Part shown: positions 1-64,000 of the stretch, piece by piece
How the letters are laid out: every line of letters begins with the position of its first letter
How positions within the stretch are numbered: the first letter of the stretch is position 1
Assembly (NCBI RefSeq): GCF_024171995.1
Contig: NZ_JAMTCT010000012.1
Location: 62,001 to 126,000 of the forward strand
Reading direction: 5' to 3'
Length of the DNA stretch: 64,000 nt
Source of the DNA: Promicromonospora umidemergens
GTDB lineage: Bacteria; Actinomycetota; Actinomycetes; Actinomycetales; Cellulomonadaceae
Notes under the pieces: generated by a model
The model's database searches: none
Seen by the model: the letters and a program-made list of their open reading frames with translations, nothing else
Told to the model about the DNA's origin: nothing
Program-made: the position numbers and the translations under genes

Positions 1-831
1 CGCCTCGCCGTCGAGGATGCCGATGTCGACCTGCCGGCGACCACCGCCCAGGCGATGGCGCTGAAGAACGGCCAGCTGTATCTCATCGACGACGGCCGGG
101 TCGTCGAGCACGAGCTGCCGGTGGACCTGTCGGGGATCGATCCGACGGCGCTCGCGGTCAGTCCGGTGGCCACGCCGATCGTGGTGCGGGACGGCACGGA
201 TCAGATCGTGAGCATCTCGCCCGACGGCGAGAACGGGCCGGTGCCGATCCTGCAGGGTCCGGACCTGGCGGCGCCGTCGATCGACAACCTCGGTGCCACC
301 TGGACCAGCGGCGGCGTCGGTGAGCTGAAGGTGTACACCGCCGCGCTCGAAGAGGTCACCGTGGAGCCTGACTGGCTGAAGGGGCGCAAGGTGATCAGCG
401 TGTCCGTGGCGCCGGAGGGCTCGCGGGCAGCGATCGTCAGCGAGACACCGACGGGCACGCAGGTGCACGTGGCGGGCATCGTGCGGGACAACGAGGGAGC
501 GCCGGTCGACCTCGCGGCGACTCCGCTGGCGGTGGGCGCACCGGTCGACGACGTCGTCGAAGCACGCTGGTCCGGGCTCACCACGCTCGCGCTCCTGACG
601 CGGGACAACGAGGGAAAGTCCGGCATCTGGACCGCCGGTGTCGGCGGGCTGGCCGGTACCGGCGGCCAGTCGGCGAAGCTGCCGGGGCTCACGGACGTGG
701 CGCAGATGACGGCGGGCGTCACCGACGAGGGCATCCTGGTGGTCAGCAAGGACGGCGACCTGGAGCACGAGGAGACCGGCGTCTGGCAGCCGCTGGCCGA
801 GGACGTCGACCTCGTGGCGTACCCCGGCTGA
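1..831 (+). CDS. lpqB: LpqB family lipoprotein, C-terminal part
   Basis: The frame is open from the first base, so the N-terminus (signal peptide, lipobox, GerMN domain) lies outside the window. The 276 visible residues are beta-propeller-like repeats rich in Gly, Asp and Val, matching the C-terminal half of LpqB. LpqB is the lipoprotein partner of the MtrAB two-component system in actinobacteria and acts at the outer face of the membrane. Known relatives sit in an mtrA-mtrB-lpqB operon followed by comF and hpf on the same strand; here comF and hpf follow on the opposite strand. The assignment rests on propeller-like sequence plus neighbourhood. Confidence 0.8.
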   Translation, partial: RLAVEDADVDLPATTAQAMALKNGQLYLIDDGRVVEHELPVDLSGIDPTALAVSPVATPIVVRDGTDQIVSISPDGENGPVPILQGPDLAAPSIDNLGATWTSGGVGELKVYTAALEEVTVEPDWLKGRKVISVSVAPEGSRAAIVSETPTGTQVHVAGIVRDNEGAPVDLAATPLAVGAPVDDVVEARWSGLTTLALLTRDNEGKSGIWTAGVGGLAGTGGQSAKLPGLTDVAQMTAGVTDEGILVVSKDGDLEHEETGVWQPLAEDVDLVAYPG

Positions 832-846
832 CCCGGAGGTTCCGGG
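832..846. terminator. Small hairpin between convergent lpqB and hpf
   Basis: A 6-bp stem (CCCGGA/TCCGGG) with a 3-nt loop starts right after the lpqB stop in the 39-bp convergent gap. There is no clear T-tract on the plus strand, so termination is a guess from position and symmetry. Confidence 0.3.
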
Positions 847-870
847 TGAGCCGGGGCGCGGCCTTTCAGG

Positions 871-1545
871 TCACGTCAGGTCGGTGACCGGCTCGGCACC
901 GCAGGTGTTGTCGAGCTGGACCACTCCGAACGACCAGCCCTTGCGCTTGTACAGCACCGACGGACGCGACGTCTCCTTGTCGATGAACAGGTAGAAGTCG
1001 TGGCCCACCATCTCCATCTCGTAGACGGCGTCGTCGAGGGTCATCGGGTCCGCGTGGTGCAGCTTCTGCCGGATCACCACGGGCGAGTCGCCGATCGTGG
1101 TCTCCACGGAGTCGCCCGGTTCGGACAGTGCCGCCGGGGTCGAGATCTGCCGTTCGGGCGCGTTGCCCGATGCCTCGCTGTCGGAGTCCAGGATCTCGTC
1201 CAGAGGGCGGACGTCCACGGGCGGGAGCACCTTGTTGTTCCGGTGGTCCTTGCGCCGGTCCCGGGCGCGGCGCAGGCGTTCGTTCAGCTTGTCGATGGCG
1301 AGGTCCAGGGCGCCGAAGCGGTCGTCCGCTGCGGCCTCCGCGCGGATCACCGGACCCTTCGCGCGCAGCGTGAGCTCTACTCGTTCACGATTCTCGGAGA
1401 GTCGCGGGTTGTTCTCGTGCGTGACTTCCACATCCACCCGACGTACGTAGGGGGACAGCAGCTCGACCTTGGCGAGCTTCTCCTCCACGTGCTGGCGGAA
1501 GCGGTCCGCCACGTCCGTGTGCCTGCCGACAACGACAATTTCCAT
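871..1545 (-). CDS. hpf: Ribosome hibernation promoting factor, long form
   Basis: A 224-residue protein. The N-terminal about 100 residues match the HPF/RaiA fold that binds the 30S decoding region, and the C-terminal about 55 residues (HHADPMTLDDAVYEMEMVGH, then a KRKGWSFG stretch) are the dimerisation domain found only in long HPF, which pairs ribosomes into 100S particles. A charged linker joins the two. I chose the ATG at 1545 because the protein then begins MEIVVVGRH as in the family and GGAG lies 8 nt upstream; an upstream start would add 11 unconserved residues. It lies downstream of comF on the same strand. Confidence 0.93.
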   Translation of the reverse strand: MEIVVVGRHTDVADRFRQHVEEKLAKVELLSPYVRRVDVEVTHENNPRLSENRERVELTLRAKGPVIRAEAAADDRFGALDLAIDKLNERLRRARDRRKDHRNNKVLPPVDVRPLDEILDSDSEASGNAPERQISTPAALSEPGDSVETTIGDSPVVIRQKLHHADPMTLDDAVYEMEMVGHDFYLFIDKETSRPSVLYKRKGWSFGVVQLDNTCGAEPVTDLT

Positions 1546-1785
1546 GTGCGTATCTCCGCTCCGGGAACTCTGGGCCACGCCGTCCCTTGCCGGCGGCGTG
1601 CGCCCGTCCTACTCGTTATGGCACCCCCTGCTACCGGTGCCGGGCACGAACCACCTCCCGTCGCGTACGCCCCGACCACGTCGTCGAGGCTCGGATCCTG
1701 CGTGGAACATTCAGGCTAACTCCGTCGCCTGGGTAACGACAGCCCCAACGGATAGTGAACAAGGCGACAGAAATCTGTCAGGCTT

Positions 1786-2556
1786 TCAGGTTCTGACCAG
1801 GTTCCCGCCGATATCCGACGACGGGCGCCGAGCCGGACCGGCACCGTCCGCCGGGGGCGGTGTCGCTGCCAGCACCATTGCGCCCAGCACTTCGTGGCCG
1901 TCGTGCTCGAGGGCGCGCTCGACGGCGGCCAGGGTGGCCCCGGTGGTAAGGACGTCGTCCACAAGAATGCAGGCGGATCTTTGTCCGAGCGACCGAACCC
2001 CGCGTCTCGTCATGCGGACGGCGCCCGCGAGATTGCGTCCGCGGGCACGGGCGCCGAGGCCGACCTGGTCCCGCCCGGCGCCGCGACGAGCGAGGGCGGG
2101 CACCACCCGGGCGCGGATCCCGGCGTCGTGCAGGCCGGTGGCCACCGCCCGGGCCAGGACGGCCACGGGGTCGCGGCTCCGGGCCCGGCGGGCCGCGCCG
2201 GTCGACGGCACGGGCACGACGGCGGCCGGCGCACCGCCGAGCGCGGGGGAGAGCGCCGGACCGAGCCGGGCCGCTGCGCCGCGCAGCGCCGGCACGAGCA
2301 GCCGGTCCAGGTCGGCGCGCCCGCGGTCCTTCCAGTGAACGACGACGTCCCGTACCGGCCCGGTGTACGGCGTCAGCGCCCATACCGGTACGGGCGGGAC
2401 GCCGTCGAGCCGGTCCAGGCGGGGCGCGCCGCGCTCGGCCCGGACGGGTGACCCGGCCAGGAGGGCCGCGCACCGCGCGCACCACCGCACGTCGAGCTCG
2501 CCGCACGGACAGGCGACGGGCAGCAGCAGGCGGGCGAGCAGGCGGACGGGATGCAC
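1786..2556 (-). CDS. comF: ComF family phosphoribosyltransferase-like protein
   Basis: About 256 residues from a GTG at 2556. The N-terminus has a four-cysteine cluster (C16, C18, C26, C29 in CPCGELDVRWCARC) typical of ComF zinc ribbons. The C-terminal half is a type I PRTase with the PRPP-binding loop ILVDDVLTTGATL. Family members are linked to DNA uptake in naturally competent bacteria; in actinobacteria the role is unproven. The frame stays open upstream to 2910, but only this start gives a ComF-like N-terminus and avoids running into the divergent glycosylase gene. It precedes hpf on the same strand. Confidence 0.82.
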   Translation of the reverse strand: MHPVRLLARLLLPVACPCGELDVRWCARCAALLAGSPVRAERGAPRLDRLDGVPPVPVWALTPYTGPVRDVVVHWKDRGRADLDRLLVPALRGAAARLGPALSPALGGAPAAVVPVPSTGAARRARSRDPVAVLARAVATGLHDAGIRARVVPALARRGAGRDQVGLGARARGRNLAGAVRMTRRGVRSLGQRSACILVDDVLTTGATLAAVERALEHDGHEVLGAMVLAATPPPADGAGPARRPSSDIGGNLVRT

Positions 2557-2647
2557 CCGACCACCTTGGCCGACGGCGCCGCGTCGCGCCGCTTGTCCAC
2601 AGGACCCACCGGAGGGGAGTGTCAGTGGGTCGCGGCACGATGTTCTC

Positions 2648-3910
2648 GTGCAACCGATCACCCTGTCCCTGGACCAGGCACGCCGGATCGCTGTCGCGGC
2701 GCAGGGCCTGAACCGCCCACGCACCGACGGGCCGCGCACCATGCGGCACGTGCAGGGCGTGATCGACCGGCTGGGCCTGCTCCAGATCGACTCGGTCAAC
2801 GTCCTCGCCCGGGCACACCTGCTGCCCCTGTTCTCACGCCTCGGCCCGTACGACACCGACCTGCTGGACCGGGCCACGGCGTCGGGCAGGTTCGCCCGGC
2901 GAGCGGGCAAGGCGGCCGCCGCCGACCGCCGGCTCGTGGAGAGCTGGGCGCACGTGGCCGCCTACGTGCCGCCGCACGTATGGCCGCTGCTGGCGTTCCG
3001 GCGGCGGTGGTTCGCGCAGGAGTACGACTGGCGTGAGCTGGACGGCGTGCGGCTGCCGGACGCCCCGCAGGTCGCCGAGGTGCGCGACCTGATCGTGGCA
3101 GAGGGGCCGCTGTCGGCCTCGCAGATCCACGACCGGTTCGTCTCCGAGGGGCGCTCGGTGCGCCGCAAGCGGGGCACCTGGTGGGACTGGAGCACCGAGA
3201 AGCGTGTCGTGGAGCACCTGTTCTTCACGGGCGAGGTGGTCTCGGCAGGGCGGAACGCGCAGTTCGAGCGGTTGTACGACCTGCCGGAGCGCGTGCTGCC
3301 GCCGTCGGCCCTCGGGGAGGTGCCGGAGGCCGAGGCCAAGCGCGCTCTGCTGGAGCTGGGCGCCCGGGCCCACGGCATCGGCGTGGCACGCTGCATCAAG
3401 GACTACTACCGGCTCAGGGGGCCCGTGGCGGACCAGGCTCTGGCCGGCCTCGTCGAGGACGGGGTGCTGCTGCCCGTCCGCGTGGCCGGTGGTTCCGAGC
3501 AGTGGCTCCTGCACCGCGACGCCGTCCGCCCGCGGCGGGCCACGGGGCAGGCGCTGCTCGCGCCGTTCGACCCGCTCGTGTGGGAGCGCAAGCGGCTGGA
3601 ACGCCTCTTCGGGATGCGGTACCGGATCGGCATCTACACGCCGGCCGCCCAGCGCGTCGACGGGTACTACGTGCTGCCGTTCCTCGAGGACGCACAGCTC
3701 ACGGCCCGGGTGGATCTCAAGGCGGACCGCGCGGCGGGGATCCTGCGGGTGCGGTCCGCCCACTCCGAGCCGACGCTGACCGAGGACACACCGGCGCGCC
3801 TGGCGGCCGAGCTCGGCGCGATGGCGCGGTGGCTCGGGCTCGAGCGGGTGGCGGTCGAGGCCAGAGGCACGCTTTCACCCGCGCTGCGTGCCGTGACGGG
3901 CAGTCGCTGA
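2648..3910 (+). CDS. YcaQ-type winged-helix DNA glycosylase (HTH_42)
   Basis: A 420-residue protein of the HTH_42 (DUF1006) family. YcaQ-type members are DNA glycosylases that unhook interstrand crosslinks and remove bulky alkyl adducts. Residues 46-48 read Q-I-D, the catalytic pair of the YcaQ-like branch (Q-x-D), as opposed to the Q-x-Q of AlkZ. The conserved region around MRHVQGVIDRLGLLQIDSVN is intact and length is normal. The GTG at 2648 is preferred because the family begins with LSLxQARRIA; its ribosome binding site is weak, with a GGAGGGGA stretch only about 30 nt upstream. It is divergent from comF with a 91-bp gap. Confidence 0.85.
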   Translation: MQPITLSLDQARRIAVAAQGLNRPRTDGPRTMRHVQGVIDRLGLLQIDSVNVLARAHLLPLFSRLGPYDTDLLDRATASGRFARRAGKAAAADRRLVESWAHVAAYVPPHVWPLLAFRRRWFAQEYDWRELDGVRLPDAPQVAEVRDLIVAEGPLSASQIHDRFVSEGRSVRRKRGTWWDWSTEKRVVEHLFFTGEVVSAGRNAQFERLYDLPERVLPPSALGEVPEAEAKRALLELGARAHGIGVARCIKDYYRLRGPVADQALAGLVEDGVLLPVRVAGGSEQWLLHRDAVRPRRATGQALLAPFDPLVWERKRLERLFGMRYRIGIYTPAAQRVDGYYVLPFLEDAQLTARVDLKADRAAGILRVRSAHSEPTLTEDTPARLAAELGAMARWLGLERVAVEARGTLSPALRAVTGSR

Positions 3911-3935
3911 AACATGCGCCGATTAAACTCGGTGC

Positions 3936-5630
3936 ATGGTCACCGCTGCGATCTTCCTGGCCGTCACGGTCGCGGCCGGACTAGGGGCGGTGCTGCTCCG
4001 GCTGCCGCCCCTGGTGGGATTTCTGGTGGCCGGGTTCGCCCTGCACGCGGCAGGGGTCGCTGAGCCGAACTACCTGGAGACGGTCGCCGACCTGGGCGTG
4101 ACGCTGCTGCTGTTCGGCATCGGTCTCAAGCTCGACGTCAAGACGCTGCTCCGCAAGGACGTGTGGCTCACCACCGTGGCCCACCTCCTGGTCAGCGTCG
4201 CGATCGCCATCGGTTTTCTCGGCCTGCTGGGCGTGATCGGGTTCTCGATGCTTGCGGGCGAGGGTCTGGGCGTCCTCGCGCTCCTCGGGCTCGCCCTGTC
4301 GTTCTCCTCGACGGTGTTCGTGGTCAAGGTGCTCGACGGCCGCTCCGACCAGTCCGCGCTCTACGGCCGGATCGCCATCGGCGTCCTGGTCATGCAGGAC
4401 CTGATCGCCGTCGTCTTCCTGTCCGTGTCCTCCGACCATCCGCCGAGCCCGTGGGCGTTCGGCCTCGTGCTGCTGATCCCTGGCGCCTGGGTGCTGCGCA
4501 GGGTGTGGTCGAAGGTGGGCCACGGTGAGCTGCAGGCGCTGTTCGGCGTGGCGGTCGCGCTCGGCCCCGGTTACGCGCTGTTCGACGCCGTCGGTCTCAA
4601 AGGGGATCTCGGCGCGCTCGTCCTCGGCATGCTCCTGGCGGGGCACCCGGCCGCCACGGAGCTGTCGCGCAACCTGTTCACCCTCAAGGAGCTGCTGCTC
4701 GTCGGTTTCTTCGTGTCCATCGGCTTCTCGGGCCAGCTGACCTGGCAGGCAGCGGGGATCGGGCTGCTGATGCTGCTCATGCTGCCGTTCCAGGCCGTCG
4801 CGACGGCGGTCCTGCTGCGTCTGACGCGGCTGCGCAAGCGCACGGCGATCCTCACGGGTCTGGTGCTGACCAACTATTCGGAGTTCGGTCTGATCGTGGT
4901 CGCCGTCGGCGCGCAGGCGGGCATGCTGCACGACGAGTGGCTCGTGGTGCTCGCGGTCGCCGTCGCCGGCAGCTTTGTGCTGTCCTCGGCGGTCAACACC
5001 CGCGGTAACGAGTTCGCGATCCGGCTCGCCAAGCGCTTCCCGTCCAGGCCCAACGAGTGGCTGCACCCGGAAGAGCAGCTCATCGACGTGTCCGGTGCTG
5101 AGGTGCTCGTGCTCGGTATGGGCAGGGTGGGCCGTGGCGCCGTCCGCCAGCTGTGCGACGACTACGGCATGGCCGCCATGGGCGTCGAGCACGACCCGGC
5201 GCGCGTCATCACCCTGCGGAACGAGGGCTTCACCGTGGTGCAGGCCGATGCCACGGACATCGAGTTCTGGGGCCGGGTGCGCAGCGCCGGAGCCGTCAGG
5301 CTGGCGATCCTCGCCATGCCCTTCCACGCGGCGAACCTCATCGCGCTGTCCCAGCTGCGCGCGAGCGGTTTCGACGGCACGGTCGCCGCCGTCGCGCGGT
5401 ACGACGACGACGTGGCCGAGCTCGAGCGGCACGGTGCGGACGCCGTGTTCCACCTGTACGGCACGGCGGGGCTGGCGCTGGCCGACGAGGCGGCCGAGGC
5501 GGCGCTCGGCTACGCCGCCGCCGAGCGGATGCGCGACGCTCAGGCGCGGCGGAACGCACACCGGGACCAGGGGCCCGACCTGTCGCCGGAGTCGGCGGCC
5601 GAGCCGGTCGTCGGCGGAGGCCCGCTCTGA
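3936..5630 (+). CDS. CPA2-family cation/proton exchanger with RCK (TrkA-N) domain
   Basis: A 564-residue membrane protein. Residues 1 to about 365 hold roughly 12 hydrophobic helices of the Na+/H+ exchanger fold. Residues about 390-510 form a Rossmann TrkA-N domain starting VLVLGMGRVGRGAVRQL, which in KefB/KefC/YbaL-type proteins senses nucleotides and gates K+ or Na+ efflux. The short C-terminal tail is low-complexity. It begins 25 nt after the glycosylase gene and ends 7 nt before the convergent mrp operon, so two cation-handling units meet here. The ion and direction of transport cannot be read from sequence. Confidence 0.88.
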   Translation: MVTAAIFLAVTVAAGLGAVLLRLPPLVGFLVAGFALHAAGVAEPNYLETVADLGVTLLLFGIGLKLDVKTLLRKDVWLTTVAHLLVSVAIAIGFLGLLGVIGFSMLAGEGLGVLALLGLALSFSSTVFVVKVLDGRSDQSALYGRIAIGVLVMQDLIAVVFLSVSSDHPPSPWAFGLVLLIPGAWVLRRVWSKVGHGELQALFGVAVALGPGYALFDAVGLKGDLGALVLGMLLAGHPAATELSRNLFTLKELLLVGFFVSIGFSGQLTWQAAGIGLLMLLMLPFQAVATAVLLRLTRLRKRTAILTGLVLTNYSEFGLIVVAVGAQAGMLHDEWLVVLAVAVAGSFVLSSAVNTRGNEFAIRLAKRFPSRPNEWLHPEEQLIDVSGAEVLVLGMGRVGRGAVRQLCDDYGMAAMGVEHDPARVITLRNEGFTVVQADATDIEFWGRVRSAGAVRLAILAMPFHAANLIALSQLRASGFDGTVAAVARYDDDVAELERHGADAVFHLYGTAGLALADEAAEAALGYAAAERMRDAQARRNAHRDQGPDLSPESAAEPVVGGGPL

Positions 5631-5637
5631 CCTCGGT

Positions 5638-6024
5638 TCACTGACCCGGGCCGCCCGGAGCTGAGCTGTCCGCGTTCGGCTCCGGCTTCAGCGGGTCCAC
5701 GGGCTGGTCGCCCTTGGCCTGGAGGAGCACGGGCGCGACGTTCCCGGTGCGCAGGCCGGCGCGACCCACCATGTGCGCCCCGACGGGAGTCGTCAGGAGC
5801 TGGAAGACCGCGACCAGCAGGAGCATGGTCGCCGACGTCCAGTCCAGCAGGCGGAGCGCCACACCGGCGAGGAGCAGCAGCATCCCGAGCACCTGTGGCT
5901 TGGCCACGACGTGCATCCGCGAGAGCAGGTTGTCGAAGCGCACCACGCCGACGCCGGCGGAGAACGAGAAGAAGGCTCCGAGCAGCAGGCAGACGGCTGC
6001 TGCCACGTCGGTCACGACGGTCAT
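5638..6024 (-). CDS. mrpG: Mrp antiporter subunit G
   Basis: A 128-residue protein with three hydrophobic segments and the MnhG signature around GVVRFDNLLSRMHVVAKPQV. MrpG is a small membrane subunit of the multi-subunit Na+(Li+,K+)/H+ antiporter. The ATG at 6024 overlaps the mrpF stop by 4 nt, implying translational coupling. The C-terminal 30 residues are polar and Pro/Ser-rich, a little longer than usual. Last gene of the operon. Confidence 0.92.
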   Translation of the reverse strand: MTVVTDVAAAVCLLLGAFFSFSAGVGVVRFDNLLSRMHVVAKPQVLGMLLLLAGVALRLLDWTSATMLLLVAVFQLLTTPVGAHMVGRAGLRTGNVAPVLLQAKGDQPVDPLKPEPNADSSAPGGPGQ

Positions 6025-6362
6025 GGCGTATCCCTCCGGACGTCGTCGTGGTCGGCCGGGGCAGGCTCCGCCGACCCTCCGTCGTCGGGCTGCTCCCGCT
6101 TGGGCGGTTCGACGGCGGCGAAGCGGGCGATCGTCACCGACCCGATGAACCCGACCATCGACAGCACCACGAGGATGGGTACCGACTCCGTGCGCCGGGA
6201 CAGCGCCGCCTCGACCGCGATGGCGCCGACGAGCGCCGTGGTCAGCACGTCGAAGGCCACCGTGCGGTCCAGCATCGACGGGCCGCGCTCCATCCGGACC
6301 ACGGCGAGCAGCGCGCCCACGGCGAGGAGCGCGGTCGCCACCACTCCGACGGCGATCATCAT
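6021..6362 (-). CDS. mrpF: Mrp antiporter subunit F
   Basis: A 113-residue protein. Residues 1-85 form three transmembrane helices with the MrpF core RMERGPSMLDRTVAFDVL, followed by an acidic, Pro-rich cytoplasmic tail. The two adjacent ATG codons (6362, 6359) make the exact start ambiguous by one residue. It overlaps mrpE and mrpG by 4 nt each. Confidence 0.92.
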   Translation of the reverse strand: MMIAVGVVATALLAVGALLAVVRMERGPSMLDRTVAFDVLTTALVGAIAVEAALSRRTESVPILVVLSMVGFIGSVTIARFAAVEPPKREQPDDGGSAEPAPADHDDVRRDTP

Positions 6363-6973
6363 CGCTGTACCTCCTTGCCTGGCGTGGGTGCGGGCCGGTC
6401 GAACGGGTCGACCAGGCCGACCCGGACCAGCTCGTCGTGGGATGCGAAGGCACGCAGCACCCGCGCCTCCAGGGCCAGTGTCGACTCCCGCACTGCGTCG
6501 TCGCCGCCCGACCTGTCGAGGTCGAGCACGTGCAGCCGCAAGGTCGCGCTGGGCTGGTCGTGGTCGATGACGAGGGTGCCAGGCACCATGGACGACAGCC
6601 CGGCGGTCGTGGCGATGAACAGCTCGGACCGGGTCCGGAGCTGCACGGACACCAACCCGCCCTCCGGGGTGGGTCCCGGCGTCACCGCGGACCACGCCAC
6701 CTGGAACGACGCGAGCACGAGGTCCGAGACGAACCGGCCGGCCAGGCGGAGCAGCCGGCCCGGCCGCAGGGTCGCGGCCGTGCCGAACGGCGGCAACGGG
6801 AACGCCACGGCCACGAGCGCCCCCAGCGCCATGCCGGACAGCACGTTCGCCCAGGACAGGTCGCCCCACAGCAGCACCCAGATCACGGCGCCCACAGCCA
6901 TCGTCGGCGACAGCCGGGTGAGCCGTCGGGCCCGACGGCGCCACGGGCGCTCGGCCTCGTCGGTATCGGTCAT
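6359..6973 (-). CDS. mrpE: Mrp antiporter subunit E
   Basis: A 204-residue protein with an Arg-rich N-terminus, two hydrophobic helices and the conserved MnhE region TTAGLSSMVPGTLVIDHDQP. MrpE is needed for assembly of the Mrp complex. The start at 6973 overlaps the mrpD stop by 4 nt. Length is slightly above the family norm because of polar N- and C-terminal extensions. Confidence 0.92.
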   Translation of the reverse strand: MTDTDEAERPWRRRARRLTRLSPTMAVGAVIWVLLWGDLSWANVLSGMALGALVAVAFPLPPFGTAATLRPGRLLRLAGRFVSDLVLASFQVAWSAVTPGPTPEGGLVSVQLRTRSELFIATTAGLSSMVPGTLVIDHDQPSATLRLHVLDLDRSGGDDAVRESTLALEARVLRAFASHDELVRVGLVDPFDRPAPTPGKEVQR

Positions 6974-8637
6974 GGCCGGTCCTCCTCGGCGTCGCTCGTG
7001 ACCTCGTTGGACTCGCCCGTGCCACGGGGCGCCCCGTCGGGGAACACCGCCTCGATATAGGTGTGCCCGTCCATGACGGTGGCGGCCGCCCGCTCGGCGT
7101 AGTCGTAGAGCGGACCGGCCACCACGGTGAGGCTCACGCCGACGGCGACCAGCGCCGCCGTCGGGCCGACCATGCCCCAGGGCAGCCGATCCTGCTCCGG
7201 CAGGGGCTCCTTGTCGGTGGAGGCCTGCCAGAACGCCTTGTTCCAGGCCCGGATCATCGCGTACAGGGTCAGCAGGGAGGTGACCACGGAACCGGCGACG
7301 AGCACCCAGGCGAGCACGGAGCCGTCGAGCACGCCGGCCTCGAGCAGCCCCACCTTGCCGAGGAACCCGGACAGGGGCGGGATGCCCGCGAGGTTCATCG
7401 CGGGGACGAAGAACAGGATCGCCAGACCGGGCGCCAGCCGTGCGAGACCGCCCAGCCGGTCGAGCGACGTGGTGCCGCTGCGGCGCTCGATCAGCCCCAC
7501 GACCAGGAACAGGGCGGTCTGCACGGTGATGTGGTGCACCACGTAGAAGATGGCTGCCGCCGTGCTCGCCTGGGTGGCGAGCGCCACCCCGAAGATCATG
7601 TAGCCGATATGGCTCACCAGGGTGAACGACAGCAGACGTTTCACGTCGTCCTGCGCCACCGCGCCCAGGATCCCGACGAGCATCGTGGCGAGGGCCAGCA
7701 CGAGCAGGACCGCCTCCAGCTTCTCGTTCGACGGGAAGAGGAGGGTCTGGGTGCGCAGGATGGCGTAGACACCGACCTTGGTGAGCAGGCCCGCGAACAC
7801 GGCGGTGACCGGCGCGGGCGCCGTCGGGTACGAGTCGGGGAGCCACGCGGAGAGCGGGAAGATGGCCGCCTTGATCCCGAAGGCGAGCAGCAGGAGGGCC
7901 TGGATCCCCAGCCGCACGCCGGGATCGATGTCGGGCAGGCGTTCGGCGAGCTGGGCCATGTTCACGGTGCCCGTCGCGGCGTAGACCAGGCCGACGGCCA
8001 GCAGGAACACGATCGAGCTGAGGAGCGCGACCACCACGTAGACGCTGCCCGCCCGGATCCGTTCGCTGGTACCGCCGAGCGTGAGCAGCACGTACGAGGC
8101 GGCCAGCAGGATCTCGAACCCGACATAGAGGTTGAAGAGGTCACCGGCGAGGAAGGCGTCCGCCACGCCGGCGGCCAGGATCAGGTAGGTCGGGTGGAAG
8201 ATCGCGACCGGCAGCACGTCGCGGCGTCCCGACTCGTCGGCGTCCGGGTCCTGCGCCTCGAGCGCCTCACGCAAGAGCCTCGCGTTCTTCGTCGTCGGTG
8301 CCGTCCGCTCGTTGCTGTCGGCGATGCCCTGCGCCATCGAGTACAGGAGCACGCAGAGCAGCATGATGCTGCTGACGAGCAGCATGATCGCGGCCAGCGG
8401 GTCGGCCACCAGGTTGACCCCGACGGGTGCGGCCCAGCCGCCGAGGTCGACCACGACCGGCCCGTCGTTCGCCGCGACCACGAGGCCGGCGGCGGCCGCG
8501 ACCGCCACGGAGAGGGCGACGACGGAGATGACTCGCTGTACCCGCTCGTACCGGTGCAGCGCGAGTGCGAGACCGGCCGCGAACAGCGGCACCAGCACCG
8601 GCAGCGGCACGAGGGTCTGTACGGTCCACAGGTTCAT
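6970..8637 (-). CDS. mrpD: Mrp antiporter subunit D (NuoN/NuoM-like)
   Basis: A 555-residue polytopic protein of the proton-conducting membrane transporter family shared with complex I subunits. The core around LLLAFGIKAAIFPLSAWLPD carries the conserved lysine of the proton path, and VVHHITVQTALFLVVGLIER is typical of MrpD. A polar loop near residues 115-145 (rich in Asp, Glu and Arg) is longer than in the bacillus proteins. The ATG at 8637 overlaps the mrpC stop by 4 nt. Confidence 0.93.
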   Translation of the reverse strand: MNLWTVQTLVPLPVLVPLFAAGLALALHRYERVQRVISVVALSVAVAAAAGLVVAANDGPVVVDLGGWAAPVGVNLVADPLAAIMLLVSSIMLLCVLLYSMAQGIADSNERTAPTTKNARLLREALEAQDPDADESGRRDVLPVAIFHPTYLILAAGVADAFLAGDLFNLYVGFEILLAASYVLLTLGGTSERIRAGSVYVVVALLSSIVFLLAVGLVYAATGTVNMAQLAERLPDIDPGVRLGIQALLLLAFGIKAAIFPLSAWLPDSYPTAPAPVTAVFAGLLTKVGVYAILRTQTLLFPSNEKLEAVLLVLALATMLVGILGAVAQDDVKRLLSFTLVSHIGYMIFGVALATQASTAAAIFYVVHHITVQTALFLVVGLIERRSGTTSLDRLGGLARLAPGLAILFFVPAMNLAGIPPLSGFLGKVGLLEAGVLDGSVLAWVLVAGSVVTSLLTLYAMIRAWNKAFWQASTDKEPLPEQDRLPWGMVGPTAALVAVGVSLTVVAGPLYDYAERAAATVMDGHTYIEAVFPDGAPRGTGESNEVTSDAEEDRP

Positions 8638-9161
8638 GAGCCGGCCCTCCCGCGGGGCGGCAGATCGACGGCCGGGTCCGGGAGAGCTACCTCGTCCCGT
8701 GCCGTCACCGCTTCCTCGGCGAGGGTGGGTCCCGACTCCAGCGAGTCGCTGTCGGCGTACGACGGCACGTCCGCGACAGCGAGCCGCGCGATGCGGGTGT
8801 CCTCCAGGTCGTCCTGCACCTCGTCGTGGCCGTGCAGCTGCCAGGAGCGGTATGCCATGGCCAGGACGAACGCGACCAGGGCGAGCGTGATCACGATGGA
8901 CGTCAGGATCATGGCCTGCGCCAGGGGGTCGCTCATCGGTTCCGCCTCGGAGCCGGAGCCGGAGCCGGAGCCGGTGATCGGGGGCGCTCCCGCCCGGCCG
9001 CCCGCCACGAGGATCGCGAGGTTGGCGCCGTTGCCCAGCAGCACGAAGCCGAGCAGCACCCGGGTGAGCGACCGCTCCAGCAGCAGGTAGACGCCCGCGG
9101 CGAACAGCACGCCGACTGCCAGGAGCAGGGAACCGGAGGGCACGGTGTCGAGCACGATCAT
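8634..9161 (-). CDS. mrpC: Mrp antiporter subunit C (NuoK-like)
   Basis: A 175-residue protein. Three NuoK-like helices include GFVLLGNGANLAILVAGG and LAQAMILTSIVITLALVAFV. Between helices 2 and 3 lies a GSGSGSGSEAEP loop encoded by four tandem GGAGCC hexamers (plus strand), and the C-terminal 65 residues form an acidic tail absent from short MrpC proteins. It overlaps its neighbours by 4 nt on both sides. Confidence 0.92.
   Translation of the reverse strand: MIVLDTVPSGSLLLAVGVLFAAGVYLLLERSLTRVLLGFVLLGNGANLAILVAGGRAGAPPITGSGSGSGSEAEPMSDPLAQAMILTSIVITLALVAFVLAMAYRSWQLHGHDEVQDDLEDTRIARLAVADVPSYADSDSLESGPTLAEEAVTARDEVALPDPAVDLPPRGRAGS
8949..8972 (+). repeat. Four tandem GGAGCC hexamers within mrpC
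   Basis: Four perfect copies of GGAGCC encode the Gly-Ser/Glu loop of MrpC. In-frame hexamers can change copy number without breaking the gene. Confidence 0.9.
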
Positions 9162-12100
9162 GCGCGCTCACCCCCGGCGTGGCTCCCCGCGCGTCCGTGC
9201 GAGCCGAGGGCCTGGGCGAACGGTTCGGCCTGCCGGTCCAGCTCCGCGCCGAAGGTGCGCAGGATGTCGATGACCAGGCCGATGACCACGAGGAACACTC
9301 CGATGTCGAAGAAGAGGCTGGTGACGAGGTGGATCTCACCCAGCACCGGCACGTACAGGTGGAGGATCGTGCTCTCGAGCGCAGCCTGGCCCGCGAGCAG
9401 CGCGACGAGCCCCACGCCGGCCGACAGGAACAGCCCGGTCCCGAGGACGAGGCCCGGGTGCACCGGCGCCGCCTCGCCCAGCTCGTACCGGCCACCGGCC
9501 AGGTAGCGGACGGCGAGCGCCAGACCGGCGACGAGCCCGGCCGCGAACCCGCCGCCCGGCGCGTTGTGCCCGCTGAACAGCAGGAACAAGGCGAACAGGA
9601 TCATCGGGTAGAACAGCACTCGGGTGAGCACCTCGAACAGCACCGACCGCTGGTCGGGGTCGAGCGTCGGCCCGGCGACCAGCCAGGTGCCCTGCCGGAC
9701 CTGCCGGGAACCGGCGGTGGCGGCCTGCTCGGGGGACCGGTCCCCGTCTGCCGGGTCCAGGCGGAGGACGTCGCCGCTGCGCTGGCGCAGGAAGACGAGT
9801 GACGCGACGCCGGTGGCGGCCACCAGGAGCACCGAGATCTCGCCGACGGTGTCCCAGGCGCGGATGTCGACGAGCGTGACGTTGACGATGTTGTGCCCGC
9901 CGCCGAAGGCCTCCGCCTCCTCCGCGAAGTCCACGGACACCGGCAGGTGCACCCGCACGAGCGGCGCCGCTGCCACGAACAGCATGACGACCAGCCCGGT
10001 GAGCACACCGATCGCGAGCCGTACCCAGCGGCTCGCCGCCAGGGGCCGGTCGGAGAAGTACGGCGGCAGGCGCCGGAGCACCAGCACCATGACGACCAGG
10101 GTCAGCGTCTCGCACAGCACCTGGGTCAGCGCGAGGTCGGGGGCGCCGTGCAGCAGGAACAGGGCGGCGTTGCCGTACCCGGCCACGCCCGCGAGGAACA
10201 CCGCCTTCAGCCGTCGGCGTGCGCGGGCCGTCAGGACGGCGGCCACCACGACCACCAGGACGATGACGAGCTGGGCGGGGCGGTCCCACGGCACCAGGGC
10301 GAACGGGCCGAGGTGGAGCACGCCGTCCCGTCCGACGGCGTCGACGGCGACGGGAAGCCCTCCGCCGGCGGGCTGGCCGACCAGCCCGGCCGCCAGGGCG
10401 AACCCTGGACCGACGGCGAGCACGACGAGGATCATGCCGAGGTAGAAGGGCAGAGAGCCGCGCTGGGTACCCGCTGTGACGTCGGCGGCGAGCCGGTCCA
10501 GCTTCCGCATGAGCCGTCGGTAGACCACGTCGGCGCCGTCGGGGAACCAGAGCGCTGCCTGTACGCGCTCCAGGCGGTCCCGCTGCCAGAAGGCCAGCGC
10601 GCCGAGGAGGAGGATGCCTGCGGTGACCGCCAGGACCGGGGTGAATCCCTCCCAGAGGGTGAGGTGCCCCGGCTCGCCGTTCGGGTAGGTGTTCGCGTAC
10701 GGGGCGAGGAGCTTCTCGCCCGCCTGTGGTACGAGGGCGACGGCGAGGCCGAGCACGGCGAGGACGAGCGGTGGTGCGACCATCCAGAACCGCTGGGGGT
10801 GCACCGTCGCAGGGGAGGCGTCGAGCGTGGCGGCCGGCTCGCCGGGTGACTCTTTCCGGGCGCCGTCGCCGGGGAGCCCTTCAGGGTCCGGCAGGGACCG
10901 CAGGCGGGGCTTGAAGGCGCCCCAGAGGAACCGCAGCCCGTACGCGACGGTGAGGGCGGATCCGACCGCGACGACGCCGATCATGATCTTGCCCAGCAGA
11001 TCGCCGTCGTGCGACCAGGCCGCGAGCGCTGCCTCTTTGGCGACGTAGCCTGCGAACGGCGGCAGGCCGATCATCGACGCCGTCGCGAGGGTGGCCGCAA
11101 GGGCCGTGACCGGCAGCCGGCGTCCGACACCGGCGAGCCTGCGCAGGTCACGGGTACCCGTCGCCGCGTCGATGACGCCGACGACGAGGAACAGCGACGC
11201 CTTGAACATGGCGTGGGCGCCCAGCAGGGCCAGGCCGGCGAGCGCCGTGGCCCGGGTCCCGTAGCCGAGCAGCAGCGTGAGCAGCCCGAGCTGGGAGACC
11301 GTGCCGAACGCGAGGACGAGCTTGAGGTCGTGCTGGCGCAGCGCGCGGTAGCCCCCGAGCAGGAGGGTCGCGCTGCCGAGCACGAGCACCACCGTGCGCC
11401 AGGCGGCGAGGTCCGAGAACGCGGGTGCGAACCGCGCGATCAGGTAGATGCCTGCTTTCACCATGGCGGCGGCGTGCAGGTAGGCGGAGACGGGCGTGGG
11501 GGCCGCCATCGCGGCGGGCAGCCAGAAGTGCGTCGGCACGAGTGCGGACTTGGTGGCGGCGCCGGCCAGCAGGCAGACCACGGCCACCGTGACCGCGGTG
11601 CCGGACGGCGGGTCGGCGATCACCTCCGAGAGGCTCCAGGTGCCCGCGGTCACGCCGAGCACGACCACGCCGACCAGCATCGCCAGGCCGCCTGCCGTGG
11701 TCACCAGGAGCGCCTGCATGGCGGCGCGGCGGGACGAGGTGCGGTGGGAGTAGTGGCCGATCAGGAGGTAGGAGAACACCGAGGTGAGCTCCCAGAAGAC
11801 GACCAGCAGGATCAGGTCGTCCGCGATGACCAGGCCGGCCATGACTCCGGCGAACGCCACGAGGTAGCCGCCGAAGCGGCCGAGACCGCGCGCGTCATGG
11901 GCGAAGTACGCGCTGCAGTAGAGCAGCACCAGGGTGCCGACGGCACCGACCACGAGCAGCATGACCCAGGACAGCGGGTCGAGCCGGAGGTCGATGGCGA
12001 AGCCCAGCGCGGGGATCCAGGGCAGGTGTTCTGCGGGCGGGCGGCCGTCCAGGACGGCCGCCGTCTGGGACAGCGCGTAGACCGTCGCCCCTGCGGGGCC

Positions 12101-12196
12101 GATGGCGAGCACCCAGAAGGCGCGTCGGCCCAGCGAGTTCACGAGAGCGGGGGCGGCCAGAGCCAGGACCCCATGGGCAAGCAGTACCGGGAGCAC
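9158..12196 (-). CDS. mrpA: Mrp antiporter subunit A with fused MrpB domain
   Basis: A 1012-residue protein and the first gene of the operon. Residues 1 to about 480 are NuoL/ND5-like (YSHRTSSRRAAMQALLVTTA and LVPTHFWLPAAMAAPTPVSA), followed by MbhD/MbhE-type segments around 640-800. The last about 160 residues contain the MnhB signature YPMILFALFLLFSGHNAPGG. MrpB is therefore fused and no separate mrpB gene exists, a known actinobacterial arrangement. The complex exchanges monovalent cations for protons at the cytoplasmic membrane. The start is a GTG at 12196 with AGGA about 10 nt upstream. Confidence 0.93.
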   Translation of the reverse strand: MLPVLLAHGVLALAAPALVNSLGRRAFWVLAIGPAGATVYALSQTAAVLDGRPPAEHLPWIPALGFAIDLRLDPLSWVMLLVVGAVGTLVLLYCSAYFAHDARGLGRFGGYLVAFAGVMAGLVIADDLILLVVFWELTSVFSYLLIGHYSHRTSSRRAAMQALLVTTAGGLAMLVGVVVLGVTAGTWSLSEVIADPPSGTAVTVAVVCLLAGAATKSALVPTHFWLPAAMAAPTPVSAYLHAAAMVKAGIYLIARFAPAFSDLAAWRTVVLVLGSATLLLGGYRALRQHDLKLVLAFGTVSQLGLLTLLLGYGTRATALAGLALLGAHAMFKASLFLVVGVIDAATGTRDLRRLAGVGRRLPVTALAATLATASMIGLPPFAGYVAKEAALAAWSHDGDLLGKIMIGVVAVGSALTVAYGLRFLWGAFKPRLRSLPDPEGLPGDGARKESPGEPAATLDASPATVHPQRFWMVAPPLVLAVLGLAVALVPQAGEKLLAPYANTYPNGEPGHLTLWEGFTPVLAVTAGILLLGALAFWQRDRLERVQAALWFPDGADVVYRRLMRKLDRLAADVTAGTQRGSLPFYLGMILVVLAVGPGFALAAGLVGQPAGGGLPVAVDAVGRDGVLHLGPFALVPWDRPAQLVIVLVVVVAAVLTARARRRLKAVFLAGVAGYGNAALFLLHGAPDLALTQVLCETLTLVVMVLVLRRLPPYFSDRPLAASRWVRLAIGVLTGLVVMLFVAAAPLVRVHLPVSVDFAEEAEAFGGGHNIVNVTLVDIRAWDTVGEISVLLVAATGVASLVFLRQRSGDVLRLDPADGDRSPEQAATAGSRQVRQGTWLVAGPTLDPDQRSVLFEVLTRVLFYPMILFALFLLFSGHNAPGGGFAAGLVAGLALAVRYLAGGRYELGEAAPVHPGLVLGTGLFLSAGVGLVALLAGQAALESTILHLYVPVLGEIHLVTSLFFDIGVFLVVIGLVIDILRTFGAELDRQAEPFAQALGSHGRAGSHAGGERA

Positions 12197-12484
12197 GTCC
12201 GTGCCGTCCTGTCGGGGCTCGTGGACAGACGACGTCGTGCCTTGCGCTCCGGGTGGGAACCCGGTACGAGTACGGGCCGGCTACCGCGCGAGCGCGGGCG
12301 GGTGGGCGATGACTGCCACTTTATCCGCAGGAGTGCGGTGGGGCGTGCAGGAACCTGTGGGCGGCCGCGATCGTTACCCCTGGAGCGAACCTGCCGATCC
12401 GTCGTCGTTCATTGGGCCACGAGTCGTGGTTTACGGCCTACGATGGACGACGGCGAAACTTGACGACGACCTGGGAGAACCCGC
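12197..12484. promoter_or_regulatory. Divergent mrpA/secA control region
   Basis: This 288-bp gap holds the promoters of the mrp operon (leftward) and secA (rightward). For secA a TACGAT hexamer at 12439-12444 is a reasonable -10 box, giving a short leader; I see no good -35 at normal spacing (TTGGGC at 12412-12417 is 21 nt away). Between them is a 13-bp near-palindrome, CCACGAGTCGTGG (12417-12429), which could be an operator. No promoter stands out for mrpA. No coding frame is convincing. Confidence 0.35.
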
Positions 12485-15457
<2,973 letters not shown>

Positions 15458-15478
15458 CCGCCCACGCCGCAGGAGCAC

Positions 15479-15533
15479 GTGCCTGGTCTCGACGGGCTCG
15501 ACCACGATGGTCGAGCTCGTCGAGACCAGGCAC
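15479..15533. repeat. Long near-perfect palindrome after secA (REP-like or terminator)
   Basis: Two 26-nt arms (15479-15504 and 15508-15533) are reverse complements at 25 of 26 positions, separated by only 3 nt. The arms contain GGTCTCGAC and GGCTCGACCA elements. It begins 21 nt past the secA stop and no T-run follows. It could stop transcription in both directions or be a mobile REP/BIME-type repeat. Confidence 0.85.
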
Positions 15534-15672
15534 GCTCGCGTTCGGCGCGCTGTCGTGAGACACGGCTCTCGCGTGTCAGACGCTGCGGTTACCCTGATCG
15601 CAACGTCCGGAACTCCCCGTGTGGACCCTGCACCGGACCGGACCGTTCCCCGAAGACGAAAGCAGGATCGCT

Positions 15673-16971
15673 GTGCCTGTCCACGTTCCTGAGCCCGCAC
15701 GCGGGCTGCGCGTTGCACTGCTCGGCTGTGGCGTCGTGGGCACCGAGGTGGCTCGGATGCTCCTCGACCAGGGTGCGGATCTCGCCGCCCGGGTCGGTGC
15801 CCCGCTGGAGCTCGCCGGGATCGCGGTCCGCGACGCGGACCGTCCCCGTGACGCGGTCATACCCCGCGACCTCCTGACAGAGGACGTGGAGTCGCTGGTC
15901 GACGACGCGGACATCGTCATCGAGGTGATGGGTGGCATCGAGCCGGCGCGTGGTCTGCTGCTCCGCGCCATCGAGAGCGGGGCCGCCGTGGTCACGGCGA
16001 ACAAGGCGCTCCTGGCCGCGGACGGACCAACGCTCTACAAGGCAGCCGACTCGGCAGGCGTCGACATCTACTACGAGGCCGCCGTGGCGGGCGCCATCCC
16101 CATCGTGCGCCCCGTGCGAGAGTCCCTGGCGGGCGACTACGTGCGCCGTGTCCTCGGCATCGTCAACGGCACCACGAACTACGTGCTGGACCAGATGGCC
16201 ACGAGCGGCCTCGACCTCGAAGAGGCGGTCAAGCAGGCCCAGGAGCTCGGCTACGCGGAGGCGGACCCCACCGCGGACGTCGAGGGGTACGACGCCGCCG
16301 CGAAGGCCGCGATCCTCGCCAGCCTGGCCTTCCACACCCGCGTCTCGGCCGACGACGTCGCCCGTGAGGGCATCACCGGCGTCACCCCGGACGACGTCGC
16401 CTGGGCGGCCCGGACGGGCCATGCCCTGAAGCTGCTGGCCATCGCCGAGCAGACCGGCGAGGGTGTGTCCGTGCGGGTGCACCCGGCGCTGGTACCGCTG
16501 GAGCACCCGCTAGCCGGCGTCAAGGGCGCGTTCAACGCGATCTTCGTCGAGGCGGACGCCGCCGGCCCGCTCATGTTCTACGGCCAGGGTGCCGGTGGTC
16601 GGCCCACCGCGTCGGCAGTGCTGGGCGACGTCGTCTCGGCGGCGCGTCACCGCGTGCTCGGCGGCAAGGGCCCGCAGGAGTCCATCTACGCGGCCCGTCC
16701 GCTGCTGCCTGCGGACGCCGCGGTCACGCGCTACCAGGTCCGCCTGCTCGTCGCCGACCTCCCGGGCGTCCTCGCCCAGGTCGCGGGGGTCGTGGGCGAC
16801 CACGGCGTGTCGATCGACACGATGCGCCAGACTGGTCCCTCCGAGGGCACCGCAGAGCTGCTCCTGACCACCCACGCCGCCCGTGAGGCGTCGTTGGCTG
16901 CCACCATCGCGGCGGTGCGCAACCTCGAACCGGTCCGCGAGATCACGTCCGTCCTGAGAGTTGAAGGCTGA
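15673..16971 (+). CDS. hom: Homoserine dehydrogenase
   Basis: A 432-residue enzyme that reduces aspartate semialdehyde to homoserine, the branch point to threonine and methionine. The nucleotide-binding motif GCGVVG is at residues 18-23; the catalytic region includes [12 protein letters not shown] and [12 protein letters not shown]. The C-terminal about 90 residues form an ACT domain ([20 protein letters not shown]), the usual site for threonine feedback inhibition. The GTG at 15673 is chosen because it has AGGA nearby and gives a family-like N-terminus; an in-frame GTG at 15619 is possible. It is the first gene of hom-thrC-thrB. Confidence 0.96.
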
Positions 16972-16975
16972 ACCC

Positions 16976-18103
16976 GTGCCTCCTGTGCTGCCCGCTGAAC
17001 CGAACCTCCCCTCCGCCGCCTCCGGTGGACCGGCCACGTCGCGCCTGTGGCGTGGCGTGATCGCCGAGTACGCCGACCGCATGCCCGCCCACGTGCAGCG
17101 CAAGATCGTGACGCTTGGCGAGGGTGGGACACCGCTGGTGCCTGCCCCGGCGCTGTCCGAGCGCACCGGCGCCGACGTCTACGTCAAGGTCGAGGGCATG
17201 AACCCGACCGGCTCGTTCAAGGACCGCGGCATGACCGCGGCGATCTCCGCGGCGGCCGGCCGTGGCGCCCGGGTCGTGGTGTGCGCGTCGACCGGCAACA
17301 CGTCGGCGTCGGCCGCCGCGTACGCGACGCGTGCGGGCATGATCTGCGCGGTGCTCGTGCCGGACGGCAAGATCGCCATGGGCAAGCTGAGCCAGGCCGT
17401 CGCGCACGGCGCGCGCCTGCTGCAGGTGGACGGCAACTTCGACGACTGCCTCGTGGCGGCCCGCAAGCTCGCGGACACCCACCCGGTGGAGCTCGTGAAC
17501 TCCGTGAACCCGGACCGCATCGAGGGCCAGAAGACCGCCGCGTTCGAGATCGTGGACGCGTTGGGCGACGCCCCGGACATCCACCTGCTGCCGGTCGGCA
17601 ACGCCGGCAACATCACCGCGTACTGGAAGGGCTTCCGGGAGTACGCGGAGGCCGGGGTCGCGAGCCGCGTGCCGGCGATGTGGGGCTTCCAGGCCGCCGG
17701 CGCCGCGCCGATCGTGAAGGGCCACCCGGTGGACGAGCCCGACACCATCGCCACCGCCATCCGCATCGGCAACCCCGCCTCCTGGCAGCTCGCCGAGGAG
17801 GCCAGGGACGCGTCCGGAGGTGTCATCGAGGCTGTGACGGACGAGCAGATCCTCGCGGCGCACCGGATCCTCTCCGCCGAGGTGGGCGTGTTCGTCGAGC
17901 CTGCCTCCGCGGCAGGCGTCGCAGGCCTCCTGGCGCGGCACGAGCGCGGTCTCGTCCCCGCTGGGGCCCGCATCACCATCACCGTGACCGGGCACGGGCT
18001 CAAGGACCCGAGCTGGGCGCTGCGCACGCCCGACGGCGGCGACGTGGAACCCGTGCGGGTGTCCGCCGACGTCGTCTCGATAGCCGACGCACTGTCACTC
18101 TGA
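16976..18103 (+). CDS. thrC: Threonine synthase
   Basis: A 375-residue PLP enzyme converting O-phosphohomoserine to threonine. The PLP lysine is K82 in GSFKDRG, and the phosphate-binding region LLPVGNAGN is present. The size fits the short actinobacterial class. The GTG at 16976 is preceded by GAAGG at 8 nt; an alternative TTG at 16961 overlaps the end of hom. Spacing to hom is 4 nt and the stop shares a base with the thrB ATG. Confidence 0.96.
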
Positions 18104-19119
18104 TGCAGCTCGGCGCCGACCACGTGCGGGTCCGGGTGCCCGCGACGAGCGCGAACCTCGGGCCGGGGTTCGACTCCCTCGGCCTGGCCCTCGCCCTGTA
18201 CGACGAGGTCGAGGTGCGCCTCGTGGCGAGCTCCGACGTGGTGGTCGAGGTCGTCGGCGAGGGCGCGGGGGACGTGCCGCTGGGGGAGGACCACCTGGTG
18301 GTGCGCGCGCTGCGTCGCACCATGGAGCTGGCCGGTGCTGTACCCACCGGTATCCACATGACGTGCCACAACGTGATCCCGCACGGCCGGGGGCTCGGGT
18401 CGTCGTCGGCGGCGGTGGTGGCAGGGATCGTCGCCGCGCGCGCCCTGCTGGCCGACCCGCGGGCGGTCGACGCCGCCACGGTGCTCGCGCTCGCCACGGA
18501 GTTCGAGGGCCATCCCGACAACGCGGCGCCCGCCATCCAGGGCGGGGCCACCGTCGCGTGGACCACCGACGACGGGCCCCACGCCGTCGGCCTCGACGTC
18601 GACCCGACGATCGAGGCGACCGTGCTGGTTCCCGACGCGCGGCTCGCCACCTCCCGGGCGCGGGCCGCACTGCCCGAGCGGGTGTCGCACGGCGACGCGG
18701 CGTTCACAGCGGGCCGTGCGGCGCTGCTGGTCGAGGCCCTGGCGAGGCGCCCGGAGCTGCTGTTCGACGCGACGGAGGACCGCCTGCACCAGCCGTACCG
18801 CGCTGCCGTCCTCGGGGCCTCCAGCGAGCTGCTGAGGGCCCTGCGGGACGAGGGCGTCCCTGCGACCGTCTCGGGCGCAGGGCCGACCGTCCTGGTGCTC
18901 GCCGGACCGGGCCACCGGGCACGGCGGGACGCCGTCCTGGCGGATCTCGTGGACGAGACGGCGGGGTGGCGACGGATCAGCCCAGGGATCGACATGACCG
19001 GCGCACGCGCGCGAAGGATCTCCGGACACCCGGGTGCGCTATCGTCCGGTTCGTCAGGTGCAACCGAGCGTCATGTCGTGCCAGGATCGCCAGCAGTACG
19101 GGGTGGTAGTATGCAGTGA
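18103..19119 (+). CDS. thrB: Homoserine kinase
   Basis: A 338-residue GHMP kinase that phosphorylates homoserine. The N-terminal substrate motif is VPATSANLGPGFDSLG, the ATP-binding glycine/serine loop IPHGRGLGSSSAAVVAG is at residues 92-108, and the third GHMP motif SGAGPTVLVL is present. The ATG overlaps the thrC stop by one base (TGATG), so the two are likely coupled. The last about 30 residues are low-conservation Ser/Gly-rich tail, making the protein slightly long. Confidence 0.95.
   Translation: MQLGADHVRVRVPATSANLGPGFDSLGLALALYDEVEVRLVASSDVVVEVVGEGAGDVPLGEDHLVVRALRRTMELAGAVPTGIHMTCHNVIPHGRGLGSSSAAVVAGIVAARALLADPRAVDAATVLALATEFEGHPDNAAPAIQGGATVAWTTDDGPHAVGLDVDPTIEATVLVPDARLATSRARAALPERVSHGDAAFTAGRAALLVEALARRPELLFDATEDRLHQPYRAAVLGASSELLRALRDEGVPATVSGAGPTVLVLAGPGHRARRDAVLADLVDETAGWRRISPGIDMTGARARRISGHPGALSSGSSGATERHVVPGSPAVRGGSMQ
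19107..19112 (+). promoter_or_regulatory. Possible -10 box for rho
   Basis: TAGTAT inside the last codons of thrB is a fair -10 hexamer and would start a long (about 300 nt) rho leader, a known feature of rho genes. I see no matching -35 element, so confidence is low. Confidence 0.3.
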
Positions 19120-19416
19120 ACCTTCGGGATCGCACGTCCTGAGCCATGGTGGCTGGAACTCGGACTCAACTTCGGTTCTTCACCGCCTGATCCGGCAGAG
19201 CTACTCACAGAGTCTCAGCCGCTCAACCGTGCCCGTTGCAGGCCGTGACCAACGGCCACCGCATCTCGCGAGAAGGCAGACAACGCCCCCGTCAGCCGTC
19301 GTCGTCGTACCACGGATGCGAGGTTTTCCGCGTTCCGGCCATTCAGCGCCGGGCGCCCACCATCCCGCGGCCCGCGATCACGCGATCAGCCGCAGTTCGA
19401 GGGGGAAGGGTCCTTC
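19120..19416 (+). other. Long untranslated leader region before rho
   Basis: This 297-bp stretch has no convincing coding frame. It is less GC-rich than the flanking genes and contains scattered CA-rich, C>G segments, consistent with a Rho-binding leader used for autoregulation, as is known for rho in other bacteria. I see no strong hairpin. The last bases contain the rho ribosome binding site GGGGGAAGGG. Confidence 0.4.
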
Positions 19417-21384
19417 GTGACAGACACCACCGATAACGCTCAGTCAGCTGTCGGCCGTACGGCCGGAACCGGAGCGCTGAGCAGCATGCGCCTCGCCGAG
19501 CTCCAGGCACTCGCCGGAGACCTGGGCGTGAAGGGCACCTCCAGGATGCGCAAGAGCGACCTCGTGGACACCATCCGCGAGAAGACGGGCGGCGCGACGA
19601 AGCGTTCGGACCGTGCCGCCTCCGCCTCCGCAGAGAAGCCCACCAGCAACGGCAAGCCCGCCCGCGCCGAGGCGCCGGTGGACAAGCCCGCCCGTGCCGA
19701 GGCGCCGGTCGCCGCCGCCGAGGTCGCCACCTCGGGTGTGCGCGCCGACGCGAGCACGGAAGCCGACAAGGCTGCTCGCCTGGCCCAGCTGGCCGAGGCC
19801 GTCGCGGCTCCGCGCGAGCAGGGCGGCGGACGTCGCTCCGGCCGCGGTCAGGGCGCCCCGGAAGGGAACGCCGAGAAGGCCGGCGACGACAAGGGCCGGA
19901 ACGGCCAGGCCGGCCGGCAGAGCGCCCGTGGCACCGACCGCGCCAACGAGCGTGGCAACGCCACCGACCGTGCGAACGATCGCACCGCCGACCGGGCCGA
20001 GCGTGGCAACGCCCGCAGCGTCGAGCGGAGCACCGACCGCACCACCGACCGCACCACCGACTCCGAGGAGGACCGCAACTCGCGTCGCCGTCGGGGCCGG
20101 GAAAGGGGTCGGGACCGCAAGCGCGGCCGCGGCCGCCAGGGCCCGGACGTCGCCGGTCTCGAGAACGTCCCCGAGGTGCGGGAGGACGACGTGCTGCTGC
20201 CCGTCGCCGGCATCCTGGACATCCTCGACAACTACGCGTTCGTGCGGACGTCGGGCTACCTGCCCGGCAACAACGATGTGTACGTGTCGCTGAACCAGGT
20301 CAAGAAGTCCGGCCTGCGCCGCGGCGACGCCGTCGTCGGGGCCGTGCGCCAGCCACGCGACGGCGAGGAGCCGCCGACGCAGCCGACCGGGCGCAATGCC
20401 AAGGTCAACAAGGTCAACGCCCTGGTGCGCCTGGACTCCGTGAACGGCATGACGCCGGAGGAGGCGCGTGAGCGCCCCGAGTTCACCAAGCTGACGCCGC
20501 TGTACCCGCAGGAGCGCCTGCGCCTGGAGAACCCCGAGGCGACCAAGCTCACGCCGCGCGTGATCGACATCGTCGCCCCGATCGGCAAGGGCCAGCGTGG
20601 CCTCATCGTCGCGCCGCCCAAGGCAGGCAAGACGCTGATGATGCAGCAGATCGCCAACGCGATCTCGCTCAACAACCCTGAGGTCCACCTCATGGTCGTG
20701 CTGGTCGACGAGCGTCCGGAAGAGGTCACCGACTTCGAGCGTTCGGTGAAGGGCGAGGTCATCTCCTCGACGTTCGACCGGCACGCCTCCGACCACACGC
20801 TGGTCGCCGAGCTCGCCATCGAGCGCGCCAAGCGTCTCGTGGAGCTGGGTCAGGACGTCGTGGTGCTGCTCGACGGCATCACCCGCCTGTCGCGCGCCTA
20901 CAACCTGGCCGCACCGGCGTCGGGCCGCATCCTGTCCGGTGGTGTGGACGCCGCCGCGCTCTACCCGCCCAAGAAGTTCTTCGGCGCCGCCCGCAACATC
21001 GAGGACGGCGGCTCGCTGACCATCCTGGCCACCGCCCTGGTCGAGACCGGGTCGAAGATGGACGAGGTGATCTTCGAGGAGTTCAAGGGCACCGGCAACA
21101 TGGAGCTGCGGCTCTCGCGGTCCCTGGCCGAGAAGCGCATCTTCCCGGCGATCGACGTCAACGGCTCGAGCACGCGTCGTGAGGAGATCCTCATGTCGAA
21201 GGACGAGCTCACGATCGTCTACAAGCTGCGCCGCGTCATGGGTGCGCTCGACCAGACGCAGGCCGCCGAGCTGCTGCTCGGACAGCTCAAGAAGACCAAG
21301 ACCAACGTCGAGTTCCTGCTGCACGTGCAGAAGACGACGCCGGGTGGTCTGACGGACGACGACAACGTGGGCGAGACCGTCTGA
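19417..21384 (+). CDS. rho: Transcription termination factor Rho
   Basis: A 655-residue hexameric RNA helicase. Residues about 20-60 are the Rho N-terminal helix bundle ([15 protein letters not shown]). Residues about 65-245 are a long low-complexity insert rich in Arg, Asp, Asn, Gly and Thr with repeats of the type DRANDR/DRTTDR, typical of high-GC Gram-positive Rho. The RNA-binding cold-shock-like domain follows, then the ATPase with Walker A APPKAGKT at 399-406. The GTG start has a strong purine-rich site (GGGGGAAGGG) 6 nt upstream. The insert changes RNA affinity in related proteins. Confidence 0.97.
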
Positions 21385-21492
21385 GCCGGAGGTGAAGCGC
21401 AGGGTGCGGCCCGAGGTACGAGGGACTCGCCCGTAGCGGAACCGCAGGCTCGGACGGCAACGAGCCCGTCTGATCCATGTCACATCAGTCTC

Positions 21493-21512
21493 CCTCGCCC
21501 GCACGGGCGAGG
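21493..21512 (+). terminator. Hairpin between rho and rpmE
   Basis: A perfect 8-bp GC stem (CCTCGCCC/GGGCGAGG) with a 4-nt loop lies 109 nt after the rho stop. No T-tract follows. It may end rho transcripts or protect a 3' end. Confidence 0.4.
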
Positions 21513-21597
21513 TAGTGGCAGAATGAATGGCTGGCTCGCTGGTTCACGTCACTGCGATTCTGCAGGGCGACCCAGCGGCATCACACCAAGGAGCAAC

Positions 21598-21816
21598 ATG
21601 AGGGCTGGTATCCACCCCGAGTACGTCGTCACCGAGGTCACCTGCACCTGCGGTAACACGTTCACCACGCGCAGCACCGAGACGTCCGGCAAGATCTCCG
21701 CCGACGTGTGCAGCGCCTGCCACCCGTTCTACACGGGCAAGCAGAAGATCATGGACACCGGTGGCCGCGTGGCCCGGTTCCAGGCGCGCTACGGCAAGAA
21801 GGACGCCGACAAGTAG
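21598..21816 (+). CDS. rpmE: Ribosomal protein bL31, zinc-binding form
   Basis: A 72-residue large-subunit ribosomal protein. Cysteines C16, C18, C38 and C41 form the zinc site of the C+ type (CTCGNTF and [12 protein letters not shown]). The ATG at 21598 has AAGGAG 5 nt upstream and gives the standard MRAGIHPEY start. A strong terminator follows, so it is likely its own transcription unit. Confidence 0.97.
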
Positions 21817-21824
21817 CGACTTCG

Positions 21825-21895
21825 CAGCGCCGGTGGTCCGGCCCGACAACCTCTCCAGGGGCAGTCGGGCACCGGACCACCGGCGCTGTTCGTTT
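21825..21895 (+). terminator. Strong intrinsic terminator after rpmE
   Basis: The outer arms 21825-21841 and 21872-21888 are perfect 17-nt reverse complements, extended by an inner GCCCGAC/GTCGGGC stem (21841-21847, 21864-21870). TTCGTTTCC follows. This is a classical rho-independent shape for a high-GC genome. Confidence 0.85.
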
Positions 21896-21988
21896 CCCCG
21901 GCCCGCCGGAGCTTTGCTGGGGGCGCGACCGTTGCGCCTACGACGGACAGCCAGTCGCCAAGATCGCGCCCACAACCAAGGAGACCTC

Positions 21989-23080
21989 GTGACCGAGTCG
22001 TCGTTCGCCGCCGTCGGGCCGTTGCTCAGCGAGCACACCGAGATCGAGTCGGCACTGGCCGACCCCGCCGTGCACGCGGATGCCGGGCGCGCGCGCACCC
22101 TGGGGCGGCGGTACGCGGAGCTCAACCAGGTGGTGGGTGCGTACCGCGCCTGGGAGCAGGCGCACGACGACGCAGAGGCCGCCGCCGAGCTGGCCGTCGA
22201 GGACGCCTCGTTCGCCGCGGAGCTGCCGGTCCTCAAGGAGGCCGAGGCGGTGGCGGAGGAGAAGCTGCGCCGCGTGCTGGTGCCCCGCGACCCCGACGAC
22301 GGCCGCGACGCCATCCTTGAGATCAAGGCGGGCGAGGGCGGCGAGGAGTCGGCCCTGTTCGCCGGCGACCTGCTGCGCATGTACCTGCGCTTCGCGGAGC
22401 AGCAGGGCTGGTCCACGCAGCTGCTGGAGGCCACCGCGTCCGATCTGGGCGGTTACAAGGACGTGCAGGTCGCCGTCAAGGCGAAGAACGTCCAGGGTCC
22501 AGAGGACGGCGTCTGGCACAGCCTCAAGTACGAGGGCGGCGTGCACCGTGTGCAGCGGGTCCCCGTCACGGAGTCGCAGGGCCGCATCCACACGTCGGCG
22601 GCCGGCGTGCTGGTGTTCCCGGAGGTCGACGACCCGGGCGAGCTCGAGATCGACCAGAACGACCTGCGCATCGACGTCTACCGCTCGTCCGGTCCCGGTG
22701 GGCAGTCCGTCAACACCACGGACTCCGCGGTCCGCATCACGCACCTGCCCACGGGCATCGTCGTCTCGATGCAGAACGAGAAGTCCCAGCTGCAGAACCG
22801 CGAGCAGGCCATGCGGGTGCTGCGGGCGCGCCTCCTGGCGGCGCAGGCCGAGGCCGCCGCCGCGGAGTCCGCAGAGCTGCGCCGTTCGCAGGTGCGGACC
22901 GTCGACCGCTCCGAGCGGATCCGGACGTACAACTATCCGGAGAACCGGATCGTCGACCACCGCACCGGGTACAAGGCCTACAACCTCGATCAGGTGCTCG
23001 ACGGTGATCTGGGCCCCGTCGTGCGGTCGGCGATCGACGCGGACGAGGCGGAGCGGCTCGCGGCGGCGTCGGGTGTCTGA
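21989..23080 (+). CDS. prfA: Peptide chain release factor 1
   Basis: A 363-residue release factor reading UAA and UAG. The peptidyl-tRNA hydrolysis motif GGQ is residues 237-239 (SGPGGQSVN). The stop-codon reading region [15 protein letters not shown] corresponds to the RF1 PxT motif and not the RF2 SPF motif. The GTG at 21989 is preceded by AAGGAG. It lies just upstream of prmC, which methylates its GGQ glutamine. Confidence 0.97.
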
Positions 23081-23152
23081 GGCTCGGTCCGGACCGGTAT
23101 TGCTTGACGGGCAGGCGGAGCGGCAGGCTCTTGCCGTGGTGGGAGGAGCGCG

Positions 23153-24124
23153 GTGAGTACACAGCTGTTGAAGTGGGCCTACGAGGAGCTGGCCGACGCC
23201 GGCGTCGCGTCGCCCCGGGCCGACGCCGAGGTGCTGCTGGCGCACGCGCTCGGGGTGGACCGTGGGGAGCTGCGGCGGCTCGTCGTCCTGGGCCGCGAGG
23301 TGCCCGACGACGCGGCCGGCACCTTCTCAGGGCTCGTGTCACGTCGAGCTGCCCGGGAGCCCTTGCAGCACCTGACCGGGGTCGCGGCGTTCCGGCACCT
23401 CGAGCTGGCGGTGGGCCCGGGGGTCTTCGTGCCGAGGCCCGAGACCGAGGAGGTGGCTCAGGTAGCCATCGACGAGGCGGCCAAGGTCGTCGGTGAGCGC
23501 GAGAGCGCCGTCGTCGTCGACCTGTGCACCGGCACCGGGGCGATCGCCCTGGCCGTAGCCACCGAGGTGCCGGGCACGCGCGTGCACGCCGTCGAGCTGG
23601 ACAAGGACGCGCACGCCTGGGCGGAACGCAACGTAGACGCCGTGAGCGCCGCCGTGGCGGGCGTCGAGGCGGTCGCGACGCCGCAGGCCGCGGCCGAGCG
23701 GGTGGTACGGCTCGTCAAGGGCGACGCCCGCACCGCGCTGTACGGGATCGACGGGCTGGCCGACGTCGTCGTCTCGAACCCGCCGTACGTCCCGTCCGAT
23801 GCCGTTCCGGTGGACCCGGAGGTCGCCGAGCACGACCCGGCCGTCGCGCTGTACGGGCTGGGGCCCGACGGGCTGGAGGTGCCGCGCGGCATCACCGACG
23901 CTGCCGCGCGGCTGCTGCGGCCCGGCGGGCTGTACGTCATGGAGCACGCCGAGGTCCAGGCGGAGGCCGCCCGGGCGATGGTCGCCGCGGCCCGGGACGC
24001 CGACGGGCTGCCTGCGTTCGGGGCGCCCGAGACCCGCAAGGACCTGACCGGGCGGCCCCGCATGGTGGTCGCGCGCCGAAGGGCATCTCCTGGTCCCCGG
24101 ATCGTGAAAGACTGTTGCGCGTGA
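23153..24124 (+). CDS. prmC: Release factor glutamine methyltransferase
   Basis: A 323-residue SAM-dependent enzyme that N5-methylates the GGQ glutamine of release factors. It shows the SAM motif VVDLCTGTGAIALAVA and the catalytic NPPY at residues 209-212. The N-terminal helical substrate domain has RAAREPLQHLTG. The GTG start has GGGAGGAG upstream, and the stop overlaps the next gene's GTG by 4 nt. The C-terminal about 15 residues are atypical. Confidence 0.95.
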   Translation: MSTQLLKWAYEELADAGVASPRADAEVLLAHALGVDRGELRRLVVLGREVPDDAAGTFSGLVSRRAAREPLQHLTGVAAFRHLELAVGPGVFVPRPETEEVAQVAIDEAAKVVGERESAVVVDLCTGTGAIALAVATEVPGTRVHAVELDKDAHAWAERNVDAVSAAVAGVEAVATPQAAAERVVRLVKGDARTALYGIDGLADVVVSNPPYVPSDAVPVDPEVAEHDPAVALYGLGPDGLEVPRGITDAAARLLRPGGLYVMEHAEVQAEAARAMVAAARDADGLPAFGAPETRKDLTGRPRMVVARRRASPGPRIVKDCCA

Positions 24125-24834
24125 GTGTGCCTGTGCGTCCCGTGCTCGACGCCACCGACCCGCAGACCTGGGGCCCCGCGATCGACGAGGCAGTGAACGC
24201 GATCTCCCGTGGCGGTGTCGTGGTCCTGCCTACCGACACCGTGTACGGCATCGGTGCTGATGCCTTCGACGAGGCGGCGGTAGCCGCCCTCCTCGCTGCC
24301 AAGGGTCGCGGTCGGCAGATGCCGCCGCCGGTCCTGGTGGGGGAGGTGGCGACCCTCGATGGCCTGGCCATCGACGTGCCCGACGACGCCCGCAAGCTCG
24401 TCGAGGCCTTCTGGCCCGGCGGCTTCACGATCATCCTGCGCGCGCAACCGTCGCTGCAGTGGGACCTCGGCGACACGGGCGGCACCGTCGCCCTGCGGAT
24501 GCCGGACCACCCCGCGGCACTCGCGCTGCTCAAGCGCACGGGCCCGCTGGCCGTCTCCAGCGCGAACAGGTCGGGCAGCCCGGCGGCGCTGGACGTGGCG
24601 GACGCCGAACGTCAGCTCGGCGACGCGGTGGCCGTCTACCTCGACGGGGGCGAGGCGCCGGGCGGTGTCGCGTCCACGATCGTCGACGCGACCGGGCCCG
24701 GGCTGCGTGTGGTCCGTGAGGGCGCTGTGCCGCTCGAAGCGCTGCGCGAGGTCGCCGACATCGACGGGCCCGAGGCGTCGCGTGAGGACGACACGAGCGT
24801 TCCCTCGGCCGACGCCGCGGAGGACGACGAGTGA
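24121..24834 (+). CDS. L-threonylcarbamoyladenylate synthase (Sua5/YwlC/TsaC family)
   Basis: A 237-residue YrdC-fold enzyme that makes threonylcarbamoyl-AMP from threonine, bicarbonate and ATP for tRNA t6A formation. The signature VVLPTDTVYGIGADAF and the basic motif AKGRGRQMPPPVLV (variant of KxRxxxxP) are visible, with SSANRSGSPA near the C-terminal end. It has the YrdC domain and a short acidic tail without the full Sua5 domain. GTG start overlaps prmC; the stop overlaps the next GTG by 4 nt. Confidence 0.92.
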   Translation: MSVPVRPVLDATDPQTWGPAIDEAVNAISRGGVVVLPTDTVYGIGADAFDEAAVAALLAAKGRGRQMPPPVLVGEVATLDGLAIDVPDDARKLVEAFWPGGFTIILRAQPSLQWDLGDTGGTVALRMPDHPAALALLKRTGPLAVSSANRSGSPAALDVADAERQLGDAVAVYLDGGEAPGGVASTIVDATGPGLRVVREGAVPLEALREVADIDGPEASREDDTSVPSADAAEDDE

Positions 24835-26111
24835 GGGTGTACCTGCTCCTGATGCTCGTGGCCGCCGCGGTCACGTTCCTGACCACGCCCTTCGCTCGCT
24901 GGGTCGCCCTGAAGACCTCGGCCATCTCGGCCGTGCGGGCCCGTGACGTGCACCAGGTGCCCACGCCGCGTCTCGGCGGGCTCGCCATGCTCATCGGCAT
25001 CGTCGTGGCGGTGCTGCTGGCCTCCCAGATGCCGTTCCTCGAGGGCGTCTTCTCCGCCCGGCAGGCTCCCCAGGTCTGGGGCATCGTCGGCGGGGCCGCC
25101 ATCGTCTGCGCGCTCGGCTGGGCCGACGACAAGTGGGACCTCGACTGGATCACCAAGCTCGCGGGCCAGGTGCTGGCCGCCGGCTTCATGGCGCTGCAGG
25201 GCGTCCAGCTCATCACTATGCCCATCGCCGGCGTGACCATCACCTCGTCGCGCATGTCGCTCGCGGTGACGGTGCTGGTCATCGTGATCGCGATGAACGC
25301 GGTGAACTTCGTGGACGGCCTCGACGGACTCGCCGCCGGCATCGTCGCCATCGGGGGTACCGCGTTCTTCCTCTACACCTACGGGCTCACCCAGCAGTCC
25401 ACGCCGGACAACTACGCCAGCCTCGCCTCGCTCATGCTCGCCGTGATGGTGGGCGTGTGCGTCGGGTTCCTGCCGCACAACTTCCATCCGGCGCACATCT
25501 TCATGGGTGACGCCGGATCCATGCTGATCGGCCTGGTGATGGCGGGTGCCGCGATCACCGTGACCGGCAACATCCCGCCGGGCATCATGACCGGCGCCAA
25601 GGCCCTGCCCGCGTTCATCCCCCTCCTGCTGCCGGTGGCGGTGCTCATGCTGCCGCTGCTCGACATGGGGCTGGCGGTGATCCGGCGGCTGGCCGCAGGC
25701 AAGTCACCCATGGCGCCCGACCGCATGCACCTGCACCACCGCATGCTGGCCCTCGGCCACTCGCACCGCCGCGCCGTGGTCATCCTGTACGTGTGGACCG
25801 CCGTGTTCGCGTTCAGCGCCGCGGCGCTCGTGCAGTGGGACTGGGAGGTCGTGCTGATCTGGACCACCGTGTTCGTGGTGCTCGCGCTGCTGGCCACCCT
25901 TGGCCCGCTGCGCCACCGCGGCCGCTTCCTGGACGACGACGTCGCCGCGCTGTCCGGTCAGACCCCGAAGGTTCCCGCTGGGGTCGGGGTCGCGGCCGTC
26001 TCCGGTATCGAAGCCGCGGTGCCGGTACAGCGCGTCGCGGCGCAGAGCGCACCCCGCCCGAGCGCCGCTCACCCGAGCGCCTCGCCCAAGACCAAGGAGA
26101 CCATCGAATGA
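24831..26111 (+). CDS. WecA/MraY-family polyprenyl-phosphate sugar-1-phosphate transferase
   Basis: A 426-residue protein with about 11 membrane helices. The Mg-binding acidic motif ADDKWDLDW is near residue 97 and NAVNFVDGLDGLAAG near residue 155. The loop DRMHLHHRML matches the HIHH motif of WecA-type (GlcNAc-1-phosphate) transferases and not MraY. In mycobacteria the homologue upstream of the atp operon starts arabinogalactan linker synthesis; here it probably starts a cell-wall glycopolymer. The C-terminal 60 residues are a Pro/Ala/Ser-rich cytoplasmic tail. Confidence 0.88.
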   Translation: MRVYLLLMLVAAAVTFLTTPFARWVALKTSAISAVRARDVHQVPTPRLGGLAMLIGIVVAVLLASQMPFLEGVFSARQAPQVWGIVGGAAIVCALGWADDKWDLDWITKLAGQVLAAGFMALQGVQLITMPIAGVTITSSRMSLAVTVLVIVIAMNAVNFVDGLDGLAAGIVAIGGTAFFLYTYGLTQQSTPDNYASLASLMLAVMVGVCVGFLPHNFHPAHIFMGDAGSMLIGLVMAGAAITVTGNIPPGIMTGAKALPAFIPLLLPVAVLMLPLLDMGLAVIRRLAAGKSPMAPDRMHLHHRMLALGHSHRRAVVILYVWTAVFAFSAAALVQWDWEVVLIWTTVFVVLALLATLGPLRHRGRFLDDDVAALSGQTPKVPAGVGVAAVSGIEAAVPVQRVAAQSAPRPSAAHPSASPKTKETIE

Positions 26112-26560
26112 CCGAGCAGGTACCCCGTCCCCCCGGCGCACAGCGGGGCGCCGCCGAGCAGGCGATGCTGCGTGCGGCCCTGCGCGACGGCCTGATCCTC
26201 GTGGCCGCGCTCGCGGTCCTCGGCTCGCTCGTCGGTTTCCTGGTCTCGGGTGTGCCGGGACTCTGGGGCGGTCTGATCGGCGCGGCGATCGCCGCGTTCT
26301 TCTGCGGGACCACTGTCTGGTCGATGCTCTACACGGTGGGCAAGGGTGCTACCGCGATGGGCGCGGTGGTGATGGGTACCTGGCTCGCCAAGATGGTGGT
26401 GCTCATCGCCGTGCTCCTGGTGCTGACCCGGTTCGACTTCTATGACCGCGTGGTCCTGTTCGTCGTGCTGTTGCTCGGGGCGGTCGGCGCGGCGCTCCTC
26501 GACTATCGCGCGGTCCAGAACGGCCGTGTCCCGTACGTCGAGCCCGAAGCCGGGGCCTGA
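26108..26560 (+). CDS. AtpI-like small membrane protein upstream of ATP synthase
   Basis: A 150-residue protein with four hydrophobic helices after a polar N-terminus. It occupies the position of atpI and resembles the actinobacterial ATP-synthase-associated protein, though sequence is poorly conserved. AtpI is a c-ring assembly helper in other bacteria. The ATG overlaps the preceding stop (ATGA), so it is co-translated with the transferase gene and not obviously with atpB, which lies 165 bp downstream behind a likely promoter. Confidence 0.7.
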   Translation: MTEQVPRPPGAQRGAAEQAMLRAALRDGLILVAALAVLGSLVGFLVSGVPGLWGGLIGAAIAAFFCGTTVWSMLYTVGKGATAMGAVVMGTWLAKMVVLIAVLLVLTRFDFYDRVVLFVVLLLGAVGAALLDYRAVQNGRVPYVEPEAGA

Positions 26561-26725
26561 CCGACGCGTCCCGTGCCGACACTGACCCGGCACTGGGTTG
26601 CGCAATAAGTCACAAGGGGCCGCGCTGTGCGGTTATGCGGCCAAATTTCCGTCCGGCATGGGTTAGGCTTACGACTGAATCCATGACGGCCAGGCCCGAC
26701 GGCGCGCCCGTTCCGCCCCTTTGCG
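26561..26725 (+). promoter_or_regulatory. Probable atp operon promoter region
   Basis: This gap is clearly more AT-rich than its surroundings (AATAAGTCAC, CCAAATTTCC). TAGGCT at 26664-26669 is a plausible -10 box; no canonical -35 is seen at 17-18 nt. It is the likely start of the atpBEFHAGDC transcript. Confidence 0.4.
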
Positions 26726-27592
26726 GTGACGCGCGCAGGGCCTAATGACCACCTGGGAGTCCTCCTGTCCACGTATGCGACGTCCGTAATCCTCGCCGCC
26801 ACCGAAGGCCACGAGGGTGAGGGCGGCTTCCACACGCCGTCGATCTCCGACTTCTTCCCGTCGGCAATCCTCTTCGAGGGCACGATCTTCCAGATCGATC
26901 GCCTCTGGATCATCCGAATCATCGCCACGCTGGTGCTGCTGTCGGTCTTCGTGATCGCCGCACGCCGCGCGAAGGTGGTGCCGGGTCGGTTCCAGGCCGG
27001 CATCGAGTTCCTGCTGAGCTTCGTCCGGGTGCAGATAGGCGAGGAGATCATGGGCAAGGAGCGCTCTCGGCGCTTCGTGCCCATGCTGACCACTATCTTC
27101 CTGAGCATCTTGGCGTTCAACCTCACGGGTGTGATCCCGGGCCTGAACCTTGCCGGTACCTCGCGGATCGGTCTGCCACTGGTGCTCGCGCTCTGGGTGT
27201 TCGTCACCTACTGGGCTGTCGGCATCCGCAAGCACGGCCTGGGCGGGTACCTCAAGTCGAACCTGTTCCCGCCGGGCGTACCGTGGCCGATCTACGCCAT
27301 CCTGACGCCGATCGAGCTGCTGCAGCTCCTGATCATCCGGCCGGGCTCGCTGATGGTCCGACTGGTGGCCAACATGATCGCCGGCCACATCATCCTCGTG
27401 CTCTGCTTCGCCGCCACGCAGTTCTTCGTGGTCGACTCGGCAGGCACCGGGCTGATGGTCTTCGGGGCCCTCACGCTCCCGGCGGGCATCTTCATGACCC
27501 TCTTCGAGGTTCTGGTCGCCTTCCTGCAGGCATACATCTTCGCCCTGCTGGCCGCGGCCTACATCAACATGTCGCTGGAGGAGGAGCACTGA
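26726..27592 (+). CDS. atpB: F0F1 ATP synthase subunit a
   Basis: Up to 288 residues. Subunit a forms the proton half-channels next to the c-ring. The conserved arginine region reads RPGSLMVRLVANMIAGH, and QAYIFALLAAAYINMSLEEEH is the usual C-terminus. The start is uncertain. The GTG at 26726 has no ribosome binding site, whereas a CTG at 26765 has GGGAG 5 nt upstream and would give a Ser-Thr-Tyr-Ala-Thr beginning closer to my recollection of related proteins. Confidence 0.93.
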   Translation: MTRAGPNDHLGVLLSTYATSVILAATEGHEGEGGFHTPSISDFFPSAILFEGTIFQIDRLWIIRIIATLVLLSVFVIAARRAKVVPGRFQAGIEFLLSFVRVQIGEEIMGKERSRRFVPMLTTIFLSILAFNLTGVIPGLNLAGTSRIGLPLVLALWVFVTYWAVGIRKHGLGGYLKSNLFPPGVPWPIYAILTPIELLQLLIIRPGSLMVRLVANMIAGHIILVLCFAATQFFVVDSAGTGLMVFGALTLPAGIFMTLFEVLVAFLQAYIFALLAAAYINMSLEEEH

Positions 27593-27624
27593 TACTGCTC
27601 CCTCCTCCGGGCGGCGCTGCATAG

Positions 27625-28528
<904 letters not shown>

Positions 28529-28529
<1 letters not shown>

Positions 28530-29341
28530 TGCGGGGATCGAGCGGGGCATCGCTGACGGCGGCGCAGGAGCGCTTCGAACCGGTGCTGCGTGCCGCGGGT
28601 GCGGAAGCACTGACGCTGGGTGAGCAGCTGCTCACCCTGGTGTCGGCGCTGGACGACTCCGCCGCGCTGCGCCGCTCGCTCGCCGACCCCTCGCGCGAGG
28701 GCGAGGCCAAGGCCGGCCTGGTGGCCGACCTGCTGAGCGGTTTCGACGAGCGCGTGGTGGACCTGGTGTCCGGACTCGTCCGGTCCCGCTGGTCGAGCGA
28801 CGCGGACCTGACCGACGCTGTCGAGCGCCTTGGCGTGGATGCCGTGCTGGCTTCCGCCGAGGCACGCGGGGTGCTCGTGACGGTGGAGGACGAGCTGTTC
28901 CGGATCACTCGGTCGCTCGTCGGCCAGCGGGAGGCCAAGCAGGCTCTCTCGGACGCCGCGACCGCCCCCGAACGCCGGGTGGCGCTCGTGGACACGCTGG
29001 TCGGCGGCAAGGTCGACACCGTGACGCAGCGCCTGGCGCAGCGCGCGGCATCGGCGCTCCGTGGTCGTCGCTTCGTGCAGACGCTCGGATGGTTCGGCGA
29101 GGTCGCGGCGGAGCGCCGCAAGCGTCTCGTCGCCTCCGTGACGAGCGCGACGGTGCTCACCCGCGAGCAGCAGGAGCGTCTTGGCGCTCTGATCGAGCGC
29201 TCGTACGGGAAGCCCGTCCAGCTGAACGTCACCGTGGATCCCGCGATCGTCGGGGGCCTGCGCATCCAGGTCGGCGCAGACGTCGTCGACTCCACCGTCC
29301 TGTCGCGCCTGGCTGACGCATCGCGTCGTCTGGCCGGCTGA
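28529..29341 (+). CDS. atpH: F0F1 ATP synthase subunit delta
   Basis: A 270-residue stator protein linking F1 to subunit b. The C-terminal domain PAIVGGLRIQVGADVVDSTV is the family hallmark. It is the long actinobacterial form of about 270 residues, compared with about 180 in enterics, with a helical N-terminal extension. It overlaps the atpF stop by one base (TGATG). Confidence 0.95.
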
Positions 29342-29395
29342 AAACGTGAACAAACCTTCCGCCGCGGCTTTCGCGGCCACGACAGGAGATAAGCA

Positions 29396-31024
29396 ATGGC
29401 TGAGCTGACGATCCGCCCGGACGAGGTCCGGGCCGCGCTGGACAGCTTCGTGAAGTCCTATGAGCCCCAGGAAGCGGTCGCCGAAGAGGTGGGCCGCGTC
29501 TCGTACGCCGCGGACGGCATCGCCCGCGTCGAGGGTCTCCCGGGCGTGATGGCGAACGAGCTGCTGCGCTTCGAGGACGGCACGCTCGGGCTCGCGCAGA
29601 ACCTGGACGTCCGCGAGATCGGTGTGGTCGTCCTTGGCGAGTTCACCGGCATCGAGGAGGGCCAGGAGGTCCGCCGTACCGGTGAGGTGCTCTCGGTCCC
29701 CGTGGGCGAGGGTTACCTCGGCCGCGTGGTCGACCCGCTGGGTACGCCCATCGACGGTCTCGGCGTGATCGACACGGAGGGCACCCGTGCCCTCGAGCTG
29801 CAGGCGCCCGGCGTCATGCAGCGCAAGTCGGTCCACGAGCCGCTGCAGACCGGCATCAAGGCGATCGACTCGATGATCCCGATCGGCCGTGGCCAGCGTC
29901 AGCTGATCATCGGCGACCGCCAGACCGGCAAGACGGCGATCGCGGTCGACACGATCATCAACCAGAAGGCGAACTGGGAGTCGGGCGACCCGACCAAGCA
30001 GGTGCGCTGCATCTACGTCGCGATCGGCCAGAAGGGCTCGACCATCGCCTCCGTGCGTGGCGCCCTCGAGGAGGCCGGCGCGCTCGAGTACACGACGATC
30101 GTCGCGGCTCCCGCGTCCGACCCGGCCGGCTTCAAGTACCTCGCCCCGTACACCGGCTCGGCCATCGGCCAGCACTGGATGTACCAGGGCAAGCACGTCC
30201 TGATCGTCTTCGACGACCTGTCGAAGCAGGCCGAGGCCTACCGTGCCGTGTCGCTGCTGCTGCGCCGCCCGCCGGGCCGCGAGGCCTACCCGGGTGACGT
30301 GTTCTACCTGCACTCCCGTCTGCTCGAGCGTTGTGCGAAGCTCTCTGACGACCTGGGCGCCGGCTCGATGACCGGTCTGCCGATCATCGAGACCAAGGCG
30401 AACGACGTCTCGGCGTACATCCCGACGAACGTCATCTCGATCACGGACGGGCAGATCTTCCTGCAGTCCGACCTGTTCAACGCCGACCAGCGTCCCGCGG
30501 TGGACGTCGGTATCTCGGTCTCCCGAGTCGGCGGTGACGCGCAGATCAAGGCCATGAAGAAGGTCTCCGGAACGCTCAAGCTGGAGCTGGCGCAGTACCG
30601 GTCGCTCGAGGCGTTCGCGATGTTCGCGTCCGATCTCGACGCCGCGTCCCGCGCGCAGCTGAAGCGCGGCGCCGTCCTGACGGAGCTGCTCAAGCAGCCC
30701 CAGTACTCGCCGTACCCGGTCGAGGACCAGGTCGCCCTGGTGTGGGCCGGTACGAAGGGCAAGCTCGACGACGTCGCGGTCGAGGACGTCAAGCGCTTCG
30801 AGTCCGAGCTCCTGGACCACCTGCGTCGTAAGTCGGAGGTCCTCGGCAAGATCCTGGAGTCCGGCAAGATGGAGCCCGACACGGAGGCCGCCCTAGGCGC
30901 CGCCGTCGACGACTTCCGGGCAGGGTTCCAGCGGGGCGATGGCACCGCGCTGGTCGGCGGCGACGTGGACGACGAGCCGGTCGACGTCGAGCAGGCGCAG
31001 ATCGTCGTCAAGAAGAAGGCCTGA
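29396..31024 (+). CDS. atpA: F0F1 ATP synthase subunit alpha
   Basis: A 542-residue F1 subunit with the non-catalytic nucleotide site. The P-loop GDRQTGKT is at residues 173-180 and the signature region with [16 protein letters not shown] is present. An acidic C-terminal extension ends in lysines. A short GCCGCG/CGCGGC hairpin and the site AGGAG lie in the 54-nt gap after atpH. Confidence 0.98.
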
Positions 31025-31027
31025 CCC

Positions 31028-33489
<2,462 letters not shown>

Positions 33490-33512
33490 GGCCTCGGACA
33501 TCCCCCGTGCGT

Positions 33513-33568
33513 GATGCCGCCCCGCTGGGTAGCTCGGAAGGTCAGGGCAACCCGCAAGGGGCGGCATC
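33513..33568 (+). promoter_or_regulatory. Stem-loop in the atpD-atpC gap
   Basis: Perfect 11-nt arms GATGCCGCCCC (33513-33523) and GGGGCGGCATC (33558-33568) enclose a 34-nt loop, in the 106-nt gap before atpC. It may act as a partial terminator or processing site lowering epsilon relative to beta (1:3 in the enzyme). Confidence 0.5.
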
Positions 33569-33595
33569 GCGCCCGCTACATCGGAAGGAACTCTC

Positions 33596-33856
33596 GTGGC
33601 AGAGCTGAGCGTGGACCTCGTGTCCCGGGACCGCAAGGTCTGGAGCGGTACGGCGACCCAGGTGAGCGCGCCGTCCGCGGACGGCCAGATCGGCATCCTG
33701 GCGAACCACACGCCGCTGCTGGCTGTGCTTCGCCCGGGCGCGATCAAGGTGGAGACAGCCTCAGGCCCGGCCCTGGAGGCGCAGGTCACCGGTGGTTTCG
33801 TGTCCGTTGACAACAACCTCGTCACCCTGGTGGTCGACGAGATCTCCCTGGTCTGA
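33596..33856 (+). CDS. atpC: F0F1 ATP synthase subunit epsilon
   Basis: An 86-residue F1 subunit. It consists only of the N-terminal beta-sandwich (VDLVSRDRKVWSG through GILANHTPLLAVLRPG) and lacks the C-terminal two-helix inhibitory arm, as in many actinobacterial proteins with short epsilon. The GTG start has GGAAGGA upstream. Confidence 0.95.
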   Translation: MAELSVDLVSRDRKVWSGTATQVSAPSADGQIGILANHTPLLAVLRPGAIKVETASGPALEAQVTGGFVSVDNNLVTLVVDEISLV

Positions 33857-33868
33857 GGGAGAGCGCGA

Positions 33869-34294
33869 GTGCCGGGCGTCATCTGGATCGCGATAGCGGT
33901 GCTCGGTGCGCTCGCGCTCGTGCTCGCAGCAGGTATCTCCCGGCTGCGGACGCTTTCCCACAGGGTAGGTTCGTTCGACTGCAGTGCCCGGCCGACCGGC
34001 AACCCCGAGGGGTCCTGGACGCCGGGCATCGCCCAGTACGCGGTGGGCCGGATCGAGTGGTGGCGGTGCTGGTCGCTGTCACCCCGTCCGGCCCGCACGT
34101 GGTACCGGGAGCGGCTGGCCGTGATCGGCCGCACCCCGCTGGACCCGGACGAGCGTGGTCAGGGTGACCACTACCTCGTCCAGTGCCGGTACGACGGGCT
34201 CGACTTCGAGCTCGATCTCGCTGCCGGCGACTATTTCGGCCTCGCCTCCTGGCTCGAGGCCGCCCCTCCCGGACGACAGGATCTGGTTCTCTGA
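33869..34294 (+). CDS. DUF2550 family membrane-anchored protein
   Basis: A 141-residue protein with one N-terminal helix (residues 2-24) and a cytoplasmic or external domain containing [15 protein letters not shown], typical of DUF2550. The family is restricted to actinobacteria, often sits between atpC and nucS, and has no known function. It starts 12 nt after atpC with a GTG and its stop shares a base with the nucS ATG. Confidence 0.85.
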
Positions 34295-34989
34295 TGCGGC
34301 TGGTCGTGGCCGACTGCTCCGCCCTCTACACGGGCCGCCTGACCGCGATGCTCCCGCCGGCCACCCGGCTGCTCGTGGTCAAGGCTGACGGAAGCGTGCT
34401 GATCCATTCCGACGGCGGTTCGTACAAGCCGCTGAACTGGATGAGCCCACCGTGCACCCTGGCGGTGCGCGAGCCCTCCGAGGAGGCCGCCGAGCGCGGC
34501 GTCACCCAGGTGTGGACCGTCCAGCACGCCAAGTCGGACGACCGGCTCGAGGTCGAGCTGTTCACCGTGCACCACGAATCCGCGCACGACCTCGGCATCG
34601 ACCCGGGCCTCGTGAAGGACGGCGTGGAGGCGCACCTGCAGGAGCTGCTCGCCGAGCAGATCGCCCTGCTGGGCGACGGCCACACGCTGGTCCGGCGTGA
34701 GTACCCCACCGCCATCGGACCGGTGGACATCCTCGCCCGCGACGGCTCGGGGTCCACGGTCGCGGTGGAGATCAAGCGCCGCGGCGACATCGACGGCGTC
34801 GAGCAGCTCACCCGGTACCTTGACCTCCTGAACCGGGACCCGATGCTGGCCCCGGTCCGCGGCGTGTACGCCGCGCAGGAGATCAAGCCGCAGGCGCGCG
34901 TGCTGGCCCACGACCGTGGCATCGCCACCCTCCTGCTGGACTACGAGACGATGCGCGGCGCGGACGACCCGACCACCCGCCTCTTCTAG
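34294..34989 (+). CDS. nucS: Mismatch-specific endonuclease NucS (EndoMS)
   Basis: A 231-residue protein. NucS cleaves both strands at mismatches and replaces MutS/MutL in most actinobacteria. The N-terminal beta dimerisation/DNA-binding domain is followed by a RecB-like nuclease with D145, E159 and K161 in GPVDILARD and VAVEIKRRG. The C-terminal RLF resembles the clamp-binding tail of NucS proteins. It is translationally coupled to the DUF2550 gene (TGATG). Confidence 0.95.
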
Positions 34990-35003
34990 CTCTTTGTCGT
35001 GGG

Positions 35004-37031
35004 CTATCGCGGGGTTATCGACCACGTCGCGGTCGGGGCCTCGCGGATCACGGCGTAGCCGCCCGCGGCCACGACGATCCCGTGGTCCGTCGGGGCGTCG
35101 GTGACGAGGTCGTGCCCAGGCCCGGTGATCCGGACCGGCCGGTCACCGTGGTGCAGCAGGAAGAGGTACGTGCCCGCCGCGCCGTGCCGTCGGATCGCCT
35201 CGACCCCGGTGCCGACGGCGCCGGGGAGGACCGGGTGCACGCAGTGCTCCGCGAGCCGCGCCGCGACGAACCCGTCCAGCGACTCCTGGGTCAGCCCCGC
35301 CGAGACATACGTGGCGGTTCCCGCACCGGCAGTGCGGCGGGTGACGGCGGGCAGGCCAGCGAGCGCGCCCTGCGCGTAGGTCGCAAGGACGTCCGCCTGG
35401 GGCGGGTCCATCCGCTCGGTCCACTGCACGACGGTGGAACCGTCGCTGAGCTCCTGGCTCTCGTGGGGAGCGAGCGGGAGGTGCTCCGTGACCCGGACAC
35501 CCAGGAGGTCGCGCAGCCGGCCCGGGTAGCCACCGGGGACCACCCGCTGGTGCTCGTCGGCGACACCGGTGAACCGCCCGACGACGAGGTGCCCGCCCGC
35601 CTCGACGTACCGGGTCAGCCACGCCACGGTGGCGGAGTCGACAGCCATCAGGGTCGGCACGAACAGCACCCGGTAGCCGGCGACGTCGGCACCGGGACGC
35701 ATGAAGTCGACGGCGACGCCGGCCCGCCACAGGGAGCGGTGCGTCGCACGGACCTCGGTCGCGTAGTCGAGGTCGTCGTGCGGGAGAGCCTGCGTCTGGA
35801 GCGACCACCGGCCGTTGGCATCCCACAGGACCGCGACGTCGGCCGCGACGACCGGGCCGTCGACGGGCGGTGCCGCGACCTCCTGGAGACGGTCGAGGAG
35901 CGCCCCGAGCTCGACGACGCCCTCGAACGTCCGGCTCTGCGGGCCCGCGTGCGGCACCATCGCGCTGTGCCACGTCTCGGAGCCGCCTGCCGACGCCCGC
36001 CACTGGAAGAACAGCGCTCCCTGGGAGCCACGGGCGACGTAGCCAAGGGAGTTGCGGATCATCCGGTCGGGTTCCTTGAAGGCATGCCGCGCGCCGTCCC
36101 GGATGCCGGCGGTGGCCTGCTCCATGAGCAGCCAGGGGCCGCCGCCCCACGAGCGGGTCAGGTCTGCGGCGTACGCGGTGTGGGCCTCGCCGTCCGGGCC
36201 GGTCGTGTCGAGATAGTGGTCGGCGGAGACCAGGTCCAGGCGCTCCTGCCACGCCCACTGGTCGAGGTGGTCCCAGGCGGGATGCATGAAGTTCGTCGTG
36301 ACCGGCGCGGTCGAGCCCGCTGCGCGGAGCTCGTCGCGCTGCTCGGTGAAGGCCGCGAGCATCTCGTCCGAGCAGAAGCGCTTGAAGTCCACCGCGTGGG
36401 CGGGGTTGGCCAGGTACTGCGTCGCGCGCGGCGGGAGGATCTCCTCCCAGTCGTCGTACCGCTGGGACCAGAACGCCGTGGTCCAGGCGTCGTTGAGCGC
36501 CTCGAGCGAGCCGTGCCGCTCCCGGAGCCAGCGCCTGAAGGCGGCCGCGGCGTGCGGGCCGTGGTCGATCGTGCCGTACTCGTTGTGCACGTGCCAGCCC
36601 CGCAGGCGCGGGTGGGCGCCGTACCGCTCGGCGAGGAAGCGCGCGACCCGCCGCGCGGCGTCGCGGTAGGCGGGCGCGCTGATCGCGTACGTGTCGCGCG
36701 AGCCGTGGGAGAGCCGGGCCCCGTCGGGCCGCACGGGCATCGCGTCGGGGTAGGCCCTGGTGAACCACGGCGGAGGGGACGCGGTGGGCGTGGCGAGGAA
36801 GAACCCGATCTCGTTGGCGTCGAGCAGCGCGACGACGTCGTCCAGCCAGCCGGCCTCGAACTCGCCTTCGCGCGGCTCGATCGCCGCCCACGAGAACACC
36901 CCGATCGTCACCGTGTTCACGCCTGCGCGGCGCATGAGCGCCATGTCCTCGGCCCAGACCTCACGTGGCCACTGCTCGGGGTTGTAGTCGCCGCCGAAGA
37001 GCAGGCGGGCGGGGGCGAAGGGAACCGTCAT
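35004..37031 (-). CDS. Beta-galactosidase, GH42
   Basis: A 675-residue glycosidase that hydrolyses terminal beta-galactosides. It has the GH42 N-terminal barrel (GGDYNPEQWP), acid/base E151 in HVHNEYGT and nucleophile E304 in LLMEQATAG. The trimerisation domain and a C-terminal beta domain follow. There is no signal peptide, so it acts in the cytoplasm on imported oligosaccharides. It is the last gene of a minus-strand operon with an ABC importer and an aldo/keto reductase. Confidence 0.94.
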   Translation of the reverse strand: MTVPFAPARLLFGGDYNPEQWPREVWAEDMALMRRAGVNTVTIGVFSWAAIEPREGEFEAGWLDDVVALLDANEIGFFLATPTASPPPWFTRAYPDAMPVRPDGARLSHGSRDTYAISAPAYRDAARRVARFLAERYGAHPRLRGWHVHNEYGTIDHGPHAAAAFRRWLRERHGSLEALNDAWTTAFWSQRYDDWEEILPPRATQYLANPAHAVDFKRFCSDEMLAAFTEQRDELRAAGSTAPVTTNFMHPAWDHLDQWAWQERLDLVSADHYLDTTGPDGEAHTAYAADLTRSWGGGPWLLMEQATAGIRDGARHAFKEPDRMIRNSLGYVARGSQGALFFQWRASAGGSETWHSAMVPHAGPQSRTFEGVVELGALLDRLQEVAAPPVDGPVVAADVAVLWDANGRWSLQTQALPHDDLDYATEVRATHRSLWRAGVAVDFMRPGADVAGYRVLFVPTLMAVDSATVAWLTRYVEAGGHLVVGRFTGVADEHQRVVPGGYPGRLRDLLGVRVTEHLPLAPHESQELSDGSTVVQWTERMDPPQADVLATYAQGALAGLPAVTRRTAGAGTATYVSAGLTQESLDGFVAARLAEHCVHPVLPGAVGTGVEAIRRHGAAGTYLFLLHHGDRPVRITGPGHDLVTDAPTDHGIVVAAGGYAVIREAPTATWSITPR

Positions 37032-37088
37032 GAGTCGTCCTCGGGTCGGTGGGGCGATGGTGGTAGGTGGACGGCGCGGGAGGTCGCG

Positions 37089-38063
37089 CTAGCGGCCGAG
37101 CTCTCCGGTCCATTGGGCAGGGTCGGGCAGGGCGGCGTCGAGCTCCGGCCAGACGTCGTCCGGCACGTCGGCGCCGGCCCACGCCGTCACCTGGGCGAGC
37201 TGGGCGGGGCTCGTCACGCCGACGATCGTCCCTGCTACCCGCGGGTCGCGGTTGCCGGCCCGCAGCGCGAGCGCGCCGACGGGGATCCCCGCCGCACGGG
37301 CGATCGCGCGGATCCTCAGGACCGCGTCCCGCTGCACGGGGTCGACGTCGCGGTAGTGGTAGCTGCGTACGGGCCCGTCGTCGTCGGCGAGGGCGCCCCC
37401 GCCGAACGGTGCGGCGTTCAGGACGCCCACGCCGCGGTCGGCGCAGTCGTCCAGGAGGGTCTCGGCCGACCGGTCCAGGAGGGTGAGCCGGTTGTGCGTC
37501 ACGACGGCCTCGAATTCGCCGGTGCGGACGTACTGCCGCAGGAGCCCGACCGGCCCTCCGGCCACGCCGAGGTGCTCGATCGTGCCGGCCTCGCGCAGCT
37601 CGAGCAGCGCGCGGACCGGCCCGTCGGGCGCCATGGCGTCGGCGAACGTCATGCGCTCCGGGTCGTGGAAGTGCACCAGCGGCAGCCGGTCGAGGCCCAG
37701 CCGCTCGAGGGACTCGGCGACGGACGCACGGACACGGGCGCCCGAGAAGTCGCCGGAGCCGGGCACCGGGTCGGCCTTGGTGAACACCTGGACGGTGCCG
37801 GCGAGGACGCCGTCGCCGTCGCCGTCGACGCCGTCGCCGTCGACGCCGTCGACGCCGGCGAGAGCCGAGCCGATGAACGCCTCGGCGTCGCCGTACTCGT
37901 TGCTCGTGTCCCACGTGCGCCACCCGGAGGCCGCGGCGGCGCGCAGCACGGCGGCCGCACCAGCTGCGTCGAGCCGCCGGCCGAGCGAGGAGGTCCCGAG
38001 GACCACCGAGGGCACGCGCAACCCGGTCGTCCCCAGAGCCCGGTGGGCGAGGGCGGCGCTCAT
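37089..38063 (-). CDS. Aldo/keto reductase, sugar-dehydrogenase-like
   Basis: A 324-residue TIM-barrel oxidoreductase. The catalytic tetrad is visible: Asp and Tyr in WDTSNEYGDAE, Lys in FTKADP and His in LVHFHDPE. The overall sequence resembles the D-threo-aldose/L-fucose 1-dehydrogenase branch of AKRs, so oxidation of a released sugar such as galactose is possible. Near residues 70-85 it carries a Val-Asp-Gly repeat of variable-looking length not expected in the barrel. It overlaps the upstream permease gene by 4 nt. Confidence 0.85.
   Translation of the reverse strand: MSAALAHRALGTTGLRVPSVVLGTSSLGRRLDAAGAAAVLRAAAASGWRTWDTSNEYGDAEAFIGSALAGVDGVDGDGVDGDGDGVLAGTVQVFTKADPVPGSGDFSGARVRASVAESLERLGLDRLPLVHFHDPERMTFADAMAPDGPVRALLELREAGTIEHLGVAGGPVGLLRQYVRTGEFEAVVTHNRLTLLDRSAETLLDDCADRGVGVLNAAPFGGGALADDDGPVRSYHYRDVDPVQRDAVLRIRAIARAAGIPVGALALRAGNRDPRVAGTIVGVTSPAQLAQVTAWAGADVPDDVWPELDAALPDPAQWTGELGR
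37806..37857 (+). repeat. GCCGTC/GAC simple repeat inside the aldo/keto reductase
   Basis: About 50 bp of GCCGTCGCC and GCCGTCGAC units encode GVDGVDGDGVDGDGDGV on the minus strand. The tract stays in frame and inserts a flexible acidic loop after a conserved alpha helix. Confidence 0.85.
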
Positions 38064-38959
38064 CCCTTGAGCCCGCCGCTGATCAGGTCGAGGCGCCAGT
38101 ACCGCTGCAGCACCAGCATCATCGCGACGAGCGGGATGATCGCCACGGCCGAGCCGATGATCGCGAGCGTGTAGAGCGACGGCGTCCCCGACCCTTTGGA
38201 CAGCAGCGTGTACAGGCCGACCGTGAGGGGGTACATCCGCTCGTCGGACAGCATGATGAACGGGAGCAGGAAGTTGTTCCAGATCCCCACGAACTGCAGC
38301 AGGAAGATCGTCACCATTCCGGGCACCATCATCGGCAGGGCGACCGAGACGAAGACGCGCGCGTCGTTCGCGCCGTCGATGCGTGCGGCCTCCATCGTCT
38401 CGGTCGGCACGGCCGACATGGCGTAGACGCGGGCCAGGAAGATGCCGAACGGCGAGATGAGACAGGGCAGCAGCACCGACCAGTAGGTCCCGGCGAGGCC
38501 GACCTTCGACATCAGCAGGTACTGCGGGATGGCCAGCGTGATACCCGGCAGCAGCACACCGCCGAGGATCGCATAGAAAGCCACCTGGCGTCCGGGGAAG
38601 TCGTACTTGGCCAGCGCGTAGCCGGCCATCGTCGAGACGACGGTGCAGGCGACGGCGCCGACGCCGGCGAAGAGGACGCTGTTGAGCGCCCACTGCACGT
38701 ACTGGCCGTCGCCGTAGGCGAACAGGTCACGGAGGTTCTCGAGCAGGCCCGTGCCGGGCAGGAAGGTGAACGTCGAGAAGAGCTCGGAGCTGGACTTGGT
38801 CGAGGCGACCAGGACCCAGGCCACTGGCACGAGGCAGTACAGGGCGCCGAGGAACAGGACCACGGTCGGCAGTACCGCTCCGCGCCGGCTCGCGGGGCCC
38901 GGGCGCTCCCCGACCAGGCGTCGGGTGCCCACGGGGCGGGGCGTGGTGACGGTGCTCAT
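38060..38959 (-). CDS. Sugar ABC transporter permease (MalG-like)
   Basis: A 299-residue inner-membrane protein with six helices. The EAA loop that contacts the ATPase is MEAARIDGANDARVFVSVAL. It pairs with the next upstream permease to import an oligosaccharide, probably a galactoside given the adjacent GH42. No ATPase gene is present, so a shared MsiK/MsmX-type ATPase elsewhere is expected, as is usual in actinobacteria. Confidence 0.92.
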   Translation of the reverse strand: MSTVTTPRPVGTRRLVGERPGPASRRGAVLPTVVLFLGALYCLVPVAWVLVASTKSSSELFSTFTFLPGTGLLENLRDLFAYGDGQYVQWALNSVLFAGVGAVACTVVSTMAGYALAKYDFPGRQVAFYAILGGVLLPGITLAIPQYLLMSKVGLAGTYWSVLLPCLISPFGIFLARVYAMSAVPTETMEAARIDGANDARVFVSVALPMMVPGMVTIFLLQFVGIWNNFLLPFIMLSDERMYPLTVGLYTLLSKGSGTPSLYTLAIIGSAVAIIPLVAMMLVLQRYWRLDLISGGLKG

Positions 38960-39894
38960 CAGGACTCTCCGAACGAACGCTTCTGCGTCACGCGCAGCAG
39001 GATGACCGACACGACGAGCGTGCCGAGTGCGAGGACGACCGACGACGCGGCGGCGAGGGACAGGTTGTCCCGGGTGAAGGCGTCGCGGTAGATCAACATC
39101 AACGGCACCCAGGTCTGGGAGATCGCGCTCGTCATCGGCCGCAGCGTCGTGGGCTCTCCGTACACCTGGAGGGTTCCGATCAGGGCGAACAGGCCGGTCA
39201 GCGTCAGGGCCGGGGCGACCAGCGGGATCTTGATCCGGTAGGCGATGTCCCACTCGCTGGCTCCGTCGAGCCGCGCGGCCTCGTACACGTCCACGGGGAT
39301 CCCGCGCAGCGAGGTGTACAGGATGATCATGTTGAAGCCGACTCCGCCCCAGATCGCGATGTTCGCGACCGAGGGAAAGATCATCGGGCCGTGCAGCACG
39401 TCGATGCCGCCGAGGCCGACCCGCTCGAGGATCCAGCCGGCCGGGCTCGTCGAGGGCAGGTAGAGGAAGCCCCACAGGAGCGTGGCCACGACGCCGGGCA
39501 CCGCGTACGGGATGAAGATCGCGGTCCGGGAGAACCGGGCGCCCCGCACGCGGGGGAGGTCGAGCAGGAGCGCGAAGGTGAGCGCGAGCCCGAGGGTGAG
39601 CGGAACGGCGATGGCTCCGTAGATCGCGAGGCGTCCAAGCCCTGCGAGAAGCTCAGGGTCGGTGAACACCGCGGCGTAGTTGTCCAGTCCGACCCACGTC
39701 TCCTGCCGGACGCCGAACGGGCCCCCGCCCGCCATGCGCATCCCCCGGAAGCTCAGGTACAGCGCGTAGCAGATCGGGATCGCGAGGAACGCGACGAAGA
39801 GCAGGGCTGCCGGCAGGAGGAAGAGGGCCGGGGCTGCCCAGCGTCGGCGCGCGCGGCGGTACGCGGGCGGGGGCGTGTCGGTGACGGCGCTCAT
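38959..39894 (-). CDS. Sugar ABC transporter permease (MalF-like)
   Basis: A 311-residue permease with six helices after an Arg-rich N-terminus. The EAA loop is YEAARLDGASEWDIAYRIKI. Its stop overlaps the start of the partner permease by one base. It follows the binding-protein gene by 53 nt. Confidence 0.92.
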   Translation of the reverse strand: MSAVTDTPPPAYRRARRRWAAPALFLLPAALLFVAFLAIPICYALYLSFRGMRMAGGGPFGVRQETWVGLDNYAAVFTDPELLAGLGRLAIYGAIAVPLTLGLALTFALLLDLPRVRGARFSRTAIFIPYAVPGVVATLLWGFLYLPSTSPAGWILERVGLGGIDVLHGPMIFPSVANIAIWGGVGFNMIILYTSLRGIPVDVYEAARLDGASEWDIAYRIKIPLVAPALTLTGLFALIGTLQVYGEPTTLRPMTSAISQTWVPLMLIYRDAFTRDNLSLAAASSVVLALGTLVVSVILLRVTQKRSFGES

Positions 39895-39947
39895 GGCGGG
39901 CTGCTCCTTCGCAGGCCTGGGACCGGCGTCGTCGTCGGTCCGGGGAG

Positions 39948-41255
39948 TCACTTCTGGGTGACCTCGAAGCCGGTGGTCCTCATGTCGTCGACCACCTCGG
40001 CCTCGGTCTCGGTCAGGGCGTCGCGCAGGGGCGTGCCGTCCGTGACGGCCGTCGACATCGCGTCCTGGAACGCGCTCGACGCGACGTTGACGTTGGGTCC
40101 CCAGCTGATCTCCGGAATCGTGGCCCGGGTGATCTCCGCGGCGGTCTCCCAGTAGTCCTCCTGCTGCGGCATCAGCAGGGGCGGGTCGCTCGCCAGGGTC
40201 AGCTCCTGACCGGCGAGCGACGCCGGGTACTGTCCCTGCTCGATCTGGGCGGCGGAGGCCTCGTCGGCGGTGCCCATCCACCGGGCGAACTCGGCGGCGG
40301 CCTCCGGGTGCTCCGTCGACGTCGTGACCACGACGGCGGACCCGCCCTGGAACCCGACGGCCGGGTCACCTTCCTCCCACTGCGGGAGCGGGGCCATGGC
40401 CCAGTCGCCCGCGCTCTCCTCGGCGACACCGTAGAGCACCCCGGCGGCCCACAGGCCGGCCGGCCACGAGAGCACCTCGCCCTCGTTGACCTTGGCGTTC
40501 CACTCGGGGGTGAGCATGGGCTCGGCCAGCACGAGATCGCGGTCGATGAGGTCCTGCCAGTAGTCGGCGACCGCGACGGACGCGTCGTCGTCGATGTCCA
40601 CCGTCCAGGTGTCCCCGTCGACCGACCACCACTCGGCGCCGGCCTGCTGCGCGTACCCCGCGAAGCCACCGAACTCGGCCGGTGCGAAGGTCGTGAGGTA
40701 GGTGTCGGGGTCCGCCTCGTGGACCTTCTCCGCCGCCTCGGCGAACTCGTCCCAGGTGGCCGGGACCTCGATGCCGAGCTCGTCGAGCCGCGCCTTGTTG
40801 TAGGTGAGCGCCTGGGGGCCCGCGTCCTGCGGCACGCCGTAGGTGGCGCTGTCGAAGGTCACCTGGCTCCACACGCCAGGGGCGAACTCGTCATCGAGCC
40901 CGTCGGCGTGCTCCGAGATGTCCCCGGCCACGCCTGCCACGATCATCGCCGGCAGGGTGTTGTACTCGACGATCGCGACGTCGGGGGCGTTCCCGGCGCG
41001 CGTGGCGGTCACGAGCTTCGCCGACGAGTCGGTCCCGCCGCCGGCGTCGGTCCGCTTCACCTGGATGTCGGGATTGGCGGCGTTCCACGCGTCGACCATG
41101 GGCTGCTGCGCCGTGCCCCACGCCCAGTAGTCGAGAGTGATGGGCCCGCCGTCGTCGGGATCGGCACCGCCGGAGCCGGCGCCCGACGAGCACGCGGTGA
41201 GAGCGAGGGCGACCGCTGAGAGCGTGGCCATGACCGGGACAGTCCTACGCATCAT
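39948..41255 (-). CDS. Extracellular sugar-binding lipoprotein
   Basis: A 435-residue family 1 solute-binding protein. A Sec lipoprotein signal ends at the lipobox LTAC (Cys22). The mature part is Asp/Gly-rich and contains the class-typical YWAWGTAQQPMVDAWNAANP. AAGGAAG precedes tandem ATG codons at 41255 and 41252. It is the first gene of the galactoside operon, 46 bp downstream of a GAAGCGCTTC operator. Confidence 0.92.
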   Translation of the reverse strand: MMRRTVPVMATLSAVALALTACSSGAGSGGADPDDGGPITLDYWAWGTAQQPMVDAWNAANPDIQVKRTDAGGGTDSSAKLVTATRAGNAPDVAIVEYNTLPAMIVAGVAGDISEHADGLDDEFAPGVWSQVTFDSATYGVPQDAGPQALTYNKARLDELGIEVPATWDEFAEAAEKVHEADPDTYLTTFAPAEFGGFAGYAQQAGAEWWSVDGDTWTVDIDDDASVAVADYWQDLIDRDLVLAEPMLTPEWNAKVNEGEVLSWPAGLWAAGVLYGVAEESAGDWAMAPLPQWEEGDPAVGFQGGSAVVVTTSTEHPEAAAEFARWMGTADEASAAQIEQGQYPASLAGQELTLASDPPLLMPQQEDYWETAAEITRATIPEISWGPNVNVASSAFQDAMSTAVTDGTPLRDALTETEAEVVDDMRTTGFEVTQK

Positions 41256-41300
41256 TCACATCTTCCTTGACGTGTGGTGAACGTCCGCACCAGTTTCGGC

Positions 41301-41310
41301 GAAGCGCTTC
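41301..41310. promoter_or_regulatory. LacI-type operator before the galactoside operon
   Basis: The perfect palindrome GAAGCGCTTC lies just downstream of the expected transcription start on the minus strand, where a bound repressor would block elongation. The same core occurs at 54649 and 59491. Confidence 0.7.
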
Positions 41311-41323
41311 GATGAAGGTCCTC

Positions 41324-41353
41324 ATCATCACCATGCGTCGGGAGGGCTGTCAA
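41324..41353 (-). promoter_or_regulatory. Promoter of the galactoside operon
   Basis: On the minus strand a consensus TTGACA (41353-41348) is followed after 18 nt by GATGAT (41329-41324), placing the transcript start near 41317, directly before the palindromic operator. Confidence 0.55.
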
Positions 41354-41432
41354 GGCTGGACCCAGCAGGCCCTTCCCTTCGCAGTGGGCCTTGGAGCCCA
41401 GTCATTCCGGTCCGCCGCGGTCAGCCGGAGTC

Positions 41433-41442
41433 GAAGCGGTTG
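41433..41442. promoter_or_regulatory. Degenerate LacI-type operator upstream of nagA
   Basis: GAAGCGGTTG differs at its last base from the palindrome-like GAAGCGGTTC. It lies 132 bp from the strong operator in the same divergent gap and 89 bp before nagA. Confidence 0.3.
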
Positions 41443-41530
41443 CGCGACGTCGTGCCGATGCCGGACGGCGTGACGGCCCGCTCCCGTTCGGGACCGTGGA
41501 CCTTCGGCACGACCCTGGCAGGATGTCCGC

Positions 41531-42793
41531 ATGACTGATTCCGGTGCTCTCGTGGTGCGTGGCCGCCTGGTCCAGCCGACCCGGGTGGTGGACGACGGCG
41601 TCGTCGTCACCTCCGGCGGTCGCGTCACCTTCGCGGGTTCGCTGCCCGACGCCGTCGCGGCCGGTCACGGCCCTCTCGTCGAGTCAGTGCCGACGGCGCC
41701 CGAGACGTACGTGCTGCCCGGGCTCGTCGACCTGCACAACCACGGCGGGGGTGGCGTCTCGTTCCCGGACGTGACCTCGTCCGCCGCCGCGCTGGCGGGT
41801 GTGCTGGAGCACCGCCGCCACGGCACCACGACCATGCTCGCGTCGCTGGTGACGGCCCGGCCGGAGGTGCTGCTGCAGCGGGCGGCGGTACTGGCCGAGC
41901 TGGCCGTGGCCGGCGAGATCGAGGGGCTGCACGCGGAGGGGCCGTTCCTCTCGCACCGCCGCAGGGGCGCGCACAACCCGGCTGACCTGCAAGAAGGCAG
42001 CGTCGACCTGGTCAGGGACCTCGCGAAGGCAGCCCGCGGCTTTCTGCGCACCATGACCATCGCGCCCGAGGTGCCCGGCGTGATGGGTGCCGGGGGAGCC
42101 GCTGAGGCGCTGGTCGACGCCGGCGTGCTGCCCTCCCTCGGCCACACCGACGGCAGCACCGAGCAGGCCGAGGCGCTGATCGCGCAGGTCACCCAGGCTC
42201 TGGCCGCCCAGGGCGGCACGCTCGGGCCGATGACCGCCACGCACCTGTTCAACGGGATGCGGCCGCTGCACCACCGCGAGCCAGGCCCCATCGCAGCGTG
42301 CCTCGCCGCGGCGGCCCGTGGGGACATGGTCGTCGAGCTCATCGGCGACGGCGTGCACCTCGACGCGGCCATGGTCCGCTCGGTGTTCGACATGGTGGGG
42401 GCGGACCAGGTGGTGCTGGTGACCGACGCGATGGCGGCGGCCGGCATGGCCGACGGGCACTACGAGCTGGGACCCATGTCGGTGGAGGTGCTCGAGGGCG
42501 TCGCGCGGGTCATCACGGAGGGTTTGACCTCGGAGGCCGCGGGGGGAGAAGGGCCGATCGCGGGCGGCACCGCCCACCTGGTCGACGTCGTGCGCTGCGC
42601 TGTCACCGGAGGCGTACCTCTGGTCGACGCCGTCCGGGCGGCCACCGTGGTGCCGGCCCGGGTCCTGGGGCTGACGGGCGAGGTCGGCAGCCTGGAGCCG
42701 GGCGCCCGCGCCGACGTCCTGGTCACCGACGCGGACCTGCGCCCGGTTCGGGTGCTGCGCCACGGTGTTGACGTCGACCTTGCCGGGGCGTAG
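41531..42793 (+). CDS. nagA: N-acetylglucosamine-6-phosphate deacetylase
   Basis: A 420-residue amidohydrolase that deacetylates GlcNAc-6-P in amino-sugar catabolism and wall recycling. Metal and substrate motifs are visible in order: DLHNHGGGG, HAEGPFLS, SLGHTDG, HLFNGM and the catalytic aspartate in LVTDAM. Length is normal. It stands alone: no nagB is adjacent. The ATG has AGGA 10 nt upstream. Confidence 0.94.
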   Translation: MTDSGALVVRGRLVQPTRVVDDGVVVTSGGRVTFAGSLPDAVAAGHGPLVESVPTAPETYVLPGLVDLHNHGGGGVSFPDVTSSAAALAGVLEHRRHGTTTMLASLVTARPEVLLQRAAVLAELAVAGEIEGLHAEGPFLSHRRRGAHNPADLQEGSVDLVRDLAKAARGFLRTMTIAPEVPGVMGAGGAAEALVDAGVLPSLGHTDGSTEQAEALIAQVTQALAAQGGTLGPMTATHLFNGMRPLHHREPGPIAACLAAAARGDMVVELIGDGVHLDAAMVRSVFDMVGADQVVLVTDAMAAAGMADGHYELGPMSVEVLEGVARVITEGLTSEAAGGEGPIAGGTAHLVDVVRCAVTGGVPLVDAVRAATVVPARVLGLTGEVGSLEPGARADVLVTDADLRPVRVLRHGVDVDLAGA

Positions 42794-42832
42794 CCGATCG
42801 AAGATTCCATCAGCCCGACCAGCTCTCCACCA

Positions 42833-43228
42833 TCAGCCGCGGGCTGCTCCTTGGGGCCATACGACGTCGACCGGCACACCTGCGTCACGCGCCAGCGTGA
42901 CGGTGTCGGCTGTGCCGCCCTTGCCGTTGGACGGTGCACCGTCCCACACGGCCACGAGCCGGTCGGCCCGGGCGATGAGTACTTCGTTCGCTGCCTGGTA
43001 AGCGTCACGGCCGGCGGTCGGGTGCTCCAGCACCAGAACTTCGGTCGCGGCGGTGGCGAGCCGGTCGAACAGAGCGGCGTGGTCCGGCTTGACCTTGACC
43101 TGCCGGTAGTCCTGCGACGGGATCACCGCCACAAGGCGTCCGCCCGCCGCGAGTACCGCCTCTGCGAACACACTGTCGGCTCCGCGCGCGAGGCACGTTG
43201 GTGGTGAAACACGGGCCCGTTCGGCCAA
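42833..43228 (-). pseudogene. SLOG-type nucleotide-binding protein, N-terminus missing
   Basis: A 131-residue frame from a TTG. From about residue 12 it matches a SLOG/Rossmann family I recall in actinobacteria (CLARGADSVFAEAVLAAGG, VKPDHAALFDRL, LVAVWDGAPSNGKGGTADTV). Relatives start about 40-45 residues earlier with a glycine-rich nucleotide-binding strand (of the type IAITGH); those residues are absent. Only 33 nt separate it from the preceding phosphatase gene, so they cannot be encoded nearby. It is probably a deletion remnant. It is the last gene of a minus-strand set with the phosphatase and HTH/PRTase genes. Confidence 0.55.
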
Positions 43229-43261
43229 GTCGTGACGTCGACCGAGGGCGGTTGGGCGCTC

Positions 43262-44188
43262 CTAGAAGTGTATGGCGCTGCGTATCTCTTCGGCGAGTGC
43301 ATGGTTGCCTGCGGCGATGAACTTCCGTCGCTGGCCCATCGTCGTGTTGATCTCAGCCAGGGTGTTGAGACCGTGGTCGAGTGCGATGGGGTTGCCGTCC
43401 AGGTCGATGGTGACGCCTCCGGCAGCGTGCAGGATGTAGTGCCCGGGCGACAGGTCCCACACGGCGAAGCCCTTGGCGATCTCCATGGTCGCGTCGGTGA
43501 ACCCGGCAGCGACGTGGCACAGGCTGATGGACCCGAAGTCGACACCGATCCGCCCCTTCGCTCTCCCGTCCTCACCGGGTCCGCTGAGCAGGTCGAAGAA
43601 GCGTTCTTGCTGTGCCAGGGGCCTGAACCGTTCGGCGGGCCGCATGAGGTAGTTGGTGACCAGCGCCTGGGAGAGGTGAGCGTTCGACGGCGATTCCAGG
43701 GCGCGCCGGTCCCCGTCCGCCGTGATCAGGAACGCTCGGTCCGAACCGTCGTCGTGCACCGCGAGGTAGAGCTGGACGTGGTGGAAGATGTCGCCGACGA
43801 TCGCGATGACGGGCCGCCTCATCGATCGCGAGTAGACCATGAGGTGGGTGTAGCCGTGCAGGGCCCGTACCGCTAGTTCACTGGTGTCCAGGGGGTCGAC
43901 CAGGACGCAGAGGTCGGGGTCGGGATCGTCGCCGATGATCTGCGGGTCGTCCTCCTCGGAGGCGTAGATGAAGGACGGGATGACTTCGGCGAGGAGCTCC
44001 TGGTAACGGTGGTGCATCCATAGGTCGTAGTCGGACAGGAAGTTGTCCTCGTGGCGCAGGTTCTCGTTCTCTGCACGACGACCAGTGAGCGCGGCCTGCA
44101 CGAGGCGTGGCCGGATCTCCTCCATCGTGGCCTTGACCAGATCGGCGATGGTTTCCGCCAGCTTCGGGATCGGGGGCTCGCTGCTCAT
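43262..44188 (-). CDS. Inositol monophosphatase family protein
   Basis: A 308-residue metal-dependent phosphatase of the IMPase/FBPase/CysQ superfamily. Metal ligands are E78/E79 in SEEDD, the DPLDTSE motif at 98-104 (normally DPxDGT) and W244-D245 with AAGG at 255-258. The Thr-Ser in place of Gly-Thr and the HHVQLYLAVHDDG segment set it apart from housekeeping IMPases. The substrate is unknown; inositol phosphate, sugar phosphate or a nucleotide such as PAP are options. The ATG at 44188 has GGAG 9 nt upstream. It follows the HTH/PRTase gene by 19 nt, so co-expression is likely. Confidence 0.8.
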   Translation of the reverse strand: MSSEPPIPKLAETIADLVKATMEEIRPRLVQAALTGRRAENENLRHEDNFLSDYDLWMHHRYQELLAEVIPSFIYASEEDDPQIIGDDPDPDLCVLVDPLDTSELAVRALHGYTHLMVYSRSMRRPVIAIVGDIFHHVQLYLAVHDDGSDRAFLITADGDRRALESPSNAHLSQALVTNYLMRPAERFRPLAQQERFFDLLSGPGEDGRAKGRIGVDFGSISLCHVAAGFTDATMEIAKGFAVWDLSPGHYILHAAGGVTIDLDGNPIALDHGLNTLAEINTTMGQRRKFIAAGNHALAEEIRSAIHF

Positions 44189-44207
44189 GCAGGGTGTCTC
44201 CAGTCGG

Positions 44208-45248
44208 CTATCGCAACTCAAGCGGGGGCTCAATGCCCGGCGGGCTCATGGTGGCGGCAATGAACACGGCCTCGAAGTCCGCGGCGCGCATGATCTTCGC
44301 ACCGGTCAGATCGTCGAAGCTGTCGACCGCCAGTTCTCGGTCCTTGGTCATCGCACCGAACACGGCGAAGTACAGCTCGGCTCTGGGGTACCTCGCGCGC
44401 ACCTGTCGTGCGATATAGCCGATCACATCGGCGTGCTTGACCTCAAAGTCGCAGATCACGATGGTGGGAGCGTCTCTGGCGTCGGGGAAGAAGGACGCCT
44501 CGTCGAGCTCGACGCCGTCGCTCACCTTGTTGCAGCGCAGGTACCCGATAGGGCATCGGGCGAACCGGGTCGAGGCGAGGAATGTTGCCATCACCAGCCC
44601 GGCCTCGTTGATCCCGAAACAGATGTCAGCGTCGAGGCGCTTGCCGAGATTCTTGATCTGATGCGACAGGCTCTGAACGCCGTGGCCGAACGTCTCCCAC
44701 GTCAGATCGAGCAATCGCCCCGGCTGAGGATTAGGCAGGCTGAACACCTGGATATCAGGATTGCCGTACTCGACGGTGGGCACCGTCAAGATGAACTCCT
44801 GACCGGTCTGACCCTGCCACTCCCTCGCCGGGCGAACACTGTTGTGTGCTGCGCCAGGTATCGGGGCTGATGCGTCGCCTCTGATCGCTTGCTTGTCGGT
44901 GGCGAACTGCTTGAGAGCGAGTTGGTCCTCGGCCGTAAGGCGTTCGTAGGCTTCGGCGATCAGTTCTGTGGGATTGATGCTCTCCTCGGCCACGCCCAAG
45001 GGACCTTTGCCATAGGCAGCACACAGGATGAGCAGGCTCGACATCGAGGGCGGTGAGCCCTGTCCTCGGCCGCGGGCCCACGTCTCCCAGGCGTTGATGG
45101 TCGTGCCGCCCAGGCTGGTCTGATTTCCGGTGACGTCGTTATAGCGCCCGGCTGCCTGGTCTTGTGACAAGCCGGCCGCATACCGGTGTGCCTGCAAGCT
45201 CGGTACGTCTGGGTACCGGGCCATCAGCTCGACTGCGGCGTCCTTCAC
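44208..45248 (-). CDS. HTH domain fused to a phosphoribosyltransferase-like domain
   Basis: A 346-residue protein. Residues about 15-85 look like an XRE-type helix-turn-helix (AHRYAAGLSQDQAAGRYND, then TTINAWETWARG). Residues about 207-300 resemble a type I PRTase core: DADICFGINEAGLVMATFLA followed by APTIVICDFEVKHADVIGYI at the position of the PRPP loop. That loop lacks the normal DDxxTTG, so PRPP catalysis is doubtful and a ligand-sensing role is more likely. The GTG at 45248 lies 42 bp from the IS1380 insertion, which has cut off any native promoter further upstream. GC content looks lower than in the core genes. Confidence 0.65.
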   Translation of the reverse strand: MKDAAVELMARYPDVPSLQAHRYAAGLSQDQAAGRYNDVTGNQTSLGGTTINAWETWARGRGQGSPPSMSSLLILCAAYGKGPLGVAEESINPTELIAEAYERLTAEDQLALKQFATDKQAIRGDASAPIPGAAHNSVRPAREWQGQTGQEFILTVPTVEYGNPDIQVFSLPNPQPGRLLDLTWETFGHGVQSLSHQIKNLGKRLDADICFGINEAGLVMATFLASTRFARCPIGYLRCNKVSDGVELDEASFFPDARDAPTIVICDFEVKHADVIGYIARQVRARYPRAELYFAVFGAMTKDRELAVDSFDDLTGAKIMRAADFEAVFIAATMSPPGIEPPLELR

Positions 45249-45286
45249 GGACCTCAGCTCGGTCCACAGTTTCTTCCCTTGCGCGG

Positions 45287-45290
45287 CTAG
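45287..45290 (+). repeat. IS target site duplication, left copy (CTAG)
   Basis: CTAG directly abuts the left inverted repeat and is repeated at the right end (46986-46989). IS1380-family elements make 4-bp duplications. Confidence 0.85.
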
Positions 45291-46985
45291 CCTCGGGCTT
45301 TCATCGGTGAGGTGTCCGCGGGCTGGCTGATGAGAGCGAAAGGTGCCACTGAGCTGGGATAATACGGCTTGTCGAAGGTCGTATCAGTCCAGAATCAGGA
45401 GCACCTTTCAGGTGAGGAAGCCTACCGGGTTCTACCCGCGCCCCAGAGTCGATGTCCGCAACGTGGGAGCGGTCGGGAACGCGGGCGGGGTGCTGGTCAC
45501 CGACACCGTCCGCGCAGTCGGTCTCGACGCCGTGCTGACCCGGGAGCTGGGGCCGTGGCGCAAACCGCTGGCGGTGCATGATCCGGGCAAGGTCCTGCTC
45601 GACCTCGCGATCATGCTCGTGCTGGGCGGCGACGCCTGCGCGGACATCGCGTTGCTGCGGTCCGAGCCAGGCATCTTCGGTCGGGTCGCATCCGATGCGA
45701 CGGTCTCGCGCACGATCACGGCGCTGGCTGCTGATGCCGACAGGTCGCTGGCCGCGATCGACCGGGCCCGGGCGGCAGCTCGCGCCCGGGCGTGGGCCCT
45801 GGCCGAGACACACGCCCCGGACCACGACACCGGGGCGAGGAACCCGTTGGTGATCGATCTGGACGCCACCCTGGTGACCGCGCACTCCGACAAGGAGCAG
45901 GCCGCGCCGACGTTCAAGCGCGGGTTCGGGTTCCATCCCTTGTGCGCGTTCGTCGACCATGGTGCCGACGGGACCGGGGAACCGCTGGTGATCCGGCTGC
46001 GACCCGGCAACGCCGGGTCGAACACCGCGGCCGACCACATCGCCGTGGTCAAACAGGCGCTCAGTCAGCTGCCCGGCCATGTTCCCGGCCGCCGGGCCGG
46101 GAAGAAGGTCCTGGTCCGCACCGACGGCGCCGGCGGGACGCACGACTTCATCGCGTGGCTGGCCAGGCGGGGTCTGTCCTACAGCGTGGGGTTCACGCTC
46201 CCGGAGAACACCCCGGACCTGCTCGCCCAGATCCCGCAGGACGTGTGGACCGAGGCCTACGACGCCCACGACCAGGTCCGCGACGGCGCCTGGGTCGCCG
46301 AGCTGACCGGACTCATGGACCTGACCGGGTGGCCGCCCGGGATGCGCGTCATCGTCCGCAAGGAACGGCCTCACCCCGGGGCGCAGCTGCGGTTCGAGGA
46401 CGTCGACGGCATGCGGATCACCGCGTTCGCGACCAACACCGCCCCGGGCGGCGCGGGCACCCAGCTCGCCGCGCTCGAGCTGCGGCACCGCCGTCGGGCA
46501 CGCTGCGAGGACCGGATCCGCTGCGCGAAGGACACCGGGCTGACCAATCTGCCCCTGGCCTCGTTCGACGCCAACCGGATCTGGTGCGCCATCGTCGCGC
46601 TGGCCGGCGACCTCACCGCCTGGATGCAGACCCTCGCCCTGACCGACGAGCCGGCCCGCCGGTGGGAACCCAAACGCCTGCGGCTGCGCCTGTTCACGAC
46701 CCCGGCGGTCCTGGCCCGCCGCGCCCGCGGCCTCGTGCTGCACCTGGCCGACCACGCGCCCTGGGCCGGCCTCGCCGCCGACGGCATCCATCGGCTGCGG
46801 ACCCTCGGACCCGCACCTGGCTGACCCCGGCCAGACCGTCCCGACGACCCCGCACATCCGGACCAGTGGAACCCGGCGACCGGCCGACGCCGGCCGCGTT
46901 GTCACACCCACCTGCAAGAATCACGCCCCAACGACGGCACCGACGCCGCCCCAGCCACGCTCACCCGAGCGATGAAAGATCCGGG
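45291..46985 (+). mobile_element. Complete IS1380-family insertion sequence
   Basis: 1695 bp bounded by imperfect inverted repeats: left CCTCGGGCTTTCATCG (45291-45306) and right, read inwards, CCCGGATCTTTCATCG (46985-46970), with similarity continuing about 8 more bases. It is flanked by CTAG on both sides and carries one intact transposase. The perfect duplication and intact ORF indicate recent insertion. It separates two divergent gene groups. Confidence 0.9.
45412..46824 (+). CDS. IS1380-family transposase
   Basis: A 470-residue DDE transposase. The first acidic region is VIDLDATLVTAHSDKE, the second VRTDGAGGTHDFI, and the third is in the C-terminal half around RCEDRIRCAKDTGLTNLP. These match the IS1380 (DDE_Tnp_1-like) family in order. 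The GTG at 45412 follows AGGAG by about 10 nt; the frame is open further upstream to the IS end without a better start. Confidence 0.92.
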   Translation: MRKPTGFYPRPRVDVRNVGAVGNAGGVLVTDTVRAVGLDAVLTRELGPWRKPLAVHDPGKVLLDLAIMLVLGGDACADIALLRSEPGIFGRVASDATVSRTITALAADADRSLAAIDRARAAARARAWALAETHAPDHDTGARNPLVIDLDATLVTAHSDKEQAAPTFKRGFGFHPLCAFVDHGADGTGEPLVIRLRPGNAGSNTAADHIAVVKQALSQLPGHVPGRRAGKKVLVRTDGAGGTHDFIAWLARRGLSYSVGFTLPENTPDLLAQIPQDVWTEAYDAHDQVRDGAWVAELTGLMDLTGWPPGMRVIVRKERPHPGAQLRFEDVDGMRITAFATNTAPGGAGTQLAALELRHRRRARCEDRIRCAKDTGLTNLPLASFDANRIWCAIVALAGDLTAWMQTLALTDEPARRWEPKRLRLRLFTTPAVLARRARGLVLHLADHAPWAGLAADGIHRLRTLGPAPG

Positions 46986-46989
46986 CTAG
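46986..46989 (+). repeat. IS target site duplication, right copy (CTAG)
   Basis: CTAG directly follows the right inverted repeat and matches the left copy. Confidence 0.85.
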
Positions 46990-47269
46990 TTCTCTGCCTC
47001 GCGCCTGAGGAGTGATTCCTATGCGTTGATTGGTGCGTGAGCGCGGCGGTGCAGACGGCTTTCTCACGGCAGGTAGCCCTTCCACACCCGAACCTTAGCC
47101 ATCCTGGACCCTTTTGCCCATTGCAATGGGCAAGGTTTGCGGGCGAAGGCAGCACCACCGGTCAAGACACCCAAAAATCCGTTCGCCGTTGGCCTGCCGA
47201 ACAGGCGTCTGCACTCCCGATCGGATGCGACCTTGGTCGAGCTTCTCACCACCGACCCAAGGAACCGCC
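46990..47269. other. Former divergent promoter region, right of the IS
   Basis: Before the insertion this 280-bp stretch joined the 42 bp left of the IS as the gap between the HTH/PRTase gene and the HAD gene group. It is visibly more AT-rich than its neighbours. On the minus strand TAGGAA near 47011-47016 could be the original -10 of the HTH/PRTase operon. CCCATTGCAATGGG (47113-47126) is a perfect 14-bp palindrome and a good operator candidate. No convincing gene. Confidence 0.45.
47113..47126. promoter_or_regulatory. 14-bp palindrome, candidate operator
   Basis: CCCATTGCAATGGG is perfectly symmetric and lies 144 bp before the small coupled ORF. The HTH/PRTase protein encoded across the IS is an obvious candidate binder, by inference only. 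Confidence 0.45.
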
Positions 47270-47413
47270 GTGATAACTACGACCAGCGCGAAGGATGTCA
47301 GCTATGGCAGTGGAGCCATGGCGAAGCGGGATGCCACGGCTGACCGCCGCCAGGACTGCGGCGGTAGCCGGTTTGCGTTCGCCGGGCGCCAGCCTGTGGG
47401 AGCAGTCCGATGA
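47270..47413 (+). CDS. Small ORF coupled to the HAD phosphatase gene
   Basis: A 47-residue peptide from a GTG with AAGGAA about 8 nt upstream. Its TGA overlaps the HAD ATG as ATGA, the arrangement of translational coupling. The sequence is basic with one cysteine (RRQDCGGSRFAFAG) and matches nothing I recognise. It could be a leader peptide, a real small protein or chance. Confidence 0.4.
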   Translation: MITTTSAKDVSYGSGAMAKRDATADRRQDCGGSRFAFAGRQPVGAVR

Positions 47414-48279
47414 CCGCGACCGAGCCGAGCACGCAGATCGTGCGGCGACTGGTGGCGCTCGACATCGACGGAACTCTCCTCGTGACAGGCCAGGACCCGA
47501 CCCCTGCCGTTCTTGCTGGGATCCGGGCCGCCTCGTGTGTCGGGCACGAACTTGTGCTCGCCACGGGACGTTCTCTGTCCGGAGCGCTGTACGCAGCACG
47601 TCTCCTCGGAATCACAGACGGCTGGATCGTCGCCTCGAACGGAAGCGTCGTCGTCCGGCTGAACAGGGGTGCGTACGACCTCGTCGGGATACACACGGTT
47701 GATGCGAAGGCCGTCGTGCAGCTCGTGTCCGTCGTCCGCCCCGACCTTCGGATAGCGGCCGAGATCGTCGGCGTGGGTTACCACGTCTCGCAGCCGTTCC
47801 CTCCGCAGGAACTCGGCGGCGAACAGGTCGAGGCAACCCGACTCGACGACCTGTGGGCGGAGGCAACCCCGCGCCTGGCCATCTACGGCGCGGGCGCGCA
47901 GAACCTCGTCCCGTCGATTCGGGCGGGCGGGATGACCGCCACGCGGACCCGCCCGGACTGGGTCGACGTGACGCCCGGAGGGGTGAGCAAGGCGACCGCT
48001 CTGGAGACGATCCGCCGCGATCTCGGCATCCCGAAGAGCCGCACGGTCGCCGTCGGGGACAGCGAGAACGACATCTCGATGCTGACCTGGGCCGAGCGAG
48101 GTATCGCGATGGGTAACGCGTCTGCGCTGGTCCGGTTCTCCGCGAACTACGCGACCAAGGACGTCGAGGACGACGGTGCGGCTCTGATCCTGCATGCGCT
48201 TGCTCAGCCCGATCGTGAGGACCTCACGGGCGAGACCCGGGCGGGCGCAGTGACCGCCACCACCGTCCAGGCCCACTGA
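47410..48279 (+). CDS. HAD-IIB (Cof-type) phosphatase
   Basis: A 289-residue hydrolase. The nucleophile and acid/base are D18 and D20 in LDIDGTLL; motif II is ATGRS; motif III/IV is VAVGDSENDISML. A C2B cap lies between, as in sugar-phosphate and phosphomannomutase-like HADs. Substrate unknown. It starts a plus-strand group with the fused kinase gene and an acetyltransferase, and lies opposite the HTH/PRTase-phosphatase operon. Confidence 0.88.
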   Translation: MTATEPSTQIVRRLVALDIDGTLLVTGQDPTPAVLAGIRAASCVGHELVLATGRSLSGALYAARLLGITDGWIVASNGSVVVRLNRGAYDLVGIHTVDAKAVVQLVSVVRPDLRIAAEIVGVGYHVSQPFPPQELGGEQVEATRLDDLWAEATPRLAIYGAGAQNLVPSIRAGGMTATRTRPDWVDVTPGGVSKATALETIRRDLGIPKSRTVAVGDSENDISMLTWAERGIAMGNASALVRFSANYATKDVEDDGAALILHALAQPDREDLTGETRAGAVTATTVQAH

Positions 48280-48378
48280 ACTTGCGGCTGGACGGTGCCC
48301 AGCACCGCCGCCCGGCCGCAAGCCCGCTCCTGGCGGGCGTACGTGCAGGCACCACCCCGCACAACGAGGAGGAAGCAC

Positions 48379-49755
48379 ATGACCACCACCATCGCACGCG
48401 GCCTGCGAGAGGGCAGGGAGCTTGTCGACCCCGAGCTGTTCCACCGGCTCGTCCAGCGAGTCGCGGAGGAGCACGACCACGACCTGATCATGGCCGGTCG
48501 GATCGTGGACCAGGCCCTCGCGTTCCTCGGAACCACTGCCACACACGAGGGGCGCCCGCTCTCGGCGTCCGAGATCGTGGACCCGGGCTGGCACGAGTTC
48601 ATCCTGCACACGGTCGACTACGCCGAGTTCTGCGACCGGGTCGCCGGCCGCTTCCTGCACCACGTGCCCACCGACCCCGACGACGAGTCGGCCGAGGGCG
48701 TCCACGACACGCTCAGCTACACCGTGGACGCCATCGACGCCGCAGGGTTCTATGTCGACACCGAGCTGTGGCCGACCGCGCACGCGGGCAAGTGCTCGCA
48801 GTGCCACGCGGGCTGCAACCAGCTCGCCCGCCTGATCGACAGGGAGACACACATGAACCGCCGATCCTGGGACGAGCTGCCCGCCGACGTCCGCAACGCC
48901 ATCGAGGCGCGATGCGGGGCGATCCTACGCACGGAGACCCCGTCCGCCGGCCGGAACTCCGCCCTGTCCGCGTTGCTGCACACGGCGAACGGGAGCGTGT
49001 TCGTCAAAGGCATCCCGACCGACGTACGGCTGTTCAGAGCCCACCGGCACGAGATCCGCGTCAACACCTGGTTACGGCACCGCGTCTCCGGTGTCCCGTG
49101 CCTGCTGTGGACGATCGAGGTCGGGGGCTGGCTGCTCGCCGGGTACGAGCCCGTACCCGGCGAGCACGCCGACTTCTCACCCGGCTCGCCCGACATACCA
49201 ACCGTGGTCGACGCCATCTCGCGCCTGGCTGAGGAACTGACGCCGAGCCCCGCACCCGACGTGGCCCCGCTCCGCCGCAAGTACACGCGGCTGGCCGGGT
49301 GGCAGTGGCTCGCAGACAACCACGCGGACCAGCTCGACGCGTGGGAGAAGCAGCACCTCGACCTGCTGGTCAACCTCGACGACGAGGCACCGAACGCCCT
49401 GGCCGGGGACAGCCTCGTCCACGCCGACATCCACGAGCTGAACCTGCTTGTGGACAACGGCACGGTGAGCGTCATCGACTGGGCGTGGTCGCGGACCGGC
49501 CCGCCCTGGATCGATGCCGCGCTGCTCACCATCCGGCTGATCGCCGAAGGACACGACCCAGCCGACGCCGAACAACTCGTCTCGGGCACCTGGGGCATCC
49601 AGCACGCCAGCGCGACGGCGGATGCCCTCACCACGTTCGCCGCGACCACCTACGGCCAGTGGAGGCGGTTCTCCATCGAATTCCCCAGCCCGCACCGCGA
49701 GGCCCCGACCCGTGGCGCGCAACTCTGGACCCATCGCCGACTTCGTGCCATGTGA
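48379..49755 (+). CDS. Fusion of GRDP-like domain and APH-type kinase
   Basis: 458 residues. Residues 15-146 resemble the bacterial glycine-rich-domain-protein-like family (DPGWHEFILHTVDYAEFCDR, HHVPTD) and end in a Cys cluster C139, C142, C146 (KCSQCHAGC). Residues about 160-440 are an aminoglycoside-phosphotransferase-fold kinase with the catalytic H348-x-D350...N355 in VHADIHELN and the metal aspartate D367 in VIDWAW. I recall these two modules as separate genes in streptomycetes. An internal ATG (48853) with GGGAG 6 nt upstream falls exactly at the domain border, so the kinase may also be made alone. The main ATG has GAGGAGGAAG upstream. Substrate unknown. Confidence 0.75.
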   Translation: MTTTIARGLREGRELVDPELFHRLVQRVAEEHDHDLIMAGRIVDQALAFLGTTATHEGRPLSASEIVDPGWHEFILHTVDYAEFCDRVAGRFLHHVPTDPDDESAEGVHDTLSYTVDAIDAAGFYVDTELWPTAHAGKCSQCHAGCNQLARLIDRETHMNRRSWDELPADVRNAIEARCGAILRTETPSAGRNSALSALLHTANGSVFVKGIPTDVRLFRAHRHEIRVNTWLRHRVSGVPCLLWTIEVGGWLLAGYEPVPGEHADFSPGSPDIPTVVDAISRLAEELTPSPAPDVAPLRRKYTRLAGWQWLADNHADQLDAWEKQHLDLLVNLDDEAPNALAGDSLVHADIHELNLLVDNGTVSVIDWAWSRTGPPWIDAALLTIRLIAEGHDPADAEQLVSGTWGIQHASATADALTTFAATTYGQWRRFSIEFPSPHREAPTRGAQLWTHRRLRAM

Positions 49756-49770
49756 GGTCAGAATTCCCGT

Positions 49771-50619
49771 GTGTGCGGCTCGGGCTCGGAACTACGCTCC
49801 CCGGATGGATCAAGCTCGACCGCATACCGCGGCCACACTGACGACGACCTGCGGGCGCTGGGCGTGGTCCCGGGTGACGTGCTGCTGGTGCACTCGTCCG
49901 TGCAGAGCCTTGGCTTCGTAGCGGGCGGCGTGCAGGCCGTTGTCGAAGCGTTGCTGTCGGCCGTGGGCCCTGAGGGCACCCTCGTGGTCCCGACCCACAC
50001 GTCGGAGAACACCGACCCGGCAGGCTGGCAGGATCCGCCCGTCCCCGAGCAGTGGTGGCCGGTGATCCGGTCCGAGACGCCCGGATTCGACCCCGCACGT
50101 ACGCCCAGCCGCTGGGTCGGCGTCCTGTCTGAAGTCGTCCGAACCTGGCCGGGCGCCCTACGCAGCGGGCACCCGCAGGTGTCCTGCGCCGCGCTCGGCG
50201 CCCGCGCCCGGGAGGTGACCGTGGAGCACGACCTCGCCGAGTCGCACGGGGAGAGGTCTCCGATCGGTGCGGTCTACCGGCTCGGCGGCCGGGTCCTGCT
50301 CCTCGGCTGCGGTCACGACTCCAATACGTCCCTGCACCTAGCCGAGCGCCGTCAGGCGGCACCCCCGATGGGTGAGACAGGCGCGGCGATCAGCGACGCC
50401 GACGGGACGAGTCGCTGGGTGACCTGGACGGACCTCATGACTGGCGAGGAGGACTTCGACCGGCTCGGCGCCGCGTTCGAGGAGACCGGCGCGGTCACCC
50501 TCGGGCAGGTGGGGTCCGCCGCTGCCCGGCTCATGGACCAGCGGTCGCTCGTGGACTTCGCGGTGGACTGGATGTCGCGTAACCGGTGTGAGGTCGACGT
50601 CGATGCCGCCGGTTCGTAG
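49771..50619 (+). CDS. AAC(3)-family N-acetyltransferase
   Basis: A 282-residue protein of the antibiotic N3-acetyltransferase family, which acetylates the 3-amino group of 2-deoxystreptamine aminoglycosides. Visible motifs are DVLLVHSSVQSLGFVAGG, RSGHPQVSCAALG and ERSPIGAVYRLGGRVLLLGC with the catalytic region HDSNTSLHLAE. The GTG at 49771 gives an odd first 20 residues. A family-like N-terminus (MDQARPHTAATLT) is readable in another frame from the ATG at 49805, suggesting a one-base shift near 49840. The gene may therefore be slightly damaged, or start downstream. Confidence 0.82.
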   Translation: MCGSGSELRSPDGSSSTAYRGHTDDDLRALGVVPGDVLLVHSSVQSLGFVAGGVQAVVEALLSAVGPEGTLVVPTHTSENTDPAGWQDPPVPEQWWPVIRSETPGFDPARTPSRWVGVLSEVVRTWPGALRSGHPQVSCAALGARAREVTVEHDLAESHGERSPIGAVYRLGGRVLLLGCGHDSNTSLHLAERRQAAPPMGETGAAISDADGTSRWVTWTDLMTGEEDFDRLGAAFEETGAVTLGQVGSAAARLMDQRSLVDFAVDWMSRNRCEVDVDAAGS

Positions 50620-50643
50620 CGCACCGCTGTTAGCGTGCCGAGC

Positions 50644-51264
50644 ATGACGTCTCCCGTGTTCCAGCCCGGCCAGACCGTAGTGCGTCGCGAGATCATGCGC
50701 GGCGAGCCGTGGATCGCCGTCCCGCAGGTCTGTGTCCAGGATGACGGCGACCTGCTCGTCACCTACACCCCTGGCGGCACGACGCTGGCATACCCGCAGG
50801 CCGGCGCGTTCCCCGTGGGGGAGCACCCCTGGAAGGCCGCTGGTGGCACCCGCTGGCGCGGGCACGGTCGGCTCGAGCTCCACTGGGCCGGGGTGGAGCA
50901 TTCGCTCTTCCTGTTCTGGGCCGGTCCCGAGCGCGCCTTCCAGGGCTGGTACTTCAACCTCGAGGACGCGCCCCGCCGCACCGCCATCGGGTTCGACACG
51001 CTCGACCACGAGCTGGACGTGTGGTGGGCCGCCGACGCCGAGACGTACGAGTTCAAGGACGTCGTCGAGTTCGAGGAGACCGGGCCGGCGCGCTACCCCG
51101 GCCGCATGGAGCAGATCCGCGCCGAGGGCGACCGGATCGCCGGCCTGCTCGACGCCGGCGAGCTCTGGTGGGACAAGGCCTGGGCCGACTGGACGCCCGA
51201 CGCGTCGTGGCAGCCCCGCGAGATCCCCGCCGACTGGGCGAGCCTGCCGTTCGAGACGCGCTGA
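50644..51264 (+). CDS. DUF402 domain protein
   Basis: A 206-residue protein of the DUF402/FomD-like family, with the signature WYFNLEDAPRRTAIGFDTLD followed by a conserved acidic run DVVEFEETG. Characterised relatives are nucleoside phosphate/diphosphate hydrolases or bind nucleotides at these acids; function here is unknown. The ATG at 50644 gives the family-like start. It follows AAC(3) by 24 nt on the same strand. Confidence 0.82.
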   Translation: MTSPVFQPGQTVVRREIMRGEPWIAVPQVCVQDDGDLLVTYTPGGTTLAYPQAGAFPVGEHPWKAAGGTRWRGHGRLELHWAGVEHSLFLFWAGPERAFQGWYFNLEDAPRRTAIGFDTLDHELDVWWAADAETYEFKDVVEFEETGPARYPGRMEQIRAEGDRIAGLLDAGELWWDKAWADWTPDASWQPREIPADWASLPFETR

Positions 51265-51352
51265 ACAGCGACTCGCCGGTAGCGGCGTCCTGCCCGGCGG
51301 CTGTCGTCCCATTTCCGGTGGCAACCCGGTTCGTGGGCGCTACGGTCGGTTC

Positions 51353-51976
51353 GTGCCCTCTTCCGTTCCGGTCCCCAGGCCCGCCGCACCCGGTTCCTCG
51401 CCTCGACCCGCCCCGCCCGCCTTCGCCCACCGTGTCGACCCCGCCTGGCCCGTGACCACCGACCGCCTCACGCTCCGCCCGGTCGTCCCCGCCGATGCCG
51501 AGGCCTTCCTCGCCTGGCGCTCCAACACCTCCGTCGTGCGGTACATGTACCTGCCGCCGTGGGACCACCCCACGGCGGTGCTGAAGCTACGCACCTGGTC
51601 GAACGCCCCCTTCGAGCAGCCCGGCGACGTCCTGGTGCTGGCGGTCGAGCTCGACGGCGACGTGGTGGGCGAGACGCTGCTCAAGTGGGCGGCTGGCCCG
51701 CGCCAGGTCGAGATCGGCTACGCCCTGCACCCCGACGTCAGCGGACAGGGCCTGGCCACGGAGGCCGCCGGCGCGACCCTCCGGCTCGCCTTCTCCGCCT
51801 ACGGGTTCCACCGCGTGTTCGCGCGCATCGACGAGGAGAACGCCCCCTCGGTGCGCGTCGCGGAGCGCCTCGGCATGCGCAACGAGGCCCGCCTCGTGGA
51901 GAACGACCTGCGCGACGGCGTGTGGTCCACCGAGGTCGTCTACGCGATCCTCGATCGCGAGCACGCGCGCTCCTGA
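51353..51976 (+). CDS. GNAT acetyltransferase (RimJ/RimL-like)
   Basis: A 207-residue protein. After a Pro/Ala-rich N-terminal 30 residues, the GNAT fold begins TTDRLTLRPVVPADAEAFL, with the acetyl-CoA loop HPDVSGQGLATEAAGATL and HRVFARIDEENAPSVRVAERLGM typical of RimJ/RimL proteins. The substrate (protein N-terminus or small amine) is not inferable. The GTG start has no clear ribosome binding site. Confidence 0.85.
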   Translation: MPSSVPVPRPAAPGSSPRPAPPAFAHRVDPAWPVTTDRLTLRPVVPADAEAFLAWRSNTSVVRYMYLPPWDHPTAVLKLRTWSNAPFEQPGDVLVLAVELDGDVVGETLLKWAAGPRQVEIGYALHPDVSGQGLATEAAGATLRLAFSAYGFHRVFARIDEENAPSVRVAERLGMRNEARLVENDLRDGVWSTEVVYAILDREHARS

Positions 51977-51981
51977 GACTG

Positions 51982-52042
51982 GTTCAGCAGGCTCGGGAGC
52001 ACCAGAACCCCCGAGGTTATGGACTCCCCGAGCCTGCTGAAC
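51982..52042. terminator. Palindromic element between convergent genes
   Basis: Arms 51982-51997 and 52027-52042 are perfect 16-nt reverse complements (core CAGCAGGCTCGGG), with further partial pairing inside. The position in a convergent gap suggests a bidirectional terminator. It shares GGCTCG with the palindrome after secA and may be a related repeat family. Confidence 0.7.
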
Positions 52043-52079
52043 ACGAATCAGCTCCGGGCGGCGCACAGCAGCGCCGGGG

Positions 52080-54488
52080 TCAGCCGACCGTCAGGTCCGC
52101 CCGCGTCCGCAGGTCACCGGCCGACGGCCCGGACGCCACGCCGTAGGAGCCTGGCTGCAGCACCATGGCGCCGCCCTGCCACACGGCGAGCGCGCCCAGG
52201 TCCAGCGGCACCGGCACCTCCGCCCGTGCCCCCGGCTCCAGCCGGACGCGCGCGTACCCGAGCAGCTGCCGGCCGGCCGCGGGCACCGGCAGGTCGGGCG
52301 ACAAGCCGTACACCGCGACGAGCTCGTCCACGAGCCGGTCCCCGGAGTTGCGCACCGAGACCACCGCGGTGTCCGCCACCAGCCGCAGGCCCTCGTACCC
52401 GACGGTCGTGTAGCTCAGCCCGTGCCCGAACCAGTAGGCGGGCTCGCTCGCCAGGTGCCGGTAGGTGACACCCTGCCGGGCGACGTCGTAGTCGAACAGG
52501 TCGCCGGCCTGCGCCTCGGTGGCCGGCCACGTCTGCGCGAGCCGCCCGTACGGCTCGGCGTCCCCCGACAGCACGTCCACCAGCCCGGTGCCTGCCTCCT
52601 GCCCGCCGTGCGACGCCCAGACGAGCGCGCCCGGCGTCGCGTCGAACCCGGGCAGCCCTGGCCCCAGCACGTACGGGTACGACGACGTCAGCACCAGCAC
52701 CGCCGCCGGGCACGCCTCACGGGCCACACGCCAGATCTCTGCCATCGACCCCGGCAACCCGAGGCTGGTCCGGTCCTCGGTCTCGCGTCCACCCAGGTGC
52801 GGGTCGTTGCCCGCGGCCACGAGCACCACGGAGGCGCTCGCCGCCGCCCGCGCGACCTCGGCGTGCCCCGAGACGACGGTGCGCCAGGTGAACCGCTCGG
52901 CGTCGGCGAGCCGGGTGGCCTCGGCGACCAGCAGCCCCGACCCGCGCTGCACCCGCAGCCAGCGACCGCTCGCCACGTGGTGCAGCGACCAGGTGCCGTC
53001 GTCATGATGGTGTCGCCGGAACGACTCCTGCACCACCCAGCCGCCGACCCGATCGGCGTCGGCCCGCAGGATCCAGCCCGCGCCCGTCAGGAGACGGCCC
53101 GAGGTCACCGAGCCGAACGTGAGCAGGCCGTCGCCCCAGTCGGTGACGTCGAGGTGGGTCTCCGGTCCGGCGTCGGACGCCGACACGGTCACCTCGCCCG
53201 CTGCGGTGATCGTCACGTACCGGCCGGTCGACGTCGCGCGCAGCGCCACGCGGTCGGCTCCGTCCACGACCTCCACGACGGCGTCGGGGTAGCGCTCGGT
53301 GACCGCGCGAGCGAGGGACACCGCGTACGGCGGGGTGCCGGAGTACCAGTCCGTCAGGACGCGGTCGGCCAGCGGCCCGACGACGGCTATGCGCTCGGGC
53401 GCTCGCAGCGGCAGCGTCCCGTCGTTGTGCAGCAGCACCACCGACTTCGTGGCGGCCTCGCGGGCCAGCGCCCGGTGCTCCGGCAGGTCGATGGCCTCGG
53501 GGCCGATGTGCGCGTACGGGTCAGCCGGCCCGTCGAGCTCACCGGTGCGCAGCCGCAGCTCGATCATGCGCAGGGCCGCGACGTCGACGTCGTCCCGCGT
53601 CAGCAGGCCGGCGGCCAGCGCCTCGCGCAGCCGGTCCAGCGTGACGGACGGGTCGGTGTCGTTGTCCGTGAACGAGTCGAGCCCCGCGCGCACCGCGGCG
53701 GCGTGCGCCTGCGCGTGGGAGGCGAAGGCCCGCTGGACGGAGACCAGGAACGTGGGCGCGCCGGCGTCGGACACGACGGCCACCGAACCCGGCGCCCACG
53801 ACCGCAGCTCGGCCAGGAGGGCGCCCGACGTGTGGGCCGGAACCCCGTTGACCAGGTTGTACGAGGGCATGACGGCGCCGGCGACGCCCGCCTCGATCGG
53901 CCCACGGTAGGCGGGTAGCTCGTACTCGTGCAGGGTCCGCTCGGACAGGTTCGACGACGTCGCCGAGCGGTCGGTCTCGTTGCCGTAGCCGAGGAAGTGC
54001 TTGAGGGCGGGCACCGTCTTCCAGACCGTCGGGTGGTCGCCGCGCAGGCCGCGGCAGTACGCCGTGGCGAGCTGGGACACGAGGCGTGGCTCCTCGCTGT
54101 ACCCCTCCTCGCCGCGCCCCCAGGCGGGATGGCGCAGCGGGTTCACGACCGGGGCCCACACGTTCAGCGAGACCGCCGGGTCCTCGGCGTGCTTGGCGCG
54201 CACCTCGGTGGCGACCAGGTCCCCGAGCCGGCGGAGCAGGTCGGTGTCCCACGTGGCGCCCAGCCCGACGGGCTGCGGCAGGACGGTCGCGCGGCCGAGC
54301 CACGCGAGACCGTGCAGTGCCTCGGCACCGGTGTGGAAGGCGGCCAGGCCCAGCCGCTCGATGGCCGGCTGGTGCTGGTGCAGCAGGCTCAGGCGCTCGT
54401 CGGGCGTCAGGTGCTCCAGGAGGTCGCGGGCCCGGTCGGTCAGCGGCGCCGCTGGGTCGCGGAAAAGGTGCTGTGTCTCGTCTGGCAC
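52080..54488 (-). CDS. Glycoside hydrolase family 3 (beta-glucosidase-type)
   Basis: An 802-residue intracellular enzyme (no signal peptide). The (beta/alpha)8 domain has PTVWKTVPALKHFLGYGN, and the nucleophile is D241 in VVSDAG. A C-terminal alpha/beta sandwich and a fibronectin III-like end (YGLSPDLPVPAAGRQLLGYA) follow. Within the second domain, about residues 435-575, lies an inserted fascin/beta-trefoil-like module (repeats such as TSTGRYVTI, TSGRLLTGA, ASGRWLRVQ). The GTG at 54488 has AGGGAG 9 nt upstream. It is divergent from an ABC importer, so beta-gluco- or xylo-oligosaccharides are likely substrates. Confidence 0.9.
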   Translation of the reverse strand: MPDETQHLFRDPAAPLTDRARDLLEHLTPDERLSLLHQHQPAIERLGLAAFHTGAEALHGLAWLGRATVLPQPVGLGATWDTDLLRRLGDLVATEVRAKHAEDPAVSLNVWAPVVNPLRHPAWGRGEEGYSEEPRLVSQLATAYCRGLRGDHPTVWKTVPALKHFLGYGNETDRSATSSNLSERTLHEYELPAYRGPIEAGVAGAVMPSYNLVNGVPAHTSGALLAELRSWAPGSVAVVSDAGAPTFLVSVQRAFASHAQAHAAAVRAGLDSFTDNDTDPSVTLDRLREALAAGLLTRDDVDVAALRMIELRLRTGELDGPADPYAHIGPEAIDLPEHRALAREAATKSVVLLHNDGTLPLRAPERIAVVGPLADRVLTDWYSGTPPYAVSLARAVTERYPDAVVEVVDGADRVALRATSTGRYVTITAAGEVTVSASDAGPETHLDVTDWGDGLLTFGSVTSGRLLTGAGWILRADADRVGGWVVQESFRRHHHDDGTWSLHHVASGRWLRVQRGSGLLVAEATRLADAERFTWRTVVSGHAEVARAAASASVVLVAAGNDPHLGGRETEDRTSLGLPGSMAEIWRVAREACPAAVLVLTSSYPYVLGPGLPGFDATPGALVWASHGGQEAGTGLVDVLSGDAEPYGRLAQTWPATEAQAGDLFDYDVARQGVTYRHLASEPAYWFGHGLSYTTVGYEGLRLVADTAVVSVRNSGDRLVDELVAVYGLSPDLPVPAAGRQLLGYARVRLEPGARAEVPVPLDLGALAVWQGGAMVLQPGSYGVASGPSAGDLRTRADLTVG

Positions 54489-54560
54489 GTCGTCGTGCTC
54501 CCTTGTCGTCGGGGTTGCCCGGTGGTCATCAGCGTCCGGTCGAAGGGTAAACGGGCTCTC

Positions 54561-54570
54561 GAAACGGTTC
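54561..54570. promoter_or_regulatory. LacI-type operator upstream of the GH3 gene
   Basis: GAAACGGTTC is a symmetric variant of the GAAGCGCTTC operator (inside TCGAAACGGTTCAA), 73 bp before the GH3 start and 88 bp from the operator of the divergent importer. Confidence 0.6.
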
Positions 54571-54599
54571 AATGGCCAGCGGGCAATTTGGGCGAATCA

Positions 54600-54629
54600 T
54601 TGCCTTCGTTCCCAGCATTGCCCTATGGT
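54600..54629 (+). promoter_or_regulatory. Promoter of the oligosaccharide importer
   Basis: TTGCCT (54600-54605), an 18-nt spacer and TATGGT (54624-54629) form a plausible housekeeping promoter. Its start point near 54636 lies just before the palindromic operator. Confidence 0.5.
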
Positions 54630-54646
54630 TTTGCCATCGACAGAGG

Positions 54647-54660
54647 TCGAAGCGCTTCGA
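54647..54660. promoter_or_regulatory. LacI-type operator of the importer operon
   Basis: A perfect 14-bp palindrome TCGAAGCGCTTCGA, with the same core as at 41301 and 59491, about 11 nt downstream of the predicted transcript start. Confidence 0.75.
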
Positions 54661-54734
54661 CGAAGAATCGCTCGCCTCCCTGTCGGGTCCGGGCACACTG
54701 ACGTGCCGCGCTGTCCACAAAGGAGTGAAGAGCC

Positions 54735-56387
54735 ATGACAGCAACCCACTTGGCCGGCGGGCTGAGCCGCCGGTCCTTCCTCGGCTTTCTCGCAGTCGGT
54801 GCCGGCGTCGTCGGCGTGCCGTCCCTGCTCACGGCCTGTACCAGCGGTCCGGTGAGCTCCGCGCAGGGTGGTGGCGCCGTGAGCTCTGGCGTACTGCCCA
54901 CCTACGTGCCGGTCGAGTACGTCAAGCCGGACTTCCCGTCCGTGAACGGCTCCACCGCCGGCTACGCCGCCATCCCGGACGAGCTCGTCACGGCCTTCGC
55001 GACGCCGCCCGGGTCCGGCGGCACGTACACGGCGATGACGCCGCTGTGGAGCGCCATCCCGAAGACGTCCGGCAACCCCTACTTCGACTCGGTGAACGCG
55101 GCGATGGGGGCCACCGTCGAGTTCCAGATCTCCGACGGCAACACCTACGGCGACAAGCTCGCGGCCGTGCTCGCCTCGGCGAAGGACGTGCCGGACTGGG
55201 TGTGCGTGCCCACCTGGAACTTCCCGCCGCGGTTCTCCCAGGCCGTCGACGCCCTCTTCGAGGACCTCACGCCGTACCTGTCCGGTGACAACGTCAAGAA
55301 GTACAAGAACCTCGCCAACATCCCCACGGACGCCTGGCGCTACGGCGTCTTCAACGACAAGCTCTACGGCCTGCCGTTCCCGGGGGAGCTCGTCCACCTG
55401 GCGACGTTCTACCGGGCCGACATGCTCAAGGAGCTCGGCATCACCGAGCAGCCCAAGGACGCCGACGAGCTCATCGAGCTCGCCAAGGAGCTGACCGACC
55501 CGGGCAAGAAGCGCTGGGGCTCGGCCGACCAGTGGATCACGGCGAACATGATGTTCGCGGTGCCGCCGGAGAAGGGCTGGAAGCTGGCCGACGACGGCTC
55601 GCTGGTCAGCCGGATCGAGTCCGAGGAGTACCGGGCGGCGCTGGACTGGCAGGCCCGGCTGTACAAGTCGGGTGCGGTGCACCCGACGGCCGTGGCCGAC
55701 AAGCCCGAGGAGATGAAGCCCCTCTTCGAGGCGGGCGAGATCCTCGTCGTCAACGACGGCGTGGGCGGCTGGCACGAGTCCCTGGGCCGGGTGCTGCCGA
55801 GCAACCCGGCCTTCGACCCGCGGCCCTTCGACCCGATCGCCCACGACGGCGGCACCCCGCGGGTCTGGAAGGGTGCCCCGGCGGACATGTTCTCGTTCCT
55901 GAAGAAGACGGACGACAAGGCGCAGATCGAGGAGCTCCTCGCCGCCGCGGACTTCCTCGCCTCGCCGTTCGGCACCACGGAGTTCCAGCTCGTCAACTTC
56001 GGCCTCGAGGGCGAGCACTACGAGATCGACGGCGACGGTCTGCCCCAGGCGACGGACGCCGCGGCCAGCGAGGTGGCGCCGTCGTACATCTTCCTCGTCG
56101 ACCCACCGAAGGTGAACGCTCAGGTGCAGTACCCGGGTTACGTCGAGGCCTACTGCACGTGGATGGCCGCTGCCTCCGAGTACGTCGAGGAGCCGCTCTT
56201 CTACGGCATGCAGATCACGGAGCCGGCGCAGTTCGCGTCGCTCGCCACACCGTTCGAGGACCTCGAGAAGGACATCGCGCGCGGGCGCAAGACCATGAAG
56301 GACCTCGACGAAGCGATCGCGACGTGGAGCAGCTCCGGCGGTGAGGAGCTGCGCGCCTTCTACCAGGACATCCTGGACAAGAAGTGA
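54735..56387 (+). CDS. Extracellular oligosaccharide-binding lipoprotein
   Basis: A 550-residue solute-binding protein of the large LplA-like type. The N-terminus combines a twin-arginine motif (SRRSFLGFLAVGAG) with a lipobox LTAC, suggesting Tat export and lipid anchoring. Its length and the two downstream LplB/LplC-like permeases fit uptake of complex plant oligosaccharides. AAGGAG lies 9 nt before the ATG. The stop overlaps the permease GTG by 4 nt. Confidence 0.92.
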   Translation: MTATHLAGGLSRRSFLGFLAVGAGVVGVPSLLTACTSGPVSSAQGGGAVSSGVLPTYVPVEYVKPDFPSVNGSTAGYAAIPDELVTAFATPPGSGGTYTAMTPLWSAIPKTSGNPYFDSVNAAMGATVEFQISDGNTYGDKLAAVLASAKDVPDWVCVPTWNFPPRFSQAVDALFEDLTPYLSGDNVKKYKNLANIPTDAWRYGVFNDKLYGLPFPGELVHLATFYRADMLKELGITEQPKDADELIELAKELTDPGKKRWGSADQWITANMMFAVPPEKGWKLADDGSLVSRIESEEYRAALDWQARLYKSGAVHPTAVADKPEEMKPLFEAGEILVVNDGVGGWHESLGRVLPSNPAFDPRPFDPIAHDGGTPRVWKGAPADMFSFLKKTDDKAQIEELLAAADFLASPFGTTEFQLVNFGLEGEHYEIDGDGLPQATDAAASEVAPSYIFLVDPPKVNAQVQYPGYVEAYCTWMAAASEYVEEPLFYGMQITEPAQFASLATPFEDLEKDIARGRKTMKDLDEAIATWSSSGGEELRAFYQDILDKK

Positions 56388-57355
56388 GCACCGATACCTC
56401 GACGGGCACGGCGACCTCCCGCGCGGACAGCCCGCCCCACCGCAAGATTCCCTGGACCACGCGGATGCGGCGCGACCGCACCCTGCTGATCATGGTGGCT
56501 CCGGCAGTGCTGCTCCTCGCGGTGTTCGCCTACGTGCCGATGGCCGGCAACGTGGTGGCCTGGCAGGACTACTCGCCGTACGTCGGGATCCGCGAGAGCC
56601 CGTTCGTGGGCTGGGCCAACTTCGCGCGCGTCTTCACCAACCCGCTGTTCCTCGACGCCGTCTCGAACACGCTGATCATCACCGCGTTCCAGCTCGTGTT
56701 CTTCTTCCCGGTGCCGATCGTGCTGGCGCTGCTGCTCAACAGCGTGCTGAGCCCGGGCCTGCGCACCACCATCCAGTCGATCGTGTACCTGCCGCACTTC
56801 TTCTCCTGGGTGATCGTCGTGACGATCTTCCAGCAGATCTTCGGCGGGGCGGGGATGGTCGCGAGCCGGCTACGAGAGGCGGGGTACTCGGGCTTCGACC
56901 TGATGACCAACCCGGACACGTTCCTGCTGCTCATCACCGCACAGTCCGTCTGGAAGGACGCCGGCTGGGGGATCATCATCTTCCTCGCGGCGCTGGCCAC
57001 GGTGGACACCCAGCTCTACGAGGCGTCGGTGGTCGACGGCGCCGGCCGGTGGCGGCGCATGTGGCACGTGACCCTCCCGGCGCTGCGGCCGGTGATCATC
57101 CTGCTCCTGATCCTGCGGCTGGGCGACTCGCTCACCGTCGGGTTCGAGCAGCTCATCCTCCAGCGCGGCGCCGTCGGCACCGACGTCGCGGAGGTGCTCG
57201 ACACGTTCGTCTACTACCAGGGTGTCGTGAACGGCGACTGGGCCTTCGCGGCCGCCGCCGGGCTCGTCAAGGGCCTGGTCTCGCTCGCCCTGGTGCTCGG
57301 GGCCAACAAGCTCGCCCACCTCGTGGGCGAGGCGGGGGTGTACCAGCGCGCATGA
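56384..57355 (+). CDS. Sugar ABC transporter permease (LplB-like)
   Basis: A 323-residue six-helix permease. The EAA loop is YEASVVDGAGRWRRMWHVTL. The GTG start overlaps the binding-protein stop, and its own stop overlaps the next ATG by 4 nt, so the three are one translated unit. Confidence 0.93.
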   Translation: MSTDTSTGTATSRADSPPHRKIPWTTRMRRDRTLLIMVAPAVLLLAVFAYVPMAGNVVAWQDYSPYVGIRESPFVGWANFARVFTNPLFLDAVSNTLIITAFQLVFFFPVPIVLALLLNSVLSPGLRTTIQSIVYLPHFFSWVIVVTIFQQIFGGAGMVASRLREAGYSGFDLMTNPDTFLLLITAQSVWKDAGWGIIIFLAALATVDTQLYEASVVDGAGRWRRMWHVTLPALRPVIILLLILRLGDSLTVGFEQLILQRGAVGTDVAEVLDTFVYYQGVVNGDWAFAAAAGLVKGLVSLALVLGANKLAHLVGEAGVYQRA

Positions 57356-58359
57356 CAGTCCGAACCGAGAACTACGCCAAGAAGCACACGCCCACGCGGC
57401 TGCCGAAGCAGCCGCCGAAGCCGCCGCCGCGGCGCTCCGCCCGATATCGCGCCCTGTTGCGCGGCAAGAACCGCCCGGTCTGGGAGGAGGACCCCAACCC
57501 GCTGGGGCTCGTCGTCAAGGGGGTGGCGCTGCTGGTCATCACGGCGACCGTGCTGTTCCCCCTGTACACGGTGGTGCTCACCAGCTTCTCCACCCAGGCG
57601 GACATCACCCGGTCAGGCGGCCTGGTCATCGTGCCGGGCGGCCTGTCGCTCTCGGCCTACGTGCAGATCCTGTCCGGCGGGATAGTCACCCGGGCCACGA
57701 TCGTGAGCATCGGGATCACCGTGGTCGGCACCGTGCTGTCCACCACCGTGTCCGTGCTGGCCGCGTACGGGCTGAGCCGGCCAGGCTCCTTCGCGCACCG
57801 GCCGCTGCTGTTCGTCTTCCTCATCACCATGTTCTTCGGCGCGGGGATGATCCCGACGTACCTGCTGGTGAGCAACCTGGGGCTGATCGACAGCTACTGG
57901 TCGCTCATCCTCCCGGGGGCGGTGAGCGCGTTCAACGTGCTGATCCTGCGGGCGTTCTTCATGGGCATCGACCGGTCCATCACGGACGCGGCCCGCATCG
58001 ACGGCGCAGGGGACTTGCGCATCCTGGGGCAGATAGTCCTGCCCATGTCGAAGGCCGTCGTCGCGGTGGTCGCGCTGTTCTACGGCGTCGGCTACTGGAA
58101 CGCGTTCTTCAACGCGATGCTCTACATCAACGACAACGCGAAGTGGCCGCTGCAGCTCGTGCTGCGGTCCTACGTGCTGCAGGGGGTGACGCTCCCCGGC
58201 AGCGGCGTTGGCCAGGTCGACGTCGACGACGGCGCCGTGACCGGCCTGCCCGTGAAGATGGCGGTCATGGTGCTCGCGATCATCCCGATCCTCGTGGTGT
58301 ACCCCATGGTGCAGCGGCACTTCACGAAGGGCGTGATCTTCGGGGCCATCAAGGGGTGA
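57352..58359 (+). CDS. Sugar ABC transporter permease (LplC-like)
   Basis: A 335-residue permease with a Lys/Pro/Arg-rich 60-residue cytoplasmic N-terminus, then six helices. The EAA loop is TDAARIDGAGDLRILGQIVL and the C-terminus HFTKGVIFGAIKG is typical. No ATPase gene follows, so a shared ATPase must act in trans. Confidence 0.93.
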   Translation: MTVRTENYAKKHTPTRLPKQPPKPPPRRSARYRALLRGKNRPVWEEDPNPLGLVVKGVALLVITATVLFPLYTVVLTSFSTQADITRSGGLVIVPGGLSLSAYVQILSGGIVTRATIVSIGITVVGTVLSTTVSVLAAYGLSRPGSFAHRPLLFVFLITMFFGAGMIPTYLLVSNLGLIDSYWSLILPGAVSAFNVLILRAFFMGIDRSITDAARIDGAGDLRILGQIVLPMSKAVVAVVALFYGVGYWNAFFNAMLYINDNAKWPLQLVLRSYVLQGVTLPGSGVGQVDVDDGAVTGLPVKMAVMVLAIIPILVVYPMVQRHFTKGVIFGAIKG

Positions 58360-58371
58360 GCTGCACGGGGA

Positions 58372-58401
58372 GCCCGCCGTCAGCCGAGCGCGCCGGCGGG
58401 C
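58372..58401. terminator. Hairpin between convergent permease and lacI-type gene
   Basis: A perfect 8-bp stem GCCCGCCG/CGGCGGGC with a 14-nt loop overlaps the last codons of the regulator gene in the convergent gap. Likely a terminator for one or both directions. Confidence 0.4.
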
Positions 58402-59408
58402 CCGGGCGCCGAGCTCGCGCGTTCGGTGAGCACGGGGGCGAGCAGCCTGGTCTCGGACGGCTGCTCGCCCTCGAGGCGGGCCATGACCATGTCGACGGCC
58501 ACCTTGCCGATGTCCTCGGCGGGCAGGTCGATGCTGGTCATCGGGATCCGCTGGGAGAGGGCGACGTCCGTCGGGCACACCGCGACCACGGACATGTCGG
58601 TGCCGACCACGATGCCACGGTCGGCCAGGCGTGCCAGCACGTGGGGGAGCGCGCCCTCGTTGTGCACGATGATCCCCGTGGTGTCCGGCGCGGTGGCCAG
58701 GAGCGTGTCCACGGCCTCCGTGGCGCCCGACGGCGTGGAGTCGCACGCCTCCACGTCGACCGTCACGCCGGAGCTCTTGGCCTGGTTCCGCAGGCCCCGC
58801 ATCATCCGCTCGGCGTAGGACGTGTGCCGCCGCAGCACCTCGGGCGGGGAGCCGATGAGCGCGACGTCGGTGTGGCCGGCGCCGGCGAGGTGCCGCACGG
58901 CGAGCCGGCCCGCGGCCTCGAAGTCGAGGTCGACGCAGCTCAGCCCCTCCGGGTCCTCCGGCAGGCCGATGAGCACTGTCGGCTGCTTGGCGGCCGCCAC
59001 GAGGGGCACCCGCGGGTCGTCCGCCTCGATGTCCATCATCACCAGGGCGTCCACCATGGAGCCGCTGGTCACCCGGTCGAGGCCGCTCACGTCGTCCTGG
59101 GTCAGGAGCAGGACGTCGTGGTCGAAGTCGCGCGCACGCGTCACCACGCCGGCGACGAACTGCATGATGACGGGCACGCTCACCCCGACGCGCAGGGGTG
59201 CCATGAGCGCTATGACGTTGGTGCGGGACGAGGCCAGCGCCCGTGCCCCTGCGTGCGGCCGGTAGCCGAGCTTCTCGATGGCGCGCTCGACCCGGGCCCG
59301 CGTCGGCGCGGAGATGGGCCGCTTGCCCGACAGCACATAGGACACGGTCGAGGTCGAGACCCCCGCCGCCCTGGCGACGTCGTCGATCGTAGCCACAGAG
59401 CTCCTCAT
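58380..59408 (-). CDS. LacI-family transcriptional regulator
   Basis: A 342-residue repressor. Residues about 6-50 are the HTH and hinge (TIDDVARAAGVSTSTVSYVL, then GYRPHAGARALASSR), followed by a periplasmic-binding-protein-like sugar sensor. The ATG at 59408 is used here; a GTG at 59396 has a better site (AGGAG 4 nt upstream) and is an equally good start. It lies between the two oligosaccharide operons and is divergent from the second. GAAGCGCTTC sits 83 bp before its start, so autoregulation is likely. Confidence 0.93.
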   Translation of the reverse strand: MRSSVATIDDVARAAGVSTSTVSYVLSGKRPISAPTRARVERAIEKLGYRPHAGARALASSRTNVIALMAPLRVGVSVPVIMQFVAGVVTRARDFDHDVLLLTQDDVSGLDRVTSGSMVDALVMMDIEADDPRVPLVAAAKQPTVLIGLPEDPEGLSCVDLDFEAAGRLAVRHLAGAGHTDVALIGSPPEVLRRHTSYAERMMRGLRNQAKSSGVTVDVEACDSTPSGATEAVDTLLATAPDTTGIIVHNEGALPHVLARLADRGIVVGTDMSVVAVCPTDVALSQRIPMTSIDLPAEDIGKVAVDMVMARLEGEQPSETRLLAPVLTERASSAPGPAGALG

Positions 59409-59464
59409 CTCATCGGTACCGCAGTGTGCCTGGTGCGGTGGCAGGTGGTGCGTGTGACGCGCCG

Positions 59465-59480
59465 GGCACACCAGTGTGCC
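59465..59480. promoter_or_regulatory. Second palindrome in the lacI-type promoter region
   Basis: GGCACAC-CA-GTGTGCC is symmetric. Its half CAGTGTGCC is repeated at 59422-59430. It is unlike the GAAGCGCTTC operators, so a different regulator or an RNA hairpin in the regulator's leader is possible. Confidence 0.4.
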
Positions 59481-59490
59481 GCATGGCAGG

Positions 59491-59500
59491 GAAGCGCTTC
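59491..59500. promoter_or_regulatory. LacI-type operator near the regulator's promoter
   Basis: Perfect palindrome GAAGCGCTTC, 78 bp (centre to centre) from the operator of the divergent importer operon. Confidence 0.7.
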
Positions 59501-59535
59501 GACAAAATGGTAGCGGATTTAATCTCCGATGGCAC

Positions 59536-59565
59536 TGGACACTCGTGAGCGCGCGGGGTTAGCGT
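59536..59565 (+). promoter_or_regulatory. Promoter of the xyloside importer operon
   Basis: TGGACA (59536-59541), an 18-nt spacer and TAGCGT (59560-59565). The expected start point falls inside the operator at 59569-59578. Confidence 0.5.
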
Positions 59566-59568
59566 ATT

Positions 59569-59578
59569 GAAACGCTTC
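59569..59578. promoter_or_regulatory. LacI-type operator of the xyloside importer operon
   Basis: GAAACGCTTC, one base from perfect symmetry of the GAAGCGCTTC type, overlapping the predicted transcript start, inside TTGAAACGCTTCGA. Confidence 0.7.
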
Positions 59579-59652
59579 GACGATCCAGACGCAGATGTCT
59601 GGGCGCGGCCGCAAGGTGAGCCCTCTTGGGCTCTGCGAACCAAGGAGATGCG

Positions 59653-60963
59653 ATGAAGCACAGGCGGACCATGACTGCCGCGGCGGCCGCGCTGGCCGGC
59701 GCCCTGGCGCTGACGGGCTGCACCGGTCAGAGCGGTGGCGGTGGCGGTGGCGACACCGACGCCAGCACGCTGACGATCTGGCACTACGAGAACGAGGACT
59801 CGGCGATGGGCAAGGCCTGGGCCGAGGCCATCACGATCTTCGAGGAGGAGAACCCCGACGTCACGGTCGACGTCGAGAAGCAGACGTTCGAGCAGATTCA
59901 GAAGAACGCCAAGATCGTGCTCACCGGCGACGACGTGCCTGACGTCATGGAGTTCAACAAGGGCAACGCGACGGCGGGCCAGCTCGCGGCGCAGGGCCTG
60001 CTGACCCCCCTGACCGACGCCGCGACCGAGCGCGGCTGGGACGAGAAGCTGACCGGCTCGCTGGCGACCACCGCCACGTACGACGAGCAGGGGCTGATGG
60101 GCTCCGGTGAGTGGTACGGGGTGCCGAACTACGGCGAGTTCGTCGGCGTCTACTACAACAAGGACATGTTCGCCGAGCACGGGCTCGAGGTGCCGACCAG
60201 CCTGGACGAGTTCGACGACGTCCTGGCCGCCTTCAAGGAGGAGGGCATCACGCCGCTGGCCGAGGCCGGCGCCGAGTACCCGCTCGGCCAGCTCTGGTAC
60301 GAGCTCGTGCTGGCCTACGGGGACCGCGCCCTGGTGGACGACTACCAGCTGTTCGCGAACGACGTCGACTTCCACAACGAGGCGATGACCAAGGCCACCG
60401 AGAAGCTCGACGAGTGGATCGAGAAGGGCTACATCGCCTCCGACTCGGCAGCGCTCACCGCCGAGGACATGGGCGTCTCGTTCATCGACGGCACCTACCC
60501 GCTCATGGTCAGCGGGTCCTGGTGGTTCGGCCGGCTCGCCACCGAGGTCGAGGCCGACTGGGGCCAGTTCAACTTCCCTGGCAACACGCTGCACACGGGT
60601 TCGTCGGGCAATCTCTGGGTGGTCCCGGCCAACGCCGACTCCCAGAGCCTCGCCGAGGAGTTCATCGACATCACGCTGCGGCCCGAGGTCCAGAACGTGC
60701 TGGCCGCAGAGGGTGGCCTGCCCGTCGCCGGCGACGCCTCGGTCATCGAGGACGAGCGCACGCGGGAGCTGACCGAGAACTTCCAGGCGATCCTGGACGA
60801 GGACGGCCTGGCGTTCTACCCGGACTGGCCGGTGGCCGGCTACTACGACGTGATCGTCAGCGAGCTGCAGTCCCTGGTGAACCGGTCCAAGACCCCGGAC
60901 GAGGTGCTGGACGGGCTGCAGAGCTCGTACGACGACGGCAAGGCCGACCTGCTCGATGGCTGA
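59653..60963 (+). CDS. Extracellular sugar-binding lipoprotein
   Basis: A 436-residue family 1 solute-binding protein. A Sec lipoprotein signal ends at the lipobox LTGC, followed by a Gly/Ser linker. The mature domain contains IWHYENEDSAMGKAWAEAI and GVPNYGEFVGVYYNKDMF. AAGGAG lies 5 nt before the ATG. It heads an operon with two permeases and a YicI-type alpha-xylosidase, so isoprimeverose or other xylosylated oligosaccharides are the likely ligand. Confidence 0.93.
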   Translation: MKHRRTMTAAAAALAGALALTGCTGQSGGGGGGDTDASTLTIWHYENEDSAMGKAWAEAITIFEEENPDVTVDVEKQTFEQIQKNAKIVLTGDDVPDVMEFNKGNATAGQLAAQGLLTPLTDAATERGWDEKLTGSLATTATYDEQGLMGSGEWYGVPNYGEFVGVYYNKDMFAEHGLEVPTSLDEFDDVLAAFKEEGITPLAEAGAEYPLGQLWYELVLAYGDRALVDDYQLFANDVDFHNEAMTKATEKLDEWIEKGYIASDSAALTAEDMGVSFIDGTYPLMVSGSWWFGRLATEVEADWGQFNFPGNTLHTGSSGNLWVVPANADSQSLAEEFIDITLRPEVQNVLAAEGGLPVAGDASVIEDERTRELTENFQAILDEDGLAFYPDWPVAGYYDVIVSELQSLVNRSKTPDEVLDGLQSSYDDGKADLLDG

Positions 60964-61936
60964 CAGCACCCTGACCGAGGAGCGACCGCGGACGGCCGAG
61001 CGCCCGCGAGCCTCGCACGGGCCGCGCCGTCGTCGTCGGGCCCGGTGGGTGGGGTACCTGCCCTACCTGCTGCCCGGCGGGATCGCGTTCCTCGTGGTGA
61101 TCGGGTACCCGCTCGTGACCAACGTGTACTTCAGCCTGTTCAAGTGGCGCGGCGGCATGGCGCCGCTGCGCTGGAACGGGCTGGGCAACTACGTGGACCT
61201 GATGGCCGACGACAAGTTCTGGACGTCGTTCGCCAACTCGGCGGCGATGATCGTCGCGATGGTCGTCGTGCCGACGCTCCTCGGGCTCGTGCTCGCCGCT
61301 GTGCTGTTCGACTATCTCGGCCGACGGTTCGGCGAGCGCGTCTCGTCGGTGCTGCGGGCCACCTACTACCTGCCGCAGATCCTGCCCGTGGCCGTGGCGG
61401 GCGTCCTGTGGAACTGGATCCTGAACTCCCAGACCGGGGCGCTCAACGTGCTCCTGCGCGGGATCGGCATCGAGACGCCGCCCAACTGGCTCGGCGACCC
61501 GAGCACGGCCCTGCCGTCGGTGATGCTCGTGCTGATCTGGGTCCAGATGGGCTATCCGGTGGTCATCTTCATGGCGGCGCTGCAGCGGGTGGACCCTGAG
61601 CTCTACGAGGCGGCCGAGCTGGACGGCGCCGGCTGGTGGGACCGGTTCCGGGCCATCACGGTGCCCCAGATCCGGCCTGAGATCTTCGTGGTCACGCTGA
61701 CCTGCACGGTCGCGGCGCTCAAGGTGTTCGGGCCCATCTACGTGCTGACGCGCGGCGGACCCGAGAGCTCGACCCTCGTGCCGAGCTACTACTCGTACCT
61801 GAGCTTCTTCGACAAGTCCCAGGTCGGCTACGGAGCCGCGATCGCCACGGTGCTCACGCTCGTGATCGTCGTGGTGGCCGTGATCATCCTCGGTCTGCAG
61901 GGCCGAGCGGAACGACGTGAGCGGGAGGGGACCTGA
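60956..61936 (+). CDS. Sugar ABC transporter permease (MalF-like)
   Basis: A 326-residue six-helix permease with an Arg-rich cytoplasmic start. The EAA loop is YEAAELDGAGWWDRFRAITV. The ATG overlaps the binding-protein gene by 8 nt. Confidence 0.93.
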   Translation: MADSTLTEERPRTAERPRASHGPRRRRRARWVGYLPYLLPGGIAFLVVIGYPLVTNVYFSLFKWRGGMAPLRWNGLGNYVDLMADDKFWTSFANSAAMIVAMVVVPTLLGLVLAAVLFDYLGRRFGERVSSVLRATYYLPQILPVAVAGVLWNWILNSQTGALNVLLRGIGIETPPNWLGDPSTALPSVMLVLIWVQMGYPVVIFMAALQRVDPELYEAAELDGAGWWDRFRAITVPQIRPEIFVVTLTCTVAALKVFGPIYVLTRGGPESSTLVPSYYSYLSFFDKSQVGYGAAIATVLTLVIVVVAVIILGLQGRAERREREGT

Positions 61937-61937
61937 C

Positions 61938-62834
61938 ATGGCTGTCGCCACAGACGTGCGCGCGACCACACGAACGGCTCAGCTGCGCAGCACCGCCGTC
62001 GACACCCGGTACCGCCGCGGCGTCGGTCGCTGGCTCGTGCTGGCCGCCGCGGTGGTCGTGGGCCTCGCGGTCCTCGCGCCGTTCGGGATCATGCTGCTCA
62101 ACGCGTTCAAGTCGCCGCAGGACTATGCGGCGAACGGGCCCCTGGCCCTGCCGTCCGGCCTCTACCTCGACGGGGTGGTGGCCTTCTGGGAGCGCACGGA
62201 GTTCCCGGTGAAGCTCTGGAACTCGTTCTTCATCTCGGCGGTCGTGGCCGTGCTCGCCGCGCTGCTGTCGCTGTTCAACGCCTACGCGATCGGCATCGGC
62301 AGGGTGAAGGGGCGGCTGTGGATCGTCGCGCTGTTCCTGCTGGCGAACATGCTGCCGCAGGAGGCGCTGATCTACCCGCTGTTCACCATGGCGCAGGCGG
62401 TCGGGCTCTCGAACTCCCAGTGGTCGGTGATCATCATCTTCACCGTCATCCAGTCGGCGTTCGGCACCTACCTGCTGTCCTCGGTGCTCGGCACGTTCCC
62501 GCCGGCGCTCCTCGAGGCCGCCGCGCTCGACGGCGCCAGCCGGTGGCGCATCCTCTGGCAGGTCGTCTTCCCGATCGTGCGGCCGACGCTCTCGGTCCTG
62601 ATGATCTTCTTCTTCATCTGGACCTGGAACGAGTTCTTCATCCCGCTGGTCATGCTGACCAGCAACGACACCCAGACCATCCCCATCGCCCTTGCCTCGC
62701 TGCAGGGCGATCGCATGATGGACGCGCCGACGATCAACGCAGGCTCGCTCGTCTCCCTCGTGCCGGCCGTCGTGTTCTTCCTGATCTTCCAGCGCACCCT
62801 GACCCGTGGCGTGACGGCCGGAGCGATCAAGTGA
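61938..62834 (+). CDS. Sugar ABC transporter permease (MalG-like)
   Basis: A 298-residue permease. The EAA loop is LEAAALDGASRWRILWQVVF and the C-terminus RTLTRGVTAGAIK is typical. The ATG at 61938 has GGGAGGGG upstream, one base after the previous stop. Confidence 0.93.
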   Translation: MAVATDVRATTRTAQLRSTAVDTRYRRGVGRWLVLAAAVVVGLAVLAPFGIMLLNAFKSPQDYAANGPLALPSGLYLDGVVAFWERTEFPVKLWNSFFISAVVAVLAALLSLFNAYAIGIGRVKGRLWIVALFLLANMLPQEALIYPLFTMAQAVGLSNSQWSVIIIFTVIQSAFGTYLLSSVLGTFPPALLEAAALDGASRWRILWQVVFPIVRPTLSVLMIFFFIWTWNEFFIPLVMLTSNDTQTIPIALASLQGDRMMDAPTINAGSLVSLVPAVVFFLIFQRTLTRGVTAGAIK

Positions 62835-62880
62835 CCGCACCCCGCCCTGCCCACCACTACGCCGAGAGGTTTCACCAGCC

Positions 62881-64000
62881 ATGAGATTCACCGACGGCTA
62901 CTGGCAGCTGCGACCCGGCGTCGAGATGCTTCGTCCCCGCGACATCGACTCGGTCGAGGCCGGCGACAACACCCTGACCGTCTTCGCACCCACCGCGCCG
63001 ATCACGCGGCGGGGGGACACCCTGAACCGACCGGTCGTCACGGTCACGTTCGACGCCCCGGCGGACGACGTCATCGGGGTGCGCATCGAGCACCACCAGG
63101 GTCGCCGTGACCCCGGCCCGCACTTCGCCGTCAACCGGGAGCCGGGGGCGGTCAAGGTGGTCGTCCCCGAGTCCGGCCCGGCCGAGCTCACCTCCGGCGG
63201 GCTCACGGCCCGCGTCTCCACCGACGGCCCGTGGCACGTCGACTTCGTGGCCGACGGCGAGGTGCTCACCTCGTCGTCGGACCGGAGCGTCGGGATCGCG
63301 AGCACCCCGGACGGCGACTTCGTGCACGAGCAGCTCGGGCTCGGCGTCGGGGAGCACGTCTACGGCCTGGGTGAGCGGTTCGGCGCGTTCGTGAAGAACG
63401 GCCAGAGCGTCGACGTCTGGAACGAGGACGGCGGCACCGCGAGCGAGCAGGCCTACAAGAACGTGCCGTTCTACCTGACGGACCGCGGCTACGGCGTGTT
63501 CGTTGCTCACCCCGAGCGGGTCTCGTTCGAGGTGGGCTCAGAGGCCGTCAGCCGCACCCAGTTCTCGGTGCCGGGGCAGTCGCTCCAGTACTACGTGATC
63601 CACGGGCCGACCCCCGCCGAGATCCTGCGCCGGTACACGGCCCTGACGGGGCGGCCCGCCGTCGTCCCTGCGTGGTCGTACGGCCTGTGGCTCTCGACGT
63701 CGTTCACCACGAACTACTCCGAGGCCACCGTCACGAGCTTCATCGACGGCATGGCCGAGCGCGACATCCCGCTGTCGGTGTTCCACTTCGACTGCTTCTG
63801 GATGCGGCAGTTCCACTGGTGCGACTTCGTGTGGGACCCGGCGACGTTCCCCGACCCCGAGGGCATGCTGGCCCGGCTGCACGAACGCGACCTGAAGGTC
63901 TGCGTGTGGATCAACCCGTACATCGCCCAGCGCTCGCACCTGTTCCGTGAGGGCTCGGAGAAGGGCTACCTGGTCACCACGGCGGCCGGCGACGTCTGGC
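62881..64000 (+). CDS. yicI: Alpha-xylosidase, GH31 YicI type, 5' part
   Basis: 373 residues are visible before the window ends; the family is about 770 long. It begins MRFTDGYWQLRPGVE, like the YicI N-terminus, and contains VYGLGERFGAFVKNGQ, EQAYKNVPFYLTDRGYGVF and FHFDCFWMRQFHWCDF, the last being barrel elements specific to alpha-xylosidases. The nucleophile motif (KTDFGE type) lies beyond the edge. The enzyme removes non-reducing alpha-xylose from xyloglucan fragments such as isoprimeverose in the cytoplasm. It follows its importer genes by 46 nt. Confidence 0.93.
   Translation, partial: MRFTDGYWQLRPGVEMLRPRDIDSVEAGDNTLTVFAPTAPITRRGDTLNRPVVTVTFDAPADDVIGVRIEHHQGRRDPGPHFAVNREPGAVKVVVPESGPAELTSGGLTARVSTDGPWHVDFVADGEVLTSSSDRSVGIASTPDGDFVHEQLGLGVGEHVYGLGERFGAFVKNGQSVDVWNEDGGTASEQAYKNVPFYLTDRGYGVFVAHPERVSFEVGSEAVSRTQFSVPGQSLQYYVIHGPTPAEILRRYTALTGRPAVVPAWSYGLWLSTSFTTNYSEATVTSFIDGMAERDIPLSVFHFDCFWMRQFHWCDFVWDPATFPDPEGMLARLHERDLKVCVWINPYIAQRSHLFREGSEKGYLVTTAAGDVW

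Follow-up and report, generated by a model that had tools for sequence, protein, structure and literature searches.

Sequence comparison of 50 related loci indicates that the real unit at this locus is a two-gene operon, encoding an HTH-PRTase regulator and an IMPase-family phosphatase, and not the six genes in two divergent arms that a sequence-only reading had grouped into one candidate system. This regulator-phosphatase pair, as defined here, occurs in 18 or more named genera of actinobacteria and has a predicted single DNA target. The window, a stretch of 64,000 nucleotides from the soil actinobacterium Promicromonospora umidemergens, carries one copy of the pair, interrupted by an IS1380-family element; a second, uninterrupted pair lies on contig C47 of the same genome. 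The features of the locus, in window coordinates, are as follows.

42794..49770 (limits approximate): strain-specific island, flanked by NagA (41531-42793) and the AAC(3)/DUF402 genes
42833..43228, minus strand: SLOG-like gene fragment, 131 aa (DprA-type models, below cut-off)
43262..44188, minus strand: IMPase-family phosphatase gene, ATG at 44188 (Pfam Inositol_P, E 7e-16)
44208..45248, minus strand: HTH-PRTase regulator gene, 346 aa from the sole remaining in-frame start (GTG 45248), 5'-truncated by IS1380
45291..46985, plus strand: IS1380-family element, 1695 bp (NF033539; transposase ORF 45343-46824; inverted ends; CTAG duplication)
46986..47020 (end approximate), minus strand: first codons of the HTH-PRTase gene (SPQARGRE region), cut off on the far side of the element (aligned by eye with L013, the uninterrupted copy; SPQARGRE is a conserved motif)
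47114..47133: operator-like palindrome TTGCCCATTGCAATGGGCAA (conserved pattern at related loci)
47134..47413, plus strand: degenerate small-ORF region, corresponding to a protein of about 120 aa in the second copy
47410..48279, plus strand: HAD-IIB (Cof-type) hydrolase; a counterpart with 46% identity is oriented divergently to the second copy
about 48367..49755, plus strand: fusion of a GRDP-like N-terminal domain (label of the sequence-only reading) and an APH-type kinase domain
49771..50619, plus strand: AAC(3)-like acetyltransferase (Pfam Antibiotic_NAT, E 5e-89)

The gene calls of that earlier reading were borne out on both strands: the HTH/PRTase gene, the IMPase gene and the SLOG-like ORF are present on the minus strand, with gaps of 19 nt and 33 nt, and the small ORF, the HAD gene, the kinase fusion and the AAC(3)-like gene on the plus strand. 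Its two divergent arms stand as far as the genes are concerned, but the IS1380 element between them had been overlooked. The term SLOG-type remnant was fair, as the fragment matches DprA-type models at E 0.006 and 0.025, both below cut-off, while the GRDP-like domain matches no Pfam or NCBIfam model and its label comes from that reading alone. The small ORF as originally called (47114-47413) starts within the palindrome and has a weak match (33% over 48 aa, E 0.007) to the small protein of the second copy.

In all 50 related loci (the second copy and 49 others) the PRTase gene is followed by the IMPase gene; two of these copies are degraded, and an inserted element splits another. These loci span 18 named genera and two MAGs, and the gap between the two genes is at most 23 nt in 43 of the 45 loci measured, from which L056, L057, L060, L064 and L065 were excluded for broken frames or partial matches. 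A further adjacent pair was found in Nonomuraea gerenzanensis, from a plasmid collection. Between the two copies in the source genome, whose regulators are 87% identical, dN/dS is about 0.10 for the PRTase and 0.13 for the IMPase, values that may mostly reflect the time before the IS1380 insertion. The invariable pairing and this low dN/dS speak against a chance grouping of HTH-PRTase and IMPase. Divergence of the two proteins was moderately correlated in a mirror-tree comparison using the PRTase domain (r 0.55, 24 loci); the coefficient was 0.72 after removal of three loci with an alternative HTH and 0.26 with whole PRTase proteins.

The pair is rare, since samples of the phylum and the family yielded nearly the source genome alone. 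Among 396 genomes of the phylum, with 5 or 10 candidates scored in each, the source genome alone gave the PRTase gene; among 200 genomes of the family, it occurred in the source genome and as a remnant in one congener (G087), and two additional matches were weak (E 7e-4 and 8e-4). The IMPase subfamily of the pair was not found in 393 other genomes of the class (E ≤1e-20, with up to 5 candidates per genome scored), and in the samples used here it occurred solely together with the HTH-PRTase. As a side observation, the copy in G087 is also a decayed one.

Support for the PRTase assignment of the earlier reading comes from the fold, whereas Pfam offers virtually none, with a PRTase match in just one of 32 members (E 0.17); a PDB sequence search with the HTH-PRTase protein also gave no match. 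The AlphaFold model of the PRTase domain (pLDDT 91, pTM 0.89; the full-length protein is modelled modestly, pTM 0.42) retrieved 174 PDB chains with Foldseek at E ≤0.001, and among the best 50 of these 174 there are 48 named PRTases or PyrR and two unnamed proteins, one of them solved with ppGpp bound. Neither Pfam nor NCBIfam has a family for the main domain of the regulator. Its HTH is XRE-like: HTH_31 was detected in 14 of 32 members at E ≤0.5 (best 0.00015), and the HTH falls below the Pfam cut-off in both proteins with displayed scores, the window protein included. The protein fuses a DNA-binding domain to a PRTase fold, as PurR-like regulators do, and very probably is a sensor-regulator, which agrees with the role of sensor proposed for it earlier.

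Alignments covered the window together with 31 (A1), 24 (A2) or 42 (A5) of the 45 called loci. The catalytic PRPP motif of type I PRTases, scored as [DE]D, 2-3 residues, [ST]G, any residue and [ST], is found in none of the 43 HTH-PRTase sequences; the canonical PRPP loop is missing from every one, and CDxEVK stands at its position in 43/43. The C-terminus PGIEPPLELR is nearly invariant (42/43) and may be a docking site of the regulator with the IMPase, making the phosphatase part of the switch. In three loci the N-terminal domain is different and the PRTase domain is retained, which, judged from these sequences, looks like the sensor placed on another output domain.

The IMPase belongs to its superfamily by the Inositol_P profile (59 bits against a cut-off of 27). 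Metal ligands of these enzymes are contributed by the motifs E, DPxD and WD, all of which are present in 25/25 sequences, in the form SEE, DPLDTSE and WDLxPG. The usual DPxDG[ST] motif was found in 0/25, with DPLDTSE instead; because of this departure, the activity of the IMPase is uncertain.

A palindrome, TTGCCCAT-N4-ATGGGYAA, is located upstream of the regulator in 43 of the 45 loci with the usual HTH (43 of all 50 loci at up to 3 mismatches), and the remaining two have no such site at 3 mismatches. In this form, TTGCCCATYNNRATGGGYAA, it starts 32-93 bp before the inferred start codon of the regulator; a version of the pattern with a 3-nt spacer was dropped and the 4-nt spacer adopted. The palindrome is absent in 3/3 loci with a different N-terminal domain, which ties the predicted operator to the HTH. 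Four matches occur elsewhere in 950,396 bases. The source genome has two perfect palindromes, both at PRTase loci, and one more with 2 mismatches elsewhere, and 12/12 other genomes of 5-12 Mb, corresponding to 12 hand-picked loci out of the 50, have exactly one site (≤1 mismatch), which by coordinates is the PRTase locus; a reversed control pattern gave one site in one of these 12 genomes and none in 11. Genes beyond the palindrome are oppositely oriented in 41/45 loci, as judged with a rough gene caller. We infer that the palindrome is the operator of the HTH-PRTase, and the pair probably controls its own neighbourhood only.

A comparison of gene neighbourhoods, proposed together with the six-gene grouping, upheld one part of it, the IMPase-PRTase link at 50/50 loci, and failed for the HAD, kinase, SLOG and AAC(3) genes. 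Using tblastn (E ≤1e-5; flanks up to 10 kb, shorter at contig ends and 1.5 kb for the second copy), we matched HAD at 1/50 loci, the kinase or GRDP-like domain at 5/50, and SLOG and AAC(3) at 0/50 each. The sole HAD-positive locus is the second copy in the source genome, which has 21 HAD matches genome-wide; L064 showed a 42-aa kinase fragment with another kinase as query, and two proteins of the arms match Pfam's HAD model, one of them possibly unrelated to the window HAD. The kinase fusion is not tied to the pair, because in Nonomuraea gerenzanensis about 8.6 Mb separate its best relative from the PRTase gene of the same record. Within the genus, in the stretches fetched from 12/12 other genomes, nothing from NagA to DUF402 matches the PRTase, IMPase, HAD or kinase; these two flanking genes are directly adjacent in 11 congeners and separated by AAC(3) in one (L116, G087). 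No pair adjoins AAC(3) there, nor in a second congener (L106, G048), where it is located beyond GNAT. AAC(3) is part of the genus's flexible gene pool, outside the pair, and scores 191 bits with NCBIfam AAC_3 against a cut-off of 270, below the curated AAC(3) level. The reading in which all six genes make up one aminocyclitol or nucleotide phosphate system can appeal to the divergent HAD and PRTase-IMPase genes in both copies of the genome, and to GRDP-like and APH domains that occur separately in a few other arms. On the neighbourhood counts and the genus comparison, including AAC(3) without the pair, we rejected it as highly improbable.

What lies across the palindrome varies by genus: a radical-SAM enzyme with a peptide and a kinase, lanthipeptide-type enzymes, a sugar-phosphate cyclase pathway, transporters or methyltransferases, and many arms have no recognisable theme. 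Among 117 arm proteins (thinned by hand from 149 called), we counted Radical_SAM 7 times, Methyltransf_19 4 times, and PCMT, DHQ_synthase and ROK 3 times each, and each of these families has at most one member among 117 distal control proteins (a random draw from 289 distal genes; 25 of 94 control families tabulated, covering every family with at least 2 members). NUDIX was equally frequent in arms and control (3 and 3). This signal is partly one lineage counted repeatedly, because four radical-SAM arms are closely similar Actinoplanes loci with enzymes 88-97% identical and the three cyclase arms belong to one Nocardia group with sugar-phosphate cyclase, ROK kinase and lactonase; some arm gene calls are also wrong, since they were made with a home-made GC-frame caller. 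The related arms look biosynthetic rather than defensive, and a link to aminocyclitols is possible for one subset, the three Nocardia loci. In the four Actinoplanes loci, the radical-SAM enzyme and a candidate precursor peptide sit beside the pair. The plus arm of the window showed no homologue of the radical-SAM genes of other arms, and no peptide motif of the GCG-DNP type occurs in the window or its genome.

On balance we favour a cluster-situated regulator, a portable two-gene switch in which a phosphorylated ligand, adjusted by the IMPase, is sensed through the PRTase-like domain. In this scheme the HTH-PRTase would bind the single palindrome as a dimer and control its own operon and the divergent arm. 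The PRTase-like domain, with another strictly conserved motif in place of the lost PRPP loop, would no longer make nucleotides; instead, a small and probably phosphorylated molecule would bind to it and modulate DNA binding, as PRPP and ppGpp do in PurR. The co-encoded IMPase would take phosphate off the ligand or a precursor, thereby resetting or creating the signal. The sign of regulation, DNA binding, ligand and substrate are all inferred. The divergent arm would be the genus-variable part, represented in P. umidemergens by the HAD gene and the kinase fusion. More tentatively, the pair may stand for a new class of signalling cassettes, with a PRTase fold devoid of PRPP chemistry as receptor for a phosphorylated signal, a dedicated IMPase to set that signal and one operator per genome switching a swappable biosynthetic arm. 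If these readings are true, they would offer a direct means to find and switch on clusters beside the pair, another PRTase fold turned receptor, now with a phosphatase partner, and an entry point for activating silent peptide clusters of rare actinobacteria.

In the transcription factor PurR of Bacillus, the PRTase fold has been turned into an effector pocket, for PRPP and ppGpp (PMC8789054). Both regulators join a DNA-binding domain to a PRTase-fold effector domain, but the PRPP loop that PurR keeps as effector site is found in 0/43 sequences here, and the pair has an XRE-like HTH, a co-encoded IMPase and one operator-like site per genome in the genomes examined. PyrR and type I PRTases (XGPRT, HPRT) resemble the domain with best TM-scores of 0.60 (query) and 0.71 (target) among the best 50 of 174 alignments, whereas identity in these is 8-17% and the regulator has no catalytic PRPP motif. 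The phosphatase shares its family match and metal-ligand motifs with SuhB and FBPase/IMPase, and differs by DPLDTSE in place of DPxDG[ST]; SuhB as a Nus factor (PDB names) provides an analogy, and nothing closer, for an IMPase in transcription. On a Streptomyces plasmid (L122), DUF5753 and DUF397 genes adjoin a unit made up of a radical-SAM enzyme, a peptide and a kinase, but the pair has another sensor domain than regulators of that type, plus a phosphatase. In the open-access literature, the pair was not described in titles or abstract openings among the matches listed, nor shown by term searches in PMC7159879 and PMC9503650; the peptide motif was sought there as a string only.

The strict pairing despite differing arms, the intact IMPase ligand motifs and the sugar-phosphate genes in some arms could also be explained if the PRTase-like protein and the IMPase were serial enzymes on a sugar phosphate, with the HTH for self-tuning and unrelated neighbours. 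We regard this biosynthetic role as rather unlikely, given the PRPP loop missing in 43/43, the three loci that keep the PRTase domain under a swapped N-terminal domain, and the single operator-like site per genome beside the regulator. An anti-phage or conflict module on mobile elements is improbable. One copy (L086) lies on an IMG/VR contig, in the vicinity of a gene that we take to encode a DnaB-like helicase, three copies adjoin genes presumably resembling those of integrative elements, and the window copy forms a strain-specific island with a SLOG-like fragment beside the pair, as in nucleotide-based SLOG conflict systems. That fragment, however, was linked to the pair at none of the 50 loci, PADLOC returned one weak match for the six proteins (SLOG fragment to ShosA, E 0.036), no PRTase match was found in 50,697 phage records, and the arms are richer than the control in biosynthetic families. 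The defence reading was set aside.

Compatible with the switch that we favour for the family is the distinct possibility, though short of an even one, that the window copy alone is a decaying, functionless remnant. The IS1380 transposase scores 327 bits with NF033539 (cut-off 180), and the inverted ends of the element are imperfect (13-14 of 18), with a CTAG target duplication of 4 bp (45287-45290 and 46986-46989). It sits inside the 5' end of the HTH-PRTase coding sequence, and the 346-aa frame is therefore truncated, against about 371-391 aa (starts inferred) in homologues with the usual HTH. This insertion, the SLOG fragment, the degenerate small ORF and the other decayed copy, in the congener, favour decay, whereas the open PRTase and IMPase frames and the low dN/dS against the second copy, perhaps mostly pre-insertion, speak against it. 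The palindrome of the window is perfect, but IS1380 separates it from its regulator. As the operator is retained, the plus arm may either answer to the C47 regulator or have escaped control.

To examine whether the six genes at 42833..50619 form one conflict-type system, as the sequence-only reading had proposed, we compared them with 50 related loci: 49 from a scan of GTDB genomes with HTH-PRTase (18 named genera and two MAGs of no named genus), and a second, uninterrupted copy that the window's genome carries on contig C47. Two of the 50 (L064 and L065) are partial or decayed. The features of the window are as follows.

45248-44208, minus strand: HTH-PRTase gene, first gene of the minus arm
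44188-43262, minus strand: IMPase gene, 19 nt after the HTH-PRTase gene
43228-42833, minus strand: SLOG-like fragment, 33 nt after the IMPase gene
45291-46985, between the arms: IS1380-family element, with a transposase well over NCBI's cut-off, ends that form an imperfect inverted repeat, and CTAG duplicated at its borders
47114-47133: perfect palindrome, 129 bp past the right end of the IS
plus strand, in order: degenerate small ORF, HAD-IIB hydrolase, GRDP-like/APH-kinase fusion and AAC(3)-like gene (plus arm)

The two minus-arm gaps agree with those first reported. In all 50 loci the IMPase gene lies downstream of the PRTase gene and in the same orientation, so this part of the proposed neighbourhood held; the other partners recurred at few loci or none, with HAD found in 1/50, APH-kinase/GRDP-like in 5/50, and SLOG and AAC(3) in 0/50 each. 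Because HAD, kinase, SLOG and AAC(3) genes are seldom or never beside the pair, the six-gene system is unsupported and was dropped on these neighbour counts. Beneath it is a genuine regulator-phosphatase pair, spread wide but thin and here broken by an insertion element, of which we found no description in the open-access literature searched. The SLOG-like fragment at 42833-43228, adjoining the IMPase gene, has no match in any related locus.

The distribution of the pair is rare and patchy. The IMPase subfamily occurs only in the window's own genome among 394 sampled genomes of the class (E up to 1e-20), and the PRTase gene likewise among 396 sampled genomes of the phylum. Plasmid records yielded a further pair in Nonomuraea gerenzanensis, and 50,697 phage records yielded no match. 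One copy lies on an IMG/VR contig listed as viral (L086), downstream of a gene that we take to encode a DnaB-like helicase. This contig is related to L056, where an inserted element parts the PRTase gene from the IMPase gene; the inserted-element genes on L086 are presumably of IS21 type.

To set the limits of the island, we compared the NagA-DUF402 region with that of 12 congeneric genomes. The NagA and DUF402 genes are immediate neighbours in 11 of them, while in the twelfth (G087) an AAC(3) gene, 86% identical, sits between the two; none of these 12 stretches contains the PRTase, IMPase, HAD or kinase gene. In another of these congeners, G048, an 87% identical AAC(3) gene lies beyond GNAT. 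The comparison therefore places the island at about 42794-49770, and assigns AAC(3) to the flexible pool of the genus, not to the pair. The DUF402 gene itself (50635-51264) is FomD-like, under the NCBIfam FomD cut-off, and has a match in 13/13 genomes of the genus. Contig C15 of G087, the congener Promicromonospora panici, carries a decayed PRTase-IMPase remnant (L065).

Upstream of the regulator, conserved letters form a palindrome, TTGCCCATYNNRATGGGYAA, present with three or fewer mismatches in 43/50 loci, or 43/45 once three loci with an alternative HTH and two decayed loci are set aside; among these 45 it was not found at L031 and L035. Across the 43 sites, CCCA and TGGG show a single departure (position 15). 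The distance from the first base of the palindrome to the inferred start codon, measured at 31 of these 43 loci, is 32-93 bp. Within the same 950,396 bases, four matches occur at other places. Searched genome-wide, 12 genomes of 5-12 Mb each contain exactly one site (≤1 mismatch), which by comparison of coordinates coincides with the PRTase locus in 12/12. The window's genome has two perfect palindromes, one per copy, and a weaker one with two mismatches; a reversed control pattern gave five sites in this genome at the same looser setting.

The IS1380 element was absent from the sequence-only account. Alignment to the C47 copy (87% identical protein), read by eye, places the insertion between the codons for SPQARGRE, an N-terminal motif kept among homologues with the usual HTH, and those for AAQGKKLW. 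The listed 346-aa frame starts at the sole in-frame start remaining past a stop inside the IS. Since the element lies within the N-terminal codons, the window regulator is short by roughly 30-45 residues and severed from its putative operator, the palindrome; the HTH core and PRTase domain are still open despite the insertion. The gene is probably off, or yields a shortened protein. On C47, the HAD gene that accompanies the second copy directly adjoins transposase-like genes (45-1297), which we assume to be of IS3 type.

Folded alone, the PRTase domain gave a confident predicted structure (pLDDT 91, pTM 0.89), and the best 50 Foldseek matches listed comprise 48 entries named as PRTases or PyrR plus two unnamed proteins, one of which has a structure in complex with ppGpp. 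The full-length model was weaker (pTM 0.42), and sequence search found no PRTase relation except for 1/32 members at E 0.17. The canonical PRPP loop occurs in 0/43 proteins, CDxEVK standing in its place in 43/43, and 42/43 retain PGIEPPLELR at the C-terminus. At three loci (L059, L061 and L063) another N-terminal domain (YRAFCREYD...PSKAQFYRWLSG) is joined to the PRTase domain; these loci lack the palindrome but retain PRTase and IMPase. A sensing part that stays fixed while the N-terminal part is swapped favours a PRTase-like protein acting as a receptor. In the IMPase, the motifs SEE, DPLD and WD are kept in 25/25, with DPLDTSE replacing the family's DPxDG[ST]; the residues of these motifs have recognized roles in the family.

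Our results show the gene pair, a palindrome with its position, the fold prediction, the missing PRPP loop and the IS. We propose a mechanism in which HTH-PRTase would bind DNA at the palindrome and control the divergent arm, its PRTase domain would sense a ligand, and the IMPase would process the signal. Precedent for such regulatory use of a PRTase site comes from PurR, whose site, according to PMC8789054, serves regulation only, by PRPP and ppGpp. Our guess is that repression relieved by ligand is slightly likelier than activation, because the palindrome lies near the start of the regulator gene itself. The second regulator, on C47, shares the palindrome core and could act in trans on the window's plus arm.

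A rough gene caller placed minus-strand genes upstream of the regulator in 41/45 loci. The 117 arm proteins include Radical_SAM (7), Methyltransf_19 (4), PCMT, DHQ_synthase, ROK and NUDIX (3 each) and one lantibiotic dehydratase; among 117 distal control genes, these families each occur at most once, except NUDIX (3). By the CxxxCxxC motif, a count looser than Pfam's, radical-SAM-like genes lie upstream in nine loci (L022, L025, L031, L036, L046, L049, L051, L052 and L055), L022 having two, more than 5 kb away. Lantibiotic-dehydratase-like genes occur in the arms of L043 and L058. Three Nocardia arms (L021, L024 and L029) place a sugar-phosphate cyclase, a ROK kinase and a lactonase beside the pair; L021 and L029 also have dehydrogenase-like genes, a set resembling cyclitol pathways.

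In four Actinoplanes loci a radical-SAM enzyme is accompanied by an APH kinase and by a peptide that ends GCG[DN]DNPYN. Two Streptomyces plasmids, without the pair in the stretches examined, carry units of this kind: radical SAM, peptide and APH genes that adjoin DUF5753/DUF397 genes (L122), and radical SAM and peptide genes with a GRDP-like protein (L117). Short peptides ending GCG[DNE]DNP[YF] adjoin a radical-SAM gene in the arms of L046, L049, L051 and L052 and at L117:3927-4055 and L122:3212-3379, with a kinase or GRDP-like gene near. Three of them have no NCBIfam match, and together they are a possible RiPP family. Given the APH and GRDP-like genes beside such peptides elsewhere, the window's kinase appears as a fusion of two parts that accompany them; the GRDP-like label comes from the sequence-only reading and has no support from any Pfam or NCBIfam model, and the peptide motif has no match in the window's genome. 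Nonomuraea gerenzanensis encodes a similar fusion far from its PRTase gene. At about 17.6 kb on the minus strand of L049, some 9.5 kb from the first peptide, a second reading frame ends GNERGCGDDNPYN and is perhaps another precursor.
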